This document shows positions 1-37,603 of a stretch of DNA of 37,603 bases, piece after piece. The stretch lies in assembly GCA_016125275.1 (NCBI GenBank), contig WGMB01000019.1, forward strand, positions 1-37,603, in the 5' to 3' direction. The notes beneath the pieces are model-generated. The model did not search any database. It worked only from the letters and a program-made list of their open reading frames with translations, and had not been told where the DNA came from. The stretch comes from Acidobacteriota bacterium (lineage in GTDB: Bacteria; Acidobacteriota; Terriglobia; Bryobacterales; UBA6623). The position numbers were made by a program, and so were the translations under genes. The first letter of the stretch is position 1. Every line of letters begins with the position of its first letter.

Positions 1-60
1 ACGCCCGGAGGCAGGCGCTACGACCCACACAACCGTAGCGCGAAGCCCCAGCGCACCCAC

Positions 61-90
61 TGCTCACTGTTCACCGCTCACTGCTCACTG
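61..90. repeat. Degenerate heptamer tandem repeat
   Basis: About 4.3 imperfect copies of TGCTCAC (TGCTCAC, TGTTCAC, CGCTCAC, TGCTCAC, TG) sit just upstream of the ATG at 99. The right arm carries about 8.9 perfect copies at the equivalent place (37464-37525), so copy number differs between the two arms. Confidence 0.85.
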
Positions 91-98
91 AAACCCCC

Positions 99-593
99 AT
101 GATCTCCCGACGAGGCCAAAACCTAGGCGGCCGCTACAACCGGCTGACCAAGCATTTCCGCATCCCCGAGGAAAAGCCCATCATCGAGATGATCTGGGGC
201 CCGTCGGACAACCCGCACTTCGGGCTGACGGTCTTTCCCGACGACCGCCCGACCCTCCCCTCTCCCCTCAGCCACCCCCACCTGAACCCCGCGCTGGGCC
301 TGCCCCCGCCCTGGCTGGACGACGACGACGAGGACGAAGAGTCCGTCCAGCCGGAGCCCGAGCCGGAACCGCCTCCCCCGCCCAAGCCCCCGCGCCGCGT
401 CGCCGACCCCGTGCTCTACCACCACTTCCGCAAATACCAGGAGCCCATCCTGGACCCGCCCCTGTGGGAGACCCACTCCACCCGTCCGCCGCACCCGCCC
501 GAGCCGCCCCTGCTGGACTCGGCCGGCCGCCTCCCCGCCGGCTCCTCCCTCGACGAGCTCAGCCCCTACCCCACCGACCGCCTCTTCCGGTAA
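99..593 (+). CDS. Proline-rich acidic protein of unknown function, copy 1
   Basis: I do not recognise this 164-aa protein. It has a conserved-looking N-terminal part (about residues 1-60, with RRGQNLGGRYNRL and IEMIWGPSDNPHFGL), an acidic run near residues 75-81 (DDDDEDEE), and a Pro/Glu repeat followed by PPPPPKPP. The C-terminal half is rich in Pro and His. No signal peptide or membrane segment is visible. A paralogue of 166 aa lies in inverted orientation at 36957-37457. The two differ by an in-frame 6-nt indel in the PE repeat and by both silent and replacement substitutions, and both keep the frame to the stop, which supports coding. Each copy is followed in the same direction by a sulfatase gene, here 46 nt away. 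A structural or protein-interaction role is possible but unsupported. Confidence 0.7.
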   Translation: MISRRGQNLGGRYNRLTKHFRIPEEKPIIEMIWGPSDNPHFGLTVFPDDRPTLPSPLSHPHLNPALGLPPPWLDDDDEDEESVQPEPEPEPPPPPKPPRRVADPVLYHHFRKYQEPILDPPLWETHSTRPPHPPEPPLLDSAGRLPAGSSLDELSPYPTDRLFR

Positions 594-620
594 CCAAGGC
601 TCCCCTCCCTTCCGCAACCC

Positions 621-629
621 TGCTAAAAT
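621..629 (+). promoter_or_regulatory. Extended -10 promoter of sulfatase 1
   Basis: TGCTAAAAT is an extended -10 (TGn plus TAAAAT at 624-629). Only 10 nt separate it from the ATG at 640, so transcription would start about 3-4 nt before the start codon. No -35 match and no Shine-Dalgarno sequence are visible. Confidence 0.6.
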
Positions 630-639
630 CAGCGACCCC

Positions 640-2040
640 ATGTCGGTTCGCTCGATTCTCGCCGTCCTCTGCCTCGCCGCAGCCTTCTCCACGCCGCCGG
701 GCCTCTTCGCCCAGGAGCGCCCGCCCAACTTCGTCGTCATCTTCGCCGACGACCTGGGCTACGGCGACCTCGCCGCCTACGGCCACCCCACCATCAACAC
801 ACCGAACCTCGACCGCATGGCCGCCGAGGGCCAGCGCTGGACCGACTTCTACGTGGCCGCCAGCGTCTGCACGCCCAGCCGCGCCGGCCTCATCACCGGC
901 CGCCTGCCCATCCGCAGCGGCATGATGTCCTACAAGAGCCGCGTCCTGTTCCCCGACTCCACCGGCGGCCTGCCGCCCTCCGAGATCACCATCGCCGAGG
1001 TCCTCAAGCAGAAGAGCTACGCCACCGCCGCCGTCGGCAAGTGGCACCTGGGCCACCTGCCGCAGTACCTGCCCACCAGCCAGGGCTTCGACTCCTACTT
1101 CGGCATCCCCTACTCGAACGACATGTCGAGGATCTCTCCGGCCCCGCCCCGGGATCAGCTCTGGGGCGAGAAGTCCAAGAGCGAGTACTTCAACGTCCCC
1201 CTGATGCGCAACGAAGAGGAGATCGAGCGGCCGGCCCACCAGCCCACGCTCACCAAGCGCTACACCGACGAGGCCGTCAAGTTCATCCGGGCCCACCGCG
1301 AGCAGCCCTTCTTCCTTTACCTGCCGCACTCCATGGTCCACGTGCCGCTGTTCCGCTCGCCGGAGTTCGAGGGCCACAGCCGCCGGGGGCTGTTCGGCGA
1401 CGCGCTGGAGGAGATCGACTGGTCGGTGGGCCGCATCCTCGACACGCTCGAAGAGCTCGGCCTGGAGCGCAACACGCTGGTCGTGTTCACCTCCGACAAC
1501 GGCCCCTGGCTGACCTTCGACGAGCAGGGCGGCTCGGCCGGGCCGCTGCGCATGGGCAAGGGTTCCACCTGGGAAGGAGGCATGCGCGAGCCGGGACTGT
1601 TCTGGATGCCCGGAACCGTCAAGCCCGGCGTGGTGCACGGGATGGGCGCGACGCTCGACCTGCTGCCGACCTTCGCCGCCATGGCCGGCGTCAAGGCGCC
1701 TGACGACCGCGAGCTCGACGGCTACGACCTCACGCCCGTCCTGCGCGGAACCGGGCCGTCGCCGCGCAACGAGATCTTCTACTACCGCGGCACGGACGTG
1801 TGGGCCGCGCGCGTCGGCCGCTACAAGGCGCATTTCAAGACGAAATCCGGCTACCTCAAAGACCCGCAACTCGACCACGAACCGCCGCTGCTGTTCGATC
1901 TGGAGGCCGATCCGGGCGAGAAGTACGACGTGGCCGCCGAGCATCCCGAAGCCGTCGCAGCCATTCGCAGGCGTGTCGCGGAGCACCGCGCGACGGTCAA
2001 GCCCGTCAAGGATCAACTGGCGGACCGAACCGGCCGATAG
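640..2040 (+). CDS. Exported sulfatase, arylsulfatase A-like
   Basis: A 466-aa type I sulfatase that hydrolyses sulfate esters. An N-terminal signal peptide (about residues 1-25, ending near LFAQ) indicates export. The metal-binding pair FADD lies at residues 35-38. The sulfatase signature CTPSRAGLITG starts at Cys77, the residue converted to formylglycine in this family. GKWHLG is at 133-138 and a TSDNGPW metal site at 284-290, so the active-site set looks complete. Length is normal for arylsulfatase A-like enzymes. The gene follows the proline-rich unknown by 46 nt but has its own -10 box. The substrate cannot be read from sequence; a carbohydrate sulfate is likely given the nearby fucosidase and receptors. 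The formylglycine-generating enzyme it would need is not in the window. Confidence 0.93.
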   Translation: MSVRSILAVLCLAAAFSTPPGLFAQERPPNFVVIFADDLGYGDLAAYGHPTINTPNLDRMAAEGQRWTDFYVAASVCTPSRAGLITGRLPIRSGMMSYKSRVLFPDSTGGLPPSEITIAEVLKQKSYATAAVGKWHLGHLPQYLPTSQGFDSYFGIPYSNDMSRISPAPPRDQLWGEKSKSEYFNVPLMRNEEEIERPAHQPTLTKRYTDEAVKFIRAHREQPFFLYLPHSMVHVPLFRSPEFEGHSRRGLFGDALEEIDWSVGRILDTLEELGLERNTLVVFTSDNGPWLTFDEQGGSAGPLRMGKGSTWEGGMREPGLFWMPGTVKPGVVHGMGATLDLLPTFAAMAGVKAPDDRELDGYDLTPVLRGTGPSPRNEIFYYRGTDVWAARVGRYKAHFKTKSGYLKDPQLDHEPPLLFDLEADPGEKYDVAAEHPEAVAAIRRRVAEHRATVKPVKDQLADRTGR

Positions 2041-2081
2041 TCCGGTCCCGGTCTCTTGCTGAGCGGCGCCGGAAAGCCGCA

Positions 2082-2087
2082 TACTAT
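2082..2087 (+). promoter_or_regulatory. Candidate -10 of the kinase gene
   Basis: TACTAT lies about 98 nt before the preferred ATG at 2186. It overlaps an alternative TTG codon at 2087, which argues against TTG as the start because that codon would precede the transcript. Confidence 0.4.
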
Positions 2088-2185
2088 TGCAAAGTCGGCC
2101 CGGGCGCCCCCTCCCAGCCGCCCGCGAGACGGCGATCTCCGTCGAGACCATCCAACCCCATGGCGACAGCGCGTCTGGACGGATC

Positions 2186-4894
<2,709 letters not shown>

Positions 4895-4930
4895 CCCGCT
4901 CCCAGGCCGATGATCTCGGCCGATCCCCGG

Positions 4931-4939
4931 TGATATGCT
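4931..4939 (+). promoter_or_regulatory. Extended -10 promoter of the SMP-30-like gene
   Basis: TGATATGCT (TGn plus TATGCT at 4934-4939) ends 7 nt before the ATG at 4947, predicting an essentially leaderless transcript. The upstream ATG at 4935 lies inside the -10 and is therefore rejected as a start. Confidence 0.6.
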
Positions 4940-4946
4940 TGTGCCC

Positions 4947-5921
4947 ATGCTGGGACTCCGTCTGTCTTCGCGCTCGGCCCTGACGGCCGCCGTCGTGCTT
5001 CTGGCCGCCTGCTCGTCGCCCGAGCCGGAGCGGCCCGCCGCCGAGGCCGCACCCTCGGTTCCGACGCAGGCCGCGGAGCTGATCGCCACGGACGGCTCCT
5101 GGGGCAACACCGAAGGCCCGGCGGTCGATTCCACCGGAGCCCTCTACTTCACTTCGCGCGGAACCTTCAAAGGCATCGTGCGCTGGACCCCGGCCGGCGG
5201 TCCCACGCAGTACGCCCCGGTCGCCACCGGAGCCGGCCCCGGCGGGCTCTGGATCGACGGCGCCGACAACATCTACCTCACCGCGACCAATGAGCGCGAA
5301 GTGCAGAAGCTGGCGCCGGACGGTACGCTGACCACCCTGGCCCAGGGCTTCGAGGCCGATCCGGCCACGGCCACCGGTCCCAACGACATCACCGTCTCCC
5401 AGGCCGGCGTCGTCTACTTCACCGACCCCAACGGCTACCGCGGCGAGTCCGCGCCGGGGACGGTCTACCGCATCGACGCAGCCGGCTCGGTCAGCGTCTT
5501 CGACGACTCCGTCGTGGGCCCCAACGGCATCGTTCTGAGCGCCGACGACCGCACGCTCTACGTCGCGCACAACGTCAGCGAATCGGGCTCGGAGCTCATC
5601 CGCTGGCCGCTTGCCGAGGACGGCTCGGCGGCCGGTCCCAAGGAAGTCGTCGCCAAGCTCGAGCCCTGCGTGGCCGACGGCATGGCGGTCGACGCGAACG
5701 GCCACGTCTGGCTAACCTGCTACTCCTACGGCACGGCGCACCGCATCGACCCGGCGACCGGCGAGGTCCTGGAGCGCGTGACCACCGAGCAGAAAGCCCT
5801 GACGAACGCCGCCTTCGGACGCAATGACGACGCCCATTCGCTGTACCTGTCGAGCTCGGACATGGACCGCGTGACCGGCTACGTCTACCGAGCCACGGTC
5901 GAGTCGCCCGGCGTGCATTGA
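4947..5921 (+). CDS. SMP-30/gluconolactonase-like lipoprotein
   Basis: A 324-aa six-bladed propeller protein of the SMP-30/gluconolactonase/LRE family. These enzymes hydrolyse sugar lactones or related esters using one divalent cation. The likely ligands are all visible: Glu56 (NTEGPAVD), Asn146 (GPNDI), Asn193 (GPNGI) and Asp244 (ADGMAVD). The N terminus is a lipoprotein signal with lipobox LAAC (Cys22), so the protein is probably anchored in the periplasm or outer membrane. It lies 52 nt after the kinase gene and 55 nt before the oxidoreductase gene, both with their own -10 boxes. A role in sugar-acid metabolism alongside the oxidoreductase and glucarate dehydratase is plausible. The exact substrate is unknown. 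Confidence 0.85.
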   Translation: MLGLRLSSRSALTAAVVLLAACSSPEPERPAAEAAPSVPTQAAELIATDGSWGNTEGPAVDSTGALYFTSRGTFKGIVRWTPAGGPTQYAPVATGAGPGGLWIDGADNIYLTATNEREVQKLAPDGTLTTLAQGFEADPATATGPNDITVSQAGVVYFTDPNGYRGESAPGTVYRIDAAGSVSVFDDSVVGPNGIVLSADDRTLYVAHNVSESGSELIRWPLAEDGSAAGPKEVVAKLEPCVADGMAVDANGHVWLTCYSYGTAHRIDPATGEVLERVTTEQKALTNAAFGRNDDAHSLYLSSSDMDRVTGYVYRATVESPGVH

Positions 5922-5957
5922 GCGCGCGGGCGGACCGCCGTCCGCACGGGCTCGTTC

Positions 5958-5966
5958 TGCTAGGAT
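5958..5966 (+). promoter_or_regulatory. Extended -10 promoter of the Gfo/Idh/MocA gene
   Basis: TGCTAGGAT (TGn plus TAGGAT at 5961-5966) ends 10 nt before the ATG at 5977. The layout matches that before the sulfatase at 640. Confidence 0.6.
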
Positions 5967-5976
5967 CGAGCCTGAC

Positions 5977-7284
5977 ATGAACCGTCGTACATTCGTCCGC
6001 AACGCGGCCGTGTTCGCCGCCGCCACCCAGGCCCGGCCCATTCTCGGGGCCAACGACCGCATCAATCTCGCCGTGGTCGGCGTGGGGGGCCGCGGGACCG
6101 ATCACATCGAATACTTCTCCGCGCTGCCCGATCAGAAGATCGTGGCCGTGGTCGACGTGAACCAGCCCGCGCAAGAGCGCGCGCAGGCGCTGGTGCGCAA
6201 GCTGCAAGGGCATGACCCGGTGGTCTATGCGGACATGCGCAAGGCCTTCGACTCGAAGGAGATCGACGCCGTTTCGATTGCGACGCCCAACCACTGGCAC
6301 GCTCTGTCGACCATCTGGGCCTGCCACGCCGGCAAAGACGTCTACTGCGAGAAGCCCGCCAGCCACGACCTCTACGAAGGCCGCCAAATGATCGCCGCCG
6401 CCCGCAAGCATCGCCGGATGGTGCAGGTGGGCTCACAGAGCCGCTCGATCGCGCACAAGCGCCAGGCGATGCAGATGCTGCACGAGGGAGTGATCGGCGA
6501 AGTCTTCATGGCAAGGGGGCTGTGCTACCGGAGGCGCAAGTCCATCGGCACGACGCCGGTCGAGCCGGTTCCGGCCGGCCTGGACTGGGACCTGTTCCTG
6601 GGGCCCGCGCCGATGCGCCCGTACTCGAAGAACCGCTTCGCCTACAACTGGCACTGGTTCTGGGACACCGGCAACGGAGACATCGGCAACCAGGGCGTGC
6701 ACGAGATGGACATCTGCCGCTGGGGCTTGGGACTGAAGGCCGACGAAGAACCGGAGATGGCGGTCTCCACCGGCGGCAAGTTCGTCTGGCAGGACGAGCA
6801 AGAGACGCCGAACACGCAGCAGGCTTCGTACTCCTATCGCGGCAAGGAGATCGTCTTCGATGTCCGCAACCTGAATACGGGAACCGAGTCGCAGATCCCC
6901 TTGCAGGGCTCGATGGTCGGCAACCTATTTTATGGGTCGGAAGGGTTCATGATCGTGTACCCGACCGGCTTCCAGGTCTTTATGGGCGACGAGCACGAGA
7001 AGACCGTCGACGAGAAGAACAAGGAAGAGAAGGTTTGGGACCCGAAGCCGCACATGCAGAACTTTCTGGACGGCGTGCGCGCCCGGGACCCGAAGGTTCT
7101 CCACGCGGACATCGCCGAAGGCGTGGCGGCGGCGGCGCTGGTGCACTACGCCAATGCCAGCTACAGGCTGGGGCGGGTGATGCGTCCGGACCCGCTGACC
7201 GGTCGGATCTTGGACGATGGCGCGGCGAACCAGATTTTGGAGCGGCCGGGGCGTGAGCCGTACCGGATTCCGGAATTGGCTTGA
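5977..7284 (+). CDS. Tat-exported Gfo/Idh/MocA family oxidoreductase
   Basis: A 435-aa NAD(P)-dependent sugar dehydrogenase or related enzyme. The N terminus MNRRTFVRNAAVFAAA is a twin-arginine signal, common among Gfo/Idh/MocA proteins of acidobacteria and planctomycetes. The Rossmann fold starts at residue 30 with the dinucleotide loop GVGGRG (35-40). The family motif EKP is at 125-127 (YCEKPASHD), its lysine being catalytic in related enzymes. The C-terminal substrate domain includes GNGDIGNQGVHEMDICRWGL (232-251), whose His is typical of the family. The substrate is unknown, probably an oxidised or glycosidic sugar. It is transcribed separately and ends in a convergent junction with the glucarate dehydratase-like gene. 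Confidence 0.9.
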   Translation: MNRRTFVRNAAVFAAATQARPILGANDRINLAVVGVGGRGTDHIEYFSALPDQKIVAVVDVNQPAQERAQALVRKLQGHDPVVYADMRKAFDSKEIDAVSIATPNHWHALSTIWACHAGKDVYCEKPASHDLYEGRQMIAAARKHRRMVQVGSQSRSIAHKRQAMQMLHEGVIGEVFMARGLCYRRRKSIGTTPVEPVPAGLDWDLFLGPAPMRPYSKNRFAYNWHWFWDTGNGDIGNQGVHEMDICRWGLGLKADEEPEMAVSTGGKFVWQDEQETPNTQQASYSYRGKEIVFDVRNLNTGTESQIPLQGSMVGNLFYGSEGFMIVYPTGFQVFMGDEHEKTVDEKNKEEKVWDPKPHMQNFLDGVRARDPKVLHADIAEGVAAAALVHYANASYRLGRVMRPDPLTGRILDDGAANQILERPGREPYRIPELA

Positions 7285-7351
7285 GGTCCTCGAGCCGGGA
7301 ACAGTGAACCGCAGAAGTGGGTGAAAACGCGCTTGGTCTTGGCACTTCCAG

Positions 7352-7371
7352 CCCCGCACTTCAGTGCGGGG
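7352..7371. repeat. REP-like palindrome 1
   Basis: CCCCGCACT-TC-AGTGCGGGG, a perfect 9-bp inverted repeat. It lies after the oxidoreductase gene, 29 nt before a T7 run (7394-7400). It is the sister of the palindrome at 7475-7494: same length, same loop size and similar sequence. Confidence 0.8.
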
Positions 7372-7399
7372 TCCGGACCGCCTGGCGGCCCCGTTTTTT

Positions 7400-7444
7400 T
7401 GTTTTGGGGCGGGCCACCTAGACTAGGTGGCCCGCCCCAAAACA
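7400..7444. terminator. 45-nt perfect palindrome at a convergent gene junction
   Basis: The left arm 7400-7421 (TGTTTTGGGG then CGGGCCACCTAG) is the exact reverse complement of 7423-7444, with the single base A7422 at the centre. The outer pairs T-rich on the left and A-rich on the right make it terminator-like on both strands. It lies between the convergent genes ending at 7284 (+) and 7543 (-), so a bidirectional terminator is the simplest reading. A T7 run lies directly to its left. Confidence 0.65.
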
Positions 7445-7474
7445 TCTACTTCCGATACCTTCCTCTTTCATCTA

Positions 7475-7494
7475 CCCCGGACTGAAGTCCGGGG
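7475..7494. repeat. REP-like palindrome 2
   Basis: CCCCGGACT-GA-AGTCCGGGG, a perfect 9-bp inverted repeat followed by GCTAA. Together with 7352-7371 it looks like a dispersed extragenic palindrome family. Confidence 0.8.
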
Positions 7495-7542
7495 CTAACC
7501 GATCCGAGATCGCGTAGCGCGGCAAGTGCGGGGCTCCTTCTC

Positions 7543-8841
7543 TCACCAGCGCGGCAGCTTACGCGTCCAGGCCGGGTCGACGTACTTGCGCATCTCCGCC
7601 TGGTCGTCCCGCTTGCGGTACGGAATCTTCGTGTAGAGCTCCGCCAGCCGGGCCACCTGATCGTAGTCGAGCTCCACGCCCAGGCCGCCCTTGTCCGGGA
7701 TGGCCACCTTGCCGCCTTCGATCTTCACCCGGCCGCCCGCCACAATCTCGTCCGCCGACTGCCACGGGTAGTGCGTATCGCAGGCGTAGGTCAGGTTCGG
7801 AGTCGCAGCGGCCACGTGCGTCATCGCCATCAGGCTGACGCCCAAGTGGGAGTTCGAGTGCATTGACAGCGCGATACCGAACGTTTGGCAGAGCTTGCCG
7901 AGCTGCTGCACCTGCCGCATGCCGCCCCAGAAGTGGTGGTCGCACAGCACCACCTGGACGGCGTCGTTCCGGATCGACTCCGGCATGTGCTGAAAGGCCG
8001 TCACGGCGACGTTGGAAGCCAGCGGCGTGTCGATCCCCAGCGCCAGCAGTCCCTTGCGGACCGCCGCCATGCCGTCGATGCCGGCGGCCGGATCTTCCAG
8101 GTAGCCGCCGTCGGCCAGCTCGTCCTTCAATGCGACGCCAACCTTGATCGACGTCTCGACCGTCCAGGCCGAGTTCGGGTCGATGCGCGCCGGGCAGTCC
8201 GGGAAGGCCTGCTTCAGCTGCTTGATCGTCTCGATCTCGACTTCCGGATCCAGCACGCCGCCCTTGAACTTGATGTCGTGGAAGCCGTACTCCTCTTTCA
8301 TCATCCGCACCTGGCGGACGATCGATTCCGGCGTCAGGCACTCGCCGTACTTGTCTTCGCGGGCGTCGGAGCCTTCCCCGCCGCCGCCGGCGTGCTTGTA
8401 GAACGGGTAGGCGGAGAACTCCACGGCGTCGCGCACGCGCGTGCCGAGCAGGTCGCATACCGGCACGCCGGTCGCCTTGCCGATCAGGTCGAGGCAGGCG
8501 GTCTCGATCGCCGAGTAGGTGCGCGGGCTCTCGTCCAGAGGGTTCTCGCCGGGCGTATGCATCGTGTGCGAGCGGTCCAGGCCGTCGCCCACGCCCTCCA
8601 CCAAGTCCATCAGTAGGCCGGTCAGCCGCCAGGCGTCAGCGCCGACCACGCGATCCCGCAAAGCCTTCAGGGCGTTGGCGGGCTCGTCGCCGCCGTAAGT
8701 CTCCGCGATGCCCACGATGCCGTCCTCGCTGACCAGCTCGAGGACGTTGCGCAGGGCATAGGGCTGGTGCAGGCCGTAGGAGGAGCGCAGCGGCGGGTCG
8801 GCAATCGCCAGGGAGTGCACCCGCATATCGACGATTTTCAT
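7543..8841 (-). CDS. Glucarate dehydratase-like enolase superfamily enzyme
   Basis: A 432-aa cytoplasmic enzyme of the mandelate racemase/glucarate dehydratase branch. These enzymes abstract a proton alpha to a carboxylate; glucarate dehydratase makes 5-keto-4-deoxyglucarate. The KxK base motif is K191/K193 (DIKFKGG). Metal-ligand candidates are D221 and N223 (RIDPN), E249 (LEDP) and N277 (ASNV). The second half-site contains D301 (CDHHFWGG), and MHSNSHLGVS carries the catalytic histidine region typical of GudD. Length is close to the roughly 445 aa usual for GudD. The start at 8841 is supported by a -10 box 9 nt upstream. It is divergent from the MFS gene. D-glucarate, galactarate or another acid sugar could be the substrate. 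Confidence 0.85.
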   Translation of the reverse strand: MKIVDMRVHSLAIADPPLRSSYGLHQPYALRNVLELVSEDGIVGIAETYGGDEPANALKALRDRVVGADAWRLTGLLMDLVEGVGDGLDRSHTMHTPGENPLDESPRTYSAIETACLDLIGKATGVPVCDLLGTRVRDAVEFSAYPFYKHAGGGGEGSDAREDKYGECLTPESIVRQVRMMKEEYGFHDIKFKGGVLDPEVEIETIKQLKQAFPDCPARIDPNSAWTVETSIKVGVALKDELADGGYLEDPAAGIDGMAAVRKGLLALGIDTPLASNVAVTAFQHMPESIRNDAVQVVLCDHHFWGGMRQVQQLGKLCQTFGIALSMHSNSHLGVSLMAMTHVAAATPNLTYACDTHYPWQSADEIVAGGRVKIEGGKVAIPDKGGLGVELDYDQVARLAELYTKIPYRKRDDQAEMRKYVDPAWTRKLPRW

Positions 8842-8850
8842 AAGCTCTCT

Positions 8851-8856
8851 ATTCTA
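8851..8856 (-). promoter_or_regulatory. -10 box of the enolase gene
   Basis: TAGAAT on the minus strand ends 9 nt before the ATG at 8841. The resulting leader would be only 2-3 nt. Confidence 0.5.
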
Positions 8857-8881
8857 AGCCGGGAGAGCCGGGCTCACGCCG

Positions 8882-8887
8882 TATGAT
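8882..8887 (+). promoter_or_regulatory. -10 box of the MFS gene
   Basis: TATGAT lies in the 76-nt divergent gap, 30 nt before the TTG start at 8918. GGAG at 8892-8895 lies close to the predicted transcript start, and probably too far upstream to act as a ribosome site for that TTG. Confidence 0.4.
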
Positions 8888-8917
8888 GAAAGGAGCGGCC
8901 GATCGGTCGACTCCAAC

Positions 8918-10105
8918 TTGAGCGCGACAGCCCAAACGCCCGCCGTGATGGCGGGCCGGTCGAAGTCCACTCTGCTGAGCGCGGGGATGCTGCTGCTGGC
9001 TGGAGCGCACGCCGTCACGGACCTGTTCTCGAGCACGGTGGCGACGTTGCAGCCGGTGCTGGGCGAGCGCTTCGACCTGTCGCTGACGCAGGCCGGCGTC
9101 ACCAGCGGCGTCTTCATGTTCGCGTCGGCGATCATGCAATTGCCCTTCGGCATCTGGAGCGACCGGCTGCACTCGCGGATGTTCAGCATCCTGGGTCCGC
9201 TGGCCGCGGCGGTCTTTCTGTCGTCGATCTGCTTGGCCAACGGCTTCGCGATGCTGCTGGCGCTGGCGGCGTTGGGCGGCATGGGCGTAGCGGCTTTCCA
9301 TCCGCAGTCGACCAAAGAGGCGGCGCGGCTGTCGGGAGAGCGCAAAGGCTTCGGCGTCGCCTTATTCATTACCGCCGGCACGTTCGGGCTGGCGTTGGGG
9401 CCGCTGTACTTCTCGGCCGTCATCTCGGCATTCACCTTCGACCGTTTCTATCTGGCGATGCTGCCGGCCTTGGTCCTGTGCGGGCTGTTGCTGTGGAAGC
9501 TGCCGCCTCCGGGCGATGTGACGGCCGGGCCGAAAGGCATCGATTGGGCGGCGCTGGGCTCCCAGTGGAAGCCCCTGACGCAGCTCTACATCCTGGTCGT
9601 ACTGCGCTCAGTGGTGCAGTTGGGCACCAGCCAGTTCCTTACGCTCTACCTCACGCGCGAGCGCGGCTACTCGATCGAGTCGGCCAGCCTGGTGCTGGCA
9701 ATGTTCTTCCTGGCCGCCTCGGCCGGATCGTTCGTAGGCGGCTCCCTGTCAGACCGCTTTGGCGGACGGGCGGTGACGGTGCTCTCGATGGCCGCTTCGG
9801 CGCCGTTCCTGGGCGGCTTCCTGCTCACCGACGGCTGGATCTCGCTGGCCTGCTTGTTCCTGGGCGGCCTGATGCTGCTGTTGACGATTCCGGTGAACGT
9901 GGTGATGGCGCAGGAGCTGGTGCCTTCGCAGGCGGGCATCGTGACCTCGCTGATGATGGGCTTCGCCTGGGGCATGGCGGGCATCACTTTCATCCCGCTG
10001 ATCGGCTGGCTGGGCGATCAGGTAGGACTGCAAACGGTGTTGTGGGGCGTGGCGCTGGCGCCGCTGCTGGGCATTTGGCCGGCGCTGCGGTTGCCGCGGG
10101 GGTAG
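8918..10105 (+). CDS. MFS transporter, fosmidomycin-resistance (Fsr)-like
   Basis: A 395-aa inner-membrane major facilitator with about 12 hydrophobic segments. The loop after segment 2 has FGIWSDRLHSR, matching the MFS A-motif, and the second half has GGSLSDRFGGRAVTVLS. GVAAFHPQSTKEAARLSG resembles the conserved HP-containing segment of the Fsr/fosmidomycin-resistance group of exporters. Substrate prediction beyond that is unsafe. Two starts are possible: TTG at 8918, giving the length used here, or ATG at 8948 (MAGRSKS), which leaves the first membrane segment intact. It is divergent from the enolase gene, so a link to sugar-acid transport cannot be excluded. Confidence 0.85.
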   Translation: MSATAQTPAVMAGRSKSTLLSAGMLLLAGAHAVTDLFSSTVATLQPVLGERFDLSLTQAGVTSGVFMFASAIMQLPFGIWSDRLHSRMFSILGPLAAAVFLSSICLANGFAMLLALAALGGMGVAAFHPQSTKEAARLSGERKGFGVALFITAGTFGLALGPLYFSAVISAFTFDRFYLAMLPALVLCGLLLWKLPPPGDVTAGPKGIDWAALGSQWKPLTQLYILVVLRSVVQLGTSQFLTLYLTRERGYSIESASLVLAMFFLAASAGSFVGGSLSDRFGGRAVTVLSMAASAPFLGGFLLTDGWISLACLFLGGLMLLLTIPVNVVMAQELVPSQAGIVTSLMMGFAWGMAGITFIPLIGWLGDQVGLQTVLWGVALAPLLGIWPALRLPRG

Positions 10106-10149
10106 CGGCTACCGTAGCGCTTCGCATAGACTGCCGTCACAGCAGAGCG

Positions 10150-10995
10150 ATGAGGAAATCGGCGCTACTTCTATTGGCGGTCTCGCCCGCCGTTTGCTGG
10201 GCCGAGACGATTTCGGTGGGCAGCGTAGAGCTGGAGATTCCCGCGCCGACGGGCTTCACGGCCGTCACTAACGAGATGACGTCGGTCGTCGAGCTGCAGC
10301 AGAAGTTCGTCTCGCCCAACAACGAGCTGTTTCTCTCTTTCATTCCGCAAGCCGGCAAAGAAACGGCGCTGGCAGGCGACTTGCCGGACCTGTCACGAGG
10401 TTTCTCGGTGCAGTCGAGCAAGAAGGCCATCGACGCAGACATTTCAAAAGCGAACTTTTCAGCGCTCAAGGATACGATCAGAGCCCAAAACGAATCGTTG
10501 CTCGAAAAGATCAACGCCTCGGTGGCCAAGATGATGGAGAAGGCCAACAAGGATGTCGCCGAAGAGTACGACGTGGATTTGGCCCTTTCGATCGCCCAGA
10601 TGGTCCCGATGCCGCCGCATCAAGAGACGGAGCGATTGCTGGCCTTTTCGATGCACGTCAACATGACCGCGAACGACGCCCAAGGTCAGCCCAAGCAGTC
10701 CGTCGCGGTGGTCACGGCAACGCTCGCTCACGTGAAAGGCAAAGTCCTGTTTCTGTACGCGAACGGCAAAGAGGCAGACCTGGACTGGACCAGAGAAGCC
10801 GGCGCCGAATGGGCGAATGCGGTCCTCATGGCGAATCCGCCGGACTTGCTCTCGGAAGCTCGCGAGAGTCGTGGGTCTGCATTCAATCTGATCGATATGG
10901 GCGGCGACGCCATCACCGGCGCGGCAATTGGCCTCTCGATCGGCGTGTTTGCTTGGGTTCGGAAGCGGCTCGCCGCCAAGCGCGAATCCAGCTAA
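10150..10995 (+). CDS. Exported membrane-anchored protein of unknown function
   Basis: I do not recognise this 281-aa protein. It starts with a signal peptide (MRKSALLLLAVSPAVCWAE) and ends with a glycine-rich hydrophobic segment (AITGAAIGLSIGVFAWV) followed by a basic tail RKRLAAKRESS. That implies export with a C-terminal anchor. The middle is mixed beta (residues about 20-90), a charged helical stretch rich in Lys/Glu (about 95-150), then beta (about 160-215). Codon use is noticeably less GC-rich than in flanking genes, for example at 10440-10520, which may indicate recent acquisition. The ATG at 10150 was chosen because it gives a clean signal peptide; upstream in-frame sequence belongs to a shadow of the MFS gene. 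Confidence 0.75.
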   Translation: MRKSALLLLAVSPAVCWAETISVGSVELEIPAPTGFTAVTNEMTSVVELQQKFVSPNNELFLSFIPQAGKETALAGDLPDLSRGFSVQSSKKAIDADISKANFSALKDTIRAQNESLLEKINASVAKMMEKANKDVAEEYDVDLALSIAQMVPMPPHQETERLLAFSMHVNMTANDAQGQPKQSVAVVTATLAHVKGKVLFLYANGKEADLDWTREAGAEWANAVLMANPPDLLSEARESRGSAFNLIDMGGDAITGAAIGLSIGVFAWVRKRLAAKRESS

Positions 10996-11052
10996 GCTCG
11001 AGCCCGCTGCACCGCCCTGAAACATTCTCCGCCGGCCGGCGATCTCCTCGCT

Positions 11053-11057
11053 GGAGG
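11053..11057 (+). promoter_or_regulatory. Shine-Dalgarno of the small basic protein
   Basis: GGAGG lies 10 nt before the ATG at 11068. This is one of the few clear ribosome-binding sites in the window. Confidence 0.6.
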
Positions 11058-11067
11058 ACATTCCGTC

Positions 11068-11370
11068 ATGCCTAGAGGCACATGGAGCGATCGTCGCGAA
11101 CGCCAGTACGAGCACATCAAGGAGAGCCTGGAGAAGCAGGGCAAGGCCAAAGGGCGAGCCAAGGAGATCGCCGCCCGCACGGTGAACAAGACCCGCCGGG
11201 AGCACGGCGAAACGCCCAACGAGACCACCCAAGGCACGGGCAACCCCAATCGCGAGCTCGACAGCCGAACCAAGGACGAGCTCTACAACCGCGCCAAGCA
11301 GCTCGACATCGCGGGCCGCAGCAAGATGAGCAAGGACGAGCTCGTCGCGGCCATCCGCAAGAGCGGCTAG
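11068..11370 (+). CDS. Small basic protein with C-terminal Rho-N/SAP-like domain
   Basis: A 100-aa, very hydrophilic and basic protein. The first 45 residues (MPRGTWSDRRERQYEHIKES, then KGRAKEIAARTVNK) match a widespread small-protein family often labelled plasmid stabilization protein. Residues about 65-98 (SRTKDELYNRAKQLDIAGRS, then KMSKDELVAAIRKS) form a two-helix Rho N-terminal/SAP-like unit, usually nucleic-acid-binding. The plasmid-stability name is a database legacy, and nothing here indicates a toxin-antitoxin pair. It is probably cytoplasmic. It has its own Shine-Dalgarno sequence and lies between two unrelated small genes. A DNA- or RNA-binding stress role is an inference. Confidence 0.8.
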   Translation: MPRGTWSDRRERQYEHIKESLEKQGKAKGRAKEIAARTVNKTRREHGETPNETTQGTGNPNRELDSRTKDELYNRAKQLDIAGRSKMSKDELVAAIRKSG

Positions 11371-11371
11371 C

Positions 11372-11380
11372 TGCTATCGT
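11372..11380 (+). promoter_or_regulatory. Extended -10 promoter of the 138-aa coiled-coil gene
   Basis: TGCTATCGT starts two bases after the upstream stop codon (11368-11370) and ends 16 nt before the ATG at 11397. Confidence 0.45.
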
Positions 11381-11396
11381 GGGTCGAAACGGCCCC

Positions 11397-11813
11397 ATGA
11401 AGACAGCGCGCAACCTCTTGATCGCCTTCGTATTGGGAGCGCTCGTGACGGCGGCGCCGCTCTACCTCCAGCTCCGCGACGCACAACAGCAAGCCGCGGC
11501 CCAGGCTGAGAGGTTGCAGGCGGAGCTCGGCATGGCTCGTTCGCGATTGGCAATTTCCAGCATCCACAGCCGCCTCGGGCTGCTGGCCGCGGCTGTGCGC
11601 AGCGGCGATTTCGCGGCCGCCAAGACGCTCTCCGGCCCCTTGTACGACGACGCCGCCCAGGCCGCGGAATCGAGCGAGGACGCCGACGACCAGCGGAGGC
11701 TGAAGACGCTGGTGGAGACGCGCGACGCAGTGACGGCGGCGCTGGCGACCGAAGACGCCTCCATCCTGCCGCGCCTGGAGCAGTTGTTCCAGCTCCTGGC
11801 CGCCTCGCTGTAG
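11397..11813 (+). CDS. Membrane-anchored coiled-coil protein of unknown function
   Basis: A 138-aa protein with an N-terminal signal anchor (about residues 5-24, LLIAFVLGALVTAAPLYL). A helical stretch rich in Gln and Ala follows (LRDAQQQAAAQAERLQAEL), likely a coiled coil. Two further helices (about 50-85 and 90-138) contain LLAAAVRSGDFAAAKTLSG, which resembles a TPR-like helix pair. It is probably periplasmic and tethered. No enzyme motif is visible. It has its own -10 box and is followed 38 nt later by the thioredoxin gene. Function unknown. Confidence 0.7.
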   Translation: MKTARNLLIAFVLGALVTAAPLYLQLRDAQQQAAAQAERLQAELGMARSRLAISSIHSRLGLLAAAVRSGDFAAAKTLSGPLYDDAAQAAESSEDADDQRRLKTLVETRDAVTAALATEDASILPRLEQLFQLLAASL

Positions 11814-11839
11814 CAAACGGTTTCGCTCGGCCTGCGTCG

Positions 11840-11845
11840 TACAAT
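11840..11845 (+). promoter_or_regulatory. -10 box of the DsbA-like gene
   Basis: TACAAT ends 6 nt before the ATG at 11852, the tightest spacing in the window. It predicts a transcript beginning at the start codon. Confidence 0.6.
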
Positions 11846-11851
11846 ACGACC

Positions 11852-12805
11852 ATGCTTCGGATGCTGTTGGCGGTCGGGCTGACCGCGGTTTCGCTCGCCG
11901 CTCAGGGTTTGTCTCCCCTCGAGGCGACCCCCTCCGCGACCCCTTCGGGGCCGCAACCGCCGACCAACGCGCTCGACAAGGCCGACCTGGCCTTCTACGT
12001 GCGGCATCTGTACGTCTACGGGCCTCAGATCAACGTGGAGGTCGGCGAGTACAAGGAGTCCGAGATCCCCGGGCTGCTCGAGACGACAGTCACGGCCTCT
12101 TACCAGCTCCGCTCCCGCGACCACCAGTTCTTCGTCTCCAAGGACGGCAAGCACCTGCTCGAAGGCAAGACCTACGAGATCGACAAGAACCCCTACTACA
12201 AGGTCAACGAGACGATCGACACGACCTCGGCGCCGTCGTTCGGACAGGAGGGAGCCTCGGTGGTCGTGGTGGCCTACAGCGACTTTCAGTGCCCCTACTG
12301 CGCGCAGGAAGCCAAGGTGCTGCGCGGCCAGCTCATGAACGAGTACGGCAGCCGCGTGCGCGTCTACTTTCGCGACTTCCCCCTGGACATGCACGAATGG
12401 GCGCGCGAGGCGGCCATCGTTGGCCGCTGCATCCAGCGCCAGGAGCCCGAGGCCTTCTGGGCCTATCACGACTGGATCTTCGACAACCAGGGCGCCATCA
12501 CCAAGGACAACTTGAAGGACAAGGCCGTGGAGCAGGCCAAGGGCCACGGCGTGGACCCGCTCAAGCTCACCGGCTGCCTGTCAGACGAGTCGGCGGCGGC
12601 TGAGGTGGAAGCCTCTCTGGGCGAGGGCCGCGTGCTCGGCATCACCTCCACGCCGACCCTGTTCGTCAACGGCCGCCAACTGCCGGGCTCGCAGAAGTGG
12701 GAGCAGCTCAAGGCCGTGATCGACTACGAGCTCGAATACCAGAAGGTCGCCAAGAACGCCGGGGACGACTGCGGCTGCGCGCTCGACCTCGAGTTTCCGA
12801 AATAG
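11852..12805 (+). CDS. Exported DsbA-family thiol oxidoreductase
   Basis: A 317-aa protein with a signal peptide (MLRMLLAVGLTAVSLAAQG). An N-terminal domain of about 100 residues precedes a thioredoxin-like DsbA domain (about 125-300). The active site is Cys147-Pro-Tyr-Cys150 (SDFQCPYCAQEA), and the cis-proline loop is STPTLFVNGRQLPG. The fold matches the DsbA/DsbG-like Thioredoxin_4 group that forms or isomerises disulfides in the periplasm. Two further cysteines lie near the C terminus (DDCGCALD). The N-terminal domain resembles the assembly domain preceding such modules in acidobacterial and deltaproteobacterial homologues, but I cannot assign it. It is transcribed from its own -10 box. 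Confidence 0.88.
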   Translation: MLRMLLAVGLTAVSLAAQGLSPLEATPSATPSGPQPPTNALDKADLAFYVRHLYVYGPQINVEVGEYKESEIPGLLETTVTASYQLRSRDHQFFVSKDGKHLLEGKTYEIDKNPYYKVNETIDTTSAPSFGQEGASVVVVAYSDFQCPYCAQEAKVLRGQLMNEYGSRVRVYFRDFPLDMHEWAREAAIVGRCIQRQEPEAFWAYHDWIFDNQGAITKDNLKDKAVEQAKGHGVDPLKLTGCLSDESAAAEVEASLGEGRVLGITSTPTLFVNGRQLPGSQKWEQLKAVIDYELEYQKVAKNAGDDCGCALDLEFPK

Positions 12806-12845
12806 CCCGGCCGGAATCCTCGTAACGAGGCGGCGGCGAAGGGCA

Positions 12846-12851
12846 TACTAA
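12846..12851 (+). promoter_or_regulatory. -10 box of the M28 peptidase gene
   Basis: TACTAA ends 8 nt before the ATG at 12860, so the leader would be 1-2 nt. Confidence 0.5.
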
Positions 12852-12859
12852 AGCACAGT

Positions 12860-14698
12860 ATGCGCTTCCCCACCCACGCGCGCCTGGCCGCCGGACTCCT
12901 GCTCTCGCTCGGCTTTGCCGTCCACGCGAGCGCCGCTGACGCCGCCTCCGCCGCCCGCTACCTCGAAGACGTCAAGGTCCTGGCCGCCACGGACATGAAA
13001 GGGCGTGGCGCGGGCACGCCGGAGCTCGACCGCGCCGCCGACTACATCGCCGCGGAGTTCGAGCGCCTGGGCCTGAAACCGGCCGGCGAGCACGGCTACT
13101 TCCAACCCTTCCAGGTGACCACCGGCGCGGAGATGGGGCCGCACAACTCCTTGACCGCCGAGAACCTGAACGGCGAGAAGAAACTGACGCCGGGCAAGGA
13201 CTGGGTCCCCATCAACTTCTCCTCCTCGGGCGAGGTCGAGGGCGAGGTCGTCTTCGCCGGCTACGGCATCTCCGCCAAGGAGATGGACTACGACGACTAC
13301 TTCCACTTCGACGTCGCCGACAAGATCGTGATCGTGCTGCGCTACGAGCCGGCCACCTTCCAAAAGGAGAAGACCGAGCAGGCGCGCCGCCAGTACACCC
13401 ACCACGCCAACCTCATCGCCAAGGCCATCAACGCCCGCAACCGCGGCGCCAAGGCCGTGATCCTGGTCAACGGCAAGCGTCCCAACGGAGGCGAGGACGA
13501 GCTGATCCAGTTCGGCTCGACCGCCGGGCCGGACAACGCCGGCATCCCGATGATCCAGGTGAAGAGCTCCATCGTCGAGGGCTGGCTGCGTCGCTCCGGC
13601 AAGTCCCTGAAGCTGCTGCAGCGCGACATCGACGGCAAAGGCGAGCCGCTGTCACTGGCGCTGGCCGACAACTTCAAGCTGCACCTGAAGGTGGATGTGG
13701 AGCGTAAGCAAGCCACCGTGAAGAACGTCGCCGCCTATCTGCCGGGCAAGACCGACGAATACGTCGTCCTGGGCGCGCATTACGACCACCTGGGCCTGGG
13801 CGACGAGAGCTCGCTGGCGCCGGACAAGATCGGCGAGGTCCACCACGGCGCCGACGACAACGCCTCCGGCACGGCCGGCGTGCTGGAGCTCGCGCGGCGC
13901 TTCTCCGGCCAAGAGCGCGGCGAGCGCGGCCTGCTGTTTCTGACCTTTGCGGGCGAGGAGATCGGCTTGCTGGGCTCGCAGCACTGGGTCGAGAACCCCA
14001 CCAAGCCGCTCGACAAAGCCGTGGCCATGCTGAACATGGACATGATCGGCCGCATCGCCAAGGACAAAGTCTACGTCGGCGGCGTGGGCACGGCAGAGGG
14101 CTTCGACGCGTTGGTGAAGCAAGCGGCGGCGGACACCGAGTTCCAGGTGGACTTCTCCAACAGCGGCTACTCGGCCAGCGACCACACGTCGTTCACGGCC
14201 AAGCGCATCCCGGTGCTGTTCTTCTTCTCTGGCCTCCATGGCGACTATCACAAGCCGTCGGACACCTGGGACAAGATCAACGCGCCCCAGGCCGTGGAGC
14301 TGCTCGACATGATCGCGCGCATCGCCGTGGAGATCCGCGACGAGGGCGACCGCCCGCAGTTCTCCAAGGCCGCCGAGGACTCCGGCAACCCGCACGGGGG
14401 CTCGGCGCCGTCGGGCAGCGGCGGAGGCGGCTACGGCCCCTATTTCGGCTCCATCCCGGACTTCGCCGAGGTCCCCAACGGCGTGCGCTTCGCAGACATC
14501 CGTCCGGGCTCCCCGGCCGAGAAGGGCGGCATCCAGGCCGGTGACATCCTCACCGGCTGGAACGGCAAGCCCATCCAGAACCTCTACGACTTCACCTACG
14601 CCCTGCGGGACAGCAAGGTGGGCGACGTGGTGGCGGTGACCCTGCTGCGCGGCTCTGAAACCGTCGAGACGAAGGTGACGCTGGAGCAGCGGCGCTGA
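12860..14698 (+). CDS. Exported M28 zinc aminopeptidase with PA and PDZ domains
   Basis: A 612-aa secreted metallopeptidase. A signal peptide (about 1-26) is followed by an N-terminal region, a PA-like insert (about 125-245), the M28 catalytic domain (about 285-490) and a C-terminal PDZ domain (about 515-610, with RPGSPAEKGGIQAGDILTGW). The di-zinc ligands are all visible: H307 and D309 (GAHYDH), bridging D332 (GADDNASG), E367 with catalytic E366 (AGEE), D394 (NMDMIG) and H464 (YHKPSD). It should remove N-terminal residues from peptides in the periplasm or outside the cell. A Gly/Ser-rich linker (GGSAPSGSGGGGYG) joins the peptidase and PDZ. The PDZ may hold substrates or partners. Confidence 0.93.
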   Translation: MRFPTHARLAAGLLLSLGFAVHASAADAASAARYLEDVKVLAATDMKGRGAGTPELDRAADYIAAEFERLGLKPAGEHGYFQPFQVTTGAEMGPHNSLTAENLNGEKKLTPGKDWVPINFSSSGEVEGEVVFAGYGISAKEMDYDDYFHFDVADKIVIVLRYEPATFQKEKTEQARRQYTHHANLIAKAINARNRGAKAVILVNGKRPNGGEDELIQFGSTAGPDNAGIPMIQVKSSIVEGWLRRSGKSLKLLQRDIDGKGEPLSLALADNFKLHLKVDVERKQATVKNVAAYLPGKTDEYVVLGAHYDHLGLGDESSLAPDKIGEVHHGADDNASGTAGVLELARRFSGQERGERGLLFLTFAGEEIGLLGSQHWVENPTKPLDKAVAMLNMDMIGRIAKDKVYVGGVGTAEGFDALVKQAAADTEFQVDFSNSGYSASDHTSFTAKRIPVLFFFSGLHGDYHKPSDTWDKINAPQAVELLDMIARIAVEIRDEGDRPQFSKAAEDSGNPHGGSAPSGSGGGGYGPYFGSIPDFAEVPNGVRFADIRPGSPAEKGGIQAGDILTGWNGKPIQNLYDFTYALRDSKVGDVVAVTLLRGSETVETKVTLEQRR

Positions 14699-14784
14699 GC
14701 CCTGAGCCAACGGGTCGAGGCCCGGCCGGCGGGCGCCGCGGAAAATTTCCCGGCGCGAGGCGCAAAACCGGGCCGCACCCCTGC

Positions 14785-14814
14785 TTGACACGGACTCGGC
14801 GCTCTGCGTACTCT
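14785..14814 (+). promoter_or_regulatory. tRNA promoter
   Basis: TTGACA (14785-14790), an 18-nt spacer, then TACTCT (14809-14814), with the mature tRNA-Gly beginning 11 nt later. It is the best sigma-70-type -35/-10 pair in the window. Confidence 0.75.
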
Positions 14815-14825
14815 ACGAGAAGGTC

Positions 14826-14901
14826 GCGGGAGTAACTCAGTTGGTAGAGTGCGACCTTGCCAAGGTCGATGTCGCGGGTTCGAGTCCCGTCTCCCGCTCC
14901 A
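14826..14901 (+). tRNA. tRNA-Gly (GCC)
   Basis: A 76-nt cloverleaf. The acceptor GCGGGAG pairs with CTCCCGC. The D arm is CTCAGTTGGTAGAG, and the anticodon stem CGACC/GGTCG carries the loop TTGCCAA (anticodon GCC). The T arm is CGGGTTCGAGTCCCG, the discriminator is T and CCA is encoded. Confidence 0.97.
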
Positions 14902-14910
14902 TGAGTTTCG

Positions 14911-14947
14911 ACGAACGGCCCCAGGCCCATCGGCTGGGGCCGTTCGT
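14911..14947 (+). terminator. Strong hairpin between tRNA-Gly and tRNA-Cys
   Basis: A 14-bp perfect stem (ACGAACGGCCCCAG with CTGGGGCCGTTCGT) and a 9-nt loop lie between the two tRNAs. No T-run follows, so it may be a processing or partial termination element rather than a full terminator. Confidence 0.5.
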
Positions 14948-14971
14948 ATGTCGAAGCTCTCCCAACTCGAA

Positions 14972-15045
14972 GGCGCGGTGGCCGAGTGGCTAGGCAGAGG
15001 TCTGCAAAACCTCGTACACCGGTTCGACTCCGGTCCGCGCCTCCA
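14972..15045 (+). tRNA. tRNA-Cys (GCA)
   Basis: A 74-nt cloverleaf. The acceptor GGCGCGG pairs with CCGCGCC. The D arm is GCCGAGTGGCTAGGC, and the anticodon stem GAGGT/ACCTC carries the loop CTGCAAA (anticodon GCA). The T arm is ACCGGTTCGACTCCGGT, the discriminator is T and CCA is encoded. The last 27 nt recur at 16170-16196, so this tRNA appears to be an integration site. Confidence 0.97.
15019..15045 (+). repeat. attL-like 27-bp repeat (tRNA-Cys 3' end)
   Basis: The final 27 nt of tRNA-Cys, from the T-arm stem through the encoded CCA, are identical to 16170-16196 in the same orientation. This is the usual geometry of a tRNA-targeting integrative element. Confidence 0.8.
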
Positions 15046-15244
15046 ATAAAAACACCCGTAAAATCAACTTTTTCAAGGCCTTGCGGAAAACTTCCGGCGG
15101 AGCCTTCATGATCTCAAGGGGTCCCATGAGGGCTGTCGGGACCAGGTTTGGTCCCGGATTTGGTCCCGCGGAACAGTTCCATTGCGGACACAAGCTCACA
15201 ATTCCCTCTCTTCGTGGAATCCGTCCCCACGGCTTTCATGGCGT

Positions 15245-15955
15245 TCAGGAGCGAACAAAGAATCCCCGCATGCCTCTCCGATTGACCTCCAGCCACCCGT
15301 TCTCCGCCTCCCTCATAATGCCCTCGTTGCGAAGCGAGGATAGGTAGGCAGAGACAGTCGGGCGCCTCGCTCCGATCATGCTAGCGATGGCTTCGTGCTT
15401 AATGCGCCGGTTGATGCGCCACCAACCTTCGCCGATTTCCTCCCCCTCCTGGTCCATCAGCTTTTCGATCAAGTTGGAGAGACGGACTTTCAGGTTCGAG
15501 AACTGCACCCCGTGGCGCTCCGCCATCAGGGCTTGACAGGTCTCGCTCAGCGCCTTCACGAGGTTAGAGCCACGCTCCCCTAGAGCGACCATGGTCGCTT
15601 TAGTGTTGATGACCTCCACGGTGCATTCGCCGACCGCTACAGCGGTGAATTCGTAGTCTTGGTCAAGAAACGCCTCCTCACCAATAAGGGTTCCCTCTTC
15701 GGCTGTCCGGCTGACAGAGCCGGACTCCATCTGGACTGAACCCGACAGAATGACGAACGCCTGGGGCGCGCTGGAGCCGGCCCCAAAGATCAACTGGCCA
15801 TCCGAGAACTTCTTGACGCTTGGCGGCTCCTCCGGTTGGTATCCTGTCGAAACAGTGTGATGATGAATACGATCGTCAATCGTGATCGTGATTGTGTACA
15901 ATGCTTTGCTCTCCGGGCTCACTGATTCCATCATGCGTAGTGGAATCAAACACAT
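15245..15955 (-). CDS. Crp/Fnr-family transcriptional regulator
   Basis: A 236-aa regulator. An N-terminal cyclic-nucleotide-binding-like beta domain spans about residues 45-140 (FSDGQLIFGAGSSAPQAFVI, LSGSVQMESG, EEGTLIGEEAFL). A dimerisation helix and a winged helix-turn-helix follow at about 175-225 (RIKHEAIASMIGARRPTVSA then YLSSLRNEGIM). The usual cAMP phosphate-binding RxS signature is not obvious, so another ligand or none is likely. The start at 15955 has an AAGG about 5 nt upstream; ATGs at 15934 or 15931 are alternatives. It is the only gene of the att-flanked insert. Its promoter -10 lies inside an 18-nt palindrome, which suggests autoregulation. Confidence 0.85.
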   Translation of the reverse strand: MCLIPLRMMESVSPESKALYTITITIDDRIHHHTVSTGYQPEEPPSVKKFSDGQLIFGAGSSAPQAFVILSGSVQMESGSVSRTAEEGTLIGEEAFLDQDYEFTAVAVGECTVEVINTKATMVALGERGSNLVKALSETCQALMAERHGVQFSNLKVRLSNLIEKLMDQEGEEIGEGWWRINRRIKHEAIASMIGARRPTVSAYLSSLRNEGIMREAENGWLEVNRRGMRGFFVRS

Positions 15956-16001
15956 CAGACCTTGCAGGCAATAACGCAGGAGCGTCAGGCGAGAACTGAT
16001 T

Positions 16002-16019
16002 TTCGAGATTTTACTCGAA
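16002..16019. promoter_or_regulatory. Palindromic operator candidate over the regulator's -10
   Basis: TTCGAG-ATTTTA-CTCGAA is a perfect 6-6-6 inverted repeat. The minus-strand -10 (TAAAAT, 16013 to 16008) is exactly its central hexamer. Spacing between half-site centres is about one helical turn, as expected for a dimeric regulator. Confidence 0.5.
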
Positions 16020-16037
16020 CGTTACGACGGTCTACAA
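16008..16037 (-). promoter_or_regulatory. Promoter of the Crp/Fnr-type gene
   Basis: On the minus strand, TTGTAG (16037-16032), an 18-nt spacer and TAAAAT (16013-16008). Transcription would start about 45 nt before the ATG at 15955. Confidence 0.55.
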
Positions 16038-16169
16038 CGCAGACTTCTATCTTTCTGTAAAATTCAGGCAGAATCTCGCTGATCCCAGCCTGGGGCCGAA
16101 CACAAGTGATATGCCATTAAGATTCAATGACATAGAGGCAAGACCGCAAGACCTGCGGAACTCCGTTCG

Positions 16170-16196
16170 CCGGTTCGACTCCGGTCCGCGCCTCCA
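16170..16196 (+). repeat. attR-like 27-bp repeat
   Basis: Identical to the last 27 nt of tRNA-Cys. The 19 nt before it (16151-16169) still match the tRNA at 11 positions, including CTGC of the anticodon loop, so this may be an eroded 3' half of an older tRNA copy. It lacks the 5' half and cannot form a tRNA. Confidence 0.8.
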
Positions 16197-16207
16197 CACC
16201 TCCTCCC

Positions 16208-17008
16208 ATGTCTGACACCCCGCTCGCCAAAGAGCTCTCGGTTCTCGACCAGATCCTGGCCCGGAAGCGCGCCGAGCTCATCGCCGACAAGACCCTGCAT
16301 CCGGAAGCGGAGCTGCTGCAGCGCAAGCAGCCCAAGCGCCGCGGCTTTCGCCGCGCGCTCGAAGCGAAGGCGCCGGCGATCATCGCCGAGGTGAAGCGCG
16401 CGTCGCCCTCCGAGGGCCAGATTCGCGACTCCTTCGACCCGATGCTGATCGCCCGGCAGTACGAAGAAGCCGGCGCAGCCTGCTTGTCAGTCCTCACCGA
16501 CAAGCAGTTCTTCGGCGGAACGATCGACGACCTGGTCTCGGCCCGTGCGGCGGTCAGCCTGCCGGTGTTGCGCAAGGACTTCACGCTCGAGGGCTACCAC
16601 CTGCTGCAGGCGGCGGTGCACGGCGCGGACTGCGTGCTGCTGATCGTGGCGGCGCTGGGCGACACCCAACTGGCCGACCTGCTGCATCAAGCGGCCGAGT
16701 TGGGCTTGGACGCTCTGGTCGAGGTTCACGACGAAGGGGAGCTCGACCGGGCCGTCGCCGTCGGCGCGGAGCTGATCGGCGTCAACAACCGCAACCTCAA
16801 GACGCTCGAGGTCTCGCTCGACACCTCGGTGAAGCTGGCCAAGCGCCTGCCGGCCGGCACGCTGGCCGTGAGCGAGAGCGGCATCCGCACGGCTGACGAC
16901 ATCGCGCGGCTGCGCGACGTCGGCTACCGCGGCTTTCTGGTCGGCACCAGTCTGATGAAGCAGGACGAGCCGGGCAAGGCTCTGGCGAAGCTGTTGGGCC
17001 GGGGCTAG
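16208..17008 (+). CDS. trpC: Indole-3-glycerol phosphate synthase
   Basis: A 266-aa TIM-barrel enzyme of tryptophan synthesis that converts 1-(2-carboxyphenylamino)-1-deoxyribulose 5-phosphate to indole-3-glycerol phosphate. Catalytic residues are visible: Glu61 and Lys63 (AEVKRASPSEG), Lys123 (LRKDF), Glu172 (VEVHDE), Asn194 (GVNNRNL) and the SESGI phosphate loop (222-226). Length is typical. No other trp gene is in the window. The ATG lies 11 nt after the att-like repeat, so the inserted segment now supplies whatever lies upstream. Without the insert, trpC would directly follow tRNA-Cys. The next gene starts 20 nt after its stop and is probably cotranscribed. Confidence 0.95.
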   Translation: MSDTPLAKELSVLDQILARKRAELIADKTLHPEAELLQRKQPKRRGFRRALEAKAPAIIAEVKRASPSEGQIRDSFDPMLIARQYEEAGAACLSVLTDKQFFGGTIDDLVSARAAVSLPVLRKDFTLEGYHLLQAAVHGADCVLLIVAALGDTQLADLLHQAAELGLDALVEVHDEGELDRAVAVGAELIGVNNRNLKTLEVSLDTSVKLAKRLPAGTLAVSESGIRTADDIARLRDVGYRGFLVGTSLMKQDEPGKALAKLLGRG

Positions 17009-17028
17009 ATTTTCCCTTGTAGCGACCG

Positions 17029-17448
17029 ATGAGAGTTCTGCCTATGCGGCGGGATTCTGGCATCGTTCGCGGACTGGTGGATTGGCTGACCGGCGGCCTT
17101 TCAGCGCGCCTGGACTTTCTGGAGCGCGACGTCGACGCCATCCAGCGCGAGCAGGCCGGCATGACCCGGGTGCTGGCGCAACACCACCAAGAGCTCGCCG
17201 AACACCGCACGCAGATCCAACAACAAATGGACTCGATGATCGCCTTGCGCAAGATGCACGCTGCGCTGTCGGAGAAGATCGGGCAGCCCTTCCCCGGCAA
17301 AACGTGCCTGAAGTGCGGTTCGCCCATGGTGTTTCGGCGCGAGTCGGAGCAGAAGGCCTACAGCCTGAGCTGCATCCAGGGCTGCGGCGAACGCCTGCTG
17401 CTGCCCGAGGCGCAACTGCTGGAGACCTTCGCCCGCTCCGCCGACTAA
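17029..17448 (+). CDS. Coiled-coil protein with C-terminal zinc ribbon, unknown function
   Basis: A 139-aa protein I cannot assign. Residues about 25-88 are a charged helical stretch (LERDVDAIQREQAGM, then QHHQELAEHRTQIQQQM), probably a coiled coil. The C-terminal part has Cys93-Leu-Lys-Cys96 and Cys115-x3-Cys119 (LSCIQGCGERLLL), consistent with a small zinc ribbon. No signal peptide is visible. It follows trpC by 20 nt without a clear Shine-Dalgarno sequence. The ATG at 17044 is an alternative start. Coupling with trpC is an inference from spacing only. Confidence 0.75.
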   Translation: MRVLPMRRDSGIVRGLVDWLTGGLSARLDFLERDVDAIQREQAGMTRVLAQHHQELAEHRTQIQQQMDSMIALRKMHAALSEKIGQPFPGKTCLKCGSPMVFRRESEQKAYSLSCIQGCGERLLLPEAQLLETFARSAD

Positions 17449-17479
17449 CCGGGCGCCGGACGGCCGAGAACTGCGTCCG

Positions 17480-18799
17480 TCAGGCGAACAGTCCCGTCGG
17501 CGCGCCCTTGCGCTCCACCATATCGTTCAGCATCAACAGGTTGATCATCAGGTGCCGCGGGTGGTGGAAGTTTCCCACGCGCGTGGCCTTCTCCTCGAAG
17601 GTCACCTTGCGATCGGCTGACAGAATCCAAATCGGGTAGCCATACTGCGCCAGCGGCCACTTCTCGCGCACATAGGCGTAGTGCTTGTTGAACCAGGCCA
17701 CGGCCCAGGGGTCGCCCGTGTGGTGAATCATGTAGAGCGTCCCGACCAGGACCTCTTCCTGCAGCCACAGCACCTTGCCGTCCTGCCAGACGTTCTGGTT
17801 CACGTTGTCGATCCCGTGAAAGAAGCCCCCGTAGACGTCGTCCCAAGCGACCTCCACGTGACGCTTGAACATTGTCGCGGCGCGCTCGTAGAGCGCCTTG
17901 TCCTTCAGCCGGCCGGCTTCGAACATCACCATCCACAGGGTCTCGATGGCGTGGCCGATGTAGCAGAACTGGTCCCAGCCGTCGCCCGGGCGGCTCAGGT
18001 CGTGGTTGAGCACCTCGTTCATCAGGTCGAACTCGGGGTTCTGATGCTGGTCGAGCAGCGCCGCCACCGACCGCCGAGCGATCTCCTCGATCTCAGGGTC
18101 CGGCGCAACCTCCAGCATCTGCGTCGCCAGCCGCAACAGCACCATCCAGTGGCCGAGCACCCGCGGCCCCTGAATCTTCGGCAAGCCGTCCGGCGCGTAG
18201 GTGGCCGGGTACTGGTAGCCCGGGTCGTCGTAGATCGCCAGGTGATCCAGCAGGATCTCCTTGGCGAGGTCGCGATACTTGGATTCGCCCGAAGCCTGCG
18301 CGAACTGGTTGAGGCCGTTGGCGACGAACAGCCCGCAGTAGATGTCCGACTCGCGATGGCCGGTCGGCTTGCCTTCGCGCGTCATCGCGCCGGGCCACAG
18401 CTTGCCGGGCGCGGGACGCAGCGGCAAGGTCAGCTCCACCGACTTGCGGGCGATGTCCAGATCCGCCTCGCGCCCCCAATGGTTGAACAGGAACGAGTGC
18501 ACCCAGATGCCGCGCCCCTCGAACCAGGTGTTCTTGACCGTGGAGAGGTTGTTGCCGGCGCGGTCGGTGTTGCACATGAAGCCGCCGTACTCCTTGTCGA
18601 CGACGTGCTCCACCTCGAAAGGCAGATAGTCGTCGAACAGGTCGTGGCGGTACAGGTCGCGCAGGTCGGCCAGGGGCATGCCTGCGAGCTCGGTAATCAA
18701 GGTGGGGGACTCCTCCTGAGAAGATTTTTCAGCGGACGGCGCGCAGCCGGCTGCGAGGCCTCCGGCGGCGAAAGCGCCGATGAGCTCTCTGCGGTTCAT
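17480..18799 (-). CDS. Exported AGE-family (N-acylglucosamine 2-epimerase-like) lipoprotein
   Basis: A 439-aa (alpha/alpha)6-barrel protein of the AGE/cellobiose 2-epimerase superfamily, which interconverts or isomerises sugars. The N terminus MNRRELIGAFAAGGLAAGC combines a twin-arginine motif with a lipobox (Cys19). That is unusual for AGE enzymes, which are normally cytoplasmic, and points to a periplasmic or cell-surface role. Family-like segments include EYGGFMCNTDRAG, KNTWFEGRGIWVHSFLFNHW, a GHAIETLW motif and KVLWLQEEVL near the usual catalytic histidines. A Shine-Dalgarno AGGAGG lies 7 nt upstream. It sits 95 nt downstream of urtE on the same strand, probably as a separate unit. The substrate is unknown. 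Confidence 0.82.
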   Translation of the reverse strand: MNRRELIGAFAAGGLAAGCAPSAEKSSQEESPTLITELAGMPLADLRDLYRHDLFDDYLPFEVEHVVDKEYGGFMCNTDRAGNNLSTVKNTWFEGRGIWVHSFLFNHWGREADLDIARKSVELTLPLRPAPGKLWPGAMTREGKPTGHRESDIYCGLFVANGLNQFAQASGESKYRDLAKEILLDHLAIYDDPGYQYPATYAPDGLPKIQGPRVLGHWMVLLRLATQMLEVAPDPEIEEIARRSVAALLDQHQNPEFDLMNEVLNHDLSRPGDGWDQFCYIGHAIETLWMVMFEAGRLKDKALYERAATMFKRHVEVAWDDVYGGFFHGIDNVNQNVWQDGKVLWLQEEVLVGTLYMIHHTGDPWAVAWFNKHYAYVREKWPLAQYGYPIWILSADRKVTFEEKATRVGNFHHPRHLMINLLMLNDMVERKGAPTGLFA

Positions 18800-18806
18800 G
18801 AATGCG

Positions 18807-18812
18807 CCTCCT
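18807..18812 (-). promoter_or_regulatory. Shine-Dalgarno of the AGE-family gene
   Basis: AGGAGG on the minus strand ends 7 nt before the ATG at 18799. This near-perfect site contrasts with the many genes here that lack one. Confidence 0.65.
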
Positions 18813-18894
18813 GGGATGTTCGATTCTCTCGATCGCTGCGGGAAGGTGTCAACTGCGTCTCCGGGGAGGCTTTCGAGGCTCGCGGCACGGGGCC

Positions 18895-19572
18895 TCAGAC
18901 GTGCAGCAGCGACTCCACGGCCGCCCTGTCGGCCTCGGCCGGCGAGCCCTCGTCCACGATGTGGCCCTTGTCGAGAACGGCGTAACGGTCGACGAACGAC
19001 CAGGCAAAATCGAGGTACTGCTCCACCAGCAGAACGGCCGGGGCTTTGTCGGCGCGAGCCGTGCGGCGCAGCGCGTCTTCGATCTCGAGGATGACCGAGG
19101 GCTGCACGCCTTCAGTGGGTTCGTCGAGGATAAGCAGGCGCGGACGCGTCATCAGCGCCCGGCCGACGGCGAGCTGCTGCTGCTCGCCGCCGCTGAGGTT
19201 GCCGCCCAGACGGTTGCGCAGCGCGCTCAGCTTTGGAAAAGTCTCATAGGCGATACCGGGATCACCGGCGGCCAGCCGCAGGTTTTCGGCCACGGTCATC
19301 TTGGGGAAGACGCCGCGGCCCTGCGGCACATAGGCGACGCCTAGGGCCGCGCGCCCGTGGGCAGGCAGCGAGCGAGCGTCCGCGCCGCCGATCGACAGCG
19401 TCCCGCCGTCCAACCGGTGCAAGCCCATCAAAGCCCGCAGCAACGTGGTCTTGCCGGCGCCGTTGCGGCCCAGCAACGCCACGGCCTCCCCCTGTGCGAG
19501 CCGCAGGTCCACGTCCCAGAGTACGCGCGCGCCGGCGTAAGAGGCCGTCAGCCCCTTGGCCTCCAGCATCAT
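18895..19572 (-). CDS. urtE: Urea ABC transporter ATP-binding protein UrtE
   Basis: A 225-aa ATPase of the branched-chain amino acid/urea ABC family, last gene of the urt cluster. Walker A is GRNGAGKTT, the signature LSGGEQQQLAVGRAL and Walker B LLILDEPTEGVQ. The EPTEG form is typical of LivF/UrtE. It powers uptake through UrtB-UrtC together with UrtD. Its ATG overlaps the urtD stop by 4 nt (ATGA), implying translational coupling; a second in-frame ATG follows at once at 19569. Confidence 0.92.
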   Translation of the reverse strand: MMLEAKGLTASYAGARVLWDVDLRLAQGEAVALLGRNGAGKTTLLRALMGLHRLDGGTLSIGGADARSLPAHGRAALGVAYVPQGRGVFPKMTVAENLRLAAGDPGIAYETFPKLSALRNRLGGNLSGGEQQQLAVGRALMTRPRLLILDEPTEGVQPSVILEIEDALRRTARADKAPAVLLVEQYLDFAWSFVDRYAVLDKGHIVDEGSPAEADRAAVESLLHV

Positions 19573-20321
19573 GCGGCCTGCTCCTTGCGGCGTCCCAGGT
19601 AGACCTCTCGGACGCGTTCGTCGGCGCGCACCTGGGCCAGAGGCCCCTCGGTCAGCAGCCGTCCCAGATGCAGTACGGCCACGGGCGCTTCGAGCCGCTC
19701 CACGAAGTCCATGTCATGCTCCACCACCACCACAGCGTGCCGCGGAACCAGCGAGCGCAGCAGCTCGGCGGTCCGCTCGGTCTCCCGCCGGGTCATGCCG
19801 GCGGTGGGCTCGTCGAGCAGGATCAGGCGGGGCGACAGGCCCACCACCATCGCCAGCTCCAGGCGCTGCTTCTGCCCGTGCGACAGCTCAGCGGCCCTGC
19901 GCCCCGGCCGTTCGTCGAGCTCGGCCAGCGCCAGCAGCTCCCGCACGCGCTCCCGCTCGCCCGCCTCCAGGGAGCCGCGGAACGCCGCCAGCCAGCCCTT
20001 ACGCCGCCGCACAGCGAGCGCGACATTGTCCGCCACCGACAGGTCTTCGAGCACGCCCGGCGCCTGAAACTTGCGCCCCACGCCCAAGGCCACGATGCGG
20101 CTCTCGGGCAGGCCGCGCAGCCGACGGCCCTCGAAGACGACCTGGCCGGAGGCGATCGACGCCTTGCCCACGATGGCGTCGAGCAGCGTCGATTTTCCTG
20201 CCCCGTTCGGTCCGATCAGCACGCGGATCTCGCCCGCTCCCACCGCCCAGGACAATCCGTCCAGGGCCCGAAAGCCGTCGTAGGCGACCACCAGATCGTC
20301 GATGCGGAGCAGCTCAGGCAA
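19569..20321 (-). CDS. urtD: Urea ABC transporter ATP-binding protein UrtD
   Basis: A 250-aa ATPase, partner of UrtE. Walker A is GPNGAGKST, the signature LSHGQKQRLE and Walker B LILLDEPTAGM. The LSHGQKQ signature is characteristic of UrtD rather than LivG. I chose the TTG at 20321 because it gives the normal length and starts the domain (PELLRIDDLVVAYDGF). A longer reading to 20399 would run deep into urtC. With this start the gene overlaps the urtC stop (20314-20316) by 8 nt, so its translation probably depends on ribosomes finishing urtC. Confidence 0.9.
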   Translation of the reverse strand: MPELLRIDDLVVAYDGFRALDGLSWAVGAGEIRVLIGPNGAGKSTLLDAIVGKASIASGQVVFEGRRLRGLPESRIVALGVGRKFQAPGVLEDLSVADNVALAVRRRKGWLAAFRGSLEAGERERVRELLALAELDERPGRRAAELSHGQKQRLELAMVVGLSPRLILLDEPTAGMTRRETERTAELLRSLVPRHAVVVVEHDMDFVERLEAPVAVLHLGRLLTEGPLAQVRADERVREVYLGRRKEQAA

Positions 20322-21402
20322 GGGTCTCGCTCCCGTCCCCCGAATCGCTGGAGGCAGCGACCGGGATGCCGCCGTCGCCGGCCGGCAGGCGCTCTCCACG
20401 GCCGCGGAGCTTTCCGACTAGGCCCGCCAAGCCCTCCGGCAGCACCGCCGTCACCAGCAAGAAGACCCCGCCCAGCGCCAGCAGCCACAGGTCGGGGAAG
20501 GCGCTCGACAGGCGGTCTTTCGCCATATTCCCCAGCAGCGTGCCCGCCACCGCGCCGGCCAGGCTTTCTCGGCCGCCCAGCGCCACCCACACCACCATCT
20601 CGATCGACGGCGCGACGCCCACCATCGCCGGCGAGATGACCCCGGCGTGCAGCGTGAACAACGCGCCGGACACTCCCGCCAGACCGCCGCTGAGCGCGAA
20701 CGCCGCCGTCTGGTAGGCCTCCACCGAATAGCCCAGAAAGCGCAGGCGGCTGTCGCGCGATCGCGAAGCCAGCAGCACGCGCCCGAACCAGGTCGCTTCC
20801 AGCCGCCGGAGCAGCAAGTAGGAGCCCGCGACCAGCGCCAGCGTCAGGTAGTACAGGGCGGTCTGCGTCTGCGGCGCGGCGAGCGCCCAGCCGAAAGCCC
20901 TCTGGAAGTTCGTCAGCCCGTTGAAGCCGCCCGTCAGCCCCTGCTGGCTCACCAGCAGGGTCGAAAAGGCCAGGGCCGTCGCCTGGGTGATCAGCGCGAA
21001 GTACACCCCGGCCACCCTGCGCCGAAACACCAGCCAGCCCAGGGCCGCGGCGGCCAGCGCGGGCGCCGCCGGAACCATCAGCAGCGCAAACAAGGGGCTC
21101 GAGAACGGCCGCCACCACCAAGGCAGCGTCTCCACGCCGTTCCACTGCATGAAGTCCGGCAGAGGCTCCGCCGCGAGCTTCAAATGCATTGCCAGGGCGT
21201 AGGCCCCCAGGGCGAAGAAGACGCCGTGCCCCAGGCTCAGCGCTCCGCCGCGTCCCCAAACCAGAACCAGCCCCATCCCCAGGATCGACAGCGCCAAAAA
21301 GCGCCCCACCAGCGACAGGTCATAGGCCGACAAGACCAGCGGCGCCAAGGCGCCGGCGGCGACCGCGGCGACTCCGAGCCAACCTGACCATCCCTTCGGC
21401 AT
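20314..21402 (-). CDS. urtC: Urea ABC transporter permease UrtC
   Basis: A 362-aa inner-membrane permease of the LivM/UrtC type with about 9-10 hydrophobic segments, for example LGVAAVAAGALAPLVLSAYD and GVYFALITQATALAFSTLL. The cytoplasmic EAA-like loop region resembles LivM (SRDSRLRFLGYSVEAYQTAA). It forms the channel with UrtB. Its start codon overlaps the urtB stop by one base (TGATG). Length is in the family range. Confidence 0.9.
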   Translation of the reverse strand: MPKGWSGWLGVAAVAAGALAPLVLSAYDLSLVGRFLALSILGMGLVLVWGRGGALSLGHGVFFALGAYALAMHLKLAAEPLPDFMQWNGVETLPWWWRPFSSPLFALLMVPAAPALAAAALGWLVFRRRVAGVYFALITQATALAFSTLLVSQQGLTGGFNGLTNFQRAFGWALAAPQTQTALYYLTLALVAGSYLLLRRLEATWFGRVLLASRSRDSRLRFLGYSVEAYQTAAFALSGGLAGVSGALFTLHAGVISPAMVGVAPSIEMVVWVALGGRESLAGAVAGTLLGNMAKDRLSSAFPDLWLLALGGVFLLVTAVLPEGLAGLVGKLRGRGERLPAGDGGIPVAASSDSGDGSETLA

Positions 21403-22301
21403 CAGCCTTCGCGCGTCCTCTGGGGCAACAGCCCCTGCGGCCGAATCTGCAACAGCGCGATGGTGGCCGCCAGCAGTAGAGTCTTGGCCACGCTGGCGCT
21501 GGTGACGGCTTGCGCCGCCGCCGACAGGCCTCCCACGGCCAGGGCGGCCAAGGCGGCCCCGACCACGCTGCCCACTCCTCCGACGATCACCACCAGAAAG
21601 GCGTCCACCACGTAGCTCATGCCGACCGTCGGCGTCACCGGCGCCAGAAACGCCAGGCAGGCGCCGGCCAACCCGGCCACCCCGGCCCCGAGCGCGAACA
21701 CCGTGCGGTTCACGCGTTCGGCGTCAATGCCCAGGGCCTGGGCCATGTCGCGGTCTTGCTGCACCGCGCGCGCCTCTCGGCCCAGCCGCGTCCGCTGGAA
21801 GAACAGCCAGACGCCAGCCAGCGTCAGGGCCGCCAGGCCGATGATGAACAGCCGCAGCCAAGAGATCGTGAGCCCTTGCAGCGAGCCCGACAGCGTCCAG
21901 GCGCCCTGCAGAGCCCTTGGCGAGACCGCCTCGACGCCCGTGGCGCCGAACGCGCTTCGGGCCGCCTGCTGCAAGATCAGGCTGACGCCCCAAGTAGCCA
22001 ACAAAGTATCCAGTGGACGGCCTTCGAGCCGCCGAATCACCGTCTGGTACAGCGCCGCGCCCAAAGCGCCCGCGCCGACGAAGGCCAGCGGCAAGGCCGC
22101 CAGAAAGCCTACGTCGCCCGGAATGGCCCGCTGCGCCACGAAGGCGAGGTACCCGCCCAGCATCAGCAGCTCGCCGTGCGCCAGGTTGATCACCCGCATT
22201 AACCCAAAGCTCAGCGACAGCCCCAGCGCGGCCAGCAGCAAAATGCCCGCCACGCTCAGGCCGTTGAAGGCCTGTCCCAGGTAGAACGCCAGATCGCTCA
22301 C
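21402..22301 (-). CDS. urtB: Urea ABC transporter permease UrtB
   Basis: A 299-aa inner-membrane permease of the LivH/UrtB type, with about 8 hydrophobic segments and the family segment LMRVINLAHGELLMLGGYLAF near residues 34-54. It lacks the long periplasmic N-terminal extension found in some UrtB proteins. A LivH-like protein of the same length is the alternative, but the neighbouring UrtA and UrtD signatures favour urea or a short amide. The start overlaps the urtA stop by 4 nt. Confidence 0.88.
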   Translation of the reverse strand: MSDLAFYLGQAFNGLSVAGILLLAALGLSLSFGLMRVINLAHGELLMLGGYLAFVAQRAIPGDVGFLAALPLAFVGAGALGAALYQTVIRRLEGRPLDTLLATWGVSLILQQAARSAFGATGVEAVSPRALQGAWTLSGSLQGLTISWLRLFIIGLAALTLAGVWLFFQRTRLGREARAVQQDRDMAQALGIDAERVNRTVFALGAGVAGLAGACLAFLAPVTPTVGMSYVVDAFLVVIVGGVGSVVGAALAALAVGGLSAAAQAVTSASVAKTLLLAATIALLQIRPQGLLPQRTREG

Positions 22302-23527
22302 GCGCCGCCGCCCCAGCCGCAGCTCTTGCCCGGAAACGCCAGCGGGTCATAGGGTTCCGGCGCGACCGGCGCGTCGGTGCCCCAAATCACCTCGAACTGG
22401 CCGTCGGGCAGCAGCTTGCCGACGCGCACGGCCTTGGACAGGCTCTGGTTGTCCGCAATGCCGACCGGTCCTTCCGGCGCGTCCATCGTCAATCCCCAAG
22501 CGGCCTTGCGAACCGCTTCCGGGTCGGTCGAGCCGGCCTTCTCCACGGCCTGTCTCCACAAATAGACGGCCACGTAGCCGGCCTCCATCGGATCATCGAC
22601 CACCTGATCGGCGCCGTAGGCCGCCCGGTAGGCCGCCACGAACTTCTCGTTGGGAGCGCCGGGCAGGCTCTGGAAGTAGTTCCAGGCGGCGTAGTGGCCC
22701 GCCACCAGCGACGGGCCCATGGCTTTGGCCTCCTGCTCGGCGATCGAGAAGGAGATCACCGGCAAAGCCTCCGCCGTCAGCCCCTCGGCCTGGAGCTGCT
22801 TGAAGAAGGCCACGTTGGAGTCGCCGTTGAGCGTGTTGAAGATGATCTGCGGGCCCGCCGCCTTGATCTTGTTGATCACGGACGAGAAATCCGTGCCCCC
22901 CAGCGGCACGTAGTCCTCGCCGGCCACCACGCCGCCGCGATCCTCGATGTGCTTCTTTAGAATCAGGTTCGCCGTGCGCGGAAAGACGTAGTCGGAGCCC
23001 AGCAGGTAGATCTTGGTCAGCTTCTGCTCGAAGGACCAGTCCAGCGCCGGCAGAATCTGCTGATTCGGCTGCGCGCCCAGGTAGAAGATGTTCGGCGAGC
23101 ACTCGTTGCCTTCAAACTGCACCGGGTACCACAGCAGAGCCTTGTTGGCTTCGAACACCGGCAGCATGGCCTTGCGGCTGGCCGAGGTCCAACCGCCGAA
23201 GACGGCCGCGGCGTGGTCCTGCTGGATCAGCTTCTGAGCCTTCTGCGCAAAGGTCGCGGGCTCCGATGCGCCGTCTTCCACGATCGGCTCCAGCGGCTTG
23301 CCGAGCACGCCGCCGGCGGCGTTGATCTCCTGAATCGCCAGCAGCGTGGCGTCCCGCACAGGGATCTCGCTGATCGCCATCGTGCCGGTCAGCGAATGCA
23401 GCACGCCGACCGGGATCGAGTCCGACGCCGTGGACTCGGACGCCGAGCCGCCCCCGGAGCAGCCCGCCAATAGAACGAAAACAGCGGCCGCAAGAGCGCG
23501 CCGCGCAGAGAACGAAGATCGGTTCAT
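22298..23527 (-). CDS. urtA: Urea ABC transporter substrate-binding lipoprotein UrtA
   Basis: A 409-aa periplasmic binding lipoprotein with lipobox LLAGC (Cys23). Family-typical segments are VGVLHSLTGTMAISEIPVRD, AVFGGWTSASRKAMLPVFE, LWYPVQFEGNECSPNIFYLG, GSDYVFPRTAN and TLNGDSNVAFF. These match UrtA/FmdD-type urea or short-amide receptors rather than amino-acid LivJ/K. It should capture urea and deliver it to UrtBC. It is the first gene of a five-gene cluster whose members all overlap or abut. A candidate -10 box and a structured leader lie in the 130 nt upstream. No urease or amidase gene is in the window. Confidence 0.93.
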   Translation of the reverse strand: MNRSSFSARRALAAAVFVLLAGCSGGGSASESTASDSIPVGVLHSLTGTMAISEIPVRDATLLAIQEINAAGGVLGKPLEPIVEDGASEPATFAQKAQKLIQQDHAAAVFGGWTSASRKAMLPVFEANKALLWYPVQFEGNECSPNIFYLGAQPNQQILPALDWSFEQKLTKIYLLGSDYVFPRTANLILKKHIEDRGGVVAGEDYVPLGGTDFSSVINKIKAAGPQIIFNTLNGDSNVAFFKQLQAEGLTAEALPVISFSIAEQEAKAMGPSLVAGHYAAWNYFQSLPGAPNEKFVAAYRAAYGADQVVDDPMEAGYVAVYLWRQAVEKAGSTDPEAVRKAAWGLTMDAPEGPVGIADNQSLSKAVRVGKLLPDGQFEVIWGTDAPVAPEPYDPLAFPGKSCGWGGGA

Positions 23528-23563
23528 GGGCCTCTGGCCGTATCGGTGGCTCGTGGCGAGCCG

Positions 23564-23635
23564 GGTCCGGAAGAGGGCGTTTCAGAGGAGGCGGGGAAAC
23601 GCCTGGGACGAGCGCAGCGACAGGGGCGCCGGACC
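23564..23635 (-). ncRNA. Candidate structured leader of urtA
   Basis: In the 5' region of urtA an outer 7-bp helix pairs 23629-23635 with 23564-23570 (GGTCCGG/CCGGACC). It encloses a 7-bp hairpin (23596-23602 with 23577-23583, GCGTTTC/GAAACGC) and a weaker CCTG/CAGG stem. Another hairpin (23548-23562, GGCTCG/CGAGCC) follows before the gene. The outer helix starts just after the predicted transcription start. It matches no riboswitch that I can recognise. Confidence 0.3.
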
Positions 23636-23643
23636 GAATCCCC

Positions 23644-23649
23644 AGTGTA
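23644..23649 (-). promoter_or_regulatory. -10 candidate for the urt operon
   Basis: TACACT on the minus strand, about 117 nt before the urtA ATG. It would start transcription at the base of the candidate leader structure. Confidence 0.4.
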
Positions 23650-23657
23650 ACCCGAAT

Positions 23658-24026
23658 CTAGTCAGGAAGTTGAATCAGCAAGGCCGAGCCGGGCGCGTCG
23701 TCCAGCAGCCGTGTCGAATGGCCCGGGCCGGCGGTGTCTTCCACCAGCAGGGTCTCTCCCGGACCAAAGACCCGCACTTCGCCGTCGCCGACGGCGATCT
23801 CCCAGCGGCCGCCCAAAAACACGAACAGCGAGCGCACCGGAGCCGGGTGCTCGATGCCGTTCCAACCCGGCGCAACCGTCAAGAACGCGTACCGGGCGGC
23901 CGGTTGGAAGGCCGAAATGTCGATCGGCGGCGCCGGCGGGGTGAAGTCCTTCGTCTCGAGCGGAAGCTCGACGGCGCCGAAGTGCGTCACGCCGTCAGCG
24001 TCCGCGTACAGGCGCGCAACCGTCAT
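23658..24026 (-). CDS. Cupin-domain protein
   Basis: A 122-aa single-domain cupin. The beta-barrel motifs are present but degenerate: HPAPVRSLFVFLGGRWEIAV for motif 1 and GPGETLLVEDTAGPGHSTRL for motif 2. Only one or two likely metal-binding histidines remain, so catalytic activity is uncertain. No signal peptide is visible. Its ATG overlaps the stop of the upstream methylmalonyl-CoA epimerase-like gene by 4 nt, so the two form a coupled pair. The urt cluster follows after a 130-nt gap with its own promoter candidate. The substrate is unknown. Confidence 0.8.
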   Translation of the reverse strand: MTVARLYADADGVTHFGAVELPLETKDFTPPAPPIDISAFQPAARYAFLTVAPGWNGIEHPAPVRSLFVFLGGRWEIAVGDGEVRVFGPGETLLVEDTAGPGHSTRLLDDAPGSALLIQLPD

Positions 24027-24415
24027 CGTTCGATCAGCTCGAGCAGCACGCCGCCGGCGCTCGACGGGTGGACGAAGACGTAGCGGTAGCCCTCGGCGCC
24101 GATTTGGATCTCTTCGGTGACCAGGCGCCGGCCTTGCCCTCGGAGCCGTCCCACGGCCGCCTCCAGATCGTCCACCTCCAGGGCGATGTGGTGCAGACCC
24201 TCGCCCCGCTTCTCCAAGAACCGAGCGATGGCGGAGTCCGGGGTGGTCGGCTCCAGCAACTCGATGCGGGCGTCGCCCGCGGGCAGCATCGCGACCTCGA
24301 CGCCCTCATGCTCCACGACGCCGCGGTGGCGCACGGCCAAACCCAAGCCGTCGCGGTAGAGCTCCAGCGCTTGGTCCACGGAGCGCACGGCCACTCCCAG
24401 GTGATCGAGCTTCAT
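24023..24415 (-). CDS. mce: Methylmalonyl-CoA epimerase-like VOC protein
   Basis: A 130-aa vicinal-oxygen-chelate protein. Two beta-alpha-beta-beta-beta modules carry the expected ligands: His5 (KLDHLGVAV), Glu54 in the ELLEP strand, His75-His76 (GLHHIALEV) and Glu127 near the C terminus (LLELIER). This pattern fits methylmalonyl-CoA epimerase, which interconverts the (R) and (S) forms in the propionate route. Other VOC enzymes such as glyoxalase I-like proteins are possible. The mutase is not in the window. A -10 box 7 nt upstream supports the start. Confidence 0.8.
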   Translation of the reverse strand: MKLDHLGVAVRSVDQALELYRDGLGLAVRHRGVVEHEGVEVAMLPAGDARIELLEPTTPDSAIARFLEKRGEGLHHIALEVDDLEAAVGRLRGQGRRLVTEEIQIGAEGYRYVFVHPSSAGGVLLELIER

Positions 24416-24422
24416 CTACGCC

Positions 24423-24428
24423 AGCATA
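24423..24428 (-). promoter_or_regulatory. -10 box of the mce-cupin pair
   Basis: TATGCT on the minus strand ends 7 nt before the ATG at 24415. The sequence and spacing are the same as before the SMP-30-like gene at 4947. Confidence 0.5.
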
Positions 24429-24661
24429 GGCGCCCGCAGGCGCCGGGAACAACTGATCCCAAACAAGTGCGTGGGCCCTCGCAGAGACCTCGGCGATCGC
24501 GCCCCCCGGCTCGATCCCTTGCGCCTCTCCCCCGAGGACCACGGCGGAGCGTCGGAGGCTGAGGCCGCTCCGCGCGGCCGACCGACTCGGGGCGGGCCCA
24601 CGCTTACCTGGTGGTACGAAACGGAGGCCGGCGCCGGATTGCCCTGGGCGTCTTTTTATCT

Positions 24662-25792
24662 TCAGGCGCGGAGGCGGCGGCCCACTTCCAGCAACGTCGC
24701 GCGGTCGTCGGGATGGATCGAGCCGTCCGGCAGCGGCCCCGTGTTGAGCAGCAGGTTCGCCTTGTAGCCGTCGCAATGCTCCAGCATCCGCATCACGTCG
24801 TCCGGCGTACGGTGCTGGCCGTGGTCGCGCTCGTCGTAGCCCCAAACCTTGGGCTGCAAGGTCTCGCAGATCTCGATCTTCTTGCCTTTGTTCTTCTCCC
24901 AGGCGGCCAGCGCGACGCTGCCGCCCTGCGTGTGCGCCCGCGGCTCCCGCTCCGGCGCCACGAAGTCCTCGTCGCCGTTCGCTCCCTGCTTGAAGCAGAT
25001 CAGCACGCCGGGGTCGGCCTTGCGGATGATCTCGTAGGTCAGCTCGATCGGAAACAGGTCCGGCCGCGAGTAGTACCCCATGATCGGGTCGAGCCACAGC
25101 ACCGCCGGCCGATAGCGGTGCAGGATCTCCTCCATCTGCGCGTGGACGAAGTTCAGGTACTTGGTAAAGTCCTCTTCCTTCTCGTACTTGTACTCCGGCT
25201 GGGGCTCGTCGTAGGCCGGCCGGGCGCTGTCCCACTGCACCTCTCCTTGCTGCGAGGCCTCCCGCGAGTAGAAGTACGGGTGCCGCCAATCGAGCGCGTA
25301 GGAGTAGTACAGGCACAAGCCCAATCCGCGCTTCGCGCAGGCGTCGGCCAGCTCCTGGACCAGATCGCGGCGAGCCGGCGAGTCGAGGCTGGTGAAGTCG
25401 CTCTGATTCGTCCGAAACAGGCAGAAGCTGTCGTGGTGGCGCGCCGTCAGATTGACGTACTTCATCCCGGCCGCCACGGCCATGTCGCAGATGCCCTCGG
25501 CGTCAAAGGCCTTGGGGTCGAAGGAATCCTTGAGCTTGCCGTACTCGGCCACGGGGATCTTCTCGCGAAACTGCACCCACTCGCCGTGAGCCAGTTGCGA
25601 ATAGACGCCGTAGTGCATGAACAGGCCGAAGCGCGCCTCGTCGAACCATTTCTTGGTGGCCGCCCGCGGATCGCGCCGATACAGCTCTTCGTAGCCCGCC
25701 AAATACGACGGAACGTCCGAGGTCGGCTGGGCGCAGCCGGCGAACGCCGCGCCGGCCGCGGCATGGAAGAATTGGCGGCGATCGAGGGACAT
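24662..25792 (-). CDS. Exported GH29 alpha-L-fucosidase lipoprotein
   Basis: A 376-aa GH29 enzyme that releases alpha-L-fucose from glycans. The N terminus MSLDRRQFFHAAAGAAFAGC combines a Tat motif (RRQFF) with a lipobox (Cys20). Family segments include RFGLFMHYGVYS (His60), ARHHDSFCLF (His119-His120) and VLWLDPIMG, whose Asp235 is the probable nucleophile. LLLNTGPLPDGSIHPDD near the C terminus is also typical. It is shorter than two-domain fucosidases and ends soon after the catalytic barrel, so the C-terminal beta-sandwich is missing. It is monocistronic on the minus strand. The 246 nt between it and the mce start hold nothing I can identify except the mce promoter. Confidence 0.9.
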   Translation of the reverse strand: MSLDRRQFFHAAAGAAFAGCAQPTSDVPSYLAGYEELYRRDPRAATKKWFDEARFGLFMHYGVYSQLAHGEWVQFREKIPVAEYGKLKDSFDPKAFDAEGICDMAVAAGMKYVNLTARHHDSFCLFRTNQSDFTSLDSPARRDLVQELADACAKRGLGLCLYYSYALDWRHPYFYSREASQQGEVQWDSARPAYDEPQPEYKYEKEEDFTKYLNFVHAQMEEILHRYRPAVLWLDPIMGYYSRPDLFPIELTYEIIRKADPGVLICFKQGANGDEDFVAPEREPRAHTQGGSVALAAWEKNKGKKIEICETLQPKVWGYDERDHGQHRTPDDVMRMLEHCDGYKANLLLNTGPLPDGSIHPDDRATLLEVGRRLRA

Positions 25793-25804
25793 GAACCGAG
25801 GGGG

Positions 25805-25810
25805 ATTCTA
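25805..25810 (-). promoter_or_regulatory. -10 box of the fucosidase gene
   Basis: TAGAAT on the minus strand ends 12 nt before the ATG at 25792. Confidence 0.5.
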
Positions 25811-25846
25811 CCGCACCTGATTTGTCGGGAAGAAATGCGGAGGCGG

Positions 25847-25867
25847 TATCGTAAGCATCCCAGGAGG
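25847..25867 (+). promoter_or_regulatory. -10 box and Shine-Dalgarno of the DUF4019 gene
   Basis: TATCGT (25847-25852) is followed by AGGAGG (25862-25867), which lies 7 nt before the ATG at 25875. It is a conventional leadered start beside several leaderless-looking ones. Confidence 0.5.
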
Positions 25868-25874
25868 TGTTTCC

Positions 25875-26288
25875 ATGCTGAATCGACGAACGTTCTGTCT
25901 GGCGCTGGGCGGCGCTCCGTTGGCTCTCGCCGCGGAAAGCATCGATCAAAAGGGCGCCCGGCAGGCCGCCGAAACCTGGCTCGCCCTGATCGACGGCGGA
26001 GACTACGCCGCCAGTTGGGAGACTGCTGCGTCCCCCTTCAGGCAGAGGGTTCCCAAGGACCGCTGGGAACAGATGGCCGGGCAGGTGCGCCAACCGCTCG
26101 GAGCGGTCGAGTCGCGCCAGCTCGCCGGCTCGCAGCCCACCACATCCGCGCCGGGAGCGCCCGACGGCGAGTACGTCATCCTCGAGTACAAGACCGCTTT
26201 CGCCCACAAGAAGCAAGCGGTGGAGCGGATCACCCCGATGAAGGACTCCGATGGCTCTTGGCGGGTCGCCGGATACTTCATCCGCTGA
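25875..26288 (+). CDS. Exported DUF4019 protein
   Basis: A 137-aa protein with a signal peptide (MLNRRTFCLALGGAPLALAAE; the RR suggests Tat). The rest is a single DUF4019 domain, with ARQAAETWLALIDGGDYAAS, RVPKDRWEQMAGQVRQPLGA, GAPDGEYVILEYKTAF and the ending DGSWRVAGYFIR. The biochemical role of this family is unknown; it is usually exported. The last 11 nt overlap the 3' end of the convergent acetyltransferase gene. Confidence 0.88.
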   Translation: MLNRRTFCLALGGAPLALAAESIDQKGARQAAETWLALIDGGDYAASWETAASPFRQRVPKDRWEQMAGQVRQPLGAVESRQLAGSQPTTSAPGAPDGEYVILEYKTAFAHKKQAVERITPMKDSDGSWRVAGYFIR

Positions 26289-26853
26289 CGCCGGCCGCGT
26301 GGGGCGCAGCCGTCCGCTCATAGACGGCCTCGCCCTCCCACTCGCCCTTGAAGTAGACCAGCCGGTAGGCGGCGGGAACGGCGCAAAAGCCCAACCGCCG
26401 CAGCAGGCGCCGCGAAGGCTCGTTGCGTCGGTCGGTCACGGCGAAGATGCGACGCTTGCCGCGAGCCGAGAACAGCCAATCGACCAGCAGTCCGACGGCT
26501 TCGGAGGCGTAACCACGCCCTCGCAGGCCGGCGGTCAGGTTGAAGCCGATTTCGGCTTGGGCGATGTCCTCCGCCGGGCAGTGGAAGGCGCAGTCGCCGA
26601 TCAGGCGGTCGTCGTCGATCGTCGCAAAGCCGCCTTGCGACCAGCAGCCCGGGGCGTCTAGGGGAGACCGGCCCGCCTCGTCGATCATCTTGGCCGCATC
26701 GGCGGCCTCGAAACGCGTCCAGCTCTGGTAGACAGCGGTGCGCGGGTCACCGCGCAACGCGAGCAAGTCCGCTTGATCCCCACCGCGCAAGGGACGCACG
26801 CGCACCCGATCTCCTTCGAGCACGGGAAAGCCTTCCATGGAGACGCCGATCAT
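26278..26853 (-). CDS. GNAT-family N-acetyltransferase
   Basis: A 191-aa RimJ/RimL-like acetyltransferase. The acetyl-CoA loop is LRGRGYASEAV, and ending motifs RNEPSRRLLRRLGFCAV and YRLVYFKGEWEGEAVYERTA are typical of the group. RimJ/RimL relatives acetylate protein N termini, and others act on small amines, so the substrate is open. The start at 26853 is preferred because a TATAGT box ends 9 nt upstream. ATG at 26838 is an alternative that begins at the conserved region. It is convergent with, and overlaps, the DUF4019 gene by 11 nt. Confidence 0.85.
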   Translation of the reverse strand: MIGVSMEGFPVLEGDRVRVRPLRGGDQADLLALRGDPRTAVYQSWTRFEAADAAKMIDEAGRSPLDAPGCWSQGGFATIDDDRLIGDCAFHCPAEDIAQAEIGFNLTAGLRGRGYASEAVGLLVDWLFSARGKRRIFAVTDRRNEPSRRLLRRLGFCAVPAAYRLVYFKGEWEGEAVYERTAAPHAAGVSG

Positions 26854-26862
26854 CCCAACGCG

Positions 26863-26868
26863 ACTATA
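26863..26868 (-). promoter_or_regulatory. -10 box of the acetyltransferase gene
   Basis: TATAGT on the minus strand ends 9 nt before the ATG at 26853. Confidence 0.5.
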
Positions 26869-27207
26869 GCTCGCGCGAATGCCCCACACCCCCTTTCTAT
26901 TCGGGATGTCGCGCGCCGCGGAACCGACCTCATCTAGTTTACATTGTATCCCCGCCTACACTTTGAATCTAAAAACAGGCCTTCTGAATTGAAAATAAAG
27001 GCTTTGCCGGTCAGTCAACCCACCGGAATCGGATTCGGAAACCCCATTGACCGGTGATGCATTTACCTCGTAAACTTGGCGAGGACTACGTATAGATTTA
27101 GAGTCATTCTGACCCTATACCTATACGCATCCAGAGAGGGCGACCCACCCCGGGGTCTAGGGGGATCGTCGCCATGTCTCGGTTTGTGAAGTTAGGGGTA
27201 CTTTTCA
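26869..27207 (+). promoter_or_regulatory. AT-richer regulatory gap before receptor A
   Basis: This non-coding stretch is much more AT-rich than the genes around it. Two sigma-70-like promoters can be drawn: TTGACC (27047-27052), N18, TAAACT (27071-27076); and TTGGCG (27076-27081), N17, TAGAGT (27099-27104). A stem GGCGAC/GTCGCC (27139-27144 with 27168-27173) enclosing a C4/G4 pairing lies in the resulting leader. The gap ends with GGGGTACTTT (27195-27204) 3 nt before the ATG, a motif shared with receptor B. No open reading frame is supported here. Confidence 0.5.
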
Positions 27208-30200
27208 ATGAATCGCTTAGGTTTCTCGGGGCTTTTGGCGGCCCTGTTGCTGACCCTTGGCGCGACTGGGTTCGCGCAGGTCAACAACGGGTCCATCAGC
27301 GGCTCCGTCCTTGATCCCGGCGGCGCCGCCATTCCCGGCGCCCAGGTCACCGCGACCGAAACAGATTCGGGCCGCGTCTTTGAGGTGAGCGCATCGGAGG
27401 CGGGACTGTACGTCTTCCCCAGCCTGCCCACGGGCGTCTACGAAGTGTCGGCCGAGGCCGACGGCTTCAAGCGCCTGACTCGCACCAACATCGAAGTCCG
27501 CATCGCCCAGCGCCTGGCGTTGGACATGACGCTCGAGATCGGCGCGGTCAGTGAATCCGTGGAGGTCACGGCCGCCGCGCCGCTGCTGGAGGCCAACACG
27601 TCCGAGCGCGGCCAGAGCTTCTCCACCAAGTTCATGAGCTCGCTGCCGCTGTTCACCGGCGGCATCCGCAACCCGGAAGCCTTCGTGAGCTACATGCCCG
27701 GGGTCAACAGCGGCGGCGGCCAGCAATCGATTTCCGGCTCCGGCGGACGCGGGAAGGAAGTGCTCATCGACGGCGCTTCGCTGACGATCCCCGAGTCCGG
27801 CGGCGTGGTCTTCAACTTCCCCGCCGCAGAGATGTTCGGCGAGTTCAAGCTGATGACCAGCACCTACAGCGCCGAGTACGGCCGCTTCGGCGGCGGCGTC
27901 GAGATCTTCACCATGAAGTCCGGCACCAACAAGCTGCACGCCGCCGGCTTCTGGAACTTCCGCCGCGACAAGCTCAACGCCGCCGGCTGGGCTATCAACC
28001 GCACCACCGGCGAGCGGCCCAAGCAGCGCTTCAACGAAGTCGGCTTCGGCGTCGGCGGTCCGGTCTACATCCCCAAGGTCTACGACGGCCGCAACAAGAC
28101 CTTCTGGCACATGACCTACTCGCGCGACGAGCGCCCGTCGACGGAGACCTCCACGGTCAGCTCCGTCGCCACCCAGCTCATGAAGCAGGGCGACTTCTCG
28201 CAGTTCGCCTCGCTGGGCGTCTACGATCCGCTGACGACCGCTGGGCAGAGTCGCGAGCTGTTCCCGAACCTGGTGATTCCGCAGTCGCGCTTCAGCTCGG
28301 TCGCGTCGAAGATCCTGCCGTTCATCCCCGACCCGAACATCTCGACGCTGAACAACAACTACCAGTTCAACAACTCGAGCAACCGCAGCGACTACCACTG
28401 GAGCCTGAAGGTCGATCACTCGTTCAACAACGAGCACCGCATCAGCTACTCGCACGCGCTGATCAACCAGAACGTCCAGAACACCACGGCGCTGCCCGGA
28501 CCGCTCGGCCAGGGCCTGGGGACCAACTACCAGAAGCCCCAGAACTTCCGCGTGAACTACGACTGGATCCCCTCGCCGTCGTTCCTCATCCACACCACCT
28601 GGGGCCTTTCGAAGACCCGCCAGGGCTGGGACAACCCCGCGCAGGTGGGCTTTGCCTCGCAGATCGGCCTGCCCGCCGACACCGACGCTACCCCGCGGAT
28701 CATCTTCGACGGCAACGACATTCTGACCGCCTTCGGCGTGCAGGACGGCAAGGTCGCCAACGGCTTCCAGAACAACATCACCTGGCAGTGGAGCCAGGCG
28801 ATGACGTGGCTCAAGGGCAAGCACGAGTTCAAGTTCGGCTGGGACATCCGCCGCTTGGCGACGGTGGCCATCGACGCCGCCGGCACCAACGGCCGCTACG
28901 AGTTCGCCCGCGCCCAAACTGCCCTGCCGACCAACACGGGCGGCACCGGCCACTCGTTCGCGAGCTTCCTGCTGGGCCTACCCAACGACGCCCAGACCGA
29001 AGCGCTGCCTGTGCCGGACGTGCAGATCCGCTACGACTACTACTCGGGCTTCTTCCAAGACAACTGGAAGCTCACCAACCGCCTGACCCTCAACCTGGGC
29101 ATGCGCTATGAGGTGCCGATCGGCTTCCACTTCGCCAACTTCCAGTTCTCATCGGTGGATCTGGCGCTGCCCAACGCCGCCGCCGGCGGTCTGCCCGGCG
29201 CCATGCAGTTCGCCGGTCCGGGCGCGGGCCGCATCGGCCAGTCGCGCTTCTACCCCACCTATTACGGCTCGCTAGGCCCGCGCGCCGGCTTCGCCTATAA
29301 GCTCACCGACAAGACGGTGCTGCGCGCCGGCTACGGCGTCTACTACCAGACGCTGGGCAACGGCGGCTGCGGCTGCACGCTCGGCTTCCGGGGCAACCCG
29401 ACGCGGGTGCAGTCCGACGGACTCTCGGGCGCTATCAACCTCGACAACGGTCTGCCGCCGCAACCGGCCTCGGCCACCCCGCCGTTCCTCGATCCGGCCA
29501 TCGGCAACGGCCTGAACGTGGACTACCTGGGACCGAACTACGGCCGCCCGGCCCGCAACCAGAACTGGAGCGTCAACCTGCAGCATGAGGTCGCCAACTT
29601 CCTCATCGACTTGGCCTACGTCGCCAACCGCGGGACGAGCCTCAACTCGACCATGCCCATCAATCAGGTCGATCCGAAGTACCTGACCCTGGGGCCGCTG
29701 CTGCGTGAGAACATCAACTCGCCGGCAGTCCAGGCGGCCGGCTTCAGCGAGCCGTTCGCAGGCTTCTCGGACCTCTTCGGCGCCGGCGCCACGCTGGCTC
29801 AGGCGCTGCGGCCCTACCCGCAGTTCCTCAACGTCAGTAGCCGCAACTCCGGCGACGGCAAGATCTGGTACGACTCCTTCCAGGCCAAGCTGGAGCGCCG
29901 CTTCGGCAACTGGCAGATGATGACTTCGTACACCTTCTCGAAGTCCCTCAGCGCCAACCACCTGCGCCAGATCTTCTCGCAGCCGGGTCCGCAGAACGCC
30001 TACGACCTGTCGAACACGCGCTCGATTGCTCCTTGGGATCAGCCGCACGTGCTCAACATCCTCAACTCCTACGACCTGCCGTTCGGCAAGGGCCGCAAGT
30101 ACTTCAACAGCGGCGGTTGGAGCGACTATTTGCTCGGCGGCTGGACGATCTCGTCGGCGCAACGCTACTTCTCCGGCAATGTCGCCCAGACCACGGCGTC

Positions 30201-30615
30201 CAACTCCCTGTCGAACATCCTGTTCAACGCCGTCAAGTACGCCGATCCCACCGGGCAGTCGATCCGTACGGGCACGGCGCGCAGCGCGCTCGACCCGGAC
30301 AACAACGAGCGCTACTTCAACCAGACCGCGTTTACGCAACCGGGCCAATATGCGTTCGGCGCCGCGGCTCCGTTCTATCGCGACCTGCGCCAGCCGTTCG
30401 TCTTCCAGGAGAATCTCTCCATCGTCAAGCGGATGACGCTGGTGCCGAACGGCGATCAGCCGGTCAAGTTGCTGTTGCGGGCGGATATGTTCAACCTGTT
30501 CAACCGCAATCAGTTCAACGTGAACACTTCCATCTTCAACACGAACTTTGGACGGGCCACTTCGCCCAACCAACAGCCTCGTATCATCACCATGGGTCTG
30601 CGACTGGAGTTCTGA
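27208..30615 (+). CDS. Oar-type TonB-dependent receptor A
   Basis: A 1135-aa outer-membrane receptor. A signal peptide (about 1-23, ending TGFAQ) is followed by a carboxypeptidase-regulatory-like beta-sandwich (about 27-110, with GSISGSVLDPGGAAIPGAQV and LPTGVYEVSAEADGFKRL). Next come a plug region (about 120-260) and a large beta-barrel ending in the outer-membrane signature GLRLEF with terminal Phe. These receptors import large oligomers with TonB energy. Many acidobacterial genomes carry large families of them, without SusD. It lies 5' of a paralogue of identical length, with a strong terminator between them. The ligand is unknown; glycan or peptide are both possible. Confidence 0.9.
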   Translation: MNRLGFSGLLAALLLTLGATGFAQVNNGSISGSVLDPGGAAIPGAQVTATETDSGRVFEVSASEAGLYVFPSLPTGVYEVSAEADGFKRLTRTNIEVRIAQRLALDMTLEIGAVSESVEVTAAAPLLEANTSERGQSFSTKFMSSLPLFTGGIRNPEAFVSYMPGVNSGGGQQSISGSGGRGKEVLIDGASLTIPESGGVVFNFPAAEMFGEFKLMTSTYSAEYGRFGGGVEIFTMKSGTNKLHAAGFWNFRRDKLNAAGWAINRTTGERPKQRFNEVGFGVGGPVYIPKVYDGRNKTFWHMTYSRDERPSTETSTVSSVATQLMKQGDFSQFASLGVYDPLTTAGQSRELFPNLVIPQSRFSSVASKILPFIPDPNISTLNNNYQFNNSSNRSDYHWSLKVDHSFNNEHRISYSHALINQNVQNTTALPGPLGQGLGTNYQKPQNFRVNYDWIPSPSFLIHTTWGLSKTRQGWDNPAQVGFASQIGLPADTDATPRIIFDGNDILTAFGVQDGKVANGFQNNITWQWSQAMTWLKGKHEFKFGWDIRRLATVAIDAAGTNGRYEFARAQTALPTNTGGTGHSFASFLLGLPNDAQTEALPVPDVQIRYDYYSGFFQDNWKLTNRLTLNLGMRYEVPIGFHFANFQFSSVDLALPNAAAGGLPGAMQFAGPGAGRIGQSRFYPTYYGSLGPRAGFAYKLTDKTVLRAGYGVYYQTLGNGGCGCTLGFRGNPTRVQSDGLSGAINLDNGLPPQPASATPPFLDPAIGNGLNVDYLGPNYGRPARNQNWSVNLQHEVANFLIDLAYVANRGTSLNSTMPINQVDPKYLTLGPLLRENINSPAVQAAGFSEPFAGFSDLFGAGATLAQALRPYPQFLNVSSRNSGDGKIWYDSFQAKLERRFGNWQMMTSYTFSKSLSANHLRQIFSQPGPQNAYDLSNTRSIAPWDQPHVLNILNSYDLPFGKGRKYFNSGGWSDYLLGGWTISSAQRYFSGNVAQTTASNSLSNILFNAVKYADPTGQSIRTGTARSALDPDNNERYFNQTAFTQPGQYAFGAAAPFYRDLRQPFVFQENLSIVKRMTLVPNGDQPVKLLLRADMFNLFNRNQFNVNTSIFNTNFGRATSPNQQPRIITMGLRLEF

Positions 30616-30638
30616 TCTTCAGCCGCCGGCCAAGAGCC

Positions 30639-30670
30639 AACGGGGGGCGCCTTTTCGGGCGCCCCCCGTT
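30639..30670 (+). terminator. Intrinsic terminator of receptor A
   Basis: A 13-bp perfect stem (AACGGGGGGCGCC with GGCGCCCCCCGTT), a 6-nt loop TTTTCG, then the T-rich TCGTTTTC. It begins 23 nt after the receptor A stop, so receptor B is probably transcribed separately. Confidence 0.85.
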
Positions 30671-30930
30671 TCGTTTTCTCTCAACTGGCCTGCAACAACC
30701 CTTTGCCAGCGGCGTCCGGCCAAACCGTTCACGATAAGAACTGCCAAATTGGCGTCACCAAACAGCCCATTCGGTTGGAGCTTCATGCTCCAAATTTCCG
30801 ACCCCATTTCCGCCCGGAGCGGGGCTACCCAGCAGACGGGCGCTGCCTGAAACTTGTCCGATAGGGTGCGCCGCAACTTCGCGGCGCGCCAAGCATTGGC
30901 TCGCTTTCACGCGAGGGGGTACTTTCTTTG
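30671..30930 (+). promoter_or_regulatory. Leader region of receptor B
   Basis: There is no gene here. It holds three hairpins: TTGGAGC/GCTCCAA (30775-30793), GCGCCGC/GCGGCGC with loop AACTTC (30868-30887) and CTCGC/GCGAG (30900-30915). The last hairpin runs into the purine-rich GAGGGGG and the motif GGGGTACTTT (30916-30925) just before the ATG, so it could mask the ribosome site. I see no convincing -35/-10 pair; TTGTCC followed closely by GATAGG near 30854 is too tight. Confidence 0.4.
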
Positions 30931-33900
30931 ATGAATCGCTTTGGTTTGAAGTCCATTGGGGCCGCATTCCTGTGGCTGGCAATGGCCGGGGCCCTGTCAG
31001 CCCAGTCGAATACCGGCTCGATCAGCGGATCGGTTCTCGATCCCGGCGGCGCCGCTATTCCCGGAGCCGCGGTCACAGCCACTGACACGGCTTCCGGCCG
31101 TGAATACGAGGCCGCTTCTTCAGAAGCCGGCCTTTATGTGTTTCCGAGCTTGCCCACGGGTATTTACGAAGTCTCGGCCGAGGCCGACGGGTTCAAGCGC
31201 CTTACCCGCAGCAATATCGAGGTTCGTATCGCGCAGCGCCTGGCCATGGACCTGACGCTCGAGATCGGCGCCGTGACCGAGACGGTCGAGGTGACCTCCG
31301 TGGCCCCCTTGCTCGAAGCCAATACTTCCGAGCGCGGCCAGAGCTTCTCCACGAAGTTCATGACCTCCCTGCCGCTGTTCACCGGCGGCATCCGCAACGC
31401 GGAAGCCTTCGTCACCTACATGCCCGGCGTCAACAGCGGCGGCGGCAACCAGTCCATCGGCGGCTCCGGCGGACGCGCCAAGGAAGTGCTCATCGACGGC
31501 GCTTCGCTGACGATCCCCGAGTCCGGCGGCGTGGTCTTCAACTTCCCCGCCGCGGAGATGTTCGGCGAGTTCAAGCTCGTCACCAGCACCTATAGCGCCG
31601 AGTACGGCCGCTTCGGCGGCGGCGTCGAGATCTTCACCATGAAGTCCGGCACCAACCAGCTTCACGCGACAGGCTTCTGGAACTTCCGCCGTGACGCCCT
31701 CAACGCCGCCGGCTGGAACAACAACACGGTCGGACGCCACAAGCCCAAAGAGCGCTTCAACGAGCTCGGCGTGGGCGTCGGTGGCCCCATCTACATTCCG
31801 AAAGTCTACGACGGCCGCAACAAGACCTTCTGGTTCTTCACCTACTCGCGGGACGAGCGTCCGGCGACCGCTACGCCGACGACCAGCTCCGTCGCGACCG
31901 CGTTGATGCGGCAGGGCGACTTCTCGGAGATCGGGCGGGCTATCTATGACCCGCTGACCACCGCCGGCCAGAGCCGCGACCTGTTCGCCAACGCGATCAT
32001 CCCCCGCAGCCGCTTCAACACGGTGGCCGCCAACATTCTGCCGTACATCCCGGACGCGAACCTGAACAAGGTCGGCGACAACTACAACTTCCTGAACGTC
32101 TCCAACCTCACCGACTACCACTGGAGCCTGAAGTTCGACCACGCCTTCAACGAGCAGCACCGGGTGAGCTACTCGCAGACGATGCAGAACCAGGACACCC
32201 GCGCGGTCACGGCGTTGCCGGGTCCGCTGGGCCAGGGCCTGGGCTCGAGCTTCCAGCGGCCGCAGAACTTCCGCGCCAACCACGACTGGACGCCCACGCC
32301 GTCGCTGCTGATCCACACCACCTGGGGCCTGTCGAAGACGCGCCAAGGCTGGGACAACCCCGCGCAGGCGGGCTTCGCCTCGCTGGTCGGGCTGCCGGCT
32401 GATACCGACGCCACGCCGCGCATCCTGTTCGACTCCAACGACAACCTGACCGCGTTCGGCGTGCAGGACGGCAAGGTCGCCAACGGCTTCCAGAACAACA
32501 TCACGTGGCACTGGAACCAGGCGATCACCTGGATCAAGGGCAAGCACGAGTTCAAGTTCGGCTGGGACATCCGCCACCTGTCGACCGTCGCGATGGACGC
32601 CGCGGGCACCAACGGCCTGTACCGCTTCGCGCGGGCGCAGACCGCTCTGCCCTCCAACACCGGCGGCACCGGCAACTCCTTCGCCAGCTTCCTGCTCGGC
32701 GCGCCGACTTCGGCCGAGACCGCGGCCCTGCCCGTTCCGGACGTGCAGATCCGCTACGAGTACTACTCCGGCTTCTTCCAGGACAACTGGAAGCTGACCA
32801 ACCGCCTGACCCTGAACCTCGGCATGCGCTATGAGGTTCCGGTGGGCTTCCACTTCGCCAACTACCAGTTCTCGTCGGTGAACCTGACGATCCCGAACGC
32901 CGCCGCGGGCGGTTTGCCGGGCGCCATGCAGTTCGCCGGTCCCGGCGCGGGCCGCACGGGCACGTCGAAGTTCTATCCGACCGACTACACCGCCATCGGA
33001 CCTCGCGCGGGCTTCGCCTACCGCTTGACCGACAAGACGGTGCTGCGCGGCGGCTACGGCATGTTCTACCAGACGCTGGGCAACGGCGGCTGCGGCTGCA
33101 CGCTGGGCTTCGCCGGCGCGCCGACGCAGGTCGTCTCCGACGGCATCAACGGCGCCTTCAACTTCGCGGGAGGCATCCCGGTGCCGGCCAACACGGCTCG
33201 CCCGCCGTTCATCGACCCCACCTTCGGCAACGGCCGCGACGTGGACTACCTGGGAGCGAACTTCGGAGCGCCGCCGCGGAACCAGAACTGGAGCATCAAC
33301 GTGCAGCACACGGTCAAGAACTTCTTGATCGACGTGGCCTACGTGGCCAATCGCGGCACTGGTCTCAACTCCACCATTCCGCTCAACCAGGTCGATCCGA
33401 AGTACCTCAGCCTCGGCCCGCTCCTGCGCCAGAACATCAACTCGCCTGAGGTGCAGGCGGCCGGCTTCACGGAGCCATTCGCGGGCTTCTCGGCTCTGTA
33501 CGGCGCCGGCGCCACCCTGGCGCAGGCCCTGCGGCCCTACCCGCAGTTCCGCAACGTCTCCAGCCGCAACTCGGGTGACGGCGCGGTCTGGTACGACGCC
33601 TTCCAGGCCAAGCTGGAGCGCCGCTTCGGAAGCTGGCAGATGATGACCTCGTACACGTTCTCGAAGTCCCTGGTGAAGCTGCACCAACGGCAGATCTTCT
33701 CCCAGCCCGGCCCGCAGAACGCCTACGACCTGTCCGGCGAGCGGACGATCGCGCAGACCGATCAGCCGCACGTGCTCAACATCCTCAACTCGTTCGACCT
33801 GCCGGTCGGCAAGGGACGCCGCTTCCTCAACAAGGGCGGCGTGGTCAACACGATTGTCGGCGGCTGGACCGTTTCGGCGGCGCAGCGCTACTTCTCCGGC

Positions 33901-34338
33901 AACGTGGCCCCGGCGACGGTCAGCAACACCCTGGCGAACACTCTGTTCAACAGCCAGCGCTACGCCAACCCGACGGGTCAGTCGATCCTGACCGGCGTGG
34001 CGCACCACGACCTGGACCCGGCCAACGACAACCGCTACTTCAACGCGACCGCGTTCGCGTTGCCGTCGGAGTTCTCGTTCGGCACCGGCTCGTTCTACTA
34101 CCGCGCCTTCCGCCAGCCGTTCAACTTCCAGGAGAACATGTCGTTGTCCAAGAAGATCACGTTGGTTCCCAACGGCGATCAGCCGGTGCAGTTGCAGTTG
34201 CGGGCGGACTTCTTCAACCTGTTCAACCGCAACCAGTTCAACGTGAACACCACGCTGTTCAACGCGAACTTCGGCCGGGCGACCTCGCCGAACCAGGGCG
34301 CGCGCGTCATCACGATGGGCCTGCGCATCGACTTCTAA
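30931..34338 (+). CDS. Oar-type TonB-dependent receptor B
   Basis: A 1135-aa paralogue of receptor A, the same length to the residue and colinear along its whole length. A signal peptide (about 1-24, ending ALSAQS) precedes the carboxypeptidase-regulatory-like domain (GSISGSVLDPGGAAIPGAAV), plug and beta-barrel ending in GLRIDF. Some segments are nearly identical to A in DNA, while others differ at many silent sites, so the pair looks like an old tandem duplication with later gene conversion. The ATG at 30931 aligns exactly with the receptor A start (both MNR); an adjoining TTG at 30928 is ignored. A strong terminator follows the gene. Confidence 0.9.
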   Translation: MNRFGLKSIGAAFLWLAMAGALSAQSNTGSISGSVLDPGGAAIPGAAVTATDTASGREYEAASSEAGLYVFPSLPTGIYEVSAEADGFKRLTRSNIEVRIAQRLAMDLTLEIGAVTETVEVTSVAPLLEANTSERGQSFSTKFMTSLPLFTGGIRNAEAFVTYMPGVNSGGGNQSIGGSGGRAKEVLIDGASLTIPESGGVVFNFPAAEMFGEFKLVTSTYSAEYGRFGGGVEIFTMKSGTNQLHATGFWNFRRDALNAAGWNNNTVGRHKPKERFNELGVGVGGPIYIPKVYDGRNKTFWFFTYSRDERPATATPTTSSVATALMRQGDFSEIGRAIYDPLTTAGQSRDLFANAIIPRSRFNTVAANILPYIPDANLNKVGDNYNFLNVSNLTDYHWSLKFDHAFNEQHRVSYSQTMQNQDTRAVTALPGPLGQGLGSSFQRPQNFRANHDWTPTPSLLIHTTWGLSKTRQGWDNPAQAGFASLVGLPADTDATPRILFDSNDNLTAFGVQDGKVANGFQNNITWHWNQAITWIKGKHEFKFGWDIRHLSTVAMDAAGTNGLYRFARAQTALPSNTGGTGNSFASFLLGAPTSAETAALPVPDVQIRYEYYSGFFQDNWKLTNRLTLNLGMRYEVPVGFHFANYQFSSVNLTIPNAAAGGLPGAMQFAGPGAGRTGTSKFYPTDYTAIGPRAGFAYRLTDKTVLRGGYGMFYQTLGNGGCGCTLGFAGAPTQVVSDGINGAFNFAGGIPVPANTARPPFIDPTFGNGRDVDYLGANFGAPPRNQNWSINVQHTVKNFLIDVAYVANRGTGLNSTIPLNQVDPKYLSLGPLLRQNINSPEVQAAGFTEPFAGFSALYGAGATLAQALRPYPQFRNVSSRNSGDGAVWYDAFQAKLERRFGSWQMMTSYTFSKSLVKLHQRQIFSQPGPQNAYDLSGERTIAQTDQPHVLNILNSFDLPVGKGRRFLNKGGVVNTIVGGWTVSAAQRYFSGNVAPATVSNTLANTLFNSQRYANPTGQSILTGVAHHDLDPANDNRYFNATAFALPSEFSFGTGSFYYRAFRQPFNFQENMSLSKKITLVPNGDQPVQLQLRADFFNLFNRNQFNVNTTLFNANFGRATSPNQGARVITMGLRIDF

Positions 34339-34368
34339 GCCGAGCGCACATTCCGTCTGAACCAAACT

Positions 34369-34396
34369 CAAGGGGCTGCGGCGACGCAGCCCCTTG
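34369..34396 (+). terminator. Intrinsic terminator of receptor B
   Basis: A 12-bp perfect stem (CAAGGGGCTGCG with CGCAGCCCCTTG), loop GCGA, followed by TTACGTTTT. Confidence 0.8.
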
Positions 34397-34457
34397 TTAC
34401 GTTTTGGCAAAAACCCTCGACAACGGCGCGTTCGCCCGGCAGCATGGGGGGAACATC

Positions 34458-35360
34458 ATGCCTGCCGCTCGCACCTTGCTCCTTGCCGTCACCCTCTTGT
34501 GCTGGGCCTGCGGGTCCGGCGCGCCGCCGGCCGCAGAAGCTCCGGCCCCTTCGCCCGCCGCAGAGAAGGCCGCCGAAGCCCGCGCCCGCCTGGAAGCCTC
34601 CGAAGGCGGCCGGCTCGTGCTGGCGGCGATCGAGGCTCACGGCGGCCTGGAAACTTGGTACGCCGCCCCGACCAGCTCCGCCTGCTGGGAGTACTCGAAC
34701 CCCGGCGCGGAGATGCGGTTCCGCTCCTGCATGACGGTCGACAACCAGACCCGCCGGGCCTATCACGACCTCGAAGCGCTGGGAACCCCGGACGACCCGC
34801 AGCCCTACGAAGGCTCCTTCGCCTGGGACGGCGAGCAGGCCTGGATCTTCCCGGCTGACACGCCGAAGGTCAACCCGCGGTTCTGGGCCCTCACCGGCTT
34901 CTACTTCTCGCAGATACCGTTCGTGCTGGCCGACCCCGGCGTGAGCTACGAGAAGCTGCCCGACGAAGAGCTCGACGGCAAGACCTACTCGATGGTCAAA
35001 TGCACCTTCGGCTCCGGCGTGGGCGACGCGCCGGGCGACCACTACATCCTCTACATCGATCCCGCCGACCAGATGGTCCGAGCCATCCGCTACACGGTCA
35101 CCTTCGGCCGCGGCGCCCGCCCGGCCGGCAAGAAGGCCGCCGGCCCGCCGCGCGAGACCCTGTTCTACTACGAGGACTACGCCACGGCCGACGGATTGAA
35201 GACGCCGCAGCACTTCAACGGCTTTTGGTTCGACGACGGCAAGCAGGGCGAGTTCAAGAACGAGGCCTGGGCCACGAACATCTCCTACTCCCAGCCGTTC
35301 GACGAGTCCAAGCTCGCCATGCCCGAAGGCGGCCGCGTGCAGCCGATGCCGGGCGAATAG
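34458..35360 (+). CDS. Putative lipoprotein, LolA/DUF6503-like
   Basis: A 300-aa exported protein. The N terminus (MPAARTLLLAVTLLCWACGS) looks like a lipoprotein signal with Cys18, though its lipobox is atypical. An Ala/Pro-rich linker follows, then a domain with IEAHGGLETWYAAPT, AYHDLEALG, FAWDGEQAWIFPAD and DHYILYIDPADQMVRAIRYT. This pattern suggests the LolA-like sheet found in many uncharacterised Bacteroidota and Acidobacteriota lipoproteins. The ATG at 34458 follows a G-rich stretch (about 34445-34450) that could serve as a ribosome site. It lies after the receptor B terminator and converges with sulfatase 2. Function unknown. Confidence 0.75.
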   Translation: MPAARTLLLAVTLLCWACGSGAPPAAEAPAPSPAAEKAAEARARLEASEGGRLVLAAIEAHGGLETWYAAPTSSACWEYSNPGAEMRFRSCMTVDNQTRRAYHDLEALGTPDDPQPYEGSFAWDGEQAWIFPADTPKVNPRFWALTGFYFSQIPFVLADPGVSYEKLPDEELDGKTYSMVKCTFGSGVGDAPGDHYILYIDPADQMVRAIRYTVTFGRGARPAGKKAAGPPRETLFYYEDYATADGLKTPQHFNGFWFDDGKQGEFKNEAWATNISYSQPFDESKLAMPEGGRVQPMPGE

Positions 35361-35369
35361 CGTCCGCCG

Positions 35370-36860
35370 CTACAGGCCGCTCTTCACCTGCGGCATGTTG
35401 TCCACAAAGCCGGCTCCGTTGCGACGCAGCTCCGAGATCGCCATTGCGCGCATCTCTTTGAGCTTGTCCTGGAAGTCCGCCTTCACCGCCAAGTTGTCGA
35501 GCTCGTCCGGGTCGGCCTTCAGGTCATAGAGCTCTTCGAGGTCCTCGATCAGCGGGCGGACGTACTTGTACTTGCCGTGCCGGATCATTACGTACCAGGG
35601 CACGTCGCTGTGGAAGGCGCCGGCGCCCTTCGGGATGACGTTGGTATCGGAGCCGAACTTCTGCCCCGTGGCGACCAGCATCGCCGGGCGTTCCCATGGC
35701 GCGTCCGGGTTCTCGAGCAGCGGCGTCAGGTCCTGCCCTTGGAACTTCCAGGGCTGCTCGATGCCGGCGAAGCTGAAGATCGTGGGCACGATGTCCACGC
35801 CGTTCACCGGCTTCTCCACGACCGTACCCTGCGGCAAGCGGCTGGGCATGCTGATGATCATGGGCGAGCGGATGTTGGCGTCGTAGGCGGCGATCTTCGT
35901 CCCGCGGAAGCCGTGCTGGCCCCAGGCCAAGCCTTGGTCGGAGGTGAAGATGACCAAGGTGTTCTTGCGCTGGCCGCTCTTCTCGAGCGCGTCCATCACG
36001 CGGGCAATGCCTTCGTCGAGCGCCAGCACGCCCTGGTGATACTGCTGCACCCAGGAGATGATCGAGCGGCCCTTGAAGAACGGCTGGCCGTTGGGGCCGC
36101 GCTCCCAGTGGTTCACCTTCTGCGCCCACTCGGGCTTGCCGGGGCGCGGCGCAAAGACGTCCTTAGGCGTGTCGAAGTCGATGCCCTTGTACTCCTCGAG
36201 ATGCCGGTCCGCCGGCGTGAACGGCCCGTGTACGGCGCCGTAGCAGAGCCACAGATACCAGGGCTTGTCGGCCGGACGGTCCTTGCCATTGATCAGGTCC
36301 ACGGCCCAGTCGGTGTACTGGTCGGTGGAGTAGCGCTTCAGCATCTCGGTCTTGCCGCCCTGGTAGGTGACGGGCTGGTCGTAGTAGTAGTGCGCGCTGG
36401 TCTCGGGGTGCTTGGGACGGTTCCAGACGATCTGGAAGTCCCAGTCGCGGCCATAGCCGGTGTCCGTGCCGGTGTGCCACTTGCCGATCTGGGCGGTGAA
36501 GTAGCCGTTCTGGCGGAAGACCTTGGGCCAGAAGGGGGACTTGGCGGGGTCGTACTCGCTGCCCGGGTAGGGGCCCTCCATGCGCATGGACTCGACGGCG
36601 AACTGGTGCTTGCCGGTGAGCAGCGTCGCGCGCGAAGGCATGCACCAGGAGCCGATGTAGGCGTACTCGAAGCGGACGCCCTCGGCGGCGAGCTTGTCGA
36701 TGGTGGGCGTGCGCACCCAGGGGTAGGACTGCGGGTAGGCGCCGACGGTGCGGTAGGAGTGGTCGTCGCTGTAGATGAACAGGATATTGGGCCGCTCGGC
36801 CGCCTGAACGACGGCGGCGAGGAGCAGAGCCAGAACGGAGAGACGGCGGATGGCGGACAT
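35370..36860 (-). CDS. Exported sulfatase 2
   Basis: A 496-aa type I sulfatase, unlike sulfatase 1 outside the core motifs. A signal peptide (about 1-21, ending VVQAAE) is followed by the metal site YSDDHSYR (Asp32-Asp33). The formylglycine site is Cys73-Met-Pro-Ser-Arg (SWCMPSRATLLTG). GKWHTGTDTG, a WYLWLCYGAVHGPFTPAD segment and the second metal site TSDQGLAWGQHG follow. Its sequence resembles exo-sulfatases acting on glycosaminoglycans or algal glycans, but the substrate is not certain. The ATG at 36860 gives a clean signal peptide and has GACAAT 9 nt upstream. It follows copy 2 of the proline-rich protein by 96 nt, mirroring the left end of the window. It converges with the lipoprotein gene, 9 nt apart. 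Confidence 0.92.
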   Translation of the reverse strand: MSAIRRLSVLALLLAAVVQAAERPNILFIYSDDHSYRTVGAYPQSYPWVRTPTIDKLAAEGVRFEYAYIGSWCMPSRATLLTGKHQFAVESMRMEGPYPGSEYDPAKSPFWPKVFRQNGYFTAQIGKWHTGTDTGYGRDWDFQIVWNRPKHPETSAHYYYDQPVTYQGGKTEMLKRYSTDQYTDWAVDLINGKDRPADKPWYLWLCYGAVHGPFTPADRHLEEYKGIDFDTPKDVFAPRPGKPEWAQKVNHWERGPNGQPFFKGRSIISWVQQYHQGVLALDEGIARVMDALEKSGQRKNTLVIFTSDQGLAWGQHGFRGTKIAAYDANIRSPMIISMPSRLPQGTVVEKPVNGVDIVPTIFSFAGIEQPWKFQGQDLTPLLENPDAPWERPAMLVATGQKFGSDTNVIPKGAGAFHSDVPWYVMIRHGKYKYVRPLIEDLEELYDLKADPDELDNLAVKADFQDKLKEMRAMAISELRRNGAGFVDNMPQVKSGL

Positions 36861-36869
36861 GGCCCGACC

Positions 36870-36875
36870 ATTGTC
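36870..36875 (-). promoter_or_regulatory. -10 box of sulfatase 2
   Basis: GACAAT on the minus strand ends 9 nt before the ATG at 36860. Confidence 0.4.
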
Positions 36876-36956
36876 GTCAAGGCCCCGGAGGCTGTCAACG
36901 CGCCGAAGCGGGGGCTGTGCGGAGGAATCCACGGGCGCGCCGACGGCCGCGGGCGG

Positions 36957-37457
36957 TCAGTGGAAGAGGCGGTCGGAGGGGTAGGGGCTGAGCTCGTCGA
37001 GGGAGGAGCCGGCGGGGAGGCGGCCGGCCGAGTCCAGCAGGGGTGGCTCGGGCGGGTGCAGCGGGTGGGTGGAGTGGGTCTCCCACAGGGGCGGGTCCAG
37101 GAGGGGCTCCTGGTACTTGCGGAAGTGGTGGTAGAGCACGGGGTCGGCGACGCGGCGCGGGGGCTTGGGCGGGGGAGGCGGTTCCGGCTCGGGCTGGGGT
37201 TCCGGCTGGACGGACTCTTCGTCCTCGTCGTCATCGTCCAGCCAGGGCGGAGGCAGGCCCAGCGCGGGGTTCAGGTGGGGGTAGCTGAGGGGATAGGGCA
37301 GAGTCGGGCGGTCGTCGGGAAACACCGTCAGCCCGAAGTGCGGGTTGTCCGACGGGCCCCAGATCATCTCGATGATGGGCTTTTCCTCGGGGATGCGGAA
37401 ATGCTTGGTCAGCCGGTTGTAACGGCCGCCTAGGTTTTGGCCTCGTCGGTGGATCAT
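36957..37457 (-). CDS. Proline-rich acidic protein of unknown function, copy 2
   Basis: A 166-aa paralogue of the protein at 99-593. It has one extra PQ/PE unit in the Pro/Glu repeat and about eight other replacements, including S3H, S/Y and H/Y changes near residue 55, and R to H at the last residue. Roughly as many silent changes are present. The N-terminal core (RRGQNLGGRYNRLTKHFRIP and IEMIWGPSDNPHFGL) is unchanged, which suggests that this part matters for function. No family was recognised. It faces inward and precedes sulfatase 2. A 7-bp tandem repeat lies directly upstream of its ATG. Confidence 0.7.
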   Translation of the reverse strand: MIHRRGQNLGGRYNRLTKHFRIPEEKPIIEMIWGPSDNPHFGLTVFPDDRPTLPYPLSYPHLNPALGLPPPWLDDDDEDEESVQPEPQPEPEPPPPPKPPRRVADPVLYHHFRKYQEPLLDPPLWETHSTHPLHPPEPPLLDSAGRLPAGSSLDELSPYPSDRLFH

Positions 37458-37463
37458 GGGAAT

Positions 37464-37525
37464 GCAGTGAGCAGTGAGCAGTGAGCAGTGAGCAGTGAGC
37501 AGTGAGCAGTGAGCAGTGAGCAGTG
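37464..37525. repeat. Perfect 7-bp tandem repeat
   Basis: Eight perfect GCAGTGA units plus GCAGTG lie 7 nt upstream of the minus-strand ATG at 37457. The tract is non-coding. Copy number differs from the left arm (about 4.3 degenerate copies), as expected for slippage. Confidence 0.95.
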
Positions 37526-37603
37526 GTTGCGCTGGGGCTTCGCGCTACGGTTGTGTGGGTCGTAGCGCACGCCTCCGGGCGCGCTCAATCCACGTACGAA
37601 CCG

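Follow-up and report, generated by a model that had tools for sequence, protein, structure and literature searches.

Islands integrated at tRNA genes, as the Islander catalogue describes them (PMC4383910), combine an intact tRNA gene, a displaced 3' fragment of that gene lying downstream in the same orientation, and foreign DNA between the two. In the catalogue's table, anticodon-centred sites account for 2083 of 3919 islands, and in its site class A the fragment begins at the anticodon loop and continues to the 3' end of the tRNA. The criteria set out there reject candidates that lack an integrase or fall below 2 kb, with lengths ranging from 2 to 200 kb. A second precedent concerns tRNA-Cys itself: an account of the tRNA gene fragments that integration events leave behind (PMC9897764) includes, in Pseudomonas fluorescens SBW25, a tRNA-Cys pair around a putative island of ~121 kb, so tRNA-Cys as a target is not new.

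Our window, the whole stretch of DNA that was analysed, is a contig of 37,603 bp (contig C16 of genome G000, from an uncultured bacterium of the Bryobacterales, Acidobacteriota, which amounts to 7.55 Mb in 20 contigs), and it holds a very small islet with the same anatomy as the Islander islands. A complete tRNA-Cys and a displaced fragment are present on the same replicon in the same orientation, with foreign DNA between them; the fragment starts at the anticodon loop, as in class A, reaches the end of the tRNA and is not part of a full tRNA gene. The islet differs from the catalogued islands in that no integrase gene lies inside or overlaps it and in that its length, 1151 bp, is outside the range of 2–200 kb. 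Because the catalogue requires both an integrase and 2 kb, the islet is classed here as an island remnant and not as a mobile island, and remnants of this kind lie outside the catalogue by design. As in the SBW25 island, a partial copy of tRNA-Cys marks the far end of the inserted DNA, but that island is large whereas here one gene is left. The islet is most likely derived from a tRNA-integrated genomic island. Our main reading, to which we assign a probability of roughly 0.8, is that the interval would be an element once integrated at tRNA-Cys that has since decayed to a remnant and lost its integrase. The features on which this reading is built are collected in Table 1.

Table 1. Features of the tRNA-Cys islet and its immediate flanks (positions within the window)
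Feature	Position	Strand	Basis and remarks
tRNA-Gly(GCC), 5' partner in the tRNA-Gly/tRNA-Cys pair	14826..14901	+	ARAGORN, Rfam
tRNA-Cys(GCA), intact, target gene	14972..15045	+	ARAGORN, Rfam 60.7 bits
tRNA-side attachment copy, anticodon loop to CCA	15002..15045	+	Repeat search, pattern search; perfect core 15019-15045
Islet left end, no recognised gene	15046..15244	.	5/6 reading-frame pieces scanned, no Pfam match
Crp/Fnr-family regulator, intact, 236 aa	15245..15955	-	Pfam cNMP_binding + HTH_Crp_2
Islet right end, between divergent regulator and trpC	15956..16152	.	Holds palindrome 16002-16019
Displaced tRNA-Cys 3' fragment, distal attachment copy	16153..16196	+	Repeat search; no tRNA gene by ARAGORN; perfect core 16170-16196
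trpC, indole-3-glycerol phosphate synthase, first gene past the islet	16208..17008	+	Pfam IGPS E 4.9e-86

The original prediction described a 27-bp direct repeat of the tRNA 3' end around 1151 bp of DNA, and this is what we observe: the 27 bases at the 3' end of tRNA-Cys are found again at the distal copy without a mismatch (27/27), with 1151 bp from start to start. A search for the 27-mer with up to three mismatches gives two matches within the window and, in 100 shuffles, no match at all; the only extra match in the whole genome is inside the second complete tRNA-Cys gene of G000, on contig C18. The repeat extends imperfectly as far as the anticodon loop, with 38/44 bases (86%) identical over the two copies. 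The 5' half of the tRNA does not belong to it, as only 8 of 30 bases match at the displaced copy. This extent is the one expected of an "anticodon-type" attachment site. The inner 17 nt match at 11 positions, and 25 of 37,586 window positions, the query included, do as well; since six of these 17 nt differ from the host tRNA, the repeat is less faithful in this section than are the controls from the same genome described below. The distal attachment sequence had no match in a search of viral contigs.

The DNA between the two copies, 1124 bp in length, was acquired and is of foreign composition. It has a GC content of 55.0%, compared with 66.8% for the contig; all 341 window pieces and all 355 pieces taken from four other loci of the genome lie above this value. 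In 3-mer composition it stands at a distance of 0.39, and no window piece exceeds 0.27. The lower GC that had been noted for the interval thus held up when GC and k-mer profile were checked as proposed, the islet being an outlier in both. The islet is single-copy: its own genome has no second copy, nor do the 256 others examined from the order. Its DNA has matches in only four of those 256, each of 28–40 bp and each within a 3-kb locus that contains neither a tRNA gene nor a match to the integrase queries, and it has no match at E 1e-5 in plasmid and phage records.

The sole recognisable gene in the interval is the 236-aa open reading frame of a Crp/Fnr regulator, in agreement with the original prediction. 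Its membership of the family is given by a cyclic-nucleotide-binding fold (PF00027, E 1.1e-10, residues 48–119) and a Crp-type helix-turn-helix (PF13545, E 2.3e-9), both above curated cut-offs, with ~45 residues preceding the cyclic-nucleotide-binding fold. The protein is only remotely similar to solved regulators of the Crp family. Thermus LdrP and SdrP, the latter effector-independent, are among its nearest named or solved relatives and share its two-domain architecture. With 32.8 bits against a cut-off of 300, however, it falls outside the LdrP family as defined by NCBIfam NF052518. Homologues at E 1e-3 or better occur in 9 of 60 relatives (best E 3e-7, 28% identity), and in a 396-genome sample of the phylum two genomes besides its own reach 1e-10, both at 30% identity. 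We detected no paralogue in the genome itself at E 1e-3 and no match among plasmids, and confirmed no close homologue in 35 pattern stretches of genome contigs or four of viral contigs, in scans that are sensitive to close relatives of the regulator only. By these comparisons the regulator is an orphan.

No integrase was found in the interval, in keeping with the prediction. All ten PF00589 matches of the genome lie on contigs other than that of the islet; tblastn with 12 integrases as queries, ten from the same genome and two from relatives, picked up neither an integrase nor a fragment of one in the islet or elsewhere in the window; and a Pfam scan of 10 of the 12 six-frame pieces from the islet ends gave no match. 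The integrating agent is therefore deduced from the anatomy of the site. A tRNA-Cys-type tyrosine recombinase, which the original prediction proposed to look for in the genome, did not emerge either: six of the ten integrases stand beside a complete tRNA, each time one for Ser, Leu, Ala or Gly. The integrases linked to tRNA-Cys in relatives (L080 and L075 types, see below) are 22–27% identical to those of the genome over at least 150 residues, with one 59-residue piece of the comparison reaching 41%.

The left end of the islet contains TTTGGTCCC twice with a 12-base period (15147-15167). This tandem is a possible arm-type site of an integrase, and possibly a relic of the lost one, which we offer as a weak lead. 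The same 12-base-period tandem is found in one marine phage group, in four stretches from viral contigs (L211-L214), and an Arm-DNA-bind_5 protein adjoins it in two of them (L213 and L214). In this phage group the tandem reads GGGACCAAA, again repeated every 12 bases, and a further copy, the third, stands 213 bases on, just before the Arm-DNA-bind_5 protein where that is visible. The GGGACCAAA copies are possible integrase arm sites; the protein is most likely an integrase, and has no PF00589 match at 1e-3. The fifth stretch of the tandem scan (L210) proved to be a simple coding-type repeat and was set aside. A wider form of the pattern gave 16 stretches, compared with three for the reversed control. 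In all 11 newly found stretches the motif is inside a mechanical open reading frame, and in L217, the one among them with an integrase match, it is ~2 kb from that match. Because these further matches fall inside reading frames, the TTTGGTCCC tandem is taken as a lead only. It is present in only 2 of 200 genomes of the order.

Displaced tRNA fragments elsewhere in the same genome provide controls for the anatomy. We surveyed the 47 tRNA genes of G000 up to ~22 kb downstream, with at least 10 kb examined for 40 of them, and found a partial exact repeat of the 3' end of at least 16 bases for two, tRNA-Cys and tRNA-Leu(CAA). The latter bounds an island of ~14.2 kb on contig C6 (~181340-195652) whose repeat is 24 nt long and whose integrase adjoins the tRNA. 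Outside the reach of this survey, tRNA-Gly(CCC) on contig C7 has two displaced fragments in the same orientation, ~82 kb and ~94 kb downstream, each of which comprises 45 exact nt from the anticodon loop to CCA (the set lies at about 161574-161619, 174064-174110 and 255879-255955). One integrase adjoins tRNA-Gly(CCC) and another, 44% identical to it, adjoins the first fragment; the arrangement probably represents two islands in tandem. The displaced tRNA-Cys copy ahead of trpC spans the same part of its tRNA as these tRNA-Gly(CCC) fragments do.

Among the ten integrases of the genome, L039 and L041 are 67% identical; these and L032 and L038 are all on minus strands. Integrase-like proteins on contigs C19 (~3267-3749) and C1 (~3861-4340) are 67% identical over 393 residues, and each adjoins a tRNA-Leu gene, the two genes having different anticodons.

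The genus is represented in our sample by G000 alone, and we compared 17 relatives from the family. Of the 17 family loci, 16, belonging to 15 genomes, contain the tRNA-Gly/tRNA-Cys pair; the remaining locus (G016) starts inside tRNA-Gly, where the end of the contig cuts the pair, and no such locus of G013 was among the matches listed. An identical tRNA-Cys of 75 nt is common to 15 of the 17 loci and a 16th differs from it by one base, while G000 and G002 have a 74-nt variant. The downstream DNA examined amounts to 0–27 kb per locus, several contigs ending within a few kb. At five of the 17 loci (G007, G010 twice, G014 and G015) a tyrosine integrase of the L080 or L075 type, or a piece of one, lies downstream, the two types being 42% identical to each other. 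PF00589 was confirmed in four of the five; in the remaining case, a piece in G010, Pfam gave no match, and the piece is 67% identical to the L075 integrase over 216 residues. A long displaced tRNA-Cys fragment is present at two loci, G006 and G011. The G011 interval measures ~22.2 kb and is closed by a 49-nt fragment with four mismatches, its GC content being the same as that of the flanks. In the downstream DNA examined, ten of the 17 loci have neither a fragment nor a related integrase, one of which (G012) is without DNA past tRNA-Cys. Judged by the sequences of these loci, the tRNA-Cys of the pair is an integration hot spot in this Bryobacterales family.

The closest counterpart to the islet among these loci is that of G006 (L084, L199), in which a 13.5-kb stretch at tRNA-Cys is closed by a fragment matching at 46/46 positions. 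The target tRNA is the same, the extent of the fragment is closely similar, and no tyrosine integrase was found within the stretch by tblastn; an integrase-less occupant of tRNA-Cys, so far as this search goes, is therefore not unique to our window. The stretch has a GC content of 58.5%, against 64% around it. Unlike the islet, it carries an hsdM-type methylase and an IS3-like transposase (rve, HTH_21), which were identified among five open reading frames compared with Pfam, one of which had no match; ParA-like and 8xMP matches were weak and below the cut-off. No sequence common to the islet and the G006 stretch was found. Beyond the G006 fragment, at 18.2–18.6 kb, lies a weak resemblance to an integrase, with 28% identity to L034 over 144 residues (E 1.6e-5). 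The DNA past the fragment resembles that following tRNA-Cys in G008 (71% over 146 bp) and G009 (76% over 62 bp), a likeness that fits an empty site and could also come from the left end of another shared element. G006 is the only locus that offered a comparison of this empty-site kind.

Given the same anatomy elsewhere in the genome and the use of tRNA-Cys in the family, the interval is best read as an element integrated at tRNA-Cys. A repeat that matches at 27/27 and 38/44 positions without extending into the 5' half argues for this reading, as do the foreign composition and the near absence of homologous DNA from the other genomes of the order, and the tRNA-Gly(CCC) fragments and the tRNA-Leu(CAA) island pair repeats of this sort with integrases in the very same genome. 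The element would have brought with it a copy of the 3' part of tRNA-Cys and integrated into the gene through site-specific recombination by a tyrosine integrase, with the crossover within the block from anticodon loop to CCA. The attachment copy of the element would have restored the tRNA gene on the left, giving the tRNA-Cys that is intact today, and the old 3' end would have been displaced to the right, ahead of trpC. A later internal deletion would then have removed the integrase and most of the cargo, leaving both attachment copies, end sequences of ~400 bp in all and, still intact, a single Crp/Fnr gene. We infer from the anatomy that an integrase made the insertion, that it was lost by deletion and that trpC was the neighbour before the insertion. 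Several observations weigh against the element: neither an integrase nor a piece of one turned up in the interval; the genus is represented by one genome and no empty site is known for it; 1.15 kb is far below the usual size of an island; the inner repeat is weaker than that of the controls; the GC of the G011 interval equals that of its flanks; and ten of the 17 family loci bear neither signature. Taken as a whole, the earlier picture of a foreign islet integrated at tRNA-Cys, with a lone regulator and without an integrase, is upheld, and the islet is absent from the relatives examined. Conservation of the same arrangement in relatives, with vertical inheritance of the regulator, had been named as grounds for abandoning this picture; we looked for it and did not find it.

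The original prediction had allowed for either a decayed element or a small one mobilised in trans, and it is decay that our results favour. The perfection of both core repeats and the intact reading frame of the regulator speak for a minimal element that is still mobile, made up of an attachment site and one cargo gene and served by an integrase acting in trans; so do the G006 stretch, which occupies the same tRNA likewise without a detected tyrosine integrase, and the presence of tRNA-Cys-linked integrases in the family. Such mobility is nevertheless unlikely, given that neither the genome itself nor the 256 others of the order contain a second copy of the islet, that the PF00589 matches are all off the contig and the six tRNA-adjacent ones at Ser, Leu, Ala and Gly genes, and that the tRNA-Cys-linked integrases of relatives show only the 22–27% identity to those of the genome (over at least 150 residues) given above.

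Two further explanations dispense with an integrated element. The displaced copy could be a tandem duplicate of tRNA-Cys that has lost its 5' half, with unrelated sequence in between, and it does show six differences from the adjacent tRNA over 44 positions, which would suit a duplicate of some age, in a genome that has a second tRNA-Cys on another contig. We consider this very improbable: none of the 17 family loci has a second tRNA-Cys within the stretches examined, the fragment starts at the anticodon loop to within a few bases of where those of G006, G011 and tRNA-Gly start, and the interval is compositionally foreign. That foreign composition also counts against an ordinary resident regulator of trpC lying by chance between tRNA-like sequences. 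This last explanation would suit the divergent orientation of the regulator and trpC and the palindrome of Crp-site geometry between them, but the homologues of the regulator are remote only (in 9 of 60 relatives, the best at 28% identity, and at 30% in two of the 396-genome sample) and no neighbourhood is conserved, and we find it barely credible. A decayed tRNA-Cys element remains our preferred reading.

On the far side of the islet, the ATG of trpC lies 11 bases past the displaced tRNA-Cys copy. Each of 18 family genomes has one trpC match. No tRNA was found in the trpC loci of 17 relatives, with flanks of up to 1.5 kb per side, or in the 13–14-kb trpC loci of ten relatives; among 80 trpC loci listed from genome contigs, with unequal flanks, none contains tRNA-Cys and six contain another tRNA. 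No other gene of the window lies near trpC in the ten relatives, where trpC is matched alone. Around the tRNA pair, remote matches (26–27%) to the outer membrane proteins encoded at 27208-34338 occur at two of the 17 loci and at none of the other 15. These are TonB-receptor-like proteins encoded by a tandem pair of genes (27208-30615 and 30928-34338) and 76% identical over 1136 aa. Because gene order is too labile, the former neighbour of tRNA-Cys cannot be read from relatives. The claim that the insertion parted tRNA-Cys from trpC gained no backing from relatives, as none examined has tRNA-Cys beside trpC and the neighbourhoods are unlike that of the window. If recombination at the two copies brought the islet in, the junction before the insertion would have read tRNA-Cys, 11 bases, trpC, a reconstruction drawn from the window itself.

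The nearest upstream DNA of trpC is a region of 252 bp that it shares divergently with the regulator, and in this region lies the palindrome TTCGAG-N6-CTCGAA. Crp-type sites are palindromes of 6-N6-6 geometry, and by geometry this one is a candidate Crp-type site, which is suggestive only: a perfect 6-N6-6 palindrome arises in 5.2% of shuffles of the 252-bp region, and any perfect palindrome with 6-base arms and a spacer of 4–8 in 19%. A promoter scan of the right end gave one promoter-like site against 0.5 expected, not clearly above chance; no terminator was found in a scan of the same end, and its RNA fold has a z-score of -0.17. It is conceivable, though improbable, that the remnant was kept because it has a function, that of an islet reduced to a regulator which took the place of the trpC promoter region. 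Were this so, tryptophan synthesis would be run from the divergent promoter of the islet by its own Crp/Fnr regulator, acting through the candidate palindrome.

The islet is a small, ordinary case of a known kind of tRNA-integrated DNA. It illustrates how far a tRNA-integrated island can shrink with both copies still perfect over 27 bp, and catalogues that demand an integrase and 2 kb miss remnants of its type. In the family, the tRNA-Cys hot spot has both integrase-bearing and apparently integrase-less occupants.
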